Shown: positions 1 to 64,000 of the stretch, one piece after another | Layout of the letters: the number at the start of each line of letters is the position of its first letter | Position numbering within the stretch: the stretch's first letter is position 1 | NCBI GenBank assembly: GCA_016196035.1 | Contig: JACPYM010000055.1 | Location: 1-64,000, forward strand | DNA length: 64,000 nt | Reading direction: 5' to 3' | Source: Acidobacteriota bacterium | GTDB taxonomy: Bacteria; Acidobacteriota; Blastocatellia; RBC074 | Notes under the pieces: generated by a model | The model's database searches: none | Told to the model about the DNA's origin: nothing | The model's input: the letters and a program-made list of their open reading frames with translations, nothing else | Made by a program: the position numbers and the translations under genes

Positions 1-1
1 G

Positions 2-886
2 GACACGGCGGTGCCCGCGGTTGACCTGTCGAAGTTGCCGAGCGTGAATGGCACGCAGATCAATCGCACGACCGTCACGGGCGACATCGGCGCGGTCATT
101 CGCGTCACCGACGATTTCTCGCTGTCGGGCCGCGTCGGGCGCAGCTATCGCCATCCGAATTTGGAAGAGTTGTTTTTCGCCGGGCCGGCCACGGTTGGCA
201 GCATCATCCCCAACATTACGGTCAAACCCGAAACCGGCATCAACGTTGACCTGAGCGCCAAGCTGCGGAAGTCCAATTACGCGGCCTCGTTCAGCTACTT
301 CAACAACAACTACAAGAATTTCATCTCGACCGAATTCATCACGCGCGCCGGGCAGCCCACGGGTTTAACGGCGCAGGCGATCAATTTTGCCAAGGTGAAG
401 ATTCAGGGCTTCGAGTTGGATGGCGAATACAGTCATCGCTTCGGCAACACGACGGCGACGCCGTTCCTGTCGCTGGCCTATCTGCACGGCGACATCAAAG
501 AGGCGGTTTCGCCTTTCACCGGCCAGCGCCTCAACGATGTCCCGGCGGATAACATCTCGCCGCTCAAGGCCGTCGTCGGCTTTCGCTGGATGACGAACAG
601 CGACCGCTGGTGGACGGAGTACAACATCCGCGCCCAGGCGCACGTCGAACGCGTTTCGCCGCTGCTGAGCGATTCGCCGTTTTTGATCGTGCAGGATTTG
701 CTGGGCCTGCGCGGCTTCGGTATTCACACCTGGCGCGGCGGCTACAATTTCAACCGCGAACACGGGCGCGTGACGTTGACCCTGGGCCTGGAAAATTTCA
801 CCAACGAGTTTTACCGGGAGCAATTCCAATTCGCCCCGGCGCGTGGCCGCTCGTTCACGCTGGGGTTGATTTTGAAAACCCATTAG
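2..886 (+). CDS. TonB-dependent receptor, C-terminal part (5' end outside window)
   Basis: The frame is open from the window edge, so the start and plug domain are missing and about 294 residues remain. What is visible looks like the second half of an outer-membrane beta-barrel: alternating aromatic-rich strands, a RVGRSYRHPNLEELF segment typical of the barrel region of TonB-dependent receptors, and a C-terminal strand around LGLENFTNEFYREQF followed by RGRSFTLGLILKTH at the end. Such receptors import metal chelates, cobalamin or other large substrates using TonB energy. The downstream genes encode exported DUF3386-like proteins, a cytochrome c and a thioredoxin, so a metal- or redox-related substrate is possible, but nothing in the fragment fixes the ligand. 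The family call is firm; the substrate is unknown. Confidence 0.88.
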   Translation, partial: DTAVPAVDLSKLPSVNGTQINRTTVTGDIGAVIRVTDDFSLSGRVGRSYRHPNLEELFFAGPATVGSIIPNITVKPETGINVDLSAKLRKSNYAASFSYFNNNYKNFISTEFITRAGQPTGLTAQAINFAKVKIQGFELDGEYSHRFGNTTATPFLSLAYLHGDIKEAVSPFTGQRLNDVPADNISPLKAVVGFRWMTNSDRWWTEYNIRAQAHVERVSPLLSDSPFLIVQDLLGLRGFGIHTWRGGYNFNREHGRVTLTLGLENFTNEFYREQFQFAPARGRSFTLGLILKTH

Positions 887-892
887 CTGTTC

Positions 893-955
893 AGCGGCAA
901 GCTGAGTGGCGGCGGCAGGCGTTTTGAATGCCTGTGCGCCGCTGTTCAGCTTGCC
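893..955. repeat. imperfect inverted repeat after the TonB receptor
   Basis: Two arms of about 28 bases containing GGCAAGCTGA and its complement TCAGCTTGCC flank a short AT-rich loop. The hairpin starts seven bases after the receptor stop and ends about 18 bases before the next start. It may end transcription of the receptor, but no clear T-tract follows. Confidence 0.5.
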
Positions 956-972
956 ACTTTCAAAGTTTTAGC

Positions 973-2346
973 ATGATGCGTTTTTTTTGGTCTGTTACTT
1001 TCTTGCTCACCAGCCTGCTGACGGTTGTGACGGCGCAATCGGCCAGGCTCGTGCCTGCCAATGCCAACGGCCTTGACCTCGCGGCTTACTTTCCCATTCG
1101 GCAAGGCGATGTCTGGACGTATGACTGGCAATTGCGGGCGGGTCAAGCGCCGCCGCAAACGGTCAAACGCACGCGCGCCTTTGAAGGGCGCGAATTCGTC
1201 AACACCGGCAACGTTGACAAGCTGGCCAGCGAGAATGGCGATTACGCCTTGTTTTCGCTGGATGAACGCGGTCTGTTGTTGCACGGCGCGGCGGAATATG
1301 GCCGCGATGTGCGTTTTATTTTCGATCCGCCGGTGACGGTGCTGACACCGCAAATGGAAGTCGGCCAACCGCTCGTCAACACGCAAATGGCCGAAGATGG
1401 CAAGACACCGCGCCGGTTCACCTCGCTGCTCGAAGGCAAAACGGCGATAGAAACCCCGCTCGGCAAATTCGAGGATTGCCTCAAAGTTTCGTGGATGATG
1501 GACGACGAAACGGCTCATCAGAAAACCACTTACTATCTCGCCAAAGGCGTCGGCATCGTCGCCTATGCCATTGAAGTCAAAGCCAAAAAGGACGGCAGTT
1601 TTGAGTTGAACGTGGACGCGCGGTTGCGGTTGGCGCAGTTGCAAGGCAAGACTTTCGCCAAGCTTTCTGACCTGGAGCTTTTCACCAATAGCAAAACCGC
1701 GAGCGCCGAAAACGCCAAGGCGCGCGCCCTCTTCCGCAAAGCTCACGAAGCGACCTACGTGTGGGATAAAAAATTCCCTGGCTTCGAGGCTGCGTTTACG
1801 TTAAAACGCGCGGGCGCGCCCGACGTGACCGGCACGGTGCACGTCACCAAAGCGGCGCAGGTCGAAGTGCAATGCGCCGACGCCAAGGCCAAGGCGCAGG
1901 TGCACGCCGAGTTGAGCCAATTCGTGACGTATCGCCAAAGCAAAAACTTCGATGAGCAGTACGGCACGGACAAGGCCAAGATTGGTCTGGGCGAAACCAG
2001 CGGGGACACAACCGAGATCATTGTCAGTAATGAAGAGGCTGCCGGTTCGAGTTTTCTGCTGCGCGACCGTGAGATCGTCCGGGTTACGCGTTCGTATGGG
2101 CGGGTACGCTTCGTCAATCAGGTCAAAAATTTTAAGACAGATGACGGTCGTTTCATCGCCAACGAAGCCGAATTGACTTATTATTCCAACGAGTCTGGCG
2201 CGGTCGCCGGGCAAAGTAATTATCGGGATCGTTATGAAAAGGTCGGCGGTTATTGGTTGCCGCTGGGCCGCGTGAAAAGCGAAACCGCCAAGGACAAAAC
2301 GGATGCGCTCGAATTGAGTTTAAGCAATGTGCGCTATCTCAAGTAA
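973..2346 (+). CDS. exported DUF3386-like protein, shorter paralogue
   Basis: This is a 457-residue protein. The start at ATG 973 is chosen because it gives a clean signal peptide (MMRFFWSVTFLLTSLLTVV, cleavage near AQSA); the upstream in-frame start at 928 would add a non-signal extension. Residues about 34-230 form a beta-rich module beginning AYFPIRQGDVWTYDW. Residues about 255-457 resemble DUF3386, a domain of unknown function known from cyanobacteria, with ALFRKAHEATYVWDKKFPGF at its start and later SQFVTYRQ and GSSFLLRDREIVRVTR. The protein beginning at 3124 has the same two modules, with the first one duplicated. The role is unknown; the signal peptide places it in the envelope. DUF3386 is assigned by remembered pattern, not by a search. 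Confidence 0.8.
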   Translation: MMRFFWSVTFLLTSLLTVVTAQSARLVPANANGLDLAAYFPIRQGDVWTYDWQLRAGQAPPQTVKRTRAFEGREFVNTGNVDKLASENGDYALFSLDERGLLLHGAAEYGRDVRFIFDPPVTVLTPQMEVGQPLVNTQMAEDGKTPRRFTSLLEGKTAIETPLGKFEDCLKVSWMMDDETAHQKTTYYLAKGVGIVAYAIEVKAKKDGSFELNVDARLRLAQLQGKTFAKLSDLELFTNSKTASAENAKARALFRKAHEATYVWDKKFPGFEAAFTLKRAGAPDVTGTVHVTKAAQVEVQCADAKAKAQVHAELSQFVTYRQSKNFDEQYGTDKAKIGLGETSGDTTEIIVSNEEAAGSSFLLRDREIVRVTRSYGRVRFVNQVKNFKTDDGRFIANEAELTYYSNESGAVAGQSNYRDRYEKVGGYWLPLGRVKSETAKDKTDALELSLSNVRYLK

Positions 2347-2453
2347 GAACTGGCAGGATGAACGATGACCAGGACTGTAGCCGTGCGCGGGCACAAGCTG
2401 GCGGGGCAAGAAGAAGACAACGAAGAAACGCTCGACAAAAAAACAGGGAACCA

Positions 2454-2771
2454 ATGACCAACACCCAAGTCTTCTTTGCCTCTATCACTGTCGCCATCAG
2501 TTTCATCGGCGCGTTGTGGGCGATCAGCAACAGCACTACGACGCGCCTGATCGAACAATTCGAGAAGCGTATGAACGAGCGAGATGAAAAGCTACTCGCA
2601 AAGATTGAAACGCTCGACGCCAAGATGACCGGCAAGTTCGATGCGCTCGACGCGCGGCTTGATACATTGCAATTTCAGATTACGACACTCGATAAGAAAT
2701 TTGACGGCGAGTTGCGGCGCGAACTAGATCAGCTAAATCAACGCCTCAACCGTTTGGAGCGCGCGGCTTGA
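2454..2771 (+). CDS. small membrane-anchored coiled-coil protein
   Basis: This 105-residue protein starts at ATG 2454 after a purine-rich stretch. It has one N-terminal transmembrane helix (FFASITVAISFIGALWAI), then a highly charged helix with heptad-like spacing running to the end (IEQFEKRMNERDEKLLAKIE, then LDALDARLDT-like repeats and LDQLNQRLNRLERAA). The shape suggests an inner-membrane anchored coiled coil facing one compartment. Proteins like this are common near genes of unknown function and cannot be assigned further. A longer reading from 2253 would overlap the preceding gene and is rejected. Confidence 0.7.
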   Translation: MTNTQVFFASITVAISFIGALWAISNSTTTRLIEQFEKRMNERDEKLLAKIETLDAKMTGKFDALDARLDTLQFQITTLDKKFDGELRRELDQLNQRLNRLERAA

Positions 2772-2825
2772 GGGCTTACAGGTTGATCGTGTGAGTAGGA
2801 AAATTGTTGCCCCTCCCCACAATAG

Positions 2826-3059
2826 GTGAAGGATGATGAACTCGGCGAATTACTCAATTATTGGCCAGCGTTGCAGTGGCCAGTCCGTAGCTGGCTCGCG
2901 CTTTTACCAGCATTACACACGGCTGTTCATTACCTGGTCGAGATTGACGACCTGTTGCTTTCAATCATTGGGCGCGCACAACTCTTGGAAACCAAGAGGG
3001 CTTCGGGTCGCCTCAAAGACCTTACTGATATTGCCTGGCTTGAGCGCCAGGCGAGTTAG
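2826..3059 (+). pseudogene. remnant resembling the C-terminus of a small nucleotidyltransferase
   Basis: An open frame of 77 codons ends in LETKRASGRLKDLTDIAWLE. That tail closely resembles the C-terminal motif of small nucleotidyltransferase-like proteins (usually LIxxKRAxGRPKDLxDIxxLE). The N-terminal half does not look like the catalytic part of that family and is rich in Trp and Leu, so this is probably a degraded leftover. It fills most of the 350-base gap between the coiled-coil gene and the next secreted protein; nothing else was seen in that gap. It may not be expressed. Confidence 0.4.
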
Positions 3060-3123
3060 TTGAATTACTTGTTCCCTCTTTCCGAACTTGTTTCTTTAAA
3101 GTCGTTATCACAAGGAGAAAGCT

Positions 3124-5133
3124 ATGAAAAGCTCTCGCATCGCTTTGCTGCTCGCGCTGGCCCTTGCTGTCGCCGCCACGCTGTTGGCGTTCGGCTCATT
3201 TGCTCAACAAGACCGCGCCAGCCTGAACATGGCCGCGTACTATCCACTCGCCACGGGCAATGCGTGGACGTACCAGGTCAAACAGTACCGCGCCGATGGA
3301 CAGATCGCGTACCGGCTGCGCACCCAAAGCGTCGAGGGTGAAGTCAAACTCGACGACAAGACCGTCGCCAAAAAACTGATGGACGACCGCGGCAAGTATT
3401 ACCTCATCGCCGTAGATGAACGCCGCTTCCGCGTCTTTGGCGAAAACGACGGCAAGGGCGAAGTCAAATACAGCCCGGCCTACACTGTGCTCGATACGGC
3501 TTATACGCCGGGCAAGGCTTACGCGACGCCGCACACCGTCAGCGATGGCAACAACGTTTCGTCCGAAGCTACGTTTTATGGCGTCGAGAGCGTCAGCACA
3601 CCGGCGGGCGCGTTCAAAGACTGCTTGAAGGTGCGCTTTCAACAAGTCCGTCCGTCCGGCGCAACGATGACGATCACCAGTTATCTGGCCAAAGGCCTCG
3701 GCATCGTCAAAGAGACGTATGAGTTCTTCTCGCCCGCCGCCGAACAGACGCTGCGCAACGAGATCGAATTGCTGCACGCCGTCGTGGGCGGCAAGAAACT
3801 CGGCGGCGAAGCGGCCCAAACCGTCAAGATCGCCGAATACTTCCCCTACCATCAGGGCGACAGTTGGACGTATGACTGGACGTATAAATTCGCCAACGGC
3901 CAGGCGCGCACCAGCGAACGCAAACGCTGGTTCGAGGGCACCAAATTCACCAACGCCGGCGCGTCGTTCAAACTCGTCCAGAATACCGGCGACGAGGATT
4001 ATCAATTCTATGTGCTCGACAAAAATGGCCTACGCATTATGGAATCGGGCGAGAAAGGCCAACGCGCCCAAGGCGTGAAGTTTTATTACGAACCGGCGTT
4101 GTTGCTGGGCCGCGATGACATGGTGCTGGGCCGCACCTATCGTTGGAGCCAGCCCGAAGCGGACGGCAAATACCTGATGCAGTTTTCCACCACGCTCGAA
4201 GGTTTCGAGACCGTTGTGACGCCGATGGGCCAATACGAAAACTGCCTGCGCACACGCGTCGAATGGGAAACCTCGACGGCGCGCGTCAAGAATATGTATT
4301 TCTATGCGCGTGGCGTAGGCATGGTCGCCTATGATTATGAAGTCGTCACCAAGAACACCAACACCCAGCAGATCGCGCTGACGGGCCGCCTGAAGGCCGC
4401 GACGATCAACAACAACAACGTCACGACCGCCGAAGAAGGCAAAAAGCTGTGGGATAAAATGGCCGCCGAGATGGCTGCCACCGAAGACAATCCGGTCGCG
4501 CGCAATCTCTTCAAAGAGGCCAGTCTGAATCGCTACGTCTGGGACGCCGACTTGGGCTTCCGTGGCTTTACTGCTGACATGACGGTCAAGATTGACGGCG
4601 GCGCGCCGCTGCCCGTCAAGGTGCATGTCTCGCCGACACTCGATGTCGAGATTGACGCGCCAGACCCGACGACAAAAGCTTACGTGCACGAAGAGATGAG
4701 CCAATTCGTCACACACCGTCAGCCGCGCAAACCGTTTGACGCCTGGTACGGCCCCGACAAAGCCAAGTTCAAACTCGGCAAGGAAACGCCCGAAGGCCGC
4801 GAGGTCTTTATCGAAGGCGATTCGATGGGCTCGAATTACGTCATTGGCAACAAACAGGTGCGCCAACTGGGCCGCAATATCGGGCGCATGGATTTCACCA
4901 TCTTTCAACGCAAACTGATGAACGTCGAAGATGGCCGCTACATCGCGCTTGAGTATGAAGCGATCTATTACAAAGTCGGTACCAAAGAAGAAGTCGGGCG
5001 CGAATGGGTCAATGACACCTACGTCAAGCAAGGCAATTACTGGGTGCCCAAAGGCCGCACGCATAAAATTGCGATGAAGGGCCGCCCGTCGCTGGTCGAA
5101 GTAGACATCACCAAATTGGAGTATTTGAAATAG
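3124..5133 (+). CDS. exported DUF3386-like protein with duplicated N-terminal module
   Basis: This 669-residue protein is preceded by a good ribosome-binding site (AAGGAG, seven bases before ATG). It has a signal peptide (MKSSRIALLLALALAVAATL, cleavage near SFAQQ). Module A spans about residues 33-220 (AAYYPLATGNAWTYQVKQY). Module B spans about 236-440 (EYFPYHQGDSWTYDWTYKF) and is homologous to module A and to the single module of the protein at 973. Residues about 460-669 form the DUF3386-like domain (NLFKEASLNRYVWDADLGF, SQFVTHRQPRKPFD, GSNYVIGNKQVRQLGR). The duplicated gene pair with module gain points to local tandem duplication and divergence. The biochemical role is unknown. A long inverted heptamer repeat begins six bases after the stop. 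Confidence 0.82.
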   Translation: MKSSRIALLLALALAVAATLLAFGSFAQQDRASLNMAAYYPLATGNAWTYQVKQYRADGQIAYRLRTQSVEGEVKLDDKTVAKKLMDDRGKYYLIAVDERRFRVFGENDGKGEVKYSPAYTVLDTAYTPGKAYATPHTVSDGNNVSSEATFYGVESVSTPAGAFKDCLKVRFQQVRPSGATMTITSYLAKGLGIVKETYEFFSPAAEQTLRNEIELLHAVVGGKKLGGEAAQTVKIAEYFPYHQGDSWTYDWTYKFANGQARTSERKRWFEGTKFTNAGASFKLVQNTGDEDYQFYVLDKNGLRIMESGEKGQRAQGVKFYYEPALLLGRDDMVLGRTYRWSQPEADGKYLMQFSTTLEGFETVVTPMGQYENCLRTRVEWETSTARVKNMYFYARGVGMVAYDYEVVTKNTNTQQIALTGRLKAATINNNNVTTAEEGKKLWDKMAAEMAATEDNPVARNLFKEASLNRYVWDADLGFRGFTADMTVKIDGGAPLPVKVHVSPTLDVEIDAPDPTTKAYVHEEMSQFVTHRQPRKPFDAWYGPDKAKFKLGKETPEGREVFIEGDSMGSNYVIGNKQVRQLGRNIGRMDFTIFQRKLMNVEDGRYIALEYEAIYYKVGTKEEVGREWVNDTYVKQGNYWVPKGRTHKIAMKGRPSLVEVDITKLEYLK

Positions 5134-5138
5134 CTTTG

Positions 5139-5262
5139 TCAGACCTCAGGGATCAGACTTCAGACCTCAGACCTTTTCTAATCGCAACGGTTGCAGCAAG
5201 TCTGGCGGTGTGAATCCTGAGGTCTGAGGTCTGAGGTCTGAGGTCTGAGGTCTGAGGTCTGA
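5139..5262. repeat. inverted heptamer array, five TCAGACC-type units facing six GGTCTGA units
   Basis: Positions 5139-5173 read as five heptamers in strict register: TCAGACC, TCAGGGA, TCAGACT, TCAGACC, TCAGACC. Positions 5221-5262 are six perfect copies of the complement, GGTCTGA. The transcript could fold into a stem of about 35 base pairs with a loop near 45 bases. The left arm starts just after the stop of the DUF3386-like gene, and the right arm ends two bases before the ATG of the cytochrome gene, where a ribosome-binding site should be. Confidence 0.9.
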
Positions 5263-5264
5263 TT

Positions 5265-5810
5265 ATGAAACGAATGAAATTCCTATTGAGTCTCACGAGC
5301 GCGCTGCTGTTTGCGGCCTGTCTCTACTGCCCCATCTTTCACGCCATGCCGAAGTTTATGGAACGTTATGACGCCGACCAGTTTGCCAAGCCCGAATTGA
5401 AAGGCAAATGCGGCATCTGTCACACGCGCGAAGAAGGCTACGGGCCGTTGAATGCGCTGGGCAAGGCCTTCGCCGAGAATGGCTATGTCATCAACGACAA
5501 AGTGCGCAAACAGGCGGCGAATGCCTTTGCGAGTGGGCCGAACGCTGGTCAACCCACTGCGCCGGTGTTTGCGGCCAAAGCGTTTTATGACAAGAGCTGC
5601 GCGGGCTGTCACGGCGCAGATGGCACAGGCGGCGAAAGCGCGCTGAACATTCCCAATTTCAAAGACAGCAAATGGCAGCAGCGCCGCACCGATCAACAGA
5701 TCGTGGATGCCATCACCAAGGGTAAAGGCGCGATGCCGCCGTGGAAAGACAAGCTGAGCGAAGAGCAAATCAAGGCGATGGCGGTTTTTGTGCGCAAGCT
5801 GGCCGAATAA
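5265..5810 (+). CDS. dihaem c-type cytochrome, exported
   Basis: This 181-residue protein has a short N-terminal signal (MKRMKFLLSLTSALLFAACL), which could also be a lipoprotein signal because LFAAC resembles a lipobox. Two haem c motifs are visible: CGICH near residue 49 and CAGCH near residue 111. The second lies in a cytochrome c class I domain with GADGTGG after it and a distal Met-containing segment (KGKGAMPPWKDKLSEEQIKAMAVFVRKL) supplying the axial ligand. It is likely a periplasmic electron carrier. The start region is occupied by the heptamer array, so ATG 5265 lacks a normal ribosome-binding site; ATG 5274 is an alternative. It is followed after 12 bases by a small membrane protein gene. 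Confidence 0.88.
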   Translation: MKRMKFLLSLTSALLFAACLYCPIFHAMPKFMERYDADQFAKPELKGKCGICHTREEGYGPLNALGKAFAENGYVINDKVRKQAANAFASGPNAGQPTAPVFAAKAFYDKSCAGCHGADGTGGESALNIPNFKDSKWQQRRTDQQIVDAITKGKGAMPPWKDKLSEEQIKAMAVFVRKLAE

Positions 5811-5822
5811 AGCTGAGACACG

Positions 5823-6032
5823 ATGAGTCCGTCACCGTTGCAAATTCTGTTGGTCAAGGCGCTCATCGCGCTGGTCGCGGGCGTGGCGCTGGCGACGCTC
5901 AACGTCATTCGCAAACGCCACGGCACGCTTTGGCCCGCCGAACGTAGCGAACGCCTGGGCGTGATTTCGGCTGTCGTAGCATTGTTGTTGGCAATCCCGG
6001 CGTATCTGGCGGCGAGCCGGTTTGGGCAGTAG
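5823..6032 (+). CDS. small two-helix membrane protein
   Basis: This 69-residue protein begins 12 bases after the cytochrome stop. Two hydrophobic segments, about residues 8-27 (LLVKALIALVAGVALATLNV) and 46-64 (LGVISAVVALLLAIPAYLAA), are separated by a basic loop containing RKRHG. Position and size suggest cotranscription with the cytochrome c gene, possibly as an anchor or accessory subunit; that is inference from context. No family is recognised. Confidence 0.65.
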   Translation: MSPSPLQILLVKALIALVAGVALATLNVIRKRHGTLWPAERSERLGVISAVVALLLAIPAYLAASRFGQ

Positions 6033-6061
6033 CCGCCTGCCACGCTTCATTGGAGCAAACC

Positions 6062-7459
6062 ATGAACATCAAACCCATTCATTTTGTTTTGGCCGTATGT
6101 TTGCTGACGCTTTGTGCCGCGAGCCGTGTTTGGCTGCCCGTCATGGATGCCGCCGCAGCTTGGCAAGAAATCAGTCCGGCAGGCCGTAACACCGCCAGCC
6201 CTGATCTCGCCGTTGGCCCCGATGGCAGCATCAATTTGCTTTGGGTAGACAAGGGCGCGCCGCGTCCGGCGGGGCCGCCGCCAGCGGCAGCGCCACCCGC
6301 AGCGCCAGCAACAGGCGGCGATCACAACCAACACAACGCGCCGCCTGCCGCCGCCGCTAAAGCCGCGCCACCCAGCCATACGCACAAAGCGTATTACGAT
6401 TTGTTTTTTGCGCGTTCGACCGATGGCGGGCGCACCTTCTCTGCGCCGGTGCGCGTCAATTCCAAACCGGGCGAACTCTGGGGCTTTGCCACCAGCCGCC
6501 CGCGCGTCGCGGTCAGCAAATCAGGCATCATCCACGTTTTCTATCACGGCAATCGCCGCGACCCGTCGGCCCCGCGTCAAGCCGTGGATGCGCGCTACAC
6601 GCGTTCGCTGGATGGCGGCAAAACCTTTGAAACGGCACACACGCTGAATGTCGAAGGCAAAGGCATGGACGATGGCGAACTCGACGAAGCGCATTGTTTC
6701 GGCACGCTGGGTGTCGCGCCGAATGGCGATGTGCACGCTTACTGGATTGACACGCGCCACATGAACTCCGCCGAAGACAACGGCGCGATATACGGCGTCG
6801 TCTCGCGCAACGAGGGCAAAACCTTCGGCCCTGAAAAAATGATCGTACAAGCCGAAGCTTGCCCCTGCTGCCAGTTGAACATCGCCTTTACGCCGGACAG
6901 CAAAGTCTATCTCTCGTTGCGCAGTGTCGGCGCGGACGGCTCGCGCAACGCTGCCTTGAAGCTGTCGGCGGATCGCGGGCAAACCTTCAGCGCCAGCGTC
7001 GCCGTGTCGGACAAGAAATGGAAGATCAGTGCCTGCCCATTAAAGCCGTTGGCAATGACCGCCGATAACAAAGGCCGCGTCTATGCGACGTGGTTCGCCG
7101 GTGAAGAAACGCCGCCAGGTGTGTTTTTCGCCGTCTCGACCGACAAAGGCCAAACGTTCAGCAAGCCCCTGCGCCTGCACGATGCGGCGTTGGTCTCTGA
7201 TCACTCCAACGTCATTGCCACCAATGAAGGCGCAGTGCGCGTGGTATGGGATGCCAAGGTCGGCGCAGACAAACGCGTTTACACGCGCACCTCCACTGAT
7301 TTCGGCAAAACCTTCGGCACGGTGCAGGAAGTCGAAATGCCTGCCGGTGCGTCTGAATATCCGGTCGTGGCCGCCGTCAAAGGCAAGACCTATCTGGCGT
7401 GGCAACTCAATGGCCGCATCGTTTTTCAGGCAATGAATGACTTGGTGGCGCAAAAGTAA
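6062..7459 (+). CDS. exported sialidase-like beta-propeller protein with Asp-boxes
   Basis: This 465-residue protein starts at ATG 6062, preceded by TTGGAGC. It has a signal peptide with a hydrophobic core around FVLAVCLLTLCAAS. Residues about 65-110 are a Pro/Ala-rich linker containing His-rich pieces (GGDHNQHN, SHTHK). The rest carries at least six Asp-box motifs: STDGGRTF, SLDGGKTF, SRNEGKTF, SADRGQTF, STDKGQTF and STDFGKTF. This is the hallmark of the six-bladed BNR/sialidase fold. A CPCCQ motif near residue 267 is unusual for a true sialidase and could bind a metal or form disulfides. The conserved sialidase Arg triad was not traced, so glycosidase activity should not be assumed. Its neighbours are a cytochrome c and a TlpA-like thioredoxin. 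Confidence 0.8.
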   Translation: MNIKPIHFVLAVCLLTLCAASRVWLPVMDAAAAWQEISPAGRNTASPDLAVGPDGSINLLWVDKGAPRPAGPPPAAAPPAAPATGGDHNQHNAPPAAAAKAAPPSHTHKAYYDLFFARSTDGGRTFSAPVRVNSKPGELWGFATSRPRVAVSKSGIIHVFYHGNRRDPSAPRQAVDARYTRSLDGGKTFETAHTLNVEGKGMDDGELDEAHCFGTLGVAPNGDVHAYWIDTRHMNSAEDNGAIYGVVSRNEGKTFGPEKMIVQAEACPCCQLNIAFTPDSKVYLSLRSVGADGSRNAALKLSADRGQTFSASVAVSDKKWKISACPLKPLAMTADNKGRVYATWFAGEETPPGVFFAVSTDKGQTFSKPLRLHDAALVSDHSNVIATNEGAVRVVWDAKVGADKRVYTRTSTDFGKTFGTVQEVEMPAGASEYPVVAAVKGKTYLAWQLNGRIVFQAMNDLVAQK

Positions 7460-7564
7460 TTGTTGGGCGGCATCCCAGTCCGTGGTACTGACCCAGCAAA
7501 AACATGGCGTCCTACACACACCACTGCGAGTCACACCCCTTAAAACACCGAGGAGGCTGCGGCT

Positions 7565-7927
7565 GTGAAAAGCATAGTCCCAATGATCCACGTGCCTGAT
7601 GTTCGCGCGACCGTCGAATGGTATGCGGCAATCGGCTTCACGTTGGTAACAACGAACGAGGACAACGGCGAGATGGACTGGGCACTGTTGACCTTCGGCG
7701 ACGGCGCAGTGATGTTCAGCGAGGGTGGGCGCGTGACCACTGACGATCGTCGCGAGGTAGACCTGTACGTTCACACGGACGATGTCAGTGAATGCCACGA
7801 GCGACTCAAGGGTAGCGTGGAGATCGTCGAGGGTCTGCACGACACGTTCTACGGAATGCGGGAGTTCATCATTCGCGATATGAACAGGTTCTGGATGACG
7901 TTTGGTGAGCCGACTCCGGGTGTATAG
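7565..7927 (+). CDS. VOC-superfamily (glyoxalase/bleomycin-resistance-like) protein
   Basis: This 120-residue protein starts at GTG 7565 behind a strong GAGGAGG site. It matches a single VOC module: IVPMIHVPDVRATVEWYAAI at the N-terminus, then WALLTFGDGAVMFSEGG, then LYVHTDDVSECHERLKG and a C-terminal MREFIIRDMNRFWMTFGEP. These proteins fold as paired beta-alpha-beta-beta-beta units and often bind a metal through His and Glu residues; candidates here are His-9 and Glu-100. The substrate cannot be told. Codon use and spacing suggest it is a separate unit between the propeller gene and the thioredoxin gene. Confidence 0.82.
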   Translation: MKSIVPMIHVPDVRATVEWYAAIGFTLVTTNEDNGEMDWALLTFGDGAVMFSEGGRVTTDDRREVDLYVHTDDVSECHERLKGSVEIVEGLHDTFYGMREFIIRDMNRFWMTFGEPTPGV

Positions 7928-8061
7928 GTCTCGGTATCTCAGGTAGTCGGTGAAGTGGACGGTGTGGCGACTCTGTTAAGGATGTTGAACCAGTATCAAT
8001 GGCAAGCCGCCCAATCCGCACGCACTCCAAAGGCTTCGCCAATCCGAGATGGCAGGTATCT

Positions 8062-8592
8062 ATGATTCACTTCCGTAACACGTTTCTTTTCGCTTTGGCG
8101 CTGTCAGCCCTTTTCTGCACGGGATTGATCGGGCAAGGAACCAAACTGCGTCCCGAACTGCTCGCGCCCAAAACCGTCGAACCCCTCAGCGCCGCCGAAT
8201 TCCGCCAATTGCTCGCGCATTACAAAGGCCAGGTCGTACTGGTGAATTTATGGGCCACTTGGTGCGCGCCTTGTTTGAAAGAATTGCCCGAACTGGCGAA
8301 GTTACAGGAGCAATACAAAGCCCAGGGCTTACAGGTACTCGCTGTGACCCTGGACGAACCGGATATTTTGGAAACCCGCGTCAAACGTCTTTGGCGCGAA
8401 CGCGCGCCGGGGTTGGCGGCCTATCTGCAAACCGAAGCCAGCAGCGATAAATTCGTGAGCGTCGTTGATCCGGCCTGGGCGGAGATTATGCCGACTAATT
8501 ATGTGTTGGATCGCGCGGGCAAGCTGAAAGCCACACTGACGGGCGGCAAAACCTTGGCTGAGTTTGAAGCTGCCATTAAACCGTTACTCTAA
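8062..8592 (+). CDS. TlpA/ResA-type thiol-disulfide oxidoreductase, exported
   Basis: This 176-residue protein starts at ATG 8062, which gives a signal anchor (MIHFRNTFLFALALSALFCT); the in-frame ATG at 7999 would add 21 residues ahead of it. The thioredoxin fold is clear: VVLVNLWATWCAPCLKELPE holds the WCAPC active site near residues 71-75, and the cis-Pro region appears as EIMPTNYVLDRAGKL. Such periplasmic thioredoxins reduce apocytochrome cysteines or metal-binding proteins. The dihaem cytochrome c and the CPCCQ propeller protein are plausible partners, which is inference from proximity. Confidence 0.85.
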   Translation: MIHFRNTFLFALALSALFCTGLIGQGTKLRPELLAPKTVEPLSAAEFRQLLAHYKGQVVLVNLWATWCAPCLKELPELAKLQEQYKAQGLQVLAVTLDEPDILETRVKRLWRERAPGLAAYLQTEASSDKFVSVVDPAWAEIMPTNYVLDRAGKLKATLTGGKTLAEFEAAIKPLL

Positions 8593-8697
8593 TCGCGCGC
8601 TTTTCTTGGGCTTGCCTGGCAGGTTGTGATGAACCCCAACAGTGGGAATCGGTCAGCTTGCTCCTGAAAATTCGCCGTGCTATTTTCCCACCCGCTT

Positions 8698-9372
8698 ATG
8701 CGAGCTTCTGCCTGGACAACCCGGTTGAATCAGTTCCTGCTCTTGGTACTTTTAGCGGTGCAAGGGACGGCGTTGTTGCCGGCGCTGCTGACCCCTGACC
8801 GGGTTGCCCTGCCAGCGACGGCGCTCCGGTCGCCCGTCTCCCTGCTGGCCGACCATGCTTTCGCGGATTTCGATCAAGACCAGCGCCCTGATGAAGCGCA
8901 GGTTTCGTCGCACGGCAATTTCAAAAGCATTCGCATCGCCTTCGGCAACGCCCAAACCAGCCATCTTCATTTCAAATCTTCGGCCAGCAATCAGGGCCAA
9001 CTCTTTACCAGCGATTTAGACCTTGACCGCGATGCCGATCTCATCTGGGTGCCGCAACAGCAACTCAGCCAAGCGGTCATTTGGCTGGGCAATGGCCGGG
9101 GACAATTCGAACTGGCCAAAAGCACTGAGGCTTATCAATCGGCCCTGGCTCAACTAAACGCAGGCGCAGCCGAAACCAAACTTTCATTCGGCACGACCAC
9201 AACGCTGTCTGCGCTTTGTTCAGCACAATTTCGGTTTTCAGCGACTCTCCATCAACCCTTTTCCCGTCCGGCTACAACTCTCAATCCGCTCTCAAACAAC
9301 CAAGCCTGTCTGGCGCTTCAGCAATTCGCCAGCCACGCACGCAAACGCGGGCCGCCACTGACCGCCGTCTAA
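8698..9372 (+). CDS. exported protein with an FG-GAP/VCBS-like segment
   Basis: This protein has 224 residues from ATG 8698; GTG 8677 is a possible longer start. A hydrophobic N-terminus (NQFLLLVLLAVQGTALLPAL) suggests export. The middle contains ADHAFADFDQDQRPDEAQV and DLDLDRDADLIWV, two Asp-rich loops like the calcium-binding motifs of FG-GAP/VCBS propeller repeats. The protein ends HARKRGPPLTAV. It lies just before the heavy-metal efflux genes. It may be a periplasmic accessory of that pump, but no function is established. Confidence 0.65.
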   Translation: MRASAWTTRLNQFLLLVLLAVQGTALLPALLTPDRVALPATALRSPVSLLADHAFADFDQDQRPDEAQVSSHGNFKSIRIAFGNAQTSHLHFKSSASNQGQLFTSDLDLDRDADLIWVPQQQLSQAVIWLGNGRGQFELAKSTEAYQSALAQLNAGAAETKLSFGTTTTLSALCSAQFRFSATLHQPFSRPATTLNPLSNNQACLALQQFASHARKRGPPLTAV

Positions 9373-9554
9373 GGATTCCCAATCAATCATCAGCGGCGTG
9401 TGACACAGAAGCGCGCCGCAATTTCCGTCCATCAATTTTCTAAACGTAATCAAGCCGAAGCTGTGGGCCGTTCCGCAGATTTTTCGGCGCAGGCTTTGCT
9501 GTTTTGATACCAGGCGACGCGCCTTCTCAGGCCGCCGCGAGGAGAAGAAATCCC

Positions 9555-11111
9555 GTGAAAAGATTCGGTGTGCATTGCAACGCCTTGGCCTTTGGCATGG
9601 GCGTGTTGTTGGCAGGCATTCTTTTGCAGGCGCGTGGGCAGGCACAAACGCCCGCGCCGCCACCTGCGCCTGCCAGTTCAATTCCCAGAAAGTTGAATTT
9701 GGCTGACGCGGAAAACCTGCTCGTCCAACGCAACCTGGCTGTCCTCGCGGCCAAATATCAAATTGAGGCTGGCCGCGCGGGCCGCTTGCTGGCCGGTTAC
9801 AAACCCAACCCGGTGCTGACCGTCGGCTTGGAGCAGGTGCCGTTTTATTCGCCGCTGGCGGGCAGCTTTCCGCGCTTCTTCAAAACCAATTCCGATGCAG
9901 GCGCCAACCCCGTTTACACCGTGCGCCTGGACAAGGTCTGGGAACGCGGCAGCAAGCGTGAATTGCGGTTGGCGCAGGCTGACGCGCAACTCAAAGCGAA
10001 TGAAGCGCAGATGCTCGATGCCATGCGCGTGCAGCTTTACCAGTTGCGGCAAGCGTTCACACAAGCAGCGCTCGCGCGCGAAAATCTGCGGCTGGCCGAA
10101 AGCACGCAACAGCAATACGAACAGACCGAGCGCTTGACCGTCGCCAAAGTGGAATTGGGCGACCTGGCGGGCGTGCAGGTATATCGCATTCGCGCCGGGC
10201 TGCTGCAATATCAGCAAGCCGTAGTGCAAGCCCGCACCGCTTATGAACAGGCGACCCGCGACGTGTTGAATGTGTTGGGCGCGCGCGTCGAAGAAATTGA
10301 GCCGCTACCGTCCGATCAAGTCACGGGGCAGCGCGCAGGTTTGACCACGGAACCGCCCCCAGCCCAACCAAACGCCGGGCCGGGTGAGGCCGTGACTTTA
10401 ACAGCGTCGTTGACGGGTGTGGGGACGAATGCGGGGGCTGGCTTAAGTGCCGCCGGCAAAGTCTCCGCCAACGCGATTGAACCGGAGGCGCAGGTGATTG
10501 AAGCGTTGCGCGCCGCGCCGTTGGAAATCAGTTATCAATTCGATGACCGCCCCCTGCCGCAAACATTGCCTGAATTGCGCCGTCTGGCATTGGAGGCACG
10601 GCCAGATGTCCTGGCCGCGCGCCGCCTCGCCGAAGCGGCGGGTAGCAATCTGGCATTGGCCCAAGCCCAGCGCACGCGCGACGTGGCGTTCGGTTGGGAA
10701 TATCAGCGCGCGGGCAGTGACCATTCGCTGGGCGTGGTCATGTCGGTGCCGCTTTTCGTATACAACAACCAGCGCGCGGGCATCACACAAGCCGAGGCGC
10801 AACAGAAGTCCGCCGAAGCTCAACTCAAACAAGCTGAAACGCAGGCCGTCACCGATGTCGAAAAGGCATATCAGGCCTATCTCTCGGCGCACCGCATTCT
10901 GGAACTGTACAGCACGCAGAATCTGGCGCAGGTGGCCAAGCTGCGCGACATCACCGATTACACCTTCAAACAAGGCGCGTTGACGCTCTTTGAGTTGCTC
11001 GACGCGCAACGCTACTACAACCAAACGCTCACTTCGTACAACCAGGCGCGCGCCGATTATCAGCTTGCGCTCTGGCAACTCGAACAGGCCATCGGCAAAC
11101 CGTTGCGCTAG
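9555..11111 (+). CDS. TolC-family outer-membrane efflux protein (first RND system)
   Basis: This 518-residue protein starts at GTG 9555, which has a GAGGAG site nine bases upstream and places the signal peptide (FGMGVLLAGILLQARGQAQT) at the N-terminus; the TTG at 9504 is less likely. Two OEP repeats are recognisable: ADAENLLVQRNLAVLAAKYQ at the first and LPELRRLALEARPDVLAARR at the second, each followed by long Gln/Ala-rich helices (NEAQMLDAMRVQLYQLRQAF; KSAEAQLKQAETQAVTDVEK). A low-complexity insert of about 60 residues (around 255-315) separates the halves. It should form the outer-membrane channel for the adaptor at 11241 and pump at 12842. Confidence 0.9.
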   Translation: MKRFGVHCNALAFGMGVLLAGILLQARGQAQTPAPPPAPASSIPRKLNLADAENLLVQRNLAVLAAKYQIEAGRAGRLLAGYKPNPVLTVGLEQVPFYSPLAGSFPRFFKTNSDAGANPVYTVRLDKVWERGSKRELRLAQADAQLKANEAQMLDAMRVQLYQLRQAFTQAALARENLRLAESTQQQYEQTERLTVAKVELGDLAGVQVYRIRAGLLQYQQAVVQARTAYEQATRDVLNVLGARVEEIEPLPSDQVTGQRAGLTTEPPPAQPNAGPGEAVTLTASLTGVGTNAGAGLSAAGKVSANAIEPEAQVIEALRAAPLEISYQFDDRPLPQTLPELRRLALEARPDVLAARRLAEAAGSNLALAQAQRTRDVAFGWEYQRAGSDHSLGVVMSVPLFVYNNQRAGITQAEAQQKSAEAQLKQAETQAVTDVEKAYQAYLSAHRILELYSTQNLAQVAKLRDITDYTFKQGALTLFELLDAQRYYNQTLTSYNQARADYQLALWQLEQAIGKPLR

Positions 11112-11127
11112 CGTGGCAGTCTGGCGC

Positions 11128-11220
11128 GCGGTGCGGCATCGGGAGCAATAGCGACCGAGTGTCTACGCAGCGCGCGCACTCGTAAGCACCCGGTCGCTAC
11201 CGCTCCCGGTACCGCACCGC
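11128..11220. repeat. inverted repeat of the CGGTCGCTACCGCTCCCGG family
   Basis: Arms at 11128-11161 and 11187-11220 match at 29 of 34 positions as complements. The right arm contains CGGTCGCTACCGCTCCCGG. The same sequence recurs as the outer arms of the repeat at 63247-63434, so this is a dispersed family. It occupies the gap between the TolC and adaptor genes. Confidence 0.85.
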
Positions 11221-11240
11221 TCATATCAGACAGGAATGTT

Positions 11241-12560
11241 ATGAACCAACCAAACAATCGTTTTGAAGAGCATCACTCCGAAAATGCAGCCCCACCGAGC
11301 GCGGTGCGGCTGCGTTCGCGTGGGCTGGCCGTGCTGCTGCTGCTGCTGCTGGGCGCCGGTAGCGTGTTGTGGTACCGCTACAACAATCAGCCCACGGCGA
11401 CTGCGGCGGCACAAAGCGTAGCCAAACCCGCACCGGCAGCCGCCGCCGCGCCCGAAGCCGCCGCCCCGCCCGGTGTGGCGCAGGCCAGCGAACTGGAGAT
11501 GAACCAGATCTCGGTCGAGCCGGTAATCGAACGCCAACTCGACCTCGAACGCGAAACCACGGGCAAGGTCGGTTTCAACGAAGACCGCATCACGCCCGTT
11601 TTTCCCAATTGCGGCGGACGCGTCACTGAGGTGCTGGTCAAAAAAGGCGATTACGTCAAGGCCGGGCAACCGCTGCTGGTGCTGGAATCGCCGGAGGTGG
11701 TCGCGGCGGAAAGCGAATTGGCGGCTGCCATCACGGCGGAAAGCTCGGCGGCTACGGCGCAAGATGTCGCGCGCAAGACACTGGAACGCGCGCAGGGACT
11801 GCACGAACGCGAGGCTCTCTCGACCAGAGAATTGCAGGAAGCGCAGGCCGCTTATGACCGCGCCAAAGATGAGCAACATCGCACGCGCGCCGCTGTCCGC
11901 GTCGCCGAAGCGCGGTTGGGGTTGTACGGCAAGACGCCCGAAGAGGTCGCAACGCTCGGCGATCTGGGCCGCAAGAACGTCGGCCAAGTGGACAACCGCG
12001 TGATCATTCGCGCGCCGCTTTCGGGCACCATCGTTGACCGCAAGGTCGGGCAGGGGCAGTACGTGCGCCAGGAAGCCAGCGAACCGTTGGTGCTGCTTTC
12101 AGACCTGTCGAGCCTGTGGGTGCTGGCCGAAGTTTACGAAAGCTTCCTCTCGCGCATTCACATCGGCGCGCCGGTGATGATCAGCGTCGCGGCTTATCCT
12201 GAACGCAAGTTCCCGGCGCGCATCTCTTTCATCAATCCGACGGTTGATCCCGAAACGCGCACGGTGCGCGTGCGGTGCGTCGTGCAGAACCCGAACCTGA
12301 TGCTCAAACCGGAAATGTTCGCGCGCATCAGCATTGGTGCCGCCACGCCGCAACCCTTCCCGGCGGTGCCCACCAGCGCCATCTTCACGCAGGGCACCGA
12401 TGCCTTCGCCTTTGTCGAAGAAACGCCGCGCCAGTTTCATAAACGTCCGGTCAAAGTCGGGCGGCAGGTGGACGATCACATCCTGGTCGAGAGCGGTCTG
12501 CGCACCGGCGAGCGCGTCGCCACCCACGGCGTGCTATTGCTGAATGGCATGGTGAAATAG
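11241..12560 (+). CDS. RND efflux periplasmic adaptor (CusB/CzcB type)
   Basis: This 439-residue protein has a short cytoplasmic N-terminus, one transmembrane helix (LAVLLLLLLGAGSVLWYRY, residues about 30-48), then an Ala/Pro-rich linker. The adaptor core follows: a lipoyl/barrel-sandwich half (GRVTEVLVKKGDYVKAGQPL near residue 125), a coiled-coil hairpin rich in Ala/Glu/Arg, the returning half (VIIRAPLSGTIVDRKVGQGQ) and a beta-barrel (SLWVLAEVYESFLSRIHIG). The C-terminal region has PTSAIFTQGTDAFAFVEE. It should bridge the TolC protein at 9555 and the pump at 12842. Confidence 0.9.
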   Translation: MNQPNNRFEEHHSENAAPPSAVRLRSRGLAVLLLLLLGAGSVLWYRYNNQPTATAAAQSVAKPAPAAAAAPEAAAPPGVAQASELEMNQISVEPVIERQLDLERETTGKVGFNEDRITPVFPNCGGRVTEVLVKKGDYVKAGQPLLVLESPEVVAAESELAAAITAESSAATAQDVARKTLERAQGLHEREALSTRELQEAQAAYDRAKDEQHRTRAAVRVAEARLGLYGKTPEEVATLGDLGRKNVGQVDNRVIIRAPLSGTIVDRKVGQGQYVRQEASEPLVLLSDLSSLWVLAEVYESFLSRIHIGAPVMISVAAYPERKFPARISFINPTVDPETRTVRVRCVVQNPNLMLKPEMFARISIGAATPQPFPAVPTSAIFTQGTDAFAFVEETPRQFHKRPVKVGRQVDDHILVESGLRTGERVATHGVLLLNGMVK

Positions 12561-12603
12561 CCCGCGTCATAAGCAGTGGATTACGAAAGAGGCGTGGGGA
12601 TTC

Positions 12604-12752
12604 ATTTTCCATTGGAGATTGGAGATTGATTGGAGATTGGAGATTGATTGGAGATTGAAGATTGGTCAGTGCCTGAGTGCTGTTCAATAGCGCTTGAGCA
12701 TTTACTGCACTGGCTGCTGGTGCTGACAAATCTCCAATCTCCAATGGAAAAT
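12604..12752. repeat. 24-bp perfect inverted repeat with ATTGGAG heptamers
   Basis: Positions 12604-12627 and 12729-12752 are perfect complements over 24 bases. The left arm runs into further ATTGGAG units, spaced by ATTG, up to about 12664. The array lies in the 280-base gap between the adaptor and pump genes; no gene was seen in that gap. It is of the same heptamer-inverted-pair type as the arrays at 5139 and 36531. Confidence 0.9.
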
Positions 12753-12841
12753 GCTCTGCAAGCTTTCTCGCGCAACTCCACTGACAAAGCGCGCGCCACC
12801 GCTGTCATTCTTTATCACCTTTCTTCAACCCGGTATTCGTT

Positions 12842-15800
12842 ATGATCAATAAACTCGTCTCCTTCGCATTACACCAGCCGTTTTTCATGATCCTCTTGAC
12901 GTTGCTGTTCGCGGCGGCGGGCGTGGCGGCGTACCGCAACCTGCCGGTCGAGGCCTTCCCCGACGTGACCGATACACAGGTGCAGGTCATCACGCTCTAT
13001 CAGGGACGCGCGGCCGAAGAGGTCGAAAAGCAGGTCACCATCCCCGTCGAAATCGGCTTGAGCGGCATCCCGCATGCGGTGCGCCTGTTTTCGCACACGC
13101 AATTCGGCCTCTCGTATGTCGTCGTGACCTTCGACGACGCGGTGGACGCTTACTTCTCGCGCCAACAGGTGCTCGAACGCTTGCGCGATGTGGATTTGCC
13201 GCCGGGCGTCGAAGCGGAATTGGGCGCGCTGGCGACGCCTATCGGCGAGATTTACCGCTACCGGTTGAAAGGCAGCGACGGCTTTTCGCCGACCGAGTTG
13301 CGCACCTTGCAGGATTGGGTGGTCGAGCGCCAGTTAAAAACCGTGCCCGGCGTGGCCGATGTGGTGACCTATGGCGGCTTCGTCAAACAGTATCAGGTGC
13401 AGCCCGATCTGGCGAAGATGCGTTCGTATGACATCACGCTGCAACAATTGCTGACCGCGCTGGATCGCGGCAGCACCAACGCCGGCGGCAGTTATATCGA
13501 GAAAGGCGAACAGCAGTATTTGATTCGCGGCCTCGGTCTGCTGCGCTCCGCCGAAGACATCGGCAAGATCGTCGTCAAGGCGCGCAAAGGCACGCCGTTG
13601 CTGGTGCGCGAAATCGCCGAGGTCAAGGTGGGCGCCGTGCCGCGTCAGGGCGTGACCGGGCAGGACAAGGAAGACGACATCGTCACGGGCATCGTGCTGA
13701 TGCGCAAAGGCGAAAACCCGTCCGCCGTGCTGCAAACGCTCAAGGAGAAAATAGACAAGCTCAACGCCACGATTTTGCCGAAGGGCGTGGCGGTCGTGCC
13801 GATTTACGACCGCACCTGGTTGATCGGCACGACGCTGCGCACCGTCTTCAAAAACCTGGCCGAAGGCGCGACGCTGGTGGCGCTGGTGCTGCTGCTCTTC
13901 CTGGGCAATGTGCGCGCGGCCTTGATCGTGGCGATTATGATTCCGCTCTCGTTGATGGCGACCTTCCTGGGCCTGACGTGGCGCGGCATTCCGGCGAACC
14001 TGCTCAGCCTGGGCGCGATGGATTTCGGCATCATCGTGGATGGCGCGGTGATCGTGGTCGAAAACATTTTCCGCGAGTTGTCTGAACACGCGCATCAACA
14101 CGACTTCTCGCGCGACCACAACGTTTTCAAAGCCGCGATTCAAAAAGCCACCAACGAAGTCGGACGGCCCACGTTTTTCTCGATGCTCATCATCATCACA
14201 GCGCACATTCCGATCTTCACCTTGCAACGCCACGAGGGCCGCATCTTCGCGCCGATGGCCTGGACGGTCACGTCGGCGCTGGTCGGTTCGCTGATCTTCT
14301 CACTCACGCTGGTGCCGTTGCTCTGCTACTTCCTGCTGCGGCGCGGCATCTCTGAAAAAGAGAATTTCATTGTCCGCTTCTGCCACCGCCTCTATGCGCC
14401 CGTGCTGGCGTTTGCGCTCAAACATCGGCTGATCGTGATCGGGCTGGCGGTCATCATGTTGGCCGTCAGCATTGCCACCGTCCCCAAGCTCGGCAGCGAA
14501 TTCCTGCCCGAACTCAACGAAGGCACGCTCTGGGTCAACATCTATTACCCGCCCGGCATCTCGGTCAGCGAGACGATGCGGCTGGCGAAACGTGTGCGCG
14601 AGATTCTGGGCAAATATCCGGTCGTGCGTTCGGTCGTCTCGAAAGCGGGCCGGCCCGAAGATGGTACCGATCCGAAGCCGATCAACATGGCGGAATTCTT
14701 CGTGGACTTGAAACCGCCCGAAGAATGGCCCGCCGGGCTGACGCACGAAAAGTTGGTCGAAGAAATGGACAAGGCGCTCGACGAAGTACCGGGCATCGAG
14801 CCGAGTTTCTCGCAACCCATCCGCGACAATGTGCTGGAAAGCATCTCGCAGATTGACGGCCAGATCGTCGTCAAAGTCTTCGGGCCGGACGGCGACGTAT
14901 TGCGCGAACAGACTGACAAGATTCTGGCCGCGATCACGCCGATCAAAGGCGTGGCGCGCGCCTTCATTGACCGCTTCGGCCAGGTGCCGCAGTTGCAAAT
15001 CGAAATCAACCGCGACCAGGCCGCCCGTTACGGCCTGAACATCGCCGACGTGCAGGACGTGATCGAAACCGCGCTGGGCGGCAAGAAGACCACCGAAATC
15101 TGGGAAGGCGAACGCAAGTTCCCGGTCGTCGTGCGGCTGGACGAAGCCGAGCGCCGCATGGATCGCATCAAAAACATTCTGGTGGACACGCCCGACGGCT
15201 TGCGCATCCCGCTGGAACAACTCACCGACATCTCGATCAAGAACGGTTCGATGAATATCAGCCGCGAACTCGGCACACGCGTGATGGCCATCGGCGTCTT
15301 CATACGCGACCGCGACATGGGCAGCCTCGTCGCCGAGATGCAGGACAAGGTGGACAAGGCGATCAAGCTGCCAAACGGTTATAACGTCACCTGGGGCGGC
15401 GAATTCGAGAACCAGCAACGCGCGATGAAGCAACTGGCGCTGATCGTGCCGGTGAGCGTGCTGCTGATTTTCGCGCTGCTCTTCAACGCCTTCGGTTCGG
15501 CCAAGAGTGCGCTGCTGATCCTGCTCAATGTGCCGTTCGCTTTGATCGGCGGCATCTTCGCGTTGCTTTTCACTGGCATCCACCTGAGCGTTTCCGCCGC
15601 CATCGGCTTCATTGCGCTCTTTGGTCAGGCCGTGCTCAACGGCGTCGTGATGGTGAGTTACTTCAATCAACTGCGCGAAGCCGGGCTGAGTCCGCTCGAA
15701 GCGGTGAAGCGTGGCGCGCAAACACGTTTGCGCACGGTGCTGATGACGGCGCTGCTGGCGATGCTGGGCTTGCTGCCGATGGCGCTCTCGCACGGCATCG

Positions 15801-15988
15801 GTTCGGAAGTGCAGAAACCGTTGGCGGTCGTGATTATCGGTGGCTTGGTTTCGGCGACGCTGCTGACGCTGTTCGTGCTGCCCGCGCTCTATCTGTTGTT
15901 TGAGCGTGCAGACCCGCGCCCGCAGCCGCCAGCGGTGCTCGCTGAAATACCGTCGCACGAAGCAGAGCGCGAGTTGGTCAACGTGTGA
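12842..15988 (+). CDS. heavy-metal efflux RND transporter (CzcA/CusA family)
   Basis: This 1048-residue protein is the usual length for the HME-RND family. It has an N-terminal helix (FALHQPFFMILLTLLFAAAG), the start of the porter domain (AAEEVEKQVTIPVEIGLSGI) and a TM4 segment reading AMDFGIIVDGAVIVVENIF. DFGxxxDG in TM4 is the signature of divalent-cation members (CzcA-like) rather than the Cu/Ag group. A second porter half starts around VPKLGSEFLPELNEGTLWVN. The C-terminal membrane block contains PFALIGGIFALLF and GIGSEVQKPLAVVIIGGLVS. With the TolC and adaptor genes it forms a complete proton-driven efflux system, probably for Zn, Co, Cd or Ni; the metal is inferred from the TM4 motif only. 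Confidence 0.92.
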   Translation: MINKLVSFALHQPFFMILLTLLFAAAGVAAYRNLPVEAFPDVTDTQVQVITLYQGRAAEEVEKQVTIPVEIGLSGIPHAVRLFSHTQFGLSYVVVTFDDAVDAYFSRQQVLERLRDVDLPPGVEAELGALATPIGEIYRYRLKGSDGFSPTELRTLQDWVVERQLKTVPGVADVVTYGGFVKQYQVQPDLAKMRSYDITLQQLLTALDRGSTNAGGSYIEKGEQQYLIRGLGLLRSAEDIGKIVVKARKGTPLLVREIAEVKVGAVPRQGVTGQDKEDDIVTGIVLMRKGENPSAVLQTLKEKIDKLNATILPKGVAVVPIYDRTWLIGTTLRTVFKNLAEGATLVALVLLLFLGNVRAALIVAIMIPLSLMATFLGLTWRGIPANLLSLGAMDFGIIVDGAVIVVENIFRELSEHAHQHDFSRDHNVFKAAIQKATNEVGRPTFFSMLIIITAHIPIFTLQRHEGRIFAPMAWTVTSALVGSLIFSLTLVPLLCYFLLRRGISEKENFIVRFCHRLYAPVLAFALKHRLIVIGLAVIMLAVSIATVPKLGSEFLPELNEGTLWVNIYYPPGISVSETMRLAKRVREILGKYPVVRSVVSKAGRPEDGTDPKPINMAEFFVDLKPPEEWPAGLTHEKLVEEMDKALDEVPGIEPSFSQPIRDNVLESISQIDGQIVVKVFGPDGDVLREQTDKILAAITPIKGVARAFIDRFGQVPQLQIEINRDQAARYGLNIADVQDVIETALGGKKTTEIWEGERKFPVVVRLDEAERRMDRIKNILVDTPDGLRIPLEQLTDISIKNGSMNISRELGTRVMAIGVFIRDRDMGSLVAEMQDKVDKAIKLPNGYNVTWGGEFENQQRAMKQLALIVPVSVLLIFALLFNAFGSAKSALLILLNVPFALIGGIFALLFTGIHLSVSAAIGFIALFGQAVLNGVVMVSYFNQLREAGLSPLEAVKRGAQTRLRTVLMTALLAMLGLLPMALSHGIGSEVQKPLAVVIIGGLVSATLLTLFVLPALYLLFERADPRPQPPAVLAEIPSHEAERELVNV

Positions 15989-16004
15989 ACGGCAGGCGTT
16001 CTTA

Positions 16005-16349
16005 ATTCTCAACTCTCCATTCTCAACTCCTATGGACTTCAAGAAAAAGAATCGCCGTAGCCAGCTCCAACGGAGCGTCAGCCAACAGCCTGGGGTGCAC
16101 TGGGGTGCAGCCCCAGGCAGCACATTGAGTCTTGGCGCGAAGCCCTGAAAGGGCGGCAGCCAGAGGTTTGGCTGCCGCCCTTTCAGGGCTGGCCGAACCA
16201 TTTGCACGACTCCCCAGGGCTTCACCCTGGGCTGTTGGCTGGTCGTCCCTTTGGGACTTTTCGGAAATTCTTTTTCTTGAAAACTATAGCAGGAAGGCGC
16301 GCCAACCAGTTGCTCACTGCGAGAGAATTGAGAATGGAGAGTTGAGAAT
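16005..16349. repeat. 22-bp perfect inverted arms (TTCTCAA type) enclosing repeat copy A
   Basis: Positions 16005-16026 and 16328-16349 are perfect complements over 22 bases. Both read as heptamers (TCTCAAC, TCTCCAT, TCTCAAC on the left). They enclose the ~260-bp element at 16031-16290, suggesting one repeat inserted into another. This fills the gap between the RND pump and the convergent gene ending at 16376; no gene was seen here. Confidence 0.85.
16031..16290 (+). repeat. long palindromic element, copy A (~260 bp)
   Basis: It begins near GGACTTCAAGAAAAAGAAT and ends near GGAAATTCTTTTTCTTGAAA, so its ends are inverted repeats. Inside are two nested palindromes, GCCCTGAAAGGGCGGCAGCC with its complement and CCCAGGGCTTCACCCTGGG. 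The sequence at 19181-19432 is the same element in reverse orientation. There is no coding capacity for a transposase. Element ends are approximate. Confidence 0.85.
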
Positions 16350-16375
16350 GAAAAGCGCCAAAGCGCTGGCCCGCC

Positions 16376-17299
16376 TCAAAGCGTCCGAACCGTCACCATC
16401 AGCTTCCACAAATCGCGTTTCATCAACTCGGCCCAGACGCGCACGCCCGCCAGCATCAAGGCACGATCATTCAGCAAGGCCAGCGTGACGCGGCGCTGTT
16501 CGCTGTTGCGGCTGGTCAGCAATTCGATCTTGGCCGCGCGCTGCCGCGAAGCCGGCGCGGGCAGCAAATCGCCCTGCTGCCAGGCGCGCAAGAGCCGTTC
16601 GCGCCGTGTGCCCAACTCCGGTTGCGTCGGCACAGGCGCATTCAGGTAGCGCCAAAAGTTTTCAGGATAGCCCGCGTGGAATTCGTTGGGGCGGTCGAAG
16701 ATTTGCGCCAGCATATTCGGCGCATCGCGCAACGCCAGCTTGCTGCCCGCCGCTTGCCGAATACCAATCAGCGATAACAGCAACGAAGCTGCACCGCCGC
16801 TGATGCCCAAGGCATTCCCCAGATTGGCCGTGCGTTCATTGAACTGAAGCGCCGTGCCGATGATGCCTGTTGCGCCACCACTCACGGCATTGGCGATGCC
16901 GTTCAGCAACAGTCGCCGGTCACGTTGCGCGGCCAGATAGTTGCTGACTTCCGCGATCTTTTCCAACTCGCTATCGATTTCCGCGACCACGCCATCCGCT
17001 TCGAGCGTGGCGCTCAGCACGGTTTCCGTGATCTGCTGGCGCAGCGCCAGCGCTTCCAAACTCAGGCCGTTGCCCGGCTGGCGCGCGGCTTCCGGCAGTT
17101 GTTGATAGCGTTCGAGCAATGACGCCACACCCGTCAAGCGCGCCACTTCCTGTGCGCTGACAGCGGTTTTGGATTTCGTTTGGCTGGCGTTCGTCAGCGC
17201 CGCGCTAGGGGTTTGCGCCTGCACTGCGTGACCATTCAAGCAACCCAGCGCCAGCACGATCCCCAAGCAGGTTTGCCAAAGACAAGTAACAGTTTTCAT
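16376..17299 (-). CDS. exported protein of unknown function with a Gly-rich hydrophobic hairpin
   Basis: This 307-residue protein has its start placed at the ATG ending at 17299, behind GGAACC and in front of a signal peptide (TCLWQTCLGIVLALGCLNGH, cleavage near AVQAQ). Residues about 85-135 are helical and polar (LERYQQLPEAARQPGNGLSL). Two adjacent hydrophobic glycine-rich stretches follow (GIANAVSGGATGIIGTALQF and ALGISGGAASLLLSLIGI), like a membrane-inserting hairpin. The C-terminal third is helical and basic (RRERLLRAWQQGDLL; LTSRNSEQRRVTLALL). No family is recognised. It is on the same strand as, and downstream of, the small heat-shock gene, inside the block bracketed by the inverted ~250-bp repeats. 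Confidence 0.72.
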   Translation of the reverse strand: MKTVTCLWQTCLGIVLALGCLNGHAVQAQTPSAALTNASQTKSKTAVSAQEVARLTGVASLLERYQQLPEAARQPGNGLSLEALALRQQITETVLSATLEADGVVAEIDSELEKIAEVSNYLAAQRDRRLLLNGIANAVSGGATGIIGTALQFNERTANLGNALGISGGAASLLLSLIGIRQAAGSKLALRDAPNMLAQIFDRPNEFHAGYPENFWRYLNAPVPTQPELGTRRERLLRAWQQGDLLPAPASRQRAAKIELLTSRNSEQRRVTLALLNDRALMLAGVRVWAELMKRDLWKLMVTVRTL

Positions 17300-17518
17300 T
17301 TTGGTTCCTTCCCAAACATTCGGTTTCAAGTGCGGGTTGCATAGGATTCGGCAGCCAATGAAAGCGCCGCGCCAGCGTTGCTTGCTGACGGCAGTGCGCA
17401 AGCATTCTTTGGCGGCAGCATTGACCGCACACAGAGTAATGCTGGCTTTGCACCTCGGCAATGGGCAAGTGGGCGGCTAGATGCGACAGTTGTTCAAACC
17501 GCGCGGTGGGAAAAATAC

Positions 17519-17550
17519 GGGCCGCCATTGTGTAATCACAACGGCGGCCC
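17519..17550 (-). terminator. rho-independent-like terminator after hsp20
   Basis: On the minus strand a stem of GGGCCGCC and GGCGGCCC, extended by GTTGTG/CACAAT, is followed directly by GTATTTTT. It lies about 40 bases past the hsp20 stop and upstream of the next minus-strand gene, so it fits as the end of the hsp20 transcript. Confidence 0.65.
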
Positions 17551-17591
17551 GGCTGGACCTTGCTTGTGTAAGGGTATGCTATGTGAGGTTG

Positions 17592-18068
17592 TTATTTGAC
17601 GGCGATCTCAATCTGTTTCGGTTTTGATTCCGCCCGTTTGGGCAAAGTGACATTCAACATGCCATCTTTGAAATCCGCGCCCACCTTGCTGGCGTCCACG
17701 TAATTCGGCAAGGTGAAGCTGCGCATGAATTCACCATAGCTGCGTTCGACACGGTGATAATTCTCGCGTTTGGTTTCGCCTTCGAATTTGCGTTCGCCAC
17801 GCACCGTGAGCACGTTGTCTTCAATGCTCACCTTGACGTCTTCGCGTTTCACTTCGGGCAATTCGGCCTTGACGACAATCTCATTGTCCGTTTCAAAAAT
17901 GTCACAGGCTGGCGCCCAAGTGGCCAGTGAGAAATTCTCTTCGCCTTCCGGTGCATAACCGAAATTCTCTCCGAAGAGCCGGTTAATGCGGCGTTCAAAA
18001 TCACGAAACGGGTTGGTCACGACCCCGCGCGTCTCTTTGGCCGGGGCCACTGCGGTTGCTTTGAACAT
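17592..18068 (-). CDS. Hsp20/alpha-crystallin small heat-shock protein
   Basis: This 158-residue protein starts at the ATG ending at 18068, behind a strong AAGGAGG site. The alpha-crystallin domain spans about residues 50-150: [20 protein letters not shown], then [20 protein letters not shown], then the conserved [13 protein letters not shown] and [15 protein letters not shown]. The C-terminal IxI-like anchor appears as IEIAVK. These chaperones hold unfolded proteins for ATP-dependent refolding. It is divergent from the BON gene across a 330-base intergenic region. Confidence 0.95.
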
Positions 18069-18398
18069 AAATACCTCCTTCTTTGAAACTGCTGTTAATC
18101 GCACTGAAAGGGCCACACACAATGTGCGGCGGCGCTTTCATCACCTTTTCAGCTTCGCTTTTTGCCGGGTGCAAAGTGCGTGCCGCGCGTGGCCTGCCGG
18201 TTTTGACTGGCTGAACGGCTTGGATTGCGGGGTTTCTCGCGCAGGTTGAGCATCTTTGCGCGCTTTGTCGTAAATCTCCCGCACGTGTATAGCAGTGCGC
18301 GTCTGGCATATCGGTTGCCGTCAGGAAGCATAAGACTGCGCTGCACATTTCGCAGCGTAATCGTTGCCTGAGATTGATTCGGATAAGGAGGAACTGTT
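18069..18398. other. intergenic region between divergent hsp20 and BON genes
   Basis: It holds no convincing gene. It must contain promoters for both directions. No CIRCE or HAIR-type heat-shock operator was recognised. A candidate plus-strand promoter is listed separately. Confidence 0.6.
18265..18293 (+). promoter_or_regulatory. candidate sigma-70-like promoter for the BON gene
   Basis: TTGTCG at 18265-18270 and TATAGC at 18288-18293 are separated by 17 bases. This resembles a -35/-10 pair about 105 bases before the BON gene start. It is a pattern match only. Confidence 0.3.
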
Positions 18399-19088
18399 AT
18401 GACGACCTACAAGAGTGACGAACAAATCAAACAAGAAGTGTTGCGCGAGTTACGTTGGGACACGCGCGTCAATGAAACGGAAATCGGCGTCATCGTCCAC
18501 CTGGGTGTGGTGACGCTGACCGGTACGGTAGACAGTTATGGCAAGAAGCTGGCGGCCCAGGATGCCGCGCATCGGGTCGCGGGCGTCCTGGATGTCGCCA
18601 ACGATGTGCAGGTGAAGTGGCCCGGCCTGTTTGCGCACACCGATGCCGATATTGCACAAGCGGTGCGGCGCGCGCTGGAATGGGACGTCTTGGTGCCCGC
18701 CGATAAAATTCAATCCACTGTGGCCGACGGCTGGATCACGCTCACCGGCACGGTCGAATACTTAGGCGAACGCGAAGACGCCGAGCGCGCCGTGCGTCAT
18801 TTGCGCGGCGTCAAAGGCGTCATCAATCAAATCGCGATTGCCGAAAAAGAGCTCGAACCCGAAGAGGTGCGCACTGTCATCGAAGAAGCGCTCGAACGCC
18901 GCGCCGACCGCGAAGCCAGACGTATCAAAGTGACGGTTGCCGATGGCACCGTGACGCTCGCGGGCGTCGTGCGCAATTGGGCGGAACGCCGCGCCATCAT
19001 CGGCGCCGTCAGTCACACGCCGGGTGTGCACACGGTTCACGATCACTTGCGCATTGATCCGTATTACTTGGCGGCGGCGGCGGCATAA
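18399..19088 (+). CDS. triple BON-domain protein
   Basis: This 229-residue protein lies behind a GGAGGA site. It consists of three BON domains: residues about 5-75 (VLRELRWDTRVNETEIGVIV with VVTLTGTVDSYGKKLAAQDA), 80-150 (VRRALEWDVLVPADKIQ, GWITLTGTVEYLGEREDAER) and 155-222 (IEEALERRADREARRIKVTV, GTVTLAGVVRNWAERRAIIG). BON domains are thought to bind phospholipid or interact at the envelope, and OsmY-like members are stress-induced. No signal peptide is visible, so this copy may be cytoplasmic. Its neighbour Hsp20 suggests a stress role. Confidence 0.92.
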   Translation: MTTYKSDEQIKQEVLRELRWDTRVNETEIGVIVHLGVVTLTGTVDSYGKKLAAQDAAHRVAGVLDVANDVQVKWPGLFAHTDADIAQAVRRALEWDVLVPADKIQSTVADGWITLTGTVEYLGEREDAERAVRHLRGVKGVINQIAIAEKELEPEEVRTVIEEALERRADREARRIKVTVADGTVTLAGVVRNWAERRAIIGAVSHTPGVHTVHDHLRIDPYYLAAAAA

Positions 19089-19180
19089 ACAGTTCAGTAG
19101 TCGTTTGTCATTTAGATCGGTTTGAAAGCGTGGCCAGCGCGTTTGTAGTCCCGCTTTCAGGTGGTCGGCGCGGCGCTAGT

Positions 19181-19432
19181 GTTATAGTTTTAAAGAAAAC
19201 GAATTTCCGAAAAGTCCCAAAGGGACGACCAGCCAACAGCCCAGGGTGAAGCCCTGGGGGTCGTGCAAATGGTTCGGCCAGCCCTGAAAGGGCGGCAGCC
19301 AAGCCTAGGGCTGCCGCCGCCCTTTCAGGGCTTCGCACAACGACTCAATGCGCTTCCTGGGACTGCCCCCCAGGCTGTTGGCTAACGCTCCGTTGGAGCT
19401 TGCTACGGAAATTCTTCTTCTTGAAGTCTTTA
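19181..19432 (-). repeat. long palindromic element, copy B, inverted relative to copy A
   Basis: It contains the reverse complement of copy A across its length, including GGGACGACCAGCCAACAGCC, GCAAATGGTTCGGCCAGCCC and GGCTGTTGGCTAACGCTCCG. Together the two copies bracket 16.3-19.2 kb. The rest of the 400-base gap around it shows no gene. Confidence 0.85.
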
Positions 19433-19494
19433 TCAACCACCTAAACGCGGAGCTACAAACGCGCTGACCCACTATCTCAGTTGTCCCACTGCGG

Positions 19495-25622
<6,128 letters not shown>

Positions 25623-25623
<1 letters not shown>

Positions 25624-25745
25624 CCCGGGTACGCACGCCTCCTTGCGTGCTTCGTTGTGTCAGGCGGGCTCGTGCTGAAAGGAAATTCTTTGACCTTTCT
25701 CAATCCCCTTCCAAGCAGCGCGCAGGGATGCGTGCGTGCCCGGGT
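25623..25745. repeat. 126-bp repeat family, divergent copy 1 (123 bp)
   Basis: Inverted ends ACCCGGGTACGCACGC and GCGTGCGTGCCCGGGT enclose GCTGAAAGGAAATTCTTTGA, the core also found in copies 3 and 4. It lies exactly between the convergent giant regulator and DinB genes: the TGA stop of each overlaps a tip of the repeat. Confidence 0.8.
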
Positions 25746-26266
25746 CACGACATCCGTTTTTCCATTGTGGGGTTCAGGTCGTAGGCCGCTGACTGTCCTT
25801 TCGGAATGCTGATCCATTGCCATTCACCCTGATGCAGCAGGCGCGCCAGCAAAATCAACTGGCCGACGTGCATGGCCACATGCGCCAACGAACGGCAAAG
25901 CGCTTCGTGTACGGTGAACGCCTGGCCGCGAATCGTCACCGACAACGACAAATCCGCAGGGCGCAACGCTGACAGCTCACGCAACAACACTTCCCAACCT
26001 TGCGCCCACAACTCATCCATCTGCTGCCGGGCGTATTCAACCGCTGCGAATTCGGCCTCACGGTCACGCCACGGCTTCTCGCCATCCGTCATCAGAAAGT
26101 CGGTGAAGCGCGAACGAAAATTTCCGCTGATATGTCGTACCAACATCGCGGCGGAATTGCCATCGGCGTACAGAATGCGATTCAACTCAGCGTCGGGAAT
26201 CTGTTGCAGCGCGCGTTCGCCCAGCACTTTGTAGCGTTCGTATTCGTCCAGAAAATCTTTGAGCAT
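25745..26266 (-). CDS. DinB/DUF1572-like protein
   Basis: This 173-residue helical protein has putative metal ligands in VRHISGNFRSR near residue 45 and SLAHVAMHVGQLI near 135, the His pattern of the DinB-like four-helix bundle (DUF1572 branch). Other visible pieces are LDEYERYKVLGERALQQIPD at the N-terminus and WQWISIPKGQSAAYD near the C-terminus. Members often act as metal-dependent thiol transferases or remain uncharacterised. The stop codon lies at the tip of the 126-bp-family repeat. Confidence 0.8.
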   Translation of the reverse strand: MLKDFLDEYERYKVLGERALQQIPDAELNRILYADGNSAAMLVRHISGNFRSRFTDFLMTDGEKPWRDREAEFAAVEYARQQMDELWAQGWEVLLRELSALRPADLSLSVTIRGQAFTVHEALCRSLAHVAMHVGQLILLARLLHQGEWQWISIPKGQSAAYDLNPTMEKRMS

Positions 26267-26364
26267 AAGCCCTCCCGGTTAAGTGTGGTGTGAACTGTAA
26301 GACAGGGTGGGCTGAATCGTGAAGTCTCGCTGGGAGTGCGGATGTGCCGATACTGCTGGCGAAT

Positions 26365-26453
26365 GTCCGACAAGCTGCCAGCTTGTCGGACGCCTGGCCG
26401 TTAAACCCAGTGTTCGCCAGCCACGACCACGACAAGCTGGCAGCTTGTCGGAC
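26365..26453. repeat. paired palindromes GACAAGCTGSCAGCTTGTC, locus 1
   Basis: Two self-complementary units, GACAAGCTGCCAGCTTGTC near 26369 and GACAAGCTGGCAGCTTGTC near 26431, lie about 40 bases apart. Further complementary flanks (TGGCGAATG and CATTCGCCA) lie outside them. The same pair recurs at 63273-63360. It sits in the 250-base gap between the DinB-like and SMP-30 genes, which holds no gene. Confidence 0.88.
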
Positions 26454-26517
26454 AACTTGGCGCATTCGCCAACGGTATCGTACCGTCCACGCTCCCAAGC
26501 ATTAACCGCTCTCCCCC

Positions 26518-28203
<1,686 letters not shown>

Positions 28204-28215
28204 TTGCTTCCTCCC

Positions 28216-28304
28216 GCAAAAGAGCATGGAGTTCAAGCTTTAGCTTGTTTGGCGCGCGCCGCGCGCCGCAGACAGCCTAAAGGCTGAACTCCATGCACTT
28301 TTGC
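28216..28304. repeat. inverted repeat upstream of the SMP-30 gene
   Basis: GCAAAAGAGCATGGAGTTCA at 28216 and its near-complement at 28285-28304 form the outer arms. An inner AGCTTTAGCT/AGCCTAAAGGCT pair and a GC-palindrome (GGCGCGCGCCGCGCGCC) fill the middle. It lies between two tandem minus-strand genes and overlaps the likely promoter or leader of the SMP-30 gene. Confidence 0.75.
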
Positions 28305-28312
28305 TGACTGCT

Positions 28313-29179
28313 TTAACGTGCCTTCACGACGTAGTAATTCAGCGGCCCCGGCACTTCCTTGAACCAGTGCGGCGTGCCTGCCGGAACGATGATCACATCG
28401 CCTTTGCTGATCGTGCGCGTCTCGCCGCCTTTCACATCCGTGCCGCGCAGTTCGCCCGGCGCGATGGTTTTGCCGTCCACGAGTTGCCCGCCGGTAACAA
28501 ACGTCGCCGTGCCTTCGAGCACGTAAATGATGTCGGCGTCCTGTTCGTGGACCTCGACCATGCCGGCTTTGTCGCGATGGCTGGCGTGCACCATGTACTT
28601 GTCGCTTTGATCGAATAACACCGCGCCTTTGGCAAAGGCGGCTGTTACTTTTTCTTTCTCGAAGTAACTTACTCGCGCCTTGCCTGCTTCGGGATTTGCG
28701 AGTGCGCTCGCTCCGGCAATCGCCAACTCTTCGTCCTGTTGCGCCGAAGCCGCGCCGCTGACGCCGACCGCGCCGACAATTTGACCATCCACCACGACCG
28801 GCACGCCGCCTTGCAAAGGCGTGAACAGGCTGTCAGGCAAGGCGACCATCGCAGTGCGCCCGTTTTTGATAATGTCCTCGAAAACCTTGGTCGGCTTTTT
28901 GAAAAGTGCCGACGTGCGCGCTTTGCCGATGGAAATTTGCGCGCCGGCGGCAAACGTGCCGTCCAGGCGTTCGAGCGCCATCAGATTGCCGCCGTCATCC
29001 ACGACGGCGATCACGCCGCCGGGGGCCTTGACGCGCCTGGCTTCAGCCTTGGCGGCGTCTATTACTTTTTTTGCGCCATCGAGCGTCAGGGTTTTCTTCT
29101 CGATAACTTGGGCCAGAGCGATGTTACCTAAGCTGAGCAACAGCGCTAATAACATAACGTTTTTCAAGTATGCTTTCAT
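28313..29179 (-). CDS. exported GlcG/HbpS-like protein fused to a cupin
   Basis: This 288-residue protein has a signal peptide (NVMLLALLLSLGNIALAQ). Residues about 28-155 are a GlcG/HbpS (DUF336) domain: LTLDGAKKVIDAAKAEARRV, GGVIAVVDDGGNLMALERLD, and GGVPVVVDGQIVGAVGVSGA. Residues about 195-288 are a cupin with VEVHEQDADIIYVLEGTATF and PAGTPHWFKEVPGPLNYYVV, whose His and Glu residues could hold a metal. GlcG/HbpS domains bind haem or corrin-like ligands in some members. The fusion suggests a periplasmic small-molecule sensor or enzyme; which ligand is not shown. Confidence 0.87.
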   Translation of the reverse strand: MKAYLKNVMLLALLLSLGNIALAQVIEKKTLTLDGAKKVIDAAKAEARRVKAPGGVIAVVDDGGNLMALERLDGTFAAGAQISIGKARTSALFKKPTKVFEDIIKNGRTAMVALPDSLFTPLQGGVPVVVDGQIVGAVGVSGAASAQQDEELAIAGASALANPEAGKARVSYFEKEKVTAAFAKGAVLFDQSDKYMVHASHRDKAGMVEVHEQDADIIYVLEGTATFVTGGQLVDGKTIAPGELRGTDVKGGETRTISKGDVIIVPAGTPHWFKEVPGPLNYYVVKAR

Positions 29180-29200
29180 TTTCCCTCCCTCACTGATAAG

Positions 29201-29250
29201 AAAAAGGCACAGGCTCCAACTCGCCTGCCGCCAGCCGGAAACCTGTGCCT
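29201..29250 (-). terminator. rho-independent-like terminator after the Spondin_N gene
   Basis: On the minus strand GGCACAGG and CCTGTGCC form a stem with a GC-rich loop, followed directly by TTTTTCTT. It lies about 20 bases after the Spondin_N stop and before the GlcG-cupin start. Confidence 0.65.
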
Positions 29251-29271
29251 GTGGTTCAAACCGCGCGGTTG

Positions 29272-29988
29272 TTACATCTTCGCCAGCGTGTCCGGCGTAA
29301 TGGTGATCCTGAACAACTCGCCGTTGCGCGTGAAGAAGGACGAAGTCTTTGCCGCGTGAACCTTGCCGTGCTCTGGCACGCCCGCATCCAGCGTTTTCTG
29401 ACGCGGGCCTTGGTTGGGGCCGACACCGGGTTCCTCATCCACTTCGGTGCCCGCGTCGTAAAGCATCAAGTCTGCCGTGATGTCGCCGCTCAATGGCTTG
29501 CCGTTGTTGAACAAGTCAATGCCCTGGCGTTTCGGTGCATAGAACCAATCGTTCGATTGGCCGAACATCATTGCCAGCGACAAGCGCATACCCGGTTTGG
29601 CCGAGAAGCTGAATTCGTAAGCGCCGCCCGGCCCAATCGGCCCCGGCTTGTCAGCGCCGGCGGGTGTGTTGAAGACACCGTGGCCCATGTGTTCGCGGCC
29701 TTCCAGCACCTTCACGATCTCGCCCGGGTTGCCGGTCTCGGCCAAAGCTTCCAAGCCATTGACAGCGGGCAGGCCTTCGCGGAACAGGCGCACCTCGCGC
29801 TCGTGCAACACGAATAGGCCGGGCGACAACGCAAAGGGCCATTTGGTGCCGTCCTTGGCCGTTTGTTCTTGCGAGATGTTTTCGATGCGCACGGTGAATT
29901 TGGTTTCGCCTTTGCCGCCGTGTTGGGCAAAAGCCGTCACGCCCAACGCGACCACCGCCAGCAGACTAAAGAAAAAAGCACGTTTCAT
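29272..29988 (-). CDS. exported Spondin_N-domain protein
   Basis: This protein has 238 residues from the ATG ending at 29988, which heads a signal peptide (AFFFSLLAVVALGVTAFAQ). The body matches a Spondin_N domain: KFTVRIENISQ at the start, FALSPGLFVLHE, then GLEALAETGNPGEIVKVLEG, a Gly/Pro-rich loop (FNTPAGADKPGPIGPGGAYE) and FSAKPGMRLSLAMMFGQSND with DWFYAP. In bacteria these are secreted C2-like beta-sandwich proteins of unknown role, sometimes calcium-binding. It lies 20 bases downstream of the aquaporin gene, so the two are probably cotranscribed. Confidence 0.87.
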   Translation of the reverse strand: MKRAFFFSLLAVVALGVTAFAQHGGKGETKFTVRIENISQEQTAKDGTKWPFALSPGLFVLHEREVRLFREGLPAVNGLEALAETGNPGEIVKVLEGREHMGHGVFNTPAGADKPGPIGPGGAYEFSFSAKPGMRLSLAMMFGQSNDWFYAPKRQGIDLFNNGKPLSGDITADLMLYDAGTEVDEEPGVGPNQGPRQKTLDAGVPEHGKVHAAKTSSFFTRNGELFRITITPDTLAKM

Positions 29989-30008
29989 ATTTGATCCTCT
30001 CCTCATTC

Positions 30009-30830
30009 TCAATTGGGTGATTGTTCAATTGCGGCAAGGCCCAGCGACACAGATGCACCAGGCGCGCCGCAGTGGATACAACGCTTGTTATTTTGGTGAT
30101 GCAGTTTCGCGCACGCGACCTGCCGTTTCTGCCACACGTGAACTTGCGCCGCCGCCAGCATTCCCAACGGCGGTGCCGTGAAATAAAGCCACCACGCCGT
30201 CCAGATATTCCCGCCCGCAGCCGAACCGAACGTCCGCGCCGGATTCATGCTCATACCCGACAGCGGTGTTTCAAAGCTGATGTACAACGCGACCAACAAG
30301 CCAGCAAATACTCCTGTGTAGCGGGCGATGTTACTCGTGTTAGAAACATTAAGTACCATCGTCATCAGAATAAAGGTAATGACAACTTCGGCGGCAAACG
30401 CAACTTGCACCCCGTAGTTACCCGGCAAGGTAGCCACACAATTCACCGCCGGGTGACTTAAGTTACTTTGCCAGATAACTGAAGCTAGCAATACACCCGC
30501 CGCACCGCCGATAAATTGAAACAGCACATAGCCGAGCGCATCCGCACCGCTGATTTTGCCCAGGCGCCAAAACGTCAGCGTCACCGCCGGGTTGAAATGT
30601 GCGCCTGACTGTTGACCCCATGGCGAATAAATCAAACAGATCGCCGTCAATCCCATTGCCAATCCCATCATGACGCGGCGCGTAAAGCCGTCGGCCAACG
30701 CTTGCCGCACGGGTGAAGCCGGATGTTCCAGCAACACGCCGAAGCTGCAAGCCGACACCATGAAAATCCCCAGCAAGGCCGCCTCCATCAGATATTCAGG
30801 CCAGTGTCTTTTCAGCGCGTCTAGTAACAT
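30009..30830 (-). CDS. aquaporin/MIP-family channel
   Basis: This 273-residue protein has six membrane helices and the two half-helix motifs: SGAHFNPAVTLTF near residue 75 and SGMSMNPARTFGSA near residue 195. The canonical AxxN is found as both NPA signatures. The C-terminal tail (about residue 235 onwards) is polar with CIHCG and is longer than in AqpZ. It should conduct water or small neutral solutes such as glycerol; the selectivity filter was not resolved. It is transcribed divergently from the histidine kinase at 31083 across 250 bases in which no gene was seen. Confidence 0.92.
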   Translation of the reverse strand: MLLDALKRHWPEYLMEAALLGIFMVSACSFGVLLEHPASPVRQALADGFTRRVMMGLAMGLTAICLIYSPWGQQSGAHFNPAVTLTFWRLGKISGADALGYVLFQFIGGAAGVLLASVIWQSNLSHPAVNCVATLPGNYGVQVAFAAEVVITFILMTMVLNVSNTSNIARYTGVFAGLLVALYISFETPLSGMSMNPARTFGSAAGGNIWTAWWLYFTAPPLGMLAAAQVHVWQKRQVACAKLHHQNNKRCIHCGAPGASVSLGLAAIEQSPN

Positions 30831-31082
30831 CGTGTTATTGCCCCCTCTTCGTTCACGCCGTAAAAATGCCGTTACCAGCGCCGATTATTCCCAGCGATTT
30901 TCAGTCGGCGTTATTCGTCCGAAACCATCAACCGGACACAGCCGACCATTCATACGGCACAGCACACCACCTGTTTAGTAGCGATTGGTTTTTCCGGCGA
31001 ATTGAATTTAGGATGAGGTGGCGTTGACTGTAGGCTCGAACATCCTTCAAGGGCAATTCATGGGCGCCCTAACATCACCGTT

Positions 31083-33065
31083 ATGACCACACCGGCAGTT
31101 TTAACCAATCTATTAGGCTTCATCACCGGGGCGGCGTTATACGGCATGTTGCTGTGGATGGTGTTGCGGCAGCCGCGTGCCAGCGCACGCCAAGCCAAAG
31201 ATGGGTTGCCGTTGCTGACGGCCTTGCTGGGATTGGCCTGGAATGTGGGCGGTTTGCTGACATTCGGCTTGTCACCAGTCAGCCATGTGCGCGATGCCTG
31301 GTTCTTTCCCTTGCTGGTCGCGGCGGCCTTTACGGCCTTGGGTTTTTTGCCGGCGGTTGTCGTGCATTCGGTCTTGCGCACGGGCGAAACCTGGCAGGGG
31401 CGTTCATCGGCGTGGGGCATGAGCGTCGCGGCCTATTGCCTGAGCACGGCGGCTTCGGTGCTGCATTTTCAACAAGCGCTGGCGCTGGGGGATGCGCCGT
31501 CGCATTGGGCCTTGCATCTATTGACGGGCGGCTTTGCACTGCTGATTGTCGCCTTGCTGTTCGCCGCGCGTGGCGCGGCGCAACGTCCGGGCTGGCCCAA
31601 AGCGGGAGTGGCCGCGCTGGCGGTGTTCGCCGTTTCGGCGGCGCATTTGAGCCATCACGAAGGCGCTGACTATTCGTGGTGGGTGGAATTGATCGGCCAT
31701 CATGCCTCTTTGGCCTTGATCGCGGTGATCCTCTACCAGGATTACCGGTTTGCGCTGGCCGACCTGTTTTTGAAACGGGCGCTGGCCTTGATGCTGTTGG
31801 TGGCGGTGTCGTTCGGGTTGTATCTCACGGTGGCCGCCCCGCTGTTTCACCGTTGGCAACCTGCCACAGAATTGCATCCCTGGGCAGTCGGGTTGATGTT
31901 GGCCTTGTGGGTGCTCACGGCGCTGGTGTATCCGTGGTTGAAACGCGCCGTGGTGTGGCTGGTGGACGCCGTCATCTTGCGCCGCGCCGATTACGACACG
32001 CTGCAACACGAGTTGGCGCAAACCCTGGCGGATTGCGAATCTGCCGATGCCGTGCTCGCCACCGTCTGCCAACAACTTGCTGACGCATTGACGGCGCACG
32101 AAATTTCCTGGACGGCGCACACCGAGGATTTCTCTACCAAAAAGACGACTGGCCCGTTGTTGCCACGTATCGAGTTGCAACGGCGCACGCGCGAATCCGC
32201 TCCCGCGCTAACCAACGTGCTGGTGCCGACGAGCGAAGCCCCGCAATACCGTTTGCACGTGGGCGCTTTGGCGGGTGGCCGCCGCTTGCTTTCGGACGAT
32301 CAAACCATGCTTGAAACCGTGGCGCTGCTGGCGGCACGGCGCATTGACGCGGTGCGGGTCGTGCACGAACGTTGTATGCGCGATTTGCACGAACAGGAAA
32401 TGCAGAAGCTCGCCACCGAAGCTGAGTTGCGCGCCTTGCGGGCGCAGATCAACCCGCACTTCCTCTTCAATGCTCTGACGACGATTGGGTATTTGATTCA
32501 AACCGCGCCCGCCGCCGCTGTGCAAACGCTTTTGCGGCTGACCGCGTTGTTGCGCGCCGTCTTGCGCAAAGGCGAAGGCGAATTTTGCACGCTCGGCGAA
32601 GAGTTGGAATTGATCGAGGCGTATTTGGACATCGAGCGCGCGCGCTTTGAAGATCGCTTGCGCGTGGTGTTGGACGTGCCAACGGAATTGCACAATGTGC
32701 GCATCCCGGCGTTGCTGTTGCAGCCCCTGGTCGAAAACGCCATCAAACATGGCATCACACCCTTGCGCGCGGGCGGCGAAGTCGTCGTCTGGGCGCGGCG
32801 GGAAGCAAGCAAAGACAACACTGAGCGCTTGCACATCCGCGTCACCGACACCGGCCAAGGCGTGGGCGAACAGGCGCTGGCGCACGGACGCACGCGCGGC
32901 GTCGGCCTAGCGAATGTCGAACAGCGCTTGCAACGGCATTTCGCCGACAGCGCCAGCTTCAGTTTGCGCAGCGCGCCCGGCGTAGGCACAACAGTCGAAC
33001 TGTTCATACCTGCCGCCGCCGTCAGCACTAACAACGTCGTTCCGTTTGAAAGGAAAGCCGGATGA
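31083..33065 (+). CDS. LytS-type sensor histidine kinase
   Basis: This 660-residue protein has an N-terminal half of about eight hydrophobic segments (LLGFITGAALYGMLLWMVL through LMLALWVLTALVYPWL). A GAF-like region follows at about 310-420 (LAQTLADCESADAVLATVC). The kinase core has the His_kinase motif AQINPHFLFNALTTIGYLI with His near residue 459. The ATPase part reads LLLQPLVENAIKHGI (N box), VTDTGQGVGE and GVGLANVEQRLQ. It autophosphorylates on His and passes phosphate to the response regulator, whose gene overlaps it by four bases (ATGA). Confidence 0.92.
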   Translation: MTTPAVLTNLLGFITGAALYGMLLWMVLRQPRASARQAKDGLPLLTALLGLAWNVGGLLTFGLSPVSHVRDAWFFPLLVAAAFTALGFLPAVVVHSVLRTGETWQGRSSAWGMSVAAYCLSTAASVLHFQQALALGDAPSHWALHLLTGGFALLIVALLFAARGAAQRPGWPKAGVAALAVFAVSAAHLSHHEGADYSWWVELIGHHASLALIAVILYQDYRFALADLFLKRALALMLLVAVSFGLYLTVAAPLFHRWQPATELHPWAVGLMLALWVLTALVYPWLKRAVVWLVDAVILRRADYDTLQHELAQTLADCESADAVLATVCQQLADALTAHEISWTAHTEDFSTKKTTGPLLPRIELQRRTRESAPALTNVLVPTSEAPQYRLHVGALAGGRRLLSDDQTMLETVALLAARRIDAVRVVHERCMRDLHEQEMQKLATEAELRALRAQINPHFLFNALTTIGYLIQTAPAAAVQTLLRLTALLRAVLRKGEGEFCTLGEELELIEAYLDIERARFEDRLRVVLDVPTELHNVRIPALLLQPLVENAIKHGITPLRAGGEVVVWARREASKDNTERLHIRVTDTGQGVGEQALAHGRTRGVGLANVEQRLQRHFADSASFSLRSAPGVGTTVELFIPAAAVSTNNVVPFERKAG

Positions 33066-33844
33066 GCCAAGCCTTGCGCGTGATCATTGCCGACGACGAA
33101 CGCCCGGCGCGCTCCTTTCTCGCGGCGCTGTTGCGTGGGTTTGAAGACGTCGAGTTGATCGGCGAAGCCGAAACCGGCACGGAAGCCGTCGCCTTGATCG
33201 AAGCCAATCGCCCAGACCTGGCCTTCCTCGATTTGCAAATGCCCGAGTTGGATGGCTTGGGTGTCGTGCGTATGCTGCACAAAAACTGTGTGCCGCTGAT
33301 CGCCTTTGTCACGGCCTATGACGAATATGCGGTCAAGGCATTTGAACTCAACGCGGTGGATTATCTGCTCAAACCGGTGGAGCGCGCGCGTTTGCGCGCC
33401 ACCATTCAACGCGCGCAGGAACGCCTGGAGCAAAGCGACTGGCGCGGCGCAGAAACCCAACGCTTGCAGGCCGCTGCTGAGGAATACGACCAAGCCACAC
33501 GCCCGCCGCTGCTTGAACGCATCCCAGTACGCCAACGCGACGAGATCGTCATTGTCCCGGTCAAAGAGGTCGCTTCCATTGTCGCCGAAGGCGAGTTGCT
33601 GCACCTGACCACGGTCAAAAACGAGAGTTACACCTTGACCTATCGTTTGAAAGATTTGGAGGCGCGCCTGGACCCGGCCAAGTTCATTCGATTAGGACGC
33701 GGCGTGCTGGCGAATCTGGACATGTTGCGTCGTGTCAGCGCACTGCCTGGCGGGACGTATGTGGCGACGCTGGCGAATGGGCAGCAGTTAAATGTGAGTC
33801 GTTTGCAAGGCCGAATTTTGCGCGAGCAATTGTTGAAGCTGTAA
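33062..33844 (+). CDS. LytTR-family response regulator
   Basis: This 260-residue protein has a receiver domain in residues 1-120 with IIADDERPAR at the start and the phospho-accepting Asp in LAFLDLQMPELDGLG; the conserved Thr and Lys appear in AFVTAYDEYAVKAF and YLLKPVER. Residues about 155-260 form the LytTR DNA-binding domain (IPVRQRDEIVIVPVKEVASI, FIRLGRGVLANLDMLRRV). The gene overlaps the kinase gene by ATGA, indicating coupled translation. Target genes are not visible from the sequence. Confidence 0.94.
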   Translation: MSQALRVIIADDERPARSFLAALLRGFEDVELIGEAETGTEAVALIEANRPDLAFLDLQMPELDGLGVVRMLHKNCVPLIAFVTAYDEYAVKAFELNAVDYLLKPVERARLRATIQRAQERLEQSDWRGAETQRLQAAAEEYDQATRPPLLERIPVRQRDEIVIVPVKEVASIVAEGELLHLTTVKNESYTLTYRLKDLEARLDPAKFIRLGRGVLANLDMLRRVSALPGGTYVATLANGQQLNVSRLQGRILREQLLKL

Positions 33845-33854
33845 GCCTGGGTAA

Positions 33855-33980
33855 ACCTGGGTACGCACCGCTTCCAGCGTGCAGTCTCGGCAATAGGCGC
33901 GCGAATGCCGGAGGGGCTTCCTTCCAGCATGGTTGTTTCTGCTCCCAAGCCTGCACGCTGGAAGCGGTGCGTACCCAGGT
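33855..33980. repeat. 126-bp repeat family, copy 2
   Basis: It has ends ACCTGGGTACGCACCGCTTC and GAAGCGGTGCGTACCCAGGT. It fills the space between convergent genes: the response regulator stop lies about 10 bases before it, and the mgtE stop codon (TGA on the minus strand) overlaps its right tip. A partial duplicate of the tip (GCCTGGGT) lies at 33845. Confidence 0.9.
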
Positions 33981-35389
33981 CACAGCAGCGTCCCGCGCAA
34001 AATCAGCGCGGCCACAGTAAAGTAAATCACGAGGCCCGTGACATCCACGAGCGTGGCGACAAACGGGGCCGACGAGGTCGCCGGATCAAAACCCAGGCGG
34101 CGTAAAAGAAAGGGCAGCATCGAACCTGAAAGCGTGCCCCACAACACGATGCCCACGAGCGATAAACCTACCGTCAATGCTACCAAAAACCAATGCGGGC
34201 CATAGATATTCGAGAAAGCCGACCAGAGGGCGATGCGCAAAAAACCGATGCTGCCCAGAATCGAGCCGAGCGCAAGACCGGAAAATACTTCGCGCCGCAT
34301 CACGCGCCACCAATCCTTTAACGCTACCTCTTCCAACGCCAGCGCCCGAATCACCAGCGTGGAGGCTTGCGAACCGGAATTACCGCCGCTGGAAATAATC
34401 AGCGGCACAAAGGTCGCCAACACGACCGCCTTGGCGATTTCATCTTGAAAGAAAGTCATCGCCGTCGCCGTCAGCATTTCGCTGAGGAAGAGAATAATCA
34501 ACCAACCGGCGCGCTTTTTGATCATGCTGCGTAGGCCAATCTGCATGTACGGTTCGTCGAGCGCTTCCAAACCGCCGATCTTTTGGATGTCTTCGGTCGC
34601 TTCGGCTTCGGCCACATCCAGCACGTCGTCAATGGTAACAATGCCGAGCAGGACGCCTTCGGAATCGGTCACCGGCAGGGCGTAACGATCTTCGCGTTTG
34701 ATGACCTTGACGGCGGTTTCCTGATCGTCCGCCGCTTGCAAGGCGACAAACCGGTTGTCCATCAGATCGGCCACGCGCGCGTCGAGGGGCGCCAGCAGGA
34801 AGCTGCGATTGCGAATGTCATCAATCAACACACCGCGCTCATCCACGACGTAAATCATGCTCAGCGTCTCTGAATCCTGGCCGTGTGTGCGAATGAAATC
34901 GAGCACCTGCTGCACCGTCCATTCTCGCCGGACGCTGATGTAATCGGGCGTCATCAAGCGTCCGACGCTGTTTTCCGGGTAACCCAGCAAATTGACGGCG
35001 ACGTTGCGTTCGGTGGGCGTGAGCAGGGCCAGCATCTGCCGTGTGACGTTGGCCGAGAGTTCTTCCAGCAGCAGCGTGCGATCATCGGGGGCCATCTCGT
35101 TGAGGATTTTGGCGACCTCCTCATGGCCCATCGCTTTGAGTAACTGCTCCTGATCGTTGAGTTCCAGATACTCGAACACTTCGGCTTCGAGATCGCGTGG
35201 CAGTACGCGAAAGACGATGACCTGCTCTTCGACGGGCAGCGCACCGATGATTTCGGCCAAATCGGGCGGCGAGTGCGCCAGCATTTGCTCGCGCAATTCA
35301 GGGAACGCGCGGCGGCGCACCAATTCACTGACCGCTTCAGGCGTGATGTTTTGAGCAGGTTGGTGAGGGGCTTGATCGGTTGACGGCAT
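33980..35389 (-). CDS. mgtE: magnesium transporter MgtE
   Basis: This 469-residue protein starts after GGAGAGAAGG. It has the full MgtE order: an N-terminal superhelical domain with LADLI-type repeats (PDLAEIIGALPVEEQVIVFR, LLKAMGHEEVAKILNEMAPD), two CBS domains (LMTPDYISVRREWTVQQVLD; LMDNRFVALQAADDQETAVK), a plug helix, and five membrane helices with GGNSGSQASTLVIRALAL, the conserved Gly-rich segment of TM2. It imports Mg2+ and closes when cytosolic Mg2+ is bound by the CBS region. Its stop codon overlaps the tip of the copy-2 repeat. Confidence 0.95.
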   Translation of the reverse strand: MPSTDQAPHQPAQNITPEAVSELVRRRAFPELREQMLAHSPPDLAEIIGALPVEEQVIVFRVLPRDLEAEVFEYLELNDQEQLLKAMGHEEVAKILNEMAPDDRTLLLEELSANVTRQMLALLTPTERNVAVNLLGYPENSVGRLMTPDYISVRREWTVQQVLDFIRTHGQDSETLSMIYVVDERGVLIDDIRNRSFLLAPLDARVADLMDNRFVALQAADDQETAVKVIKREDRYALPVTDSEGVLLGIVTIDDVLDVAEAEATEDIQKIGGLEALDEPYMQIGLRSMIKKRAGWLIILFLSEMLTATAMTFFQDEIAKAVVLATFVPLIISSGGNSGSQASTLVIRALALEEVALKDWWRVMRREVFSGLALGSILGSIGFLRIALWSAFSNIYGPHWFLVALTVGLSLVGIVLWGTLSGSMLPFLLRRLGFDPATSSAPFVATLVDVTGLVIYFTVAALILRGTLL

Positions 35390-35456
35390 TCCTTCTCTCC
35401 CGTGCTTTAAGCCTAACGCTTAGATCATCGCAGCCTATGCATAATTCAAAGTGTAA

Positions 35457-35582
35457 ACCTGGGTACGCAGCGCTTCCAGCGTGCAGACTCGGCGTGAGAC
35501 AGTTTGATGCTGAAAGGAAATTCCTCCGGCCTTGTTCTGTTTGCCGCCAAGCCTGCACGCTGGAAGCGCTGCGTACCCAGGT
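35457..35582. repeat. 126-bp repeat family, copy 3
   Basis: It has ends ACCTGGGTACGCAGCGCTTC and GAAGCGCTGCGTACCCAGGT and an internal GCTGAAAGGAAATTCCTCCG. The permease stop (TAA on the minus strand, 35583-35585) abuts the right tip. The C-to-G change relative to copy 2 occurs in both arms, so pairing is preserved. Confidence 0.92.
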
Positions 35583-36521
35583 TTACGCCTTCTTCCGTTT
35601 CAACAATTGATCGGCCAACACACCCAACAAAATTACCGCGCCCATCACCGCAAAATTCAAAGACGATGGGATGCCCAGCAGGTTGACCAAATTTTGCAAC
35701 ACCTGCAATAGCGCCGTGCCCAGCAAGATGCCGATGACCGAGCCTTCGCCGCCGCGCAAGCTACAACCGCCGAGCACCGCTGCCGCGATGCCGTATAACT
35801 CAAAGAAATTGCCGTGCGAAGAAGGCGAAATCGAGTTGGTGTAAAAGGCAAAGACGACAGCGGCCAGCCCCGTCAGCGCGCCGCAAATGATATACGCGCT
35901 CGCCAGCATCCGTTGTGAGTTGATGCCCGAATAGCGCGCGGCGTCTTCGTTGTTGCCGACGGCGAACAGATAACGACCGTACACCGAGCGGTGAATCAAG
36001 ACCCACATCAACGCGCTGACGACCAGCAGCAACACAAAGGGCGTCGGCACACCGAACAGATTGCCGGTCGCCAGGCTCTGCCAGCGTTCGATGCCCACCG
36101 CCTCGCCGAAGCCTTTGGTCTCGTCATTCGCGATGAAGCGCGCCAGCCCGCGATAAAACAGCAAGCCGCACAGCGTCACGATGAAGGGTTGCAGGCGCAC
36201 CCGCGCGATCAAAAACCCATGCAGCCAACCCAAGGCCATCGCCGCCAGCACGATCAACAAGATCGCCGCCAGCCCCGGCAGATGCCATTGTTGAATGGCG
36301 ATGGAAAGCAGCACGCCCAGCAGCGCCATTACCGAACCGACCGACAGATCAATGCCGCCCGTAATGATGACGGTGCCCAGGCCCAGACCCAGCAAGCCAT
36401 ACGCGCCGATCAGCCGCGTCGTGTTTTGCAAATTTGCGGGCGCCAGAAAGCGCGGGTTTAGAATCGCGGTGATGGCGCAGAGGACAACGAGGAGAATGAG
36501 GATGCCGATCTCTTTTTTCAT
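35583..36521 (-). CDS. ABC transporter permease, ribose/RbsC type
   Basis: This 312-residue membrane protein has about eight to ten helices. Recognisable BPD_transp_2 features are RLIGAYGLLGLGLGTVIITG, GGIDLSVGSVMALLGVLLSI, the cytoplasmic EAA-like segment with VGNNEDAARYSGIN, and IAAAVLGGCSLRGGEGSVIG near the end. It should form the homodimeric channel of a sugar importer whose ATPase is encoded just upstream and whose binding protein is at 39159. The start lies next to the GTTGATA heptamer array, so no standard ribosome-binding site is visible. Confidence 0.92.
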   Translation of the reverse strand: MKKEIGILILLVVLCAITAILNPRFLAPANLQNTTRLIGAYGLLGLGLGTVIITGGIDLSVGSVMALLGVLLSIAIQQWHLPGLAAILLIVLAAMALGWLHGFLIARVRLQPFIVTLCGLLFYRGLARFIANDETKGFGEAVGIERWQSLATGNLFGVPTPFVLLLVVSALMWVLIHRSVYGRYLFAVGNNEDAARYSGINSQRMLASAYIICGALTGLAAVVFAFYTNSISPSSHGNFFELYGIAAAVLGGCSLRGGEGSVIGILLGTALLQVLQNLVNLLGIPSSLNFAVMGAVILLGVLADQLLKRKKA

Positions 36522-36530
36522 AGGTTAAAT

Positions 36531-36623
36531 AGTTGATAGTTGATAGTTGACAATTGATAGTTGATAGGTTGGGTTTGTCGGGGCAACTGGCTGCCAAAAT
36601 CTATCAACTATCAACTATCAACT
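36531..36623. repeat. inverted GTTGATA heptamer array between two ABC genes
   Basis: AGTTGATAGTTGATAGTTGA at 36531-36550 faces a complementary CTATCAACTATCAAC run at 36601-36623, with further GTTGATA units between them. The ATPase stop codon (TGA) overlaps the right edge, and the permease start is about 10 bases from the left edge. Confidence 0.9.
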
Positions 36624-38137
36624 CATCTGTGACCCACTGCCAACTTCATAATCGCTTCTTCGCTGCATTCCCCGCGCGGCAAGATGCCGGTCAGCTTGCC
36701 TTCGTGCATGACGGCGACGCGGTCGCTGATGCGCAGGATTTCTTCCAGGTCGCTGCTGATGACGATGACCGCCGCACCGTCAGCGGCGAGTTGATTGATC
36801 AGTTCGTAAATTTCGCTCTTGGCGCCGATGTCTATGCCGCGCGTGGGTTCGTCAAAGATGATGAGGTTGAGCTTTTGCAACAGCCATTTCGCCAGCACGA
36901 CTTTTTGTTGATTGCCACCGCTGAGTTCCGAAACCTTAGCCGCGACCGAAGGCGCTTTGACCCGTAACTTGGTGGCCATCTCGACGGCGACTTTGTTTTC
37001 CGCAGCCGGTTGCAACAAATTCAGTTTGGCATAACGCGGCAGTGTCGCCAGCGTGATGTTCTCTTGAACCCGCCACTCGGTCAACAAGCCCAGCCCGCGC
37101 CGGTCTTCGGGAATCAGTGCGATGCCGTGGCGCATGGCGTCTTGCGCTGAATGAATCGTCAGCGTCGTGCCAGCGAGCGTGACGCTGCCCGCGAGCGGCG
37201 GTTCGACGCCGAAAATGGCTTGGGCGACTTCGCTGCGGCCCGCGCCGATGAGGCCGGCGACGCCGAGCACTTCGCCTTGGCCGACGCTGAACGAAACAGC
37301 CTGGGCGGGATAGCGGCGTGTGCGCAGGTTTTCGACGCGGAAGTAATCGGCCTGGGCGGGGACTTCCTGCACTTTGTGGACGTGCGCCAAATCGCGTCCG
37401 ACCATCAATTGCACGATGCGGTCGTGCGTCAGCTCTTCACGTGTGAGCGTGCCCGCATTCTTGCCATCACGCAGCACAACCACGCGGTCGGCCAGTTCAA
37501 CCACTTCGCCCAAGCGATGCGAGATGTAAATGATGCTGACGCCGTGGGCGCGCAAATCTTTGGCGACTTCCAGCAAACGATTGGTCTCGGTCAGCGTCAG
37601 GCTCGATGTCGGCTCATCCATAATCAGCAGCTTGGCGTTGAGCGAGAGCGCCTTGGCGATTTCGACCATCTGTTGCTGGGCAATCGAAAGTTCCCCCAGC
37701 AAGGTACTGGGCGCGACTTCTACGCCAAGTCGGTTGAGTAGCTTGGCAGTCTCGGCTTCCAGCGTGGCGCGATCAATCAGGCTGAGCCAGCCGCCCCGGC
37801 GCGGTTCGCGTCCGAGGAAGACATTGGCCGCGACATCCAGATTGGGAAAGACGTTGAGTTCCTGGTGAATAAAGCCGATGCCCAACCCCAACGAATCGCT
37901 GACGGCGTTGAACGTTACCGGTTGGCCATTGAAGCGGATCGTACCCGCATCGGGTTGCACGATGCCGCCCAGTGTTTTCATCAGCGTAGACTTGCCTGCG
38001 CCGTTCTCACCCACCAGCGCGACGATTTCGCCCGCGTTGCCCGCACCTGCGTTGACAGTGAGAGACACGTCTTGCAACGCCACCACGCCGGGGAAGCGTT
38101 TGCTGATGCCTTGCATTTCGAGCAATGGGTTTGCCAT
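36623..38137 (-). CDS. sugar ABC transporter ATP-binding protein, RbsA/MglA type
   Basis: This 504-residue protein has two tandem nucleotide-binding domains. The first has Walker A GENGAGKSTLMKTLGG near residue 42, signature LSIAQQQMVEIAKAL and Walker B LLIMDEPTSSLT. The second has a degenerate Walker A region (GVAGLIGAGRSEVAQAIFG), signature ELSGGNQQKVVLAKWLL and LIIFDEPTRGIDIG. This is the normal asymmetry of RbsA/MglA proteins. It energises the permease encoded downstream. Monosaccharide import is likely; the exact sugar is not determinable. Confidence 0.95.
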   Translation of the reverse strand: MANPLLEMQGISKRFPGVVALQDVSLTVNAGAGNAGEIVALVGENGAGKSTLMKTLGGIVQPDAGTIRFNGQPVTFNAVSDSLGLGIGFIHQELNVFPNLDVAANVFLGREPRRGGWLSLIDRATLEAETAKLLNRLGVEVAPSTLLGELSIAQQQMVEIAKALSLNAKLLIMDEPTSSLTLTETNRLLEVAKDLRAHGVSIIYISHRLGEVVELADRVVVLRDGKNAGTLTREELTHDRIVQLMVGRDLAHVHKVQEVPAQADYFRVENLRTRRYPAQAVSFSVGQGEVLGVAGLIGAGRSEVAQAIFGVEPPLAGSVTLAGTTLTIHSAQDAMRHGIALIPEDRRGLGLLTEWRVQENITLATLPRYAKLNLLQPAAENKVAVEMATKLRVKAPSVAAKVSELSGGNQQKVVLAKWLLQKLNLIIFDEPTRGIDIGAKSEIYELINQLAADGAAVIVISSDLEEILRISDRVAVMHEGKLTGILPRGECSEEAIMKLAVGHR

Positions 38138-38174
38138 GCGTTTCTCAAGTTACCTATGCCATAATCGCGCCGCT

Positions 38175-38483
38175 ATGATGACGATGAAAGCACCAGTAAC
38201 GACAGCCTTGGAAGCATTCGCGGCGGCCAACTTATATTTGCTGGATCATGTGCCTGACCGGTTGACCGCCGATCAACCGCGTTATGATGAAAAGGCGCAC
38301 GTTTGGCGCGTGCCTGTCATTCTGACCTATCCGACCTTTGGCGTCCTGGGCCAGGTTGGTCAAGTTGTCGTGAGCGCGTTGAACGAAGATATTCTCTCAG
38401 CTACGCCAGATGCTGAGATGATTGCCGCAGCCAAACTTTTGGTCGAACCTTACCGTGATGCCATCGAAGCCGCCGTTCCATAG
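38175..38483 (+). CDS. small conserved-looking protein of unknown function
   Basis: This 102-residue protein starts at ATG 38175 (38178 and 38184 are alternatives), 37 bases from the divergent ATPase start. Its sequence (AFAAANLYLLDHVPDRLTAD, KAHVWRVPVILTYPTFGVLG, VVSALNEDILSATPDAEMIA) suggests a compact alpha/beta protein with no signal. Its 3' end overlaps the reconstructed start of the C39-like gene by 26 bases in another frame, so the two were probably a translationally coupled pair. No family is recognised. Confidence 0.65.
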   Translation: MMTMKAPVTTALEAFAAANLYLLDHVPDRLTADQPRYDEKAHVWRVPVILTYPTFGVLGQVGQVVVSALNEDILSATPDAEMIAAAKLLVEPYRDAIEAAVP

Positions 38484-39149
38484 ACAAGAAAAAGAGTTTT
38501 CCTGCGTGCCCGCTTGGGTAGTGGTAAAAATGTAAGGCTGTGGTTTTGCAGCCGCGTAGCGGCGACCCGATTTTAGCCCGGCGTTTCAACGCCGGGAAAG
38601 CTTGGCAACAGTTCCGCGTCGCGTCAGCGACGCCTGAATTCAAGCGTCGCTGACGCGACGCGGAACTGCTGCGCACCGCTACCGTGGTTTGAAAACCACG
38701 GCTAAACTCAACTGTCGCTACGCGACAAAAACTGATGAGCCTTACATTTTTACCACTACCCCCGCTTGTTTACGCATGGTGTTACTCAGCCTCGGCACTG
38801 ACGTTCAAGAAGCCAACTTGCGCAGGCTTTGTGATTGCACCGTTTTGGCTCAACTGCATTGCAGGGGTTGAACGCCGTCCGGCAACTCGGCTTTCACAAC
38901 AGCCGCAAATACACACTCAACCTGACTGAACTCGCAGACTGTCTGGCGGATGGCTACTATCCCATCGTCTTTGTGTCATTGCTGCCGTTGGATAAGCGGC
39001 CCGACATCCACGCAATGGTTGTGACCGGGCTTGCTGCTCAGCATGTTTCTGTGCTTGATCCGCGCATCGGCGAACGGAGGCTTACGCACGAACAGTTTAG
39101 TGCCGCGTGGATTGGTAGCAACAATCTTGCGCTCATCGTGGTGCGCTAA
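38458..39149 (+). pseudogene. C39-like cysteine peptidase gene broken by a 244-bp element and a frameshift
   Basis: Removing 38517-38768 (the element plus one copy of its 8-bp target duplication) restores a frame from ATG 38458 that reads HRQEKEFSCVPACLRMVLLS across the junction. FSCVPACLRM carries the active-site Cys motif of C39-like peptidases. Downstream, ANLRRLCDCTV then loses frame in a run of four T at about 38850; five T would continue with FGSTALQGLNAVRQLGFHN. The last part (38835-39149) has IHAMVVTGLAAQHVSVLDPR, where the His and Asp of a C39 catalytic triad are expected. Two independent lesions make it a pseudogene, although the single-base change could be a sequencing error. Confidence 0.85.
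38517..38760. mobile_element. 244-bp MITE-like element with 23-bp terminal inverted repeats and 8-bp target duplication
   Basis: The terminal repeats, 38517-38539 and 38738-38760, are perfect complements; they begin GGTAGTGGTAAAAATGTAAG. The flanking duplication is CCCGCTTG at 38509-38516 and 38761-38768. The interior is a set of smaller palindromes (GCCCGGCGTTTCAACGCCGGG-like, TTCCGCGTCGCGTCAGCGAC with its complement, GTGGTTTGAAAACCAC). It has no coding capacity, so it is probably a non-autonomous transposon mobilised in trans. Confidence 0.92.
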
Positions 39150-39158
39150 GGCGCTTAC

Positions 39159-40154
39159 CTAGTTCCGTCCGCGCAATTTGTTGATCTTTTCGGTAAACGC
39201 GGCGACCTCTTCCTTCTTGATCGCCAGCGTCGGCACGAATATCTGCTTACTGGCTGGCACGCCCGACTTGTCACCGCCCACATAGGCCGCCATCAGCTTG
39301 ATGGATTGATAGCCGAATTCGAACGGCTGTTGCACCACGGTCGCAAAGATCGCGCCGTCTTTGATGCCGGCGAGCGTTTCGTCCTCTTCGTCAAAGGCGA
39401 TGATTTTGACCTTGCCGACTTTGCCCGCCTCTTTCACCGCATTCAAAATGGCCGGGCCGTTGTAAGACCAGAGGCCGACCATGCCGGCCAGATCGGCGTG
39501 TTGCACTAAGGCGTCAGCCGGGTTTGATTTGGCTCGCACACGGTCGGTGCTGTCCTGGCGGACGTCAATGATTTTGATGTTCGAACCGGCCAGCGCTTTT
39601 TGCAGCCCTTCGTAACGCTCTTTGGCATTCTGGGCGTCGAGCATGCCGACGAAAACCATGATGCTGCCGCCCTGGGGCAAGGCTTCTTTGACGAGTTTGC
39701 CCGCCTGTTCGCCCGCCGCGACGTTGTCAGTGCCGATGTAGCAGATGCGATTGCTGGCCGGAGCGTCGCTGTCTTGCGTCACAACCAGCGCCTGGCTGGC
39801 GACGCGATTGAGCATGCCGGTTTGGTTTTTGGGATCCACCGGGCTGATCGCCATGCCGTCAATGCCTTTGGCGACCAGGTCGTCCACGATGCGTTGTTGC
39901 CCGGCGGCAGTGCCATCGCCCGGCATTTGGAATTCGACGCTGACATTGGGCAATTCGCTCGCCGCCTTTTCGGTGCCCTTGCGCGCAATCGTCCAGAAAT
40001 CCGATGGGTTGTTGGTGACAAAGGCGAGCCGCAATTTCTTGCCGCCGCCCGCACCGCTGCCGGCGTTGTCCTTCGCGCTGCTACAGGCCAGCAAGCCTGT
40101 GGACAAGATGACTGCCAAGACACTGGCCAGACTACGGCCCAGTCCAATTTTCAT
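39159..40154 (-). CDS. sugar ABC transporter substrate-binding lipoprotein
   Basis: This protein has 331 residues from the ATG ending at 40154, behind GGGAGG. The signal ends in a lipobox (LSTGLLACSS), so it should be lipid-anchored. The body is a periplasmic-binding-protein type 1 fold: LRLAFVTNNPSDFWTIARKG, IDGMAISPVDPKNQTGMLNR, QDSDAPASNRICYIGTDNVA, MVGLWSYNGPAILNAVKEAG, and KVKIIAFDEEDETLAGIKDG. It fits the RbsB/XylF group that binds pyranoses or furanoses. It belongs to the importer encoded at 35583-38137, but the small plus-strand module at 38175-39149 lies between them. Confidence 0.92.
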   Translation of the reverse strand: MKIGLGRSLASVLAVILSTGLLACSSAKDNAGSGAGGGKKLRLAFVTNNPSDFWTIARKGTEKAASELPNVSVEFQMPGDGTAAGQQRIVDDLVAKGIDGMAISPVDPKNQTGMLNRVASQALVVTQDSDAPASNRICYIGTDNVAAGEQAGKLVKEALPQGGSIMVFVGMLDAQNAKERYEGLQKALAGSNIKIIDVRQDSTDRVRAKSNPADALVQHADLAGMVGLWSYNGPAILNAVKEAGKVGKVKIIAFDEEDETLAGIKDGAIFATVVQQPFEFGYQSIKLMAAYVGGDKSGVPASKQIFVPTLAIKKEEVAAFTEKINKLRGRN

Positions 40155-40394
40155 TTCAAATGCCTCCCTGCGAGTGGATGTTGATGTGGCGGAATGCCGC
40201 CGCGATTGTATGCACACAGGCGGTTGATGCAAGCGTACAACAGTGCCAGTGAGAGATTTCAGCAAATAGACTTAACGCCCGCGCGGACAGACTTTGCTTT
40301 AGCGGGGAATGATGAAAGAATTCGCCGTGCTCGCGAATGACCAGCGTAGCTTCCGCTGCGTTCCCAAATTCCAATTGCAAAGGGAGAATCTGTG

Positions 40395-41597
40395 ATGAAG
40401 TATCCGGTGCGTGTTTCTGGTTGGCCAACGATAATCTGTCTGCTGTTTTTGTGGTTGAGCGCCCCGCTCTCCGTTGTGGGCCAAACGGCGGCGCAACCTC
40501 AGAAAGCGCCTGAGCCAGTCGCGCCCGCCAAAGCGTCCGCACCCGCACCCGAAAAACTCACGGCTGCTGAATTCGCCCGGCTAAGCCGCGAACTTTCCGA
40601 ACCCGGTGGCCACTTTCGCTCGGACAATTTCACCTCGAATGAAACTTCGTATTTGCACATCGTCCAGAAAATGCGCGAATTGGGCGCGATTGGCGGCGCG
40701 TATATCGGCGTCGGGCCTGAACAGAATTACACCTACATTGCCAAGGTCCGCCCACGCCTGGCGTTCCTGATTGACATCCGCCGCCAAGCCATCATTCAGC
40801 ACCTGATGTATAAGGCGATCTTTCTTCTGTCACCCACGCGCGGCGAATTTCTGGCGCGCCTGCTGAGCAAGCCCTTGCCCAAAGACAAAGCTCCGGCTGC
40901 CGCCGCGCCATTGAACGATCTGCTGGCTTTCCTTGAAAAGACACCGACGGATGACAAGGCTTACGAAACCAATTTGACTACCATCCGCAAGACAATTGAG
41001 GACGACTTTGAATTTCCCTTGTCTGAGGCCGATCAAAAAAGTCTGGCGTATGTGTACCAAAACTTTCACGACGACGGGTTGGGCATCCAGTATCGCGTCG
41101 AAAGCCAGTGGGGCAGCAGTTATTTCCCGACGCTGAAAGAAATCCTGCTAGGCACAGATTTGAAAGGGCAACTGGGCAATTTTCTGGCCAGCACGGACGA
41201 TTATGAATTCGTGCGCGAGATGCACCGCAAGAACCTGATCATCCCTGTCGTCGGCAATTTCGCCGGTCCCAAAGCGCTGGGCGCCATCGGCGATTACTTA
41301 CGCAAACATGACTTAACGGTCTCGGCCTTTTACACCTCGAATGTCGAGCAGTATCTGTTTATGGATGGCATTTTCGGTGACTGGGCCAATAACGTGCGCA
41401 AGTTGCCGCTGACGGAAAAGAGCCTGTTCATCCGCGCCATTGCCGGGCGCGGCACACATCCGGCGCGCATTGCCGGACATCGCCTGACGACTGTGTTACA
41501 GCGGATGACTGTGTTTTTGAAAGATTTTGATGAGGGCTTGTACCCCAGCTACAACGACCTGACGCTGACGCATTACATCGCGGCGGATCAGCCCTGA
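40395..41597 (+). CDS. conserved exported protein of unknown function
   Basis: This protein has 400 residues from ATG 40395 (GTG 40392 adds one), with AGGGAG eight bases upstream. A signal peptide (WPTIICLLFLWLSAPLSVV) is followed by a Pro/Ala linker. The conserved-looking core starts ARLSRELSEPGGHFRSDNFT and continues GAIGGAYIGVGPEQNYTYIA, PRLAFLIDIRRQAIIQHLMY, then FVREMHRKNLIIPVVGNFAG and FYTSNVEQYLF. The arrangement GVGPEQNYTY...DIRR recalls a Rossmann-type methyltransferase-like fold described for leptospiral LIC_10091, but that is a weak memory-based link. Catalytic function is unknown. Confidence 0.75.
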   Translation: MKYPVRVSGWPTIICLLFLWLSAPLSVVGQTAAQPQKAPEPVAPAKASAPAPEKLTAAEFARLSRELSEPGGHFRSDNFTSNETSYLHIVQKMRELGAIGGAYIGVGPEQNYTYIAKVRPRLAFLIDIRRQAIIQHLMYKAIFLLSPTRGEFLARLLSKPLPKDKAPAAAAPLNDLLAFLEKTPTDDKAYETNLTTIRKTIEDDFEFPLSEADQKSLAYVYQNFHDDGLGIQYRVESQWGSSYFPTLKEILLGTDLKGQLGNFLASTDDYEFVREMHRKNLIIPVVGNFAGPKALGAIGDYLRKHDLTVSAFYTSNVEQYLFMDGIFGDWANNVRKLPLTEKSLFIRAIAGRGTHPARIAGHRLTTVLQRMTVFLKDFDEGLYPSYNDLTLTHYIAADQP

Positions 41598-41630
41598 CCC
41601 ACACGGAGCATCAGACCCAGGAACAGTTCC

Positions 41631-41708
41631 AACCACGGGGGACACGGGGCGTCCGGGGAAAGCTAAATACCTTTGGCCTCCCCCGTGTTCCCTGTGTCCC
41701 CCGTGGTT
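41631..41708. repeat. inverted repeat (CACGGGG type) overlapping the sirohaem gene 3' end
   Basis: Arms 41631-41649 and 41690-41708 match at 18 of 19 positions as complements (AACCACGGGGGACAC and its complement). The right arm and loop encode the last 14 or so residues of the minus-strand sirohaem protein (TTGDTGNTGEAKGI), which look foreign to the family. Confidence 0.85.
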
Positions 41709-42355
41709 TGATTGTTCTGTAATTTGGCAGCTTGCCCAAGCGCGCGCGCCAACTGCTCAGCCTCTGCCCGGCGTCCCGCGCGCAACAGCGCCAGTGCTTC
41801 CGATTCGACAAATTGATTCAACAGATCGCGCCGCGCGGCATAACCGACGCCGCGCGCTTTCAGTTCCGTGCGCAACTGCGCAGCCAGTTCCAGCAACGCG
41901 CCGTACTCTTCGCCAATCGTCGCGGCGATGTGGCGTTTGACCAGTTGCGCAACCGTTGGGCTGCCGCCCGCCGTGGAAATGCTGATTTGCAACGCGCCGC
42001 GCGTGACCAATGCGGGCGTGATGAAATTACAAAGCGCCGGTTGGTCTACGACATTGCAGAGCAACTGGCGTTCAGCAGCGGCGCGGGCGACGGCTTCATT
42101 GACAGACTGATCATCGGTCGCGCTGAACACCAGAAAGATGCCTGCCAGATCATCGGCTTGAAATTCGCCTGCGCGCCAGGTCAATGTGCCTTGCACCACC
42201 AATTCAGCCAACCGCGCAGTGAGAGTTGGACTGACGATGCGCACCTGCGCACCGGCGGCCAGCAGTTGTTCGGTTTTGCCTTCGGCAATGACACCGCCGC
42301 CCACCATCAAGACAGGCCGACCTTGCAGATCAAGATGGATTGGGTAGTAACGCAT
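41663..42355 (-). CDS. precorrin-2 dehydrogenase / sirohydrochlorin ferrochelatase (CysG N-terminal type)
   Basis: This 230-residue protein has an N-terminal NAD-binding fold, YYPIHLDLQGRPVLMVGGGV with GGG and IAEGKTEQLLAAGAQVRIVS, followed by LVFSATDDQSVNEAVARAAA and LLCNVVDQPALCNFITPALV, then the dimerisation helix region RGALQISISTAGGSPTVAQL. It oxidises precorrin-2 to sirohydrochlorin and may insert iron. Its start overlaps the stop of the methyltransferase gene (TAATG). The last ~14 residues (Gly/Thr-rich) are encoded by an inverted repeat and are probably a late addition. Confidence 0.92.
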   Translation of the reverse strand: MRYYPIHLDLQGRPVLMVGGGVIAEGKTEQLLAAGAQVRIVSPTLTARLAELVVQGTLTWRAGEFQADDLAGIFLVFSATDDQSVNEAVARAAAERQLLCNVVDQPALCNFITPALVTRGALQISISTAGGSPTVAQLVKRHIAATIGEEYGALLELAAQLRTELKARGVGYAARRDLLNQFVESEALALLRAGRRAEAEQLARALGQAAKLQNNQTTGDTGNTGEAKGI

Positions 42356-43140
42356 TAGGCATTGTTGGATGGCGAACTTTGCGGGGCTGATTCGGCAAAC
42401 CAGCGTAGGCGTTCACGCAGGCGCACGACTTCGCCGACGACGATCAGGGCGGGCGGTTTGATTGGGTGATTCGCCAACAAGGCGGCGATGTTGCGCAAGT
42501 CGCTGGTGTAAACTTCTTGCTCGGCGCGCGTGCCCCAGCGAATCACGGCCACGGGCGTGGTGGGAGCGCGGCCATGCGCGAGCAGTTCATTGACCAACTG
42601 CTCAATCCGCGCGACGCCCATGAAAAAGACCAGCGTGTCAGCGCTGAGTTGCGCCCGGCGGGATGCGGCGCTCTCTTGTGCGGGATCGTCGTGCGCGGTG
42701 ATGAAGGCGACCGAACTGCTGATGCCGCGCTGCGTCACGGGAATACCCGCATAAGCCGGTACGGCAATGCCCGCGCTGACGCCGGGGACGACTTCCCAGG
42801 CGATGCCCGCGGCAGCCAGCGCCTCGGCCTCTTCGCCGCCGCGTCCGAAAACAAATGGGTCGCCGCCTTTCAACCGCACGACCACGCCATGCTGGGCGGC
42901 TTTGGTCAGCAACAAGCGGTTGATTTCGTCTTGCGCGATGCAATGCTGCCCGCCGCGTTTGCCGACGAAAAGCAATTCGGCCCCGGCGCGCGCCAGCCCT
43001 ACGATCTCAGGGTTGACCAAGTAATCGTAGATCACGCAATCGGCCCCTGCCAGCAAATCGCGCCCTTTGACCGTCAGCAAGCCGGGATCGCCCGGCCCCG
43101 CGCCGACGAGATAAACTTTGCCGCTGCGGCTCAAGCCCAA
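42355..43140 (-). CDS. cobA: uroporphyrinogen-III C-methyltransferase (SUMT)
   Basis: This protein has 261 residues from a TTG start ending at 43140. It is a typical SUMT: KVYLVGAGPGDPGLLTVKG (SAM-binding Gly-rich loop), ADCVIYDYLVNPEIVGLARA, VVRLKGGDPFVFGRGGEEAE, VPGVSAGIAVPAYAGIPVTQ and HDDP. It methylates uroporphyrinogen III at C2 and C7 to precorrin-2, feeding the next enzyme in sirohaem synthesis. It overlaps the 60-residue upstream gene by 10 bases and the downstream dehydrogenase gene by one base, so all three are probably one operon. No sulfite or nitrite reductase lies in the window. Confidence 0.94.
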   Translation of the reverse strand: MGLSRSGKVYLVGAGPGDPGLLTVKGRDLLAGADCVIYDYLVNPEIVGLARAGAELLFVGKRGGQHCIAQDEINRLLLTKAAQHGVVVRLKGGDPFVFGRGGEEAEALAAAGIAWEVVPGVSAGIAVPAYAGIPVTQRGISSSVAFITAHDDPAQESAASRRAQLSADTLVFFMGVARIEQLVNELLAHGRAPTTPVAVIRWGTRAEQEVYTSDLRNIAALLANHPIKPPALIVVGEVVRLRERLRWFAESAPQSSPSNNA

Positions 43141-43313
43141 GCTTGTTTTTCTCCCTTGTCAGGCGATGGCGGCGCGCTCAGTTTCAACGCCGCTTTGCGT
43201 TCACGCTCGGCTTCTTTGCGGCGGCGCACTTCGTCATCCGGCAGCGGCGTGACGGTCAAGCCTTCCCAATCTATTTCGACGCTCCAACTTGCAATGCTGA
43301 ATTTCAAACTCAT
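43131..43313 (-). CDS. 60-residue charged protein upstream of cobA
   Basis: A 60-residue frame starts at the ATG ending at 43313. The N-terminal part (LKFSIASWSVEIDWEGLTVT) looks like a beta-hairpin and the rest (PDDEVRRRKEAERERKAALK) is a charged helix. Its stop overlaps the cobA start region, which supports translational coupling. No family is recognised; it could be a small partner of the sirohaem enzymes. Confidence 0.55.
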   Translation of the reverse strand: MSLKFSIASWSVEIDWEGLTVTPLPDDEVRRRKEAERERKAALKLSAPPSPDKGEKQAWA

Positions 43314-43882
43314 GTTGTGCCTTCTTCTTGTTTCGCTATTGCCTGTCGCCTGTTTGGTGGCTGCTTAGGCAATGATCTTGAAAACTTGCGGCGCGATGTG
43401 ATGACACGCACGACACCGCTCATACGGTTGGGCGACACACGGCGCTGTACACCTGGCTGACCTGCGGTTACACGGGCAACACTTGCTGCCAAGTAGACGG
43501 CAGATTGATCCGACTTTGTGGCAAGGGAGCTACACGCCAAACAGGCGAGCTACACCTCGGCCCAACTCCGGGTCACGCTGGCATACGGCTACGTGAGCGG
43601 ATTCGCAGCTTTAGCGACAACAACAACAACAACAGGGAAATGTACGTTTGTGGAAGGCAAGCAAGGCGGGCGTGGCGGACAGGACGGACACGGTAGAACC
43701 AACAGCACGGCGCGTCGGTGAGCTACCACTACTTGACCAACTTGTACTCGTAAATGCGAGAGTCATTGCAATTTCCTTTCAGGTTTTGCCTGTAAATTAA
43801 TGATCTGATTGTTTCATCGCACAGTGCGATTGAAAAGTGAGCGCGGTTATACCCCGCTCCGATGCAGCGTGTCAATGAAAGC
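43314..43882. other. stretch without a convincing gene
   Basis: About 570 bases lie between the 60-residue gene and the nested repeats. Short frames exist here, but they are low in complexity (runs of Thr or Asn from a CAA repeat near 43620) and lack ribosome-binding sites or recognisable domains. It could include a decayed gene. No RNA gene was recognised. Confidence 0.5.
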
Positions 43883-44191
43883 ACCTGGGTACGCACCGCT
43901 TCCAGCGTGCAAGCGTGGCAACGGACGCACATCTGCTGAAAGGAAACCCCTCCGGCATTATTCCGTCTGTTGCCAGGACTGCACGCTGGAAGCGGTGCGT
44001 GGCTTTGCACAAACCGTCCTGAAAAAGGCGGGCGATTTGTGCAAATGAAATTTCTGCACAAACCGCTGACTCGTATCACAATGCAAAACAAAAGGGCAAA
44101 GCCAACCGATTTGTGCAATTCCAATTCGATTTATGCAATTCGATTTATGCAAACTGAGCGGTTTGTGCAAAGCCGCGGTGCGTACCCAGGT
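43883..44191. repeat. 126-bp repeat family, copy 4, interrupted by a 174-bp element
   Basis: The ends ACCTGGGTACGCACCGCTTC and TACCCAGGT match the other copies, and the core GCTGAAAGGAAACCCCTCCG is present. Removing the 174-bp insert and one 9-bp duplicate leaves exactly 126 bases, the length of copies 2 and 3. The right tip is eight bases from the stop codon of the S9 peptidase gene. Confidence 0.9.
44001..44174. mobile_element. 174-bp MITE-like element with 16-bp terminal inverted repeats and 9-bp target duplication
   Basis: The termini GGCTTTGCACAAACCG (44001-44016) and CGGTTTGTGCAAAGCC (44159-44174) are perfect complements. The 9-bp sequence GCGGTGCGT occurs at 43992-44000 and again at 44175-44183. 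The interior is AT-richer than its surroundings and repeats TTTGTGCAA/TTTATGCAA several times, which may be binding sites for a transposase. There is no gene inside. Confidence 0.93.
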
Positions 44192-44198
44192 TTACAAG

Positions 44199-46925
44199 TT
44201 ACGGCTCATCCGGCCCGCGTCCGCGCTGTTGATTGCGGTCGCCGGTCTGTTCGCGTTCGCGATTCAATTCGACCATATCCACGCTGTCGGTCATGTCGCC
44301 CAACAGGTGTTTGCAGAAATAGTCGGCGCGCACCCAGAAGAAATAATTCGTCGCGTCGGCATAACCGTGGCGCTTGCCGGGCAGGATGACGAAATCGAAA
44401 CGCTTGTTCGCCTTGATCAGCGCATCCGCCATCCGCAGCGTATTCGCCGGATGCACATTGTTGTCAATGTCGCCCGTCGCCAGCATCAGATGACCTTTCA
44501 AGTTTTTTGCCAACTCGGAATTCTTCTCGATCTGGTATTCAAACTTGATATTGCCCTCGTTGTCGGTGACCTCTTTGACGCCGTGGTGTTTCTCGCTCCA
44601 CCAGCGGTTGTAAATGTTGTTCTCGTGATTGCCCGATGAGGACACGGCCACTTTGAAAAAGTCTGGATAGACCAGCATCGCCGCAGTGGACATAAAGCCG
44701 CCGCCCGAATGTCCGAAGATGCCGACGCGGTCAATGTCAATGTAGGCATTCCGCCGCGACAGTTGCTCAATCGCGGCCTTTTTGTCGGCCAGCCCATAAT
44801 CGCGCAGGTTGCCGTAGCCGAAGGTGTGATACCACTTCGAGCGTTGCGGGTTGCCGCCGCGATTGCCGACTTCGATGACGATGAAGCCAAATTGCGCGAG
44901 CGCGATGCGATCATTGCGTGGCGTAAACGTCTTCGTCACGCTCTCAGTCTGCGGCCCCGGATAAACATACGCGATGATCGGATAGCGTTTATTCGCGTCG
45001 AAATCGAAAGGCTTATACATCACGCCGAACAAATCGGTGATGCCGTCGTCGGCCTTGACCTTGAAGGGTTCGGGGTACTTGAAACCGGCTTCGGCCATCG
45101 CGGTCATGTCGGTCGCTTCCAACTTCATCACCGTGTTGCCGGATTGATCGTACAGCACGGATTCGGGCGCGGTGTTCACACGCGAGCAAGTATCAATGAA
45201 ATACTTGTTTGAATCAGCGGTCGCGGCGGCGTGCGAGGCATTGCCGGGCGCGAGCAATTTCAAGCCGCTGCCGTTGAGGTTCACACTGTAGACGTGCTCG
45301 TAATAGGGGTCTTCGTCAGCCTCGCGCCCGTTGGCGTTGAAATAGAGCGTGCGTGTCCGTTCATCCACGCCCTCGATGTCGTCGCAAACAAACTCGCCTG
45401 TCGTGATCTGATTTTTCAACGTGCCGTTCGCGTCAAACAAATAGTAATGCCCCCAACCGTCGCGTTCCGACCAATGAATCAGTTCGCCCGTGCTGAGCAA
45501 GCGCAGCGGTTTGATCTCGACGTAAGTGTTTAGGCGCTCTTCAATCAATGTCTTGACTTCGCCGGTCGTCGTATCAGCCACGCACACATCAATCTTTTTC
45601 AGGTCGCGGCTGGTGCGGTTGAAATAGAGTTTGTCTGATGAATCGCTCAGCCATTTGGGTTCGAGGCCCTGACCGCCGCCGGGCGGGCCTTGCTGTACTT
45701 GCTGATCCTGTTCGCCGCGATCCACTTGGAAAGTGCGCGCGCGCTCACGGTCGGCGTTGCTGACGGGCGCGGTGTAAACGCCGATTTGCTGGTCTTTGAA
45801 CTGGTCGGATTTGATTTTGACGCGGCCCTTGGTGGCCGGTTCGAAGACTTCGAGTTCGGCTTGCGGCTGATTCTCTTCGCCCGGCATGCCGTAGCGGTAG
45901 GTTTCGAGCGTCGGGCGCGGATTCGCCAGCGAATTGATGACCCAGAGATCGGCGACCTTGCGCGCATCGTCGCGCTGAACGGCGAATTTCTTGGAGTCCT
46001 TTGCCCAGAAGATGCGGCCCGCCGGCACGCGCGGCGTTTTGTTTTTGTCGCTGAATTTGTAGTTGCGTTTTTCTTCTTCTTGCAAGCGGCGCTCGAAACC
46101 GTAGTTCTCTTCGCCGTCGGTGGTGAGTTGGGTTTCGACAATGGTCGCGTCGTCTTCTTTGACTTTGGCTTTCTCGTAATTGGCCGCGTCCATCATGAAC
46201 AGGTTGTGGCCGCGCGCGAAGATGATCGTTTTCTCGTCGGGCGAAACTGAAGCCCAGCGCGGTTTTTGCGGCGGTTTGAAATCGGGCAGCAGCGTCAGTT
46301 TGCCGCTCGCCAATTCGTATTCAAAATAAATCGGGCGTGTGCGCGGCGCAGGTGTGGGCGACGGCGTAGCGCGTTGGCCTTGCTGTTGCGCTCCACCGCC
46401 TTGCGGGCCACGCCCGGCCTCGCCGCGTCCGGACATAACCGCCTCCTCTTTTTTCAAGCCGGGAATCTCGGCGTCGCGCGGCACATTGGCGTCGAATTGA
46501 AAGGCCGTGTCGCCTTTGATGAACTTGATGGTCTGGATCGGCAGATGCTGGGCGTCATACGGAATGCGCGTCAGATTGGTCAGCAGCGCCGCCAGCTTGG
46601 CGTTGTCAAACAGCGGCGTCTTGGCTTTTTTGAGCGGATCCACCAGCCACCATTTCTTGCCCTGATTGGTTTCGTAGCTGTACCAGAACCGCTCTCCACT
46701 CTCCAGCCAATGCGGCGCGACGGCGGTGTCAAAGACCATCTTGCCGACCTTGGCCGCCGTCCAGCGTGAGGCCAGGTCGTAATTAGCCTTGCGCACGCGA
46801 TTGTCCGGCGCGGGTTTTGCCGCCTCCTGTGCGAACGAAACGGCGGGGGTGACGATCAAACAAAAACAAAAGACGAGTACAAACGCGCGTTGCAGGCGCG
46901 GCGAAAATGCGTGTCGAAGCTGCAT
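44199..46925 (-). CDS. exported S9-family prolyl oligopeptidase / dipeptidyl peptidase IV-like
   Basis: This protein has 908 residues from the ATG ending at 46925, behind AGGAGGAC; a longer start is rejected because the signal peptide (RAFVLVFCFCLIVTPAVSFA) then lies far inside. Residues about 40-640 form the beta-propeller, with a Gly/Gln/Thr-rich insert near residue 190 (RGPQGGGAQQQGQRAT). The C-terminal alpha/beta-hydrolase carries GIFGHSGGGFMSTAAML with the nucleophile Ser near residue 739, GDIDNNVHPANTLRMADAL with the Asp, and LPGKRHGYADATNYFF with the His. Such enzymes cleave peptides, often after Pro. It ends with RDRNQQRGRGPDEP-like low complexity. Confidence 0.92.
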   Translation of the reverse strand: MQLRHAFSPRLQRAFVLVFCFCLIVTPAVSFAQEAAKPAPDNRVRKANYDLASRWTAAKVGKMVFDTAVAPHWLESGERFWYSYETNQGKKWWLVDPLKKAKTPLFDNAKLAALLTNLTRIPYDAQHLPIQTIKFIKGDTAFQFDANVPRDAEIPGLKKEEAVMSGRGEAGRGPQGGGAQQQGQRATPSPTPAPRTRPIYFEYELASGKLTLLPDFKPPQKPRWASVSPDEKTIIFARGHNLFMMDAANYEKAKVKEDDATIVETQLTTDGEENYGFERRLQEEEKRNYKFSDKNKTPRVPAGRIFWAKDSKKFAVQRDDARKVADLWVINSLANPRPTLETYRYGMPGEENQPQAELEVFEPATKGRVKIKSDQFKDQQIGVYTAPVSNADRERARTFQVDRGEQDQQVQQGPPGGGQGLEPKWLSDSSDKLYFNRTSRDLKKIDVCVADTTTGEVKTLIEERLNTYVEIKPLRLLSTGELIHWSERDGWGHYYLFDANGTLKNQITTGEFVCDDIEGVDERTRTLYFNANGREADEDPYYEHVYSVNLNGSGLKLLAPGNASHAAATADSNKYFIDTCSRVNTAPESVLYDQSGNTVMKLEATDMTAMAEAGFKYPEPFKVKADDGITDLFGVMYKPFDFDANKRYPIIAYVYPGPQTESVTKTFTPRNDRIALAQFGFIVIEVGNRGGNPQRSKWYHTFGYGNLRDYGLADKKAAIEQLSRRNAYIDIDRVGIFGHSGGGFMSTAAMLVYPDFFKVAVSSSGNHENNIYNRWWSEKHHGVKEVTDNEGNIKFEYQIEKNSELAKNLKGHLMLATGDIDNNVHPANTLRMADALIKANKRFDFVILPGKRHGYADATNYFFWVRADYFCKHLLGDMTDSVDMVELNREREQTGDRNQQRGRGPDEP

Positions 46926-47011
46926 AAGTGGAGTCCTCCTGATTGGGTGTTTGCGTGTGGGATTGGTTGCGCTGAGCCTTACGACGATGACAACGCAACT
47001 GGCGTTACGAC

Positions 47012-47191
47012 TAAGTAAGGCGCAAAAAATTCTTTGACAAAAACTTCTCACCACGAAGTAACGAAGAGCACGAAGGACAGCGAAGAAACGCCAATGTTGA
47101 CAGGTATTTCCCTTCTTCCTTCTTCCCTTCTTCCCTTCTTCGTGTCCTTCGTTTCTTCGTGGTTGTCAAAGAATTTTATGCCACTTACTTA
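47012..47191. repeat. nested inverted repeat with CACGAAG-type inner arms
   Basis: Outer arms (47012-47040, 47163-47191) share AAAGAATT and the AAGTAAG/CTTACTT ends with some mismatches. Inner arms carry ACCACGAAG (47050) and CTTCGTGGT (47155-47163), with a CTTCTTCC run between. It occupies most of the 305-base gap upstream of the S9 peptidase gene and could affect its expression; no gene was seen. Confidence 0.75.
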
Positions 47192-47230
47192 ATTGTATTG
47201 ACCGCGCTTAGCGCAGCCCGGATTGCGCTG

Positions 47231-47764
47231 TCAGCGCAACGTTGACAGCTTTTGCAATAACTCTGCCCGTGTCGTGCGGCACAAATTCCCGCCCGTGAAA
47301 AAGGGGTCTTCGGTAACTTCCTGCCGCGCGTAGGCGGGCGGTTCGATGCGCAATAGATCGGGCAGGCTGGCGGCTTCTGTCTCACAGAGCACCAAGCCTG
47401 CCAACTCGCCCTCGAACACATCTATCGAAAACACCTGGCCCAAGTGGTGATGATAATAACGCGTCTTCCTGAGCCACTCTCCCGCGATGCTGTCGAAGAG
47501 CTTGTACTCGTCCGGCGAGAGCAGCAGGCGGCCAATCGTTTGAAAATACGGCGAGTCCGACGCGAACTTCTTAGTCAACTTAATGACTTGGCGCCCGGTG
47601 TCTGAGTCCGTCAGCACTCTCAGCCGCAGTCTTGAGTTGTGCAGGTATCTGTCCTCAAGCGTCTTTGAATATGGCTCAACGAGGCTTCGCCAATCAGCCT
47701 GCGGCGAAACAAAGAACCTGCGTTCATATTCGACGCGTGTGTATTTGGTTTCTAAGGTATCCAT
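47231..47764 (-). CDS. CYTH-like (triphosphate tunnel) protein
   Basis: This protein has 177 residues from the ATG ending at 47764. It begins LETKYTRVEYERRFFVSPQA, where EYERRF resembles the ExExK entry motif of CYTH proteins. It continues LHNSRLRLRVLTDSDTGRQV, IKLTKKFASDSPYFQTIGRL, then KTRYYHHHLGQVFSIDVFEG and LVLCETEA, fitting the alternating charged strands of a tunnel fold that binds triphosphates with a metal. The exact substrate (for example inorganic triphosphate or a nucleotide) is unknown. The family link is by pattern only. Confidence 0.7.
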   Translation of the reverse strand: MDTLETKYTRVEYERRFFVSPQADWRSLVEPYSKTLEDRYLHNSRLRLRVLTDSDTGRQVIKLTKKFASDSPYFQTIGRLLLSPDEYKLFDSIAGEWLRKTRYYHHHLGQVFSIDVFEGELAGLVLCETEAASLPDLLRIEPPAYARQEVTEDPFFTGGNLCRTTRAELLQKLSTLR

Positions 47765-48135
47765 CAGCCTACCTTTCCCTGTCTGGCATTCCCTGTCCGG
47801 TATTCCCTGTCTGGCATTATTAGACGATTGAGCCAGCATGGCGCGTGCTGCGTTTGGCCGGAAACAATAGGCCAGTCCCAGGCAGGTCACAAGCCCGGCT
47901 CTGGCGCTGCAATTTTTTTCTTTCGGCCATCAATCCAAATTTTTCGATCACTCCGTAACAGCCAATGAAAACCACAGACGGCGCGTGCAGAAGCGACGCG
48001 CGATCCAGCAACAACGAGGACGCCTGGGGCAAGCGGAACCGGTTTCGCGGTTCGCGCTTTGCCTGTCTGTCGGCCTCTATTTTTTTGGCGAACAACATTT
48101 GCCAACAACAATTGTTTGACTAGAGAGGGAAATCA
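47765..48135. other. intergenic region between divergent genes
   Basis: This 370-base gap holds a 42-base tandem array of heptamers (listed separately) and no convincing gene. Short ORFs here are repeat-derived. Confidence 0.5.
47775..47816. repeat. tandem 14-mer (two heptamers), three copies
   Basis: TTCCCTGTCTGGCA, TTCCCTGTCCGGTA and TTCCCTGTCTGGCA follow each other without gaps, a period of 7 x 2. It lies just before the CYTH-like start. No complementary arm was found nearby, unlike the other heptamer arrays. Confidence 0.85.
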
Positions 48136-48657
48136 ATGAAAAACGCGATCTTAAAGCGCACACTGTCCGCCAGTTTCGCGGCCCTGTTGACGCTGCTGCT
48201 CTTCGTTTTTGCCGCCAGCACAACCAGCTTCAATCCCGCGACGCACGCGCAGGAGTTGCAGGACAAGCAGGACAAAGAAGCGAAGGCCAATGCGAATGAC
48301 GCCTTTGACCGCGCCAAAAAACCCGAATGCATTCAGGGCGCGCTGGCGGGCCGCTTCAGTTACATCTTTGATGGTTCCATCGTCAACGTCGGCGTAACCA
48401 AGGCGGTTGGCGTACTGACGGTCGGTGCGGACGGCACGCTGAGCTTTCAGGATACGCAAAGCATCGGCGGCCAGATCCTTCGCCGCACCTTCACCGGAAC
48501 GTATCAACTCAAGCCCGATTGCACCGCGACGGCGCAATTCAGCACCGGCACCTCGGCAGATTTGGTGGTGGACAACGACGGCAACGGCCTGAAGATCATC
48601 ATCACCACGCCCGGCGTCATCATCACCGGTATCGGCCAGCGCATTTTCAACCTGTAA
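48136..48657 (+). CDS. exported protein of unknown function
   Basis: This 173-residue protein lies behind AGAGAGGGA. It has a signal peptide (SFAALLTLLLFVFAASTTSF). A charged linker (QELQDKQDKEAKANANDAFD) precedes a small beta-rich domain starting CIQGALAGRFSYIFDGSIVN with VGVLTVGADGTLSFQDTQSI, RTFTGTYQLKPDCTATAQFS and DLVVDNDGNGLKIII. Two Cys residues may form a disulfide in the periplasm. No family is recognised. Confidence 0.78.
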   Translation: MKNAILKRTLSASFAALLTLLLFVFAASTTSFNPATHAQELQDKQDKEAKANANDAFDRAKKPECIQGALAGRFSYIFDGSIVNVGVTKAVGVLTVGADGTLSFQDTQSIGGQILRRTFTGTYQLKPDCTATAQFSTGTSADLVVDNDGNGLKIIITTPGVIITGIGQRIFNL

Positions 48658-48661
48658 CTCT

Positions 48662-48739
48662 CTTCCCACGAAGGCACACGAAGAGGCGCGAAGTAAGGCC
48701 AGTATCTTCGTGTTCGCTTCGTGTGCCTTCGCGGGAAAG
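48662..48739. repeat. inverted repeat, CACGAAG family, locus 1
   Basis: CTTCCCACGAAGGCACACGA at 48662 faces TCGTGTGCCTTCGCGGGAAAG to 48739. It starts four bases after a stop codon and ends 13 bases before the STAS gene start. The same arm sequence (CCCACGAAGGCACACGAA) recurs at 51723. Confidence 0.88.
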
Positions 48740-48752
48740 CCCCGTAATCGCT

Positions 48753-49136
48753 ATGAACTATTCGTACCAGCAACGCGGCGCTTTGCGCGAAGTCGTGCTG
48801 CAAGGTCAGCTCGACACCAGCGTCCCGCGCAGCTTTGAGAGCGAATTGCTCGGCTTCATCGCCAGCGGTGAACGGCAACTGGTCTTCGATTTCGCACAGG
48901 TGGATTACCTGACCAGTTCGGGCATTCGCATCCTGCTGCACGTGTTCAAAACGATGACGGCGGTGAATGGGCGCATCGTCTTCCATTCGCTCAATCCGCG
49001 CGTCAAACACGTGTTTGAGATTGCCGGACTGACGCAAGTCTTCCGCATCTACGACACGCCGGGCGAAGCGCTGCAAGGTTTGGCGCTGACTGGAATGCTG
49101 CCGCCACAAGCGCTGCTCAACGCCGACCCGGCCTGA
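48753..49136 (+). CDS. STAS-domain anti-sigma-factor antagonist
   Basis: This 127-residue protein begins YSYQQRGALREVVLQGQLDT. The STAS fold continues with FIASGERQLVFDFAQVDYLT and SSGIRILLHVFKTMTAVNGR; DYLTSSGIR carries the Ser that is phosphorylated by anti-sigma kinases in this family. FHSLNPRVKHVFEIAGLTQV completes the domain. No cognate anti-sigma kinase is in the window. Confidence 0.9.
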   Translation: MNYSYQQRGALREVVLQGQLDTSVPRSFESELLGFIASGERQLVFDFAQVDYLTSSGIRILLHVFKTMTAVNGRIVFHSLNPRVKHVFEIAGLTQVFRIYDTPGEALQGLALTGMLPPQALLNADPA

Positions 49137-49145
49137 ATACAAGGT

Positions 49146-49290
49146 GGCACGGAGACACAGAGGAAGAGACTAGGAAGAGGCAGAGAAAGAAACTAAGTGA
49201 GAAGGAAAAAACGAACCTAAGCATGGGAGACGAAAAGGAGGGGCGTGCAACATCTCCATCAACAACGCTCTTTCTCTGTGTCTCTGTGCC
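49146..49290. repeat. inverted repeat with GACACAGAG-type arms
   Basis: Arms GGCACGGAGACACAGAGGAA (49146) and TCTCTGTGTCTCTGTGCC (to 49290) pair with two mismatches, about 100 bases apart. It fills the gap between the STAS gene and the patatin gene and may displace the native leader of the latter. Confidence 0.85.
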
Positions 49291-49317
49291 TCTGTGGCAA
49301 ACCAATTCACCATCGCT

Positions 49318-50262
49318 ATGACGACCGACGATCCCCGTTTGACCAAAACCATCCCCCCCACGCCGCCGCCCTTGGTGAAGCCCAAGCGCAAGCCCAAACC
49401 GCCACGCCCCAAAGTCGGCGTCGTGCTGGGCAGCGGCGGGATGAAAGCCTTCGCGGCCATTCCGCTGTTTGAATTTCTGGATCAGGCCGGCATCGCCGTG
49501 GATTTGCTGGTCGGTTGCAGCGGCGGCGCGATCATGTGCGCGGCCATCGGTTCAGGCCTGACGCCCGCCGGCATTCGCCAGATCGCGCCCGACATTTTGA
49601 ACTCGAAGATTTTCGGCAACTTCGATTACCGCTCGCTGCTGAGCATCCTCAACGCGCGCTTCGGCAAGTTCACCAAGACATCGAGCATCATCAAACCCGA
49701 TAAGATGCGCGAGATTTACCGCTACCTCTGGGGCGACAAGCAGCTTGAAAACCTGCGCCCACGCACGCTCATTCAAACCACCGACATGCTCACCGGCGAA
49801 GGCGTCGTGCTCACGCGCGGTTCCGTCGTGGACGCCGTTTACGCCTCCGGCGCGTTCTTCCCCGTGCTGCCGCCGCAACAGCTCGAAGGGCGCTGGCTGA
49901 GCGATGGCGCATACAGCGCGCCCGTGCCCGTCATCGAAGCCGTCAAACGCAACATGGACGTCATCATCGCGATGGATTTCGCCGAACGCTCGACGGTCGA
50001 ACCCGAAGGCTTTTTCGATTGCTTCTATCGTTACATTGACACGCAGATGACCACGCTCAAACGCAGCCAGATGTTTCTATCCATCGAACTGCACCACCAC
50101 GAAATCATCAACATCGAAGTCAATTTCGACCAGCCGATCAGCTTCCGCGCCACCAACGCGCTCGAAGCCGTGCTCGCCAAAGGCGCAGAGGCCGTCGCGC
50201 ATAACAAAGAAGCGATCCTGTCAGCGATTCGCAGCTTTGCAGAGACGAGGAGGGAGGAATGA
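49318..50262 (+). CDS. patatin-like phospholipase
   Basis: This protein has 314 residues from ATG 49318; GTG 49294 would lie in the repeat. A Pro/Lys-rich N-terminus precedes the catalytic domain. VGVVLGSGGMKAFAAIPLFE gives the Gly-rich oxyanion loop, VDLLVGCSGGAIMCAAIGSG the nucleophile Ser (GCSGG) and LEGRWLSDGAYSAPVPVIEA the Asp of the DG[A/G] dyad. It should hydrolyse acyl esters of phospholipids. There is no signal peptide, so it is probably cytosolic or delivered to the inner membrane. Its stop overlaps the start of the next TolC gene (ATGA). Confidence 0.92.
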   Translation: MTTDDPRLTKTIPPTPPPLVKPKRKPKPPRPKVGVVLGSGGMKAFAAIPLFEFLDQAGIAVDLLVGCSGGAIMCAAIGSGLTPAGIRQIAPDILNSKIFGNFDYRSLLSILNARFGKFTKTSSIIKPDKMREIYRYLWGDKQLENLRPRTLIQTTDMLTGEGVVLTRGSVVDAVYASGAFFPVLPPQQLEGRWLSDGAYSAPVPVIEAVKRNMDVIIAMDFAERSTVEPEGFFDCFYRYIDTQMTTLKRSQMFLSIELHHHEIINIEVNFDQPISFRATNALEAVLAKGAEAVAHNKEAILSAIRSFAETRREE

Positions 50263-51716
50263 TGCGTTTAGAGAAAAGCGTAGGGGCAGACCTGTGTGTC
50301 TGCCCCGGTGGCCTCAGACCTATTGGCGATGACAAACCTGTTGATGGTCTCAAACTCTTCGTAGGCGTCAAACTCGACCGGGGCAGACACACAGGTCTGC
50401 CCCTACGTTGGCTGGCGCTGGCGCTCTTGTTACTCGCCACGTCTACTTTCGCCCAAGACGCGCTCACGCTCGACCAGGCAACCACGCAAGCACTACAACA
50501 CAACCGCCTCATCAAAAACGACGAGCTTGAAATCGCCAAAGCCGTCGAACGCATCGAGATTGCCCGCACGCGCCGCCTGCCCGAATTCGAAATCAGCGCG
50601 CTCGGCCTGCAACCCTTCGCACCGATTGATTTCCGGTTTGGTCGCGGCAGTCTTGGCCTGTTGCCCGGTGGCACGGCTTTCCCCACACGCGACACGACAG
50701 TCGGCAGCGGCTTTCGGCCCACGGCCTTTATCACCGCGCGCGCCTCGCAACCCATCACGCAATTGCGCCGCATCAACCTGGGCATCGAACTCGAAACGCT
50801 CAATCAACGCCTGGCCGAAACCAAGCTCGAAGCCCAGCGCCGCAACGTCACCAACCAGGTCAAACGCGCTTATTACGCCGTGCTGCAAACGCAAAGCGCG
50901 CTGGCCGCCTTGGAAGAATCGTTGAAGCTGCACCGCGAACTCGACCGCGTCGTGGGCGAATACGTCGTGCAAAAAGTCGTACTTGCCGCCGATGGTTTAG
51001 ACGTGAAAACGCAACTCGCCAACGACGAATACGAAACGCTGCGCTTGCGCAACACGCTGGCCGCACAAAAGGAACAACTCAATCAATTGCGCGGCAGCGA
51101 GTTGCTCGCCGAGTTTGAAGTCGCGCCCGCCGCCGAACTAACGCTGGCTGAATTCGATCTGAAAGCTGCGCAAACACGCGCGCTCGAACATCGCGCCGAA
51201 TTGCAGGAAGCGCGTTTGAAACAGCAACAAGCCGCCGTCGCGCGCCGTTTGAAACAGGCCGAAGACTTACCCGAAGTCAGTTTGACGGCGGGCACCTTCG
51301 CCCCGCTCGGTTTGGAATTCGTCCCGCGCACCATCACCGGCATCGGCGTGTCGCTGAAATGGGAACCCTTTGATTGGGGCCGCCGCAAACGCGAACTCGC
51401 GCTGGCCAGCCGCACCATCGAACAAACCGCCAACCTGACGCGCGAAGCCGAAACGCAAATCCTGCTTGATGTGAATACGCGCTTCCGCAAGCTGACCGAA
51501 GCGCGCGCCTTGTTGCGCGTCGCGCAAGCCGCGCAAACGGCAACGATTGAAAAGCTGCGCGTGGCGACGAACAAGTTCAAACAGGAAAGCGCGCTGTTCC
51601 GCGACGTGCTGCAAACCCAAGCCGCCGTCGCCGACGCGAATCATCAATACCAACAGGCGCTGCTGGCGTTTTTGACCGCGCGCGCCGACTTTGAAAAAGC
51701 TTTGGGAGAACCCTAA
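50259..51716 (+). CDS. TolC-family outer-membrane protein (second RND system), N-terminus extended by a repeat
   Basis: This protein has 485 residues from ATG 50259 (or 50262), behind GAGGGAGGA and overlapping the patatin stop. Residues about 8-49 are encoded by an inverted repeat (GADLCVCPGGLRPIGDD and onwards), and only then comes the signal core LRWLALALLLLATSTFAQ. The mature part has OEP repeats: LDQATTQALQHNRLIKNDEL and FDLKAAQTRALEHRAELQEA, with YYAVLQTQSALAALEESLKL and EPFDWGRRKRELALASRTIE. It should be the channel for the adaptor at 51818 and the pump at 53234. A signal sequence buried 47 residues in may still work, or a cryptic internal start may be used. Confidence 0.88.
   Translation: MMRLEKSVGADLCVCPGGLRPIGDDKPVDGLKLFVGVKLDRGRHTGLPLRWLALALLLLATSTFAQDALTLDQATTQALQHNRLIKNDELEIAKAVERIEIARTRRLPEFEISALGLQPFAPIDFRFGRGSLGLLPGGTAFPTRDTTVGSGFRPTAFITARASQPITQLRRINLGIELETLNQRLAETKLEAQRRNVTNQVKRAYYAVLQTQSALAALEESLKLHRELDRVVGEYVVQKVVLAADGLDVKTQLANDEYETLRLRNTLAAQKEQLNQLRGSELLAEFEVAPAAELTLAEFDLKAAQTRALEHRAELQEARLKQQQAAVARRLKQAEDLPEVSLTAGTFAPLGLEFVPRTITGIGVSLKWEPFDWGRRKRELALASRTIEQTANLTREAETQILLDVNTRFRKLTEARALLRVAQAAQTATIEKLRVATNKFKQESALFRDVLQTQAAVADANHQYQQALLAFLTARADFEKALGEP
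50279..50407. repeat. 31-bp perfect inverted repeat inside the TolC coding region
   Basis: Positions 50279-50309 and 50377-50407 are perfect complements over 31 bases. Each arm contains its own palindrome, GGGGCAGAC and GTCTGCCCC around a six-base spacer. The reading frame runs straight through both arms. Confidence 0.93.
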
Positions 51717-51722
51717 AGAACC

Positions 51723-51798
51723 CTCCCACGAAGGCACACGAATAAGCACGAAGAACGACCCAAGACTCTTTGTGTTCCTTCGTGTGTCTTCGTGGGAG
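51723..51798. repeat. inverted repeat, CACGAAG family, locus 2
   Basis: CTCCCACGAAGGCACACGAA at 51723-51742 faces a complement at 51779-51798 with one mismatch. It begins seven bases after the TolC stop and ends 19 bases before the adaptor start. Confidence 0.88.
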
Positions 51799-51817
51799 AG
51801 GTTTTGGGAGAAGCAAA

Positions 51818-53035
51818 ATGCGATTCCAATTTGTCATACTCTTGCTGCTCACTGCCGCCAATACGGCTTGCAACAAAGCCACCGCCTACGAAAAACCGCT
51901 CACGCCCGTGCGTGTGACCGGCGCGCAAAAGTTTCAGCCCAGCGGCAGCGCAGGCGAGGGCACGCGCTATTCCGCGACGATTCGCCCGGCGGCGCAGCTT
52001 GATCTGGCGTTCAAAACCGGCGGTTATTTGCGCGAGTTACTGCAAGTGCGCGGCGCCGATGGCCGTCAGCGCAGCGTGCAGGAAGGCGATTGGGTCGCCA
52101 AAGGCGTCGTGCTCGCCCGTTTGCGCGAAGACGAATTCGCCAACAAAATCAAAGCCGCCGAGTCCCAAGTCGCCGAAGCCAGCGCCACGCTCAACACCGC
52201 GCAGGCCCAACTCAACGAAGCCGAAGCCGCGCTCAGACAAACGCAACGCGATCTCGACCGCGCGACCGCGCTGCTCGAAGCCAACAGCCTGACGCGCCCC
52301 GAATTCGACGCGGCCAAGACGCGCCACGAAACCGCCCAGGCCAAAGTCGAGGCCGCGCGCGCCCAAACCCAAGTCATCAACGCCCGCATCAACAGCGCCA
52401 AAACCGTGCTGGCCGAAGCGCAACTCGCCAAGAACGACGCGGTGATTCGCACGCCCTTTGATTGCTTCGTGCTCAAACGCAATGCCGAAGCGGGCGCGCT
52501 CATCGCCCCTGGCGCGCCACTCATCACGCTCACCGAATCGGCCTCGGTCAAAGCCGTCTTCGGCGTGCCCGATGTGACCGTCGCCAAACTCAAACAAGGC
52601 ACCGCGCTGACGCTGACGACCGAAGCCTTGCCCGGCCACGAATTTCGCGGTTGGATCACGCGCATCGCCGCCGCCGCCGATGCGCGCACGCGCGTGTTCG
52701 AGGTCGAATTGACGATCCCGCGCCCGCCCTCGCAACTGCGCGCTGGCATGATCGCGTCTTTGTTAGTGCCGGACACTCAGGCTGAAACACAGCCCGCCGT
52801 CACGATCGTCCCGCTCAACGCCATCGTCAGCGATCCGAGCAAACCGGGCAGCTACACCGTCGTCGTCGTGACGCCGCGCGACGGCAAAAGCATCGCGCAT
52901 CGCCGCGTGGTCAAACTCGGCGAGGCCTATGGCAATCTCGTCGCCGTCACCGAAGGCATCCAACCCGGCGATCAAGTCGTCATCGTCGGCGCCACGCTGA
53001 TCAAAGAAGGCGAGCAAGTGAAAGTGACGGAATAG
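51818..53035 (+). CDS. RND efflux periplasmic adaptor lipoprotein (second system)
   Basis: This protein has 405 residues from ATG 51818; the longer frame to 51770 is repeat-derived. A lipoprotein signal (FVILLLLTAANTACNKA) is followed by the usual adaptor order: barrel-sandwich half with DWVAKGVVLARLREDEFANK, a long alpha-hairpin (AQLNEAEAALRQTQRDLDRA; LEANSLTRPEFDAAKTRHET), then KNDAVIRTPFDCFVLKRNAE, the beta-barrel (FGVPDVTVAKLKQGTALTLT) and a membrane-proximal domain (TIVPLNAIVSDPSKPGSYTV). It should connect the TolC protein and the pump encoded on either side. Confidence 0.9.
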   Translation: MRFQFVILLLLTAANTACNKATAYEKPLTPVRVTGAQKFQPSGSAGEGTRYSATIRPAAQLDLAFKTGGYLRELLQVRGADGRQRSVQEGDWVAKGVVLARLREDEFANKIKAAESQVAEASATLNTAQAQLNEAEAALRQTQRDLDRATALLEANSLTRPEFDAAKTRHETAQAKVEAARAQTQVINARINSAKTVLAEAQLAKNDAVIRTPFDCFVLKRNAEAGALIAPGAPLITLTESASVKAVFGVPDVTVAKLKQGTALTLTTEALPGHEFRGWITRIAAAADARTRVFEVELTIPRPPSQLRAGMIASLLVPDTQAETQPAVTIVPLNAIVSDPSKPGSYTVVVVTPRDGKSIAHRRVVKLGEAYGNLVAVTEGIQPGDQVVIVGATLIKEGEQVKVTE

Positions 53036-53080
53036 CCGAGTTCGGAACAATGGCTGAAAGGTACGCACTGGCGCGCGGGT

Positions 53081-53168
53081 GTTCAGAGTTCCGCCTTTAG
53101 GCGGCGGCGGCGCGTAGCGCCGAAAACGCGCCTGCGGCACGCCGCCGCCTAAAGGCGGAACTCTGAAC
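53081..53168. repeat. 28-bp perfect inverted repeat before the second RND pump
   Basis: Arms 53081-53108 and 53141-53168 are perfect complements (GTTCAGAGTTCCGCCTTTAG and on). Each arm has an internal CCGCC-TTTA-GGCGG hairpin. It lies between the adaptor and pump genes. Confidence 0.9.
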
Positions 53169-53233
53169 GCCCGCTGCCGCGCGGTTCGGTTGAATTTGAG
53201 TGGTTCGCGCTTTCAGGATTTGGAGCAAGATTC

Positions 53234-56200
53234 ATGCAACCCAACAACGATCTGCAAAACACGCGCAACACCGCGCGCTTCTTTACCGAGCAGCGCCAAC
53301 TCGCTTGGGTCTTCCTCGTGCTCACGCTGGTCTGGGGCGTGTACAGCTACTCGGCAATGCCGAAGCGCAAAGACCCGGAGTTTCAAATCAACGTCGCCGT
53401 CGCCATTTGCCCCTGGCCGGGCGCGGGCGCAGAGAAGATCGAACAGCAAGTCACGCGCAAGCTCGAAGAGAAGCTCGCGCAGAACGCGCGCGTCGAAAAG
53501 GTCGAATCCATCTCGCGCAATGGTGTCGCGGTCGTTTACGTCACGCTGCTCGAAGGCCTCAAAGACATCGGCAAAGAATTTGACGACCTCAATTTGAAAC
53601 TCAACAGCATCCGCGACCTGCCGCCGGGCGCGGGGCCGATTGAATTCCAAAAGGATTTCGGCGACACCGCCGCGTTGATGCTGACCGTCGCCAGCCCGCG
53701 CGCCGACCGCGTGTTGCTGACACAACGCGCGCAAGCCGTGCGCGCCGCTATCGAACGCGCACGCCCGAAAGCCGGCGACCGCGCCGCGCTGGTCATCGGT
53801 TTGCCAACGACGATTCCGCCGCGCCGTGTGCAAGCGGCGCAAGATGAACTGGCGCGCTTCCTCAAAGAATCCGGCGTGGCCGACAACGTGCGCGGCTTTA
53901 ATGGCTCAGGCTTTATCGGCGCAGACTTCGATGGTTTTCATGACGACGAAGAGTTGCTCGAGCAGACCGGCAAGTTCCTGCGCGAGAGCTTGCCCATCGC
54001 TGGCTTTCAACCTGAAGTCTGGCAACCCGTCATCATTCGCGATTGGCGTGATGTGAAAGACATCGAAGCGAAATTGCAGCAAGGCGCGGCGGATAAATAC
54101 AGCTACCGCGAACTGGACGATTACACCGACCTGATCGCGCGCACGCTGCAAGCCATCCCGCTGGTCTCGAAAGTGCGCCGCGCGGGCACGCTGAAAGAGC
54201 GCGTCTTTCTTGACTATTCGCAAGACCGCCTCGCCGCTTACGGCATTCAGACCAACGTGCTGCAACAACTGCTGGGCGCACGCAACATCACGACCTCCGG
54301 CGGCGTGCTCGAAATCGGCGACAAAAACTTAGGGATCAAACCTTCGGGCGAATTCAAAAGCGAACAGGAAATCGGCAACACGATCATCACCGCCACGGCG
54401 GAAGGCGCGCCCGTTTACGCGCGCGACCTGTTTGAAATCACGCGCGGTTACGAAGACCCGCCGCGCTATCTGAACTACTACACGGCGCGCGATGCCAGCA
54501 GCGGCCAATGGCAACGCACGCGCGCCATCACGCTGGCCGTTTCGATGCGCAAGGGCGAACAGATTGCCGCATTCGGTCAGGCCATTGATGAAACGCTGGC
54601 GACGCTGCAACTACGCTTGCCCGGCGATCTGGTGCTGGCGCGCACTTCCGACCAGCCCTTGCAGGTGAAAGAAAACGTCGGCCTCTTTACGCGCAGCCTC
54701 TGGGAAGCGGTCGTGCTGGTGGTGATGATCTGCCTGATCGGCTTCCGCGAATGGCGTTCGGCGGCGTTGGTGGCGGCCTCGATTCCGCTGACGCTGGCAA
54801 TGACGTTTGGGATGATGCGGCTGCTGGGCTTGGACATTCAGCAAGTCTCGGTCGCCTCGCTCATCATCGCGCTGGGCTTGCTGGTGGATGATCCCGTCGT
54901 GGCGAACGATGCGATCAAACGCGAATTGGCAACAGGCACGCCGTCGCGCATCGCCGCCTGGCTGGGGCCAACCAAACTGGCGAAGGCGATCTTCTACGCG
55001 ACGATCACCAACATCGTCGCCTACCTGCCCTTGCTGTTGGTCGAAGGGTTGCTGGGCGAATTCATTTACAGCTTGCCCGTCGTCATTGCCTGTTCGCTGG
55101 TCGCCTCGCGCATCGTCTCGATGACCTTTGTGCCGCTGCTCGCGTTTTACTTATTGAAACCGAGCACGAAACCCGAACGCAGTTTGGCCGAACAGAAACA
55201 GCGTGGCTTCACTGGCCTCTATTACCGCGTCGGCCTCTGGTCGCTCGAACATCGCTGGCTGGTGCTCGGCCTCTCGTTCGCGTTCCTGCTGTCTGGCGGC
55301 GTGCTCTTCAAACAACTGCGGCTGGATTTCTTCCCGAAGGATTTGTCGTATCTGTCGTACCTAGACGTGTACCTGCCCGAAGACGCGCCGCTGGCCTCGA
55401 CCGACCGTATCGCCGCACGCGCCGAAGCGATCATTCGCCAAACGGCAGAGCAGTTCGGCAAAGACAATCCCGACAAAAACAAACAACCACGCGACGTGCT
55501 GGAATCGCTGACGACCTTTGTGGGCGGGGGCGGGCCGCGTTTCTGGTACTCGGTCGCGCCCGAACAGCCGCAACTCAACTACTCGCAAATCATCATCCAG
55601 GCCAAAGACAAGCGCGACACGGCGCGGCTGGTCGCCCCGCTGCAACGGGCGCTCGCGGCAAACATCCCCGGCGCGCGCATTGACGTGCGCCAACTCGAAA
55701 TCGGGCGCTCCATCGCGCAACCCGTTCAGGTGCGCATCTCCGGCGAAGACATCCCAACGCTGCGCGCCTACGCCGAACAGGTCAAAGACATCTTCCGCGC
55801 CATCCCCAGCGCCGACCGCGTGCGCGACGATTGGGGCGCCGAAAGCTTCGTCGCCGATTTGCAGGTGGATGCCGACAAGGCCAACCTCGCCAACGTCACC
55901 AACCTGGATGTCGCCGTCTCTTCGGCAGGCGGCATCAACGGCCTGCAAGTCACGTCATTGCGCGAAGGCGAACAGACGATCCCGGTGGTCGCGCGTTTGC
56001 GCACCGACGAACGCGCGCGGCTGTCCGACCTGCAAAACCTCTATGTTTATTCGATGATGAGCGCGAACCGCGTGCCGTTGCGGCAAATTTCCAAGCTGGC
56101 TTACAAACTCGAAACGGCCAAGCTGATCCGCCGCAATCAATTCCGCACGATCACCGTCGCCTGCCTGCCCGTGCCCGGCGCGCTGCCCGGCGAAATCAAC

Positions 56201-56854
56201 AAGGCCGCGCAGGAAAAGCTCGACGAATTCGCGCGCAACTTGCCGCCCGGTTACAAGCTGGAAATCGGCGGCGTGCAGGAACAGCGCGTCAAAGGCTTCA
56301 AATCGCTGGGCACGGTGATGGGCATTTCGGTGCTGGCGATCTTTCTGGCGCTGACGGTGCAATTCAAAAACGCAATCAAACCGCTGCTGGTCTTTTCGGC
56401 GATTCCGTTCGGTCTGGTTGGCGCACTGGGCGCGCTGGTCGTGATGCGCACGCCGTTCGGTTTCATGGCGTTTTTAGGCATCGCCTCGCTCATCGGCGTC
56501 ATCGTCTCGCACGTCATCGTCCTCTTCGATTTTGTCGAAGAGCGGCGCGAAGAAGGCGAACCGTTGCGCGAGGCCTTGCTAGACGCAGGCATCGCGCGTT
56601 TGCGCCCGGTCTTCATCACGGTCGGCGCGACGGTCTTCGGCCTGTTCCCGCTGGCGTTGAATGGCGGGCCGCTGTGGGAAGGCCTGTGTTATGCGCAAAT
56701 CGGCGGGCTGATTCTGGCGAATTATGTGACGAAGCTTTTGGTGCCGGCCCTGTATGCGATTTTTGTGTTGGATTTGAAGTTGATTCGGTGGGAGGAGCCG
56801 AAGGGCAGGAAAGAGGTTGGGGAAGTGATTGGCGTGCACGCGGTGCAGCCATAG
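53234..56854 (+). CDS. RND efflux pump (AcrB/HAE-like), second system
   Basis: This 1206-residue protein is longer than AcrB (about 1050). The order is an N-terminal helix (QLAWVFLVLTLVWGVYSYSA), porter start GAGAEKIEQQVTRKLEEKLA, a TM4 region SLIIALGLLVDDPVVANDAI in place of the usual GLLVDDAIVVVEN, the second half starting FLLSGGVLFKQLRLDFFPKD and a C-terminal membrane block (FLGIASLIGVIVSHVIVLFD; GAT). It should drive proton-coupled efflux with the TolC and adaptor proteins encoded just before it. The substrates are unknown. The Pro in the TM4 motif and the extra length place it in a divergent branch. Confidence 0.92.
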   Translation: MQPNNDLQNTRNTARFFTEQRQLAWVFLVLTLVWGVYSYSAMPKRKDPEFQINVAVAICPWPGAGAEKIEQQVTRKLEEKLAQNARVEKVESISRNGVAVVYVTLLEGLKDIGKEFDDLNLKLNSIRDLPPGAGPIEFQKDFGDTAALMLTVASPRADRVLLTQRAQAVRAAIERARPKAGDRAALVIGLPTTIPPRRVQAAQDELARFLKESGVADNVRGFNGSGFIGADFDGFHDDEELLEQTGKFLRESLPIAGFQPEVWQPVIIRDWRDVKDIEAKLQQGAADKYSYRELDDYTDLIARTLQAIPLVSKVRRAGTLKERVFLDYSQDRLAAYGIQTNVLQQLLGARNITTSGGVLEIGDKNLGIKPSGEFKSEQEIGNTIITATAEGAPVYARDLFEITRGYEDPPRYLNYYTARDASSGQWQRTRAITLAVSMRKGEQIAAFGQAIDETLATLQLRLPGDLVLARTSDQPLQVKENVGLFTRSLWEAVVLVVMICLIGFREWRSAALVAASIPLTLAMTFGMMRLLGLDIQQVSVASLIIALGLLVDDPVVANDAIKRELATGTPSRIAAWLGPTKLAKAIFYATITNIVAYLPLLLVEGLLGEFIYSLPVVIACSLVASRIVSMTFVPLLAFYLLKPSTKPERSLAEQKQRGFTGLYYRVGLWSLEHRWLVLGLSFAFLLSGGVLFKQLRLDFFPKDLSYLSYLDVYLPEDAPLASTDRIAARAEAIIRQTAEQFGKDNPDKNKQPRDVLESLTTFVGGGGPRFWYSVAPEQPQLNYSQIIIQAKDKRDTARLVAPLQRALAANIPGARIDVRQLEIGRSIAQPVQVRISGEDIPTLRAYAEQVKDIFRAIPSADRVRDDWGAESFVADLQVDADKANLANVTNLDVAVSSAGGINGLQVTSLREGEQTIPVVARLRTDERARLSDLQNLYVYSMMSANRVPLRQISKLAYKLETAKLIRRNQFRTITVACLPVPGALPGEINKAAQEKLDEFARNLPPGYKLEIGGVQEQRVKGFKSLGTVMGISVLAIFLALTVQFKNAIKPLLVFSAIPFGLVGALGALVVMRTPFGFMAFLGIASLIGVIVSHVIVLFDFVEERREEGEPLREALLDAGIARLRPVFITVGATVFGLFPLALNGGPLWEGLCYAQIGGLILANYVTKLLVPALYAIFVLDLKLIRWEEPKGRKEVGEVIGVHAVQP

Positions 56855-56868
56855 TCGCCGTTATATTA

Positions 56869-57699
56869 TTAGTTTGGCCGGTGCCCAACGATAATCCTTA
56901 TGGTGTTATCAGGCATTCCAGCGTCCAAACTTCCGGGGGATTCGACGCCTAATGCTGTTAGTTCTTCTTGTAACGCCGCTCCAGCCTTTGGTGCGCTTGC
57001 TTGGTCTCTTGCTATGATGAGCACTCCTATTGGACTACTCCCTCCAGGTATGAACTGCCCGAAAGATTTTTGCGTCCATCCTACTTCTTCAAGAAGACTT
57101 TTTATTTGAAGTGCAAAACTATTGGCTTCCTTATCGCCTTGTACAGCAGACAAGTGGAAGTTAATTGGTGGCCATTGCCTCAATCGTTGAAGTAATCTTT
57201 GTCTTTGTGTGGGTGTAAAACTTCGTGCCGGTGGCGTCTGATTGATCGTCACATTGTCGCCAGTGTTTTGAACCGACCCAGGCGAGCTGATAATTGGGGA
57301 GTTCGTTATGCTTTTAGACGTTGGTGGTGGAGTGGGCGTACTTTTCGATTCATCAAGCAGTCGCTTTATTCCACGCGGAATTAACCTTGCAGAAGGCGTT
57401 TGTTTCAGTAACGGCGCTGGCGTTTCTGTCGGAATCGAAAGCGGGGAATTTACAGGAATGGGTGAGGCTTTTGATTCTTCCTTTCTTGACGATCTCTCTG
57501 TTCCCAAGACCGCCCAAACAAGAAGACCAAGACCTACGAGCAGGAGAACAAAAATCGAAACTCTTACTCGCACCCCATCTTTTCTGAAAAAGATGATGCC
57601 AATTACTGCAATCACTAAAATAGTTAGTGCGACAATCCCAAGTGGACTTTGCGAGGCTGCTTGGATGATTTTATCGGCGTATTTGAAGAATCCTTCCAT
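56869..57699 (-). CDS. membrane protein with Pro/Thr-rich linker and C-terminal domain of unknown function
   Basis: This 276-residue protein has lower GC than its neighbours. Two membrane helices lie at about residues 20-38 (GIVALTILVIAVIGIIFF) and 47-65 (VSIFVLLLVGLGLLVWAVL). A disordered Ser/Thr/Pro-rich stretch (about 72-155) contains TPTPPPTSKSITNSPIISS and GDNVTINQT. The C-terminal domain (about 165-276) reads RQRLLQRLRQWPPINFHLSA, EANSFALQIKSLLEEVGWTQ and PIGVLIIARDQASAPKAGAA, ending NTIRIIVGHRPN. It looks like a sensor-like or accessory protein; no name can be given. Different base composition suggests horizontal origin. Confidence 0.7.
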   Translation of the reverse strand: MEGFFKYADKIIQAASQSPLGIVALTILVIAVIGIIFFRKDGVRVRVSIFVLLLVGLGLLVWAVLGTERSSRKEESKASPIPVNSPLSIPTETPAPLLKQTPSARLIPRGIKRLLDESKSTPTPPPTSKSITNSPIISSPGSVQNTGDNVTINQTPPARSFTPTQRQRLLQRLRQWPPINFHLSAVQGDKEANSFALQIKSLLEEVGWTQKSFGQFIPGGSSPIGVLIIARDQASAPKAGAALQEELTALGVESPGSLDAGMPDNTIRIIVGHRPN

Positions 57700-57741
57700 T
57701 GCGTTCCGTTGTGTAAAGTATCAGGCCCCGGTTTACGGCAA

Positions 57742-57981
57742 TTATAATGCGGCTACGCTCCCCTCACGCATCAGCTTCCGCAATGCTTCATTCACCGCTT
57801 CCGCCGTTGGGAACGCCTCGGCAACGTCAGGGGCCAACCTAATCAGCTTGCCAGCCAACATCCCGCGATACTCACGGCCTGCGGCTTTGGCGCGCCGGTG
57901 CAACTCGGCGAAATCGTATTCCGGCGCGATGTCATCAACCGGGTAATCTTCGTCTTCAATCAAGCGGACGGTAGGTTTCAT
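57742..57981 (-). CDS. putative antitoxin of the BrnT-type toxin
   Basis: This 79-residue acidic protein begins KPTVRLIEDEDYPVDDIAPE and contains YDFAELHRRAKAAGREYRGM, then PDVAEAFPTAEAVNEALRKL. It overlaps the 3' end of the BrnT-type toxin gene by 26 bases, the position where the antitoxin is normally encoded. It does not show the RHH-type BrnA motif clearly, so it may be a non-BrnA partner. Its antitoxin role is inferred from position. Confidence 0.55.
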   Translation of the reverse strand: MKPTVRLIEDEDYPVDDIAPEYDFAELHRRAKAAGREYRGMLAGKLIRLAPDVAEAFPTAEAVNEALRKLMREGSVAAL

Positions 57982-58246
57982 AAGGCCTTCTTTCTTTCGG
58001 TGTCGCTGCTCTGGCGGTGATGATGCGGATGGTGTCGCCGCGTTCAGTGAAGGTGACGACTAACAAGCGACCTTGCTTTGACGTGCCCACCGCCGTGTAG
58101 CGCGCCTCACCGATGGAATGCGCCAAGTCCGGCACGATGTCTAAATAATCATCTTCAAAAACCGTCTGCACTTCTTCAAACGTAATGCCGCGTTCAGCCA
58201 GAACGCGCGCGGCCTTGGACGGTTCCCAGAAGAAGTTATCGCTCAT
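57956..58246 (-). CDS. BrnT-family toxin
   Basis: This protein has 96 residues from the ATG ending at 58246. It matches the BrnT pattern: WEPSKAARVLAERGITFEEV (usual WDxxKAxxNxxKHGVSFEEA), QTVFEDDYLDIVPDLAHSIG, EARYTAVGTSKQGRLLVVTF and GDTIRIITARAATPKERRPY. BrnT toxins are RelE-fold RNases that block translation. The adjacent gene at 57742 should encode the neutralising partner. Confidence 0.85.
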   Translation of the reverse strand: MSDNFFWEPSKAARVLAERGITFEEVQTVFEDDYLDIVPDLAHSIGEARYTAVGTSKQGRLLVVTFTERGDTIRIITARAATPKERRPYETYRPLD

Positions 58247-58382
58247 AACGGACTCCCATCGCAAATTAGCATGGACTTGAAAAGCTGTCACCTGAGCAAT
58301 TGCCTGTTTGCCATCTTGTTGCTTGACGCTGGGTAATAGAAGCTGGCAAAGTGCGGCGCGAGTTCGTTTCCTGAGCAATGCA

Positions 58383-58718
58383 ATGAAAGCAACTTCGACC
58401 AAACAGATTCAACAATTTTGCGATCAGATCGCGCGCGAGTTTCAGCCGGAGCGCATCATTCTGTTCGGCTCACACGCTTACGGTCGCCCGCATAAGTTTT
58501 CAGATGTAGATTTATTGGTGGTGATGCAGTTTGAGGGTAGCCCGCTGCAACAAGCCGCCCGCATCTTGACCAAGCTCGAACCGGCAATGTCGGTGGATTT
58601 GCTGGTGCGCACGCCCGAACAGGTGCGGCAACGGCTGGCGATGCAGGACAATTTTATGCGGGAGATCATCGAGCGCGGAAAGGTGGCCTATGAAGCCCAG
58701 CACGCAGGAATGGATTGA
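58383..58718 (+). CDS. MNT-type minimal nucleotidyltransferase
   Basis: This 111-residue protein has the nucleotidyltransferase motif ILFGSHAYGRPHKFSDVDLL, with GS and DxD residues for metal-dependent transfer. Downstream, EPAMSVDLLVRTPEQVRQRL fits the family. In MNT/HEPN pairs it acts as antitoxin by modifying the HEPN RNase, whose gene overlaps it by 29 bases. Confidence 0.9.
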   Translation: MKATSTKQIQQFCDQIAREFQPERIILFGSHAYGRPHKFSDVDLLVVMQFEGSPLQQAARILTKLEPAMSVDLLVRTPEQVRQRLAMQDNFMREIIERGKVAYEAQHAGMD

Positions 58719-59076
58719 GAAGGCCGAAGGCGATTTCATCGCGGCCGTGACGCTCTTACGGACGCGCAAGCAGACGAACTACGACACGGTTTGCTACCAC
58801 ACCCAACAATGCGCGGAAAAGTATCTGAAAGCGCGCCTTGAAGAAGCTGGTCAGCCGATCCCACGAACGCACAATCTTTATGCGCTCCTAACGCTGGTCA
58901 AAGCCTTCGAGCCAAGCTGGCAGGCGCTGGCAACCGATCTAAACGTCCTGAATTCCTTCGCCGTCGTGTTTCGCTATCCCGGCGCGACCGCAACGAAAAT
59001 TGACGCGCTAGACGCGCTCAGACGCTGCCGCAGTATTCGCCGCCTTATTCGTAGTTCGTTTGGCTTGCCAGTGTGA
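58690..59076 (+). CDS. HEPN-domain protein, partner of MNT
   Basis: This 128-residue helical protein begins WIEKAEGDFIAAVTLLRTRK and has YDTVCYHTQQCAEKYLKARL, the conserved HEPN helix. The tail (ALRRCRSIRRLIRSSFGLPV) is basic. HEPN proteins paired with MNT genes are RNase toxins with an Rx4-6H site; that exact motif is not obvious here, so it could be a non-toxic variant. The overlap with the MNT gene supports a two-gene unit. Confidence 0.85.
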   Translation: MKPSTQEWIEKAEGDFIAAVTLLRTRKQTNYDTVCYHTQQCAEKYLKARLEEAGQPIPRTHNLYALLTLVKAFEPSWQALATDLNVLNSFAVVFRYPGATATKIDALDALRRCRSIRRLIRSSFGLPV

Positions 59077-59235
59077 ATCGCGCCGGCGCAGCTTACCATA
59101 CCCCATTCAACGGCAGACCCAACTAAACCAGCGCAAATGCTACTCACAAGCTGCGGCCTCAGCCTATGCGCCAGACTTGACCATTCCCCCATTCACAGCC
59201 CATCATCCCGCCATCTTCATCACCAAGGAGCAAAC

Positions 59236-60168
59236 ATGAAAACTTCACCGGTAACGCCCGCCGATTTGCGCGGCGTGTTTCCCGTTCCACCGTTGGCGCG
59301 CGCCAAAACTGCGCAGCGCCCGCTCGATTTCGCCGAGAATGAAAAGATCGTGCGGCACATCGCCAAGGGTGGGCTGACGCGGTTCCTGTATGGCGGCAAT
59401 GCCTTCCTCTATCACATCACGCTGGCCGAATACACGCAGTTGCTGGAGTGGATGGCGAGCTTTAGCGAAGACTGGTGGATGATCCCCAGTCTGGGGCCTT
59501 CGTATGGGCGGGCGATGGATCAGGCGGCGCTGTTGCGCAACCATAGCTTTCCTTGCGCGATGATGCTGCCGTGCGCCGATCCGCGTGATGCAGCGGGGCT
59601 TGAACGCGGTTTGCGCGAGATCACCGACGCCGCCGGGATGCCGTTGATCCTGTACTTGAAAGAAGAAAACAACTTTGGCGCGAACAAGGAAGCGGGCTTG
59701 GACGTCGTGGCTAAGCTGGTGGATGAAGGGTTGTGTTGCTGGATCAAATACGCCGTTGTGCGCCAAGACCCGACAGAGGATGCCTATCTGGATGCGCTGT
59801 TGCGCCGCGTAGACCGCGCGCGCATCGTCAGCGGCATCGGCGAACGCCCGGCCATCGTGCATACGCGCGATTTCGGCTTGCCGGGTTTTACGACTGGGTC
59901 GGGTTGCGTGGCGCCGCGTTTGACCCAAAAGTTATTCGAAGCCTGTGCGCACAATGATTGGGAAACGGCAGAAAGCATTCGCGCCCAGTTCATCGCGCAC
60001 GAAGATTTGCGTGATGCCTGGGGGCCAGCCAAAGTGTTGCACAGTTCGATGGCATTGACCGGGATTGCGGCAAGCGGGCCGGTGCCGCCGTTCATTTCGC
60101 CGCTGTCAGCCGCGCAAGATAAAGAGCTTGTGCCAGTCGCGCGGGCGTTGCACAAGGCGAATGGTTGA
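59236..60168 (+). CDS. DapA-family (dihydrodipicolinate synthase-like) lyase
   Basis: This protein has 310 residues from ATG 59236, behind AAGGAG. It is a TIM-barrel aldolase-type lyase: LTRFLYGGNAFLYHITLAEY in place of the usual GGTGE, MMLPCADPRDAAGLERGLRE, MPLILYLKEENNFGANKEAG and CWIKYAVVRQDPTEDAYLDA with the Schiff-base Lys at residue 171. The tail has GPAKVLHSSMALTGIAASGP. Members include DapA, NanA and keto-sugar-acid aldolases. No lysine genes are near, so a sugar-acid role is as likely. Confidence 0.85.
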   Translation: MKTSPVTPADLRGVFPVPPLARAKTAQRPLDFAENEKIVRHIAKGGLTRFLYGGNAFLYHITLAEYTQLLEWMASFSEDWWMIPSLGPSYGRAMDQAALLRNHSFPCAMMLPCADPRDAAGLERGLREITDAAGMPLILYLKEENNFGANKEAGLDVVAKLVDEGLCCWIKYAVVRQDPTEDAYLDALLRRVDRARIVSGIGERPAIVHTRDFGLPGFTTGSGCVAPRLTQKLFEACAHNDWETAESIRAQFIAHEDLRDAWGPAKVLHSSMALTGIAASGPVPPFISPLSAAQDKELVPVARALHKANG

Positions 60169-60189
60169 GGCCGCCCGTATTCAGCCACT

Positions 60190-63100
60190 TCATTTACTTT
60201 CGGTCAGCAACACCAGGTCTGTCGTCACGCGGCCGCTGGTGTAGGCGAGTAGGCGGCCATCCCGTGAAAGTGTCACGGTGAAGAAAGCTTCGTCGGCGTT
60301 TTCGAGCAGGGTCTTGGGCGGGCCACCGGCGAGGGGTTGTTGCTTGATCTGATGGCTGCCCGTTTGGGCGTCAATGTAAATAAAGGCCGTGGCATCGGGC
60401 GTCCAGACCAGCCCGCCGTTGCCTGGGGTTAGTTTGAAAAAGTTTTGCTGATGGCCATCGGCAAAAGCCACGATGGCGACGCCGTGCGCTTTGGTTGCGG
60501 GGTCGTCCAATTCGCAAGCGAGCCATTGGCCGTTGGGCGCGAGGGCGGCATTACTGGCCGCAAAGTCGAAGAGCCGTTCCGGCGTCCCGCCTTGCAAGGG
60601 TACTTTCCATAACTGCCGCTGATTCGCGGCGCCTTCCGATTCGTTTTCATAAATCACCCAGCGCCCGTCCGGCGTGCATTGCGGACGCTCGCCACCGTTG
60701 GTGGAAAGTTGGACGAGGTTGCCGCCATCCGGTTCCATCCGCCAAATTTCGTGGCGGCCTGAACGGCGCGAAGAGAAAAGAATGAAGCTGCCATCCGGCG
60801 TCAGCGCGGGGTCGGTGTTGGCTTTGGCGTCGGTCGTCAACTGGCGCGAGGCGCTGCCGTCTGCCGCCGTCAGCCATAGATCGAGCAGACTGTCGTGCAC
60901 CAGCTTGCCGTCCGGCGTCCAGGTCAAGCGGTCATAGCTGCCCTGCCCCGGCGTCAGTTGCCGCGCGCGGTGCAAATCGTCGAAGGGCGCGACCCACATA
61001 CGGCTGGGGCGTTCGGTTTGACCCAGCAACACGGCGTGACCGTCCGCCGTCACCACCGGGCTGGCGTAATTATTGCTGTCGTGCGTGAGCTGGCGCTTTG
61101 TGCCGTCGGGATAAGCGAAGTAAAAAAGCTGAAAGCGTCCGGTCATTTCATCCAGCGCATTGGCGAGCAAGCCGCGCCCATCCGGCAGCCAGGACAAGTA
61201 AGCAATCCATTGCGGCTGGGGCGCGACGATCATGCGTTCAGCGCCGCCCTGCGCGGGCCTTTCCGCCAGGTAGTAATAATTGCCGCGCGGCTGGCCGTCG
61301 TCGCGCAAGGAATAGGCGATGCGCGCGCCATCGGGCGACCAGGCGTAGCCCCAGACAGTTTGTTGCGGCGTGAAGGTCGCAAACGTCCGCTGATTCGACC
61401 CGTCGGCATTGGCGATCAGCAACGCGCTGCCCGCTGGCAAGTTGCGTCTGAAAATCACCGCGCGGCCATCAGGCGAAAACGAACTGTTGCGCAAACCATT
61501 CAAATCGGTCAGCAGCTTATGCGGTTCGCCGCCCAGCAAGGCCACGCGATAAAGCACATTGCGCGCGGACTGTTCGGCTTCGGGCACGGTGTAGTAGAGA
61601 AAGTTGCTGTCGGGCGAAAAGGCTACGCTGCGGGGCGCGGCGCTCAACGCGACCAGCGGCAACGGCGTGCCGCCCGCAATCATCTGGCGCACGCGTAAGG
61701 TGCGGCCTCCGTTGGCGTCTTCTTCGACCAGGGCCAGATATTTGCCGTCGGGCGAAATGGTTCCGACCAGGACATTGCCCGTGCCGGTCAGGCGCGCCGC
61801 CGCGAATTTCTCAAACGGCGTCTTGGCAGCCTTGCCATAACCCAGCCATTGCGCGACGCCGAAACCCGCCGCCACCAGCAGCACGAATAAAACCAAGCCC
61901 AGCAGCGGCGTGCCGAATTTGTGTTGCCGCAATTCGCCCAGCAACAGCCTCGTGCTCGACGTGTGTTGCGGTGAGGTCTGCACTGCTTGTTTGTCGGCGG
62001 TGCGACGCGGTTGTCCCGTGGCCGCGCTGTTGACGGCGGCGGTGTCCAGCCATTGCTTCACGCGTTTCAATTCAGCTTGCAACTCGGCGGCGCTGGCGAA
62101 ACGTTGCGCGCGATCTTTGGCCAGTGTGCGCTTGAGCAGCGGTTGCAATTCGGCAGGCGCGCCCTCCGGCGTCGCAAAGGGCGCATTGAGTTGCTGCAAG
62201 GTCAACGGCGGCGGTTCGTGTTCGAGCAGGGCCGCGATGATTTCCGCCCGTGAGTTGCGCGCGAAGGGATGTTGCCCGGTGAGCAGTTCATACAGCACCA
62301 CGCCCAGGCTGAAAATATCCGTGCGCGCGTCCACCGGTTGGCCTTTGGTCTGCTCCGGCGACATATAGCTGATCGTGCCGAGCACAACGCCGCTCTGCGT
62401 TTTGAACAGCGTTTCAACGTCCGACGCCTGCGTTTCGGCGCGCGTCTTCGCATCCGGTTGGGCATCCGGTTGGGCATCCGGTTGGGCATCCGGTTGGGCA
62501 TCCGGCCCGGCCACTGGTTTCAGCGACGGCGCTGAAGCATCACGCTGCGTCAGTTTCGCCAGACCGAAGTCGAGCACCTTGACGTAACCGTCCGGGCGCA
62601 GCATCACGTTTTCCGGTTTGATGTCGCGGTGAATAATGCCCGCCGCATGCGCGGTGGCCAGCGCGCCGCTGATTTGCGCGACGACGTCCAGCGCGCGGCT
62701 GAGCGTCATTTGCGGGTCGCCGATGCAGGCGCGCAAGGTCTGGCCTTCGACATATTCGGCGGCGATGTAATACTGCTCGCCCTGTTGGCCGAAATCGTAA
62801 ATCGTCAGAATGTTCGGATGATTGAGCGCCGAGGCCGCGCGCGCTTCGCGTTGAAAGCGCGCCACGCGGTCGGGCACGTCGGTCAGTTCCGCCGGTAACA
62901 GCTTGAGCGCGACCTGCCGCCCCAGCCGCGTGTCTTCGGCCAGAAAGACCTGCCCCATCCCGCCGCGCCCCAACTCGCGCAACAAACGATACGAACCGAT
63001 GCGCTGGCCCGGCCCGGCGGCATCGGCAGGCGCGAAGAACTTTTGCGCGAGCGCTTGGGCCGGTTGATCGAGCAACAATTCCGGCTGCCCATCGGCGGCC

Positions 63101-63237
63101 AGCATCGCCTGCGCCTGTTCCATCAAATCGGCATCGCCCGCGCAGGCTTCTGCCAGAAAGGCCGAACGTGCTGACACGGGCAGTTCCAGCGCCTGCTCAA
63201 AGATGCGATTGAGTTGTTGCCAGCGTGCGGCGTTCAT
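60190..63237 (-). CDS. Ser/Thr protein kinase with C-terminal beta-propeller (PD40) domain
   Basis: This protein has 1015 residues from the ATG ending at 63237; upstream codons of the longer frame are repeat-derived. The kinase domain (about 83-370) has GRGGMGQVFLAEDTRLGRQV, AALKLLP-type VALKLLPAEL, GIIHRDIKPENVMLRPDGYV and DFGLAKL, all catalytic residues intact. Inside the kinase a linker of repeated AQPD units is encoded by a 12-base tandem. After a transmembrane helix (LLGLVLFVLLVAAGFGVAQW) comes a propeller of PD40/WD-like repeats (ISPDGKYLALV, FSPDSNFLYYT, WSPDGARIAYS). It is encoded just downstream of the ECF sigma gene, the usual pairing in this lineage. It is a membrane-bound, outward-sensing kinase. 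Confidence 0.93.
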   Translation of the reverse strand: MNAARWQQLNRIFEQALELPVSARSAFLAEACAGDADLMEQAQAMLAADGQPELLLDQPAQALAQKFFAPADAAGPGQRIGSYRLLRELGRGGMGQVFLAEDTRLGRQVALKLLPAELTDVPDRVARFQREARAASALNHPNILTIYDFGQQGEQYYIAAEYVEGQTLRACIGDPQMTLSRALDVVAQISGALATAHAAGIIHRDIKPENVMLRPDGYVKVLDFGLAKLTQRDASAPSLKPVAGPDAQPDAQPDAQPDAQPDAKTRAETQASDVETLFKTQSGVVLGTISYMSPEQTKGQPVDARTDIFSLGVVLYELLTGQHPFARNSRAEIIAALLEHEPPPLTLQQLNAPFATPEGAPAELQPLLKRTLAKDRAQRFASAAELQAELKRVKQWLDTAAVNSAATGQPRRTADKQAVQTSPQHTSSTRLLLGELRQHKFGTPLLGLVLFVLLVAAGFGVAQWLGYGKAAKTPFEKFAAARLTGTGNVLVGTISPDGKYLALVEEDANGGRTLRVRQMIAGGTPLPLVALSAAPRSVAFSPDSNFLYYTVPEAEQSARNVLYRVALLGGEPHKLLTDLNGLRNSSFSPDGRAVIFRRNLPAGSALLIANADGSNQRTFATFTPQQTVWGYAWSPDGARIAYSLRDDGQPRGNYYYLAERPAQGGAERMIVAPQPQWIAYLSWLPDGRGLLANALDEMTGRFQLFYFAYPDGTKRQLTHDSNNYASPVVTADGHAVLLGQTERPSRMWVAPFDDLHRARQLTPGQGSYDRLTWTPDGKLVHDSLLDLWLTAADGSASRQLTTDAKANTDPALTPDGSFILFSSRRSGRHEIWRMEPDGGNLVQLSTNGGERPQCTPDGRWVIYENESEGAANQRQLWKVPLQGGTPERLFDFAASNAALAPNGQWLACELDDPATKAHGVAIVAFADGHQQNFFKLTPGNGGLVWTPDATAFIYIDAQTGSHQIKQQPLAGGPPKTLLENADEAFFTVTLSRDGRLLAYTSGRVTTDLVLLTESK
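62450..62511. repeat. 12-bp coding tandem repeat in the kinase gene
   Basis: GCATCCGGTTGG-type 12-mers occur about four to five times in a row, encoding Gln-Pro-Asp-Ala repeats on the minus strand. As the period is a multiple of three, copy-number change would lengthen or shorten the loop without breaking the frame. Confidence 0.85.
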
Positions 63238-63246
63238 AGCGATGCG

Positions 63247-63434
63247 GTTCCGGGAGCGGTAGCGACCGGGTTGTTCGACAAGCTGCCAGCTTGTCGAGGC
63301 ATAGCCATTGCGCCACTGGGCTAGCCGCCAAAACTTCGACAAGCTGGCAGCTTGTCGAACAGACAAGCGACCGGTTGAAATGGGGTCAGACGCCTTCGAG
63401 TATCAGCTAACCCGGTCGCTACCGCTCGCGGAAC
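63247..63434. repeat. outer inverted repeat (CGGTCGC family) enclosing the paired palindromes, locus 2
   Basis: The outer arms 63247-63272 and 63409-63434 match at 25 of 26 bases as complements and contain GGGAGCGGTAGCGACCGG, the same family as 11128-11220. They enclose two inner palindromes of the GACAAGCTGSCAGCTTGTC type at 63273-63360. This separates the sigma-factor gene from the kinase gene. Confidence 0.9.
63273..63360. repeat. paired palindromes GACAAGCTGSCAGCTTGTC, locus 2
   Basis: Units GACAAGCTGCCAGCTTGTC (63277-63295) and GACAAGCTGGCAGCTTGTC (63338-63356) lie about 40 bases apart, with GTTC and GAAC tips. The spacing and the C/G difference between the units match the locus at 26365-26453. 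Confidence 0.9.
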
Positions 63435-63442
63435 TGTAACTC

Positions 63443-64000
63443 TCAGGATTTGCGTAATTGTGTTTGCAGCCAGGCCCGCGCCGCCCGCCATTCGCGTTCG
63501 ACGGTGGCGGTCGAGATGTTGAGCGCCGTGGCGGTCTCTTCGATGGTCAAGCCGCCGAAGAAGCGCAATTCGACCACGCTGCTTTTCTGCGCATCGAAGG
63601 CGGCCAAGGCTTGCAGCGCGTCATTGAGCGCCAGCACCTCGGCGGCTTGCGTTTCAGCCATCGCGTCCGCCGCCGTCAACGAAAGGCGCGCTTGCCCGCC
63701 GCCGCGTTTCTGCCGCCGCCGCGTTTCGGCGTAATGCACCAAAATCTGGCGCATCAGCCGCGCCGCGATGCCGAAAAAGTGCGCGCGGTTTTGCCAGGTG
63801 ACGGGGGCTTTGATCAATTCGACAAAGGCTTCGTTGATGAGCGCCGACGTTTGCAGGGTCTGCTGTTGCGGATCAGCGCGCAAACAGTGCCGCGCCACGC
63901 GCCGCAATTCATCATAAATGACCGGCACCAAGCGGTCGCGCGCCGCTTCGTCGCCCTGTCCCCAGGCGACCAGCAATTCGCTCACATTCGGCGGCGGTGT
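63443..64000 (-). CDS. ECF-type RNA polymerase sigma factor (5' end at or beyond window edge)
   Basis: The frame is open to the window edge. The visible part begins TPPPNVSELLVAWGQGDEAA, and the true ATG is probably just outside. Sigma-2: ELRRVARHCLRADPQQQTLQ and NEAFVELIKAPVTWQNRAHF; sigma-4: LNDALQALAAFDAQKSSVVE, LRFFGGLTIEETATALNIS and TATVEREWRAARAWLQTQL (helix-turn-helix). It is the TIGR02999-like group common in Acidobacteria and Planctomycetes, usually encoded beside a propeller kinase, as here. It recruits RNA polymerase to its target promoters, which are not identified. Confidence 0.93.
   Translation of the reverse strand, partial: TPPPNVSELLVAWGQGDEAARDRLVPVIYDELRRVARHCLRADPQQQTLQTSALINEAFVELIKAPVTWQNRAHFFGIAARLMRQILVHYAETRRRQKRGGGQARLSLTAADAMAETQAAEVLALNDALQALAAFDAQKSSVVELRFFGGLTIEETATALNISTATVEREWRAARAWLQTQLRKS

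What the first reader, a model, noticed from the sequence alone, without database searches (positions are those of the whole stretch)
43883..44191. A 174-bp MITE-like element nested inside another repeat, with a clean 9-bp duplication
The 126-bp repeat copy 4 is interrupted by an element with 16-bp perfect inverted ends (GGCTTTGCACAAACCG) and a 9-bp direct duplication, GCGGTGCGT. Removing the insert and one duplicate gives exactly 126 bases. This dates one family after the other and provides the termini of an otherwise unannotated transposon, with several TTTGTGCAA-like internal sites.
Basis: seen in the sequence. Interest (0 to 1): 0.78.

Follow-up and report, generated by a model that had tools for sequence, protein, structure and literature searches.

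The report
MITE that targets REPIN palindrome arms
A tiny non-coding transposon has inserted, with a clean 9-bp duplication, into a second kind of mobile repeat (a REPIN), and nearly all of its sister insertions in the same genome hit the same spot in other REPINs, so it is one jumping element that specifically preys on another.

Summary
A 174-bp MITE (44001-44174, 16-bp perfect inverted ends GGCTTTGCACAAACCG) sits in a 126-bp inverted repeat and is flanked by the 9-bp duplication GCGGTGCGT. Searching the whole genome (9.59 Mb) adds what one copy could not show. (1) The host repeat is a REPIN: two inverted REP arms, about 140 of each arm genome-wide, a strong predicted hairpin, and a RAYT-type Y1 transposase gene flanked by REPINs on both sides. 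(2) The MITE appears to derive from IS5-family elements whose transposase has an N-terminal SWIM zinc finger; these share GGCTTTGC ends and 9-bp duplications. (3) Seven of eight distinct insertions of this MITE subfamily (six of seven without one decayed copy) lie at one position of a REP arm, GGGT|ACGCANCGC|TTCC; chance is about 1e-31. (4) They are independent: MITEs 100% identical sit in REPINs only 65-80% identical, and each duplication follows the host arm's allele. A sister 138-bp MITE with the same GGCTTTGCACAAA ends is never in a REPIN (0 of 7). IS elements that target REPs are known (IS1397, ISPpu9, ISRm22, ISNm1106); I found no report of a MITE doing so. New variant of a known kind.

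The parts
43883..44191 (.). REPIN (126 bp when empty) interrupted by the MITE; REP arms CCTGGGTACGCACCGCTTCCAGCGTGC in inverted orientation
   Evidence: DNA hairpin -58.8 kcal/mol, z -13.3
43883..43911 (+). left REP arm (intact)
43972..44000 (-). right REP arm, inner part, up to the insertion point (remaining 8 bp of the arm at 44184-44191)
44001..44174 (+). MITE, 174 bp (160-bp family form plus a 14-bp tandem duplication), no transposase gene
44001..44016 (+). left terminal inverted repeat GGCTTTGCACAAACCG
44159..44174 (-). right terminal inverted repeat GGCTTTGCACAAACCG
43992..44000 (+). 9-bp target-site duplication, left copy GCGGTGCGT
44175..44183 (+). 9-bp target-site duplication, right copy GCGGTGCGT
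44032..44067 (.). subterminal repeats of the terminal core (GCGATTTGTGCAAA at 44032-44045; inverted TGCACAAACCGCT at 44055-44067), likely transposase-binding sites
   Evidence: own-core matches 3 against a mean of 0.025 in shuffles
44106..44119 (+). further copy of the internal site, CCGATTTGTGCAAT
44122..44149 (+). 14-bp tandem duplication CAATTCGATTTATG x2, found in this copy only
33855..33980 (.). uninterrupted REPIN copy in the window (empty site)
35457..35582 (.). uninterrupted REPIN copy in the window (empty site)

Best explanation
A non-autonomous DDE transposon (MITE), derived from an IS5-family insertion sequence whose transposase carries a SWIM zinc finger, is moved in trans by such a transposase. 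The transposase chooses a fixed 9-bp site, ACGCANCGC, in the arm of REP palindromes. Each REPIN (two inverted REPs spread by a RAYT transposase) thus offers two equivalent landing sites. Insertion duplicates the 9 bp and splits the REPIN hairpin, which probably ends that REPIN's own mobility. Shown here: the anatomy, the recurrence at one site, the independence of the events, the REPIN/RAYT identity of the host, and IS5-type relatives with the same ends and duplication length. Inferred: that target choice lies in the transposase, and that the internal repeats bind it.
For: Genome copies and junctions: C55 (window), C86, C53, C40, C113, C18, C4, C89 and decayed C104 all lie at GGGT|ACGCANCGC|TTCC of a REP arm. 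C40/C89 and C113/C4 may be two halves of two insertions, hence seven to nine events. One 160-bp copy (C2:47118) lies elsewhere with its own duplication ACGGCGCGG. P for 7 of 8 at the roughly 290 such sites is 1.8e-31; the shared register within REPINs alone gives 1.8e-11. Independence: C18/C4/C89 MITEs are 100% identical, their host REPINs 65.5-80.2%; the duplication follows the host allele (ACGCATCGC in C86, ACGCACCGC in C55 and C53). Parent: the C107 remnant carries the MITE-like end (82% over 65 bp) next to a DDE_Tnp_1 transposase fragment; its intact relative at C10 matches the NCBIfam IS5 model NF033579 (E 6.5e-32, below the curated cut-off) and Pfam SWIM; full elements in two relatives have GGCTTTGC ends and exact 9-bp duplications. 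REPIN.
Against: No autonomous element with the exact GGCTTTGCACAAA[C/G]CG ends was found intact; C107 is decayed and C10 has slightly different ends. Several copies stop at contig ends or have lost one end, so their junctions are one-sided. No transposition was observed. The REP junction was not found in other genomes of the class, nor as more than chance matches in 84,980 species genomes, so the behaviour is known from one genome.
Confidence: 0.86

Rival explanations
1. The MITE and the REPIN move together as one 300-bp compound element.
For: The same architecture recurs at seven or more loci.
Against: MITEs identical to the base sit in REPINs only 65-80% identical; insertions occur in either arm and in both MITE orientations; the duplication copies the local REP allele.
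Confidence: 0.02
2. Insertion is near random and only insertions in REPINs survive, because REPINs are neutral intergenic ground.
For: REPINs are multicopy; the window copy ends 7 bp before the stop codon of a convergent peptidase gene, in intergenic DNA.
Against: Every REPIN insertion is at one base position of a 124-bp unit (P about 2e-11), and the sister 138-bp MITE with the same end sequence survives outside REPINs, 0 of 7 in REPs (Fisher P 0.0014).
Confidence: 0.05
3. The transposase recognises a short motif such as GGT|ACGNNNCG wherever it occurs; REPs are hit only because they hold most clean copies of it.
For: The single non-REP copy lies at GGT|ACGGCGCGG, which shares GGTACG...CG with the REP arm; in the window 6 of 8 matches to GGTACGNNNCG are REP arms.
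Against: From the window's density (2 non-REP matches in 64 kb) about 300 non-REP matches are expected genome-wide, roughly as many as REP sites, yet 7 of 8 events hit REPs. This fits a longer motif or a structural preference, but numbers are small.
Confidence: 0.3

Closest known systems
IS elements that insert specifically into REP sequences (IS1397, ISKpn1, IS621, ISPpu9, ISPpu10, ISPa11, ISPsy8, ISRm22, ISRm19; preference in ISNm1106 of the IS5 family); Tobes and Pareja 2006, PMC1525189
   Same: Nearly all copies in one genome sit inside REP palindromes; includes IS5- and IS4-family elements; the transposase is thought to set target choice
   Different: Here a 160-174-bp non-autonomous element, in a genome unrelated to those studied; the paper does not mention MITEs
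REPIN/RAYT system (Bertels and Rainey 2011, PMC3116915; Nunvar et al. 2010, PMC2817692)
   Same: Inverted REP doublets forming one hairpin, high copy number, RAYT gene flanked by REPs
   Different: This is the host, not the insert; the arm's head reads GGGTA rather than the classic GTAG/GTGG
IS5 family, IS903-like ends
   Same: DDE_Tnp_1 transposase, ends beginning GGCTTTG, 9-bp duplications (IS903's own ends and duplication are from general knowledge, not tested here)
   Different: SWIM zinc finger at the N-terminus; below the curated NCBIfam cut-off for IS5 (111 of 140 bits)
Bacterial MITEs derived from IS elements (for example MITEAba12, PMC6382973)
   Same: Short, non-coding, terminal inverted repeats, fixed-length target duplication
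   Different: Strict target site inside another mobile repeat

Membership tests
MITE | short non-coding element with terminal inverted repeats | tested here: met
   174/160 bp, 16-bp perfect ends, no transposase gene
MITE | target-site duplication of fixed length at several copies | tested here: met
   9 bp in C55, C86, C53 and C2; also in 5 of 7 sister 138-bp copies
MITE | ends shared with an autonomous element | tested here: inconclusive
   C107 remnant shares the end (82% over 65 bp) beside a broken transposase; no intact element with identical ends found
IS5 family (parent element) | DDE transposase matching IS5 models | tested here: inconclusive
   Best NCBIfam hit is IS5 (NF033579, E 6.5e-32) but 111 bits is under the 140-bit cut-off; Pfam DDE_Tnp_1 is over its cut-off
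IS5 family (parent element) | GGCTTTG-type ends with 9-bp duplication (IS903 group) | tested here: met
   L127: ends differ at 1 of 16, duplication AATCACTCG; L134: ends differ at 2 of 16, duplication AGTTCAAGC
REPIN (host repeat) | two REPs in inverted orientation forming one hairpin | tested here: met
   -58.8 kcal/mol against -21.6 in shuffles; 44 distinct paired copies in fetched loci, mostly 123-124 bp
REPIN (host repeat) | high copy number, no target duplication | tested here: met
   137 + 140 arms at up to 2 mismatches; only 1 of 44 copies has even a 10-bp repeat shared between its flanks
REPIN (host repeat) | cognate RAYT gene flanked by the REPs | tested here: met
   C59:128610, NF047646 87 bits over the 80-bit cut-off, REPINs on both sides; none at the other 13 Y1_Tnp loci
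REPIN (host repeat) | GTAG/GTGG head before the palindrome | tested here: not met
   The arm begins CCTGGGTA before the palindrome. This argues against the classic GTAG superfamily of REPs; the REPIN assignment rests on the doublet, hairpin and RAYT
REP-specific IS | all or nearly all copies at the same site of REPs | tested here: met
   7 of 8 events (6 of 7 without decayed C104)
REP-specific IS | transposase sufficient for REP targeting | not testable with these tools
   needs a transposition assay

The most novel reading that the evidence does not exclude
One MITE subfamily evolved strict specificity for the arm of a REP palindrome while its sister 138-bp subfamily, with the same first 13 bp at each end, inserts elsewhere. 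Target choice would then have changed recently within one family of SWIM-type IS5 transposases, giving a parasite of a parasite that disables REPINs as it spreads.
Probability: 0.45. Interest if true: 0.55.

Novelty: new variant of a known kind. Interest (0 to 1): 0.45.

Why it matters
REPs are known landing sites for full insertion sequences; here a MITE does it with single-base precision, and a sister family with nearly the same ends does not. That pair is a natural experiment for finding which part of a DDE transposase picks its target. It also means that REPIN populations can be eroded by a second mobile element.

Tried and rejected
Co-mobile compound: rejected by unequal divergence. Random insertion with survival: made unlikely by the single register. 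Outer repeat as a DDE-type MITE: rejected; no target duplication and a cognate RAYT. Full-length transposon with the exact MITE ends: unpaired GGCTTTGCACAAA matches at C2:28038 and C75:25998 lie in unrelated, coding-like sequence, C53:58861 is a related degenerate element, C59:8612 a truncated end. REP/MITE junction elsewhere: the five exact matches in genome contigs do not continue as the MITE end and look like chance; the G001 and G156 matches likewise. Weak MITE matches in G007 and G076 were short (38 and 29 bp); the G007 one looks like coding sequence, the G076 one was not examined further.

Full report
OBSERVATION. The element occupies 44001-44174; its 16-bp ends are perfect inverted repeats, and GCGGTGCGT occurs at 43992-44000 and 44175-44183. 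Taking out the insert and one duplicate leaves 126 bp, the length of the two clean copies at 33855-33980 and 35457-35582. The arm sequence is expected 0.02 times per window by chance; six matches occur.

THE OUTER REPEAT IS A REPIN. Its arms, CCTGGGTACGCANCGCTTCCAGCGTGC, occur 137 and 140 times on the two strands of the 9.59-Mb genome at up to two mismatches. The 126-bp unit folds as single-stranded DNA at -58.8 kcal/mol against -21.6 in shuffles (z -13.3). In 44 distinct complete copies among the fetched loci the unit is mostly 123-124 bp from CCTGGG to CCCAGG, with sharp borders and no target duplication. Of 14 Y1_Tnp genes in the genome, one (C59:128610) is flanked on both sides by these REPINs; its 226-aa product passes the NCBIfam cut-off for REP-associated tyrosine transposase (87 bits, cut-off 80). 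These are the features given for REPINs and RAYTs in PMC3116915 and PMC2817692. The classic GTAG head is absent. Smaller populations of the same arm occur in several genomes of the same family.

THE MITE FAMILY. The window element has relatives in two sequence groups, about 72% alike: the window type (C55, C86, C53) and the 160-bp type (C40, C2, C113, C18, C4, C89), the latter 99-100% identical to each other. The window copy is 174 bp because of a private 14-bp tandem duplication. Four contigs of the assembly end at or inside 160-bp copies, as expected of recent identical repeats. A sister MITE of 138 bp (one copy 199) shares GGCTTTGCACAAA at both ends; five of its seven copies have exact 9-bp duplications of unrelated sequence.

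SITE SPECIFICITY. Every copy of the first family except C2:47118 and the truncated end at C59 lies at GGGT|ACGCANCGC|TTCC of a REP arm: C55, C86, C53, C18, C40, C113, C4, C89 and the decayed C104. C40/C89 and C113/C4 may each be two sides of one insertion, so the count is seven distinct events at least and nine at most; without C104 it is six at least. With about 290 such sites in 9.59 Mb the chance of 7 of 8 is 1.8e-31, and the shared register within REPINs alone has P 1.8e-11. The sister 138-bp family has 0 of 7 in REPs (Fisher P 0.0014). The non-REP copy sits at GGT|ACGGCGCGG, sharing GGTACG...CG with the REP arm, so recognition of base sequence is likely; whether the hairpin matters cannot be told.

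INDEPENDENCE. C18, C4 and C89 carry MITEs identical over the 114-141 bp compared, in host REPINs 65.5-80.2% identical; C55 and C86 carry MITEs 94.9% identical in REPINs 77.9% identical. The duplicated 9 bp follow the host's own arm allele: GCGATGCGT on both sides in C86, GCGGTGCGT in C55. Insertions occur in either arm and in both MITE orientations. The parts do not travel together.

PARENT TRANSPOSON. At C107 a remnant begins with the MITE-like end (82% over 65 bp with the 160-bp type) and runs into the 3' part of a transposase gene with a DDE_Tnp_1 match. Its intact relative at C10 is a 421-aa protein with a SWIM zinc finger and DDE_Tnp_1; the best NCBIfam model is IS5 (NF033579, E 6.5e-32, below cut-off). 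Relatives occur in 44 of 162 genomes of the class. Two full elements there have GGCTTTGC ends and exact 9-bp duplications, AATCACTCG and AGTTCAAGC. In most elements examined the subterminal region repeats the element's own terminal core (2-4 copies against under 0.1 in shuffles; C10's internal copies match C10's end and not the others; the G149 element has only one weak match), which suggests transposase-binding sites that change together with the ends. Similar ends and 9-bp duplications are known for IS903 of the IS5 family (general knowledge, not tested).

MECHANISM. Most likely a SWIM-type IS5 transposase acts in trans on the MITE ends and joins them to staggered cuts 9 bp apart in the REP arm. 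The anatomy, recurrence and independence are shown. The role of the transposase in target choice is inferred by analogy with IS1397 and ISKpn1, for which experiments point to the transposase (as stated in PMC1525189). Splitting the arm should disable the REPIN; this is inferred.

NOVELTY. Insertion sequences that target REPs are established, including one IS5-family member with a preference (ISNm1106) and an IS4-family element with all copies in REPs (ISRm22) (PMC1525189). That paper does not mention MITEs, and full-text searches for MITE insertion into REPs found no case (the library lacks most subscription journals). Hence: a new variant of a known kind.

LIMITS. One draft genome without a name; no intact autonomous element with identical ends; no experimental transposition; the junction was not found in other genomes of the class or, beyond chance, in 84,980 species genomes.

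Noticed in passing
L179:464-4804 (G000:C10, about 127464-131804): A 4341-bp transposon with ends GGCTTTGCACCAAAAGTC and a near-perfect 9-bp duplication (GCAAAAGCC/GCAAAGGCC) carries the SWIM-IS5 transposase plus an 816-aa fusion of Mrr-type restriction endonuclease and N6/N4 DNA methylase, and a small NikA-like protein: a restriction-modification gene as transposon cargo.
   Followed up: partly
L002:1348-1377 and 1672-1701 (G000:C86): The REPIN that hosts the C86 MITE is flanked by a 30-bp direct duplication, CACTCTTCCAGCAGCTTCCCCGCGAACAGC, which the 44 other REPINs examined do not show.
   Followed up: no
L100:4166-4645 (G000:C107): An IS200/IS605-like Y1 transposase gene lies directly next to the truncated SWIM-IS5 transposase, possibly the insertion that broke it.
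   Followed up: no
G000:C2:62327, C8:101034, C29:216852, C41:20717, C62:26005, C76:32429, C123:63528: Sister 138-bp MITE, nearly identical copies, with the same GGCTTTGCACAAA ends; 5 of 7 have 9-bp duplications, none in REPs; the C8 copy is 199 bp through an internal 61-bp tandem duplication.
   Followed up: yes
L007 (G000:C18:48844-48984): The C18 MITE has lost 19 bp of one end and one base of the duplication; contig C4 begins at exactly the same element position, as if the assembly graph branched there.
   Followed up: partly
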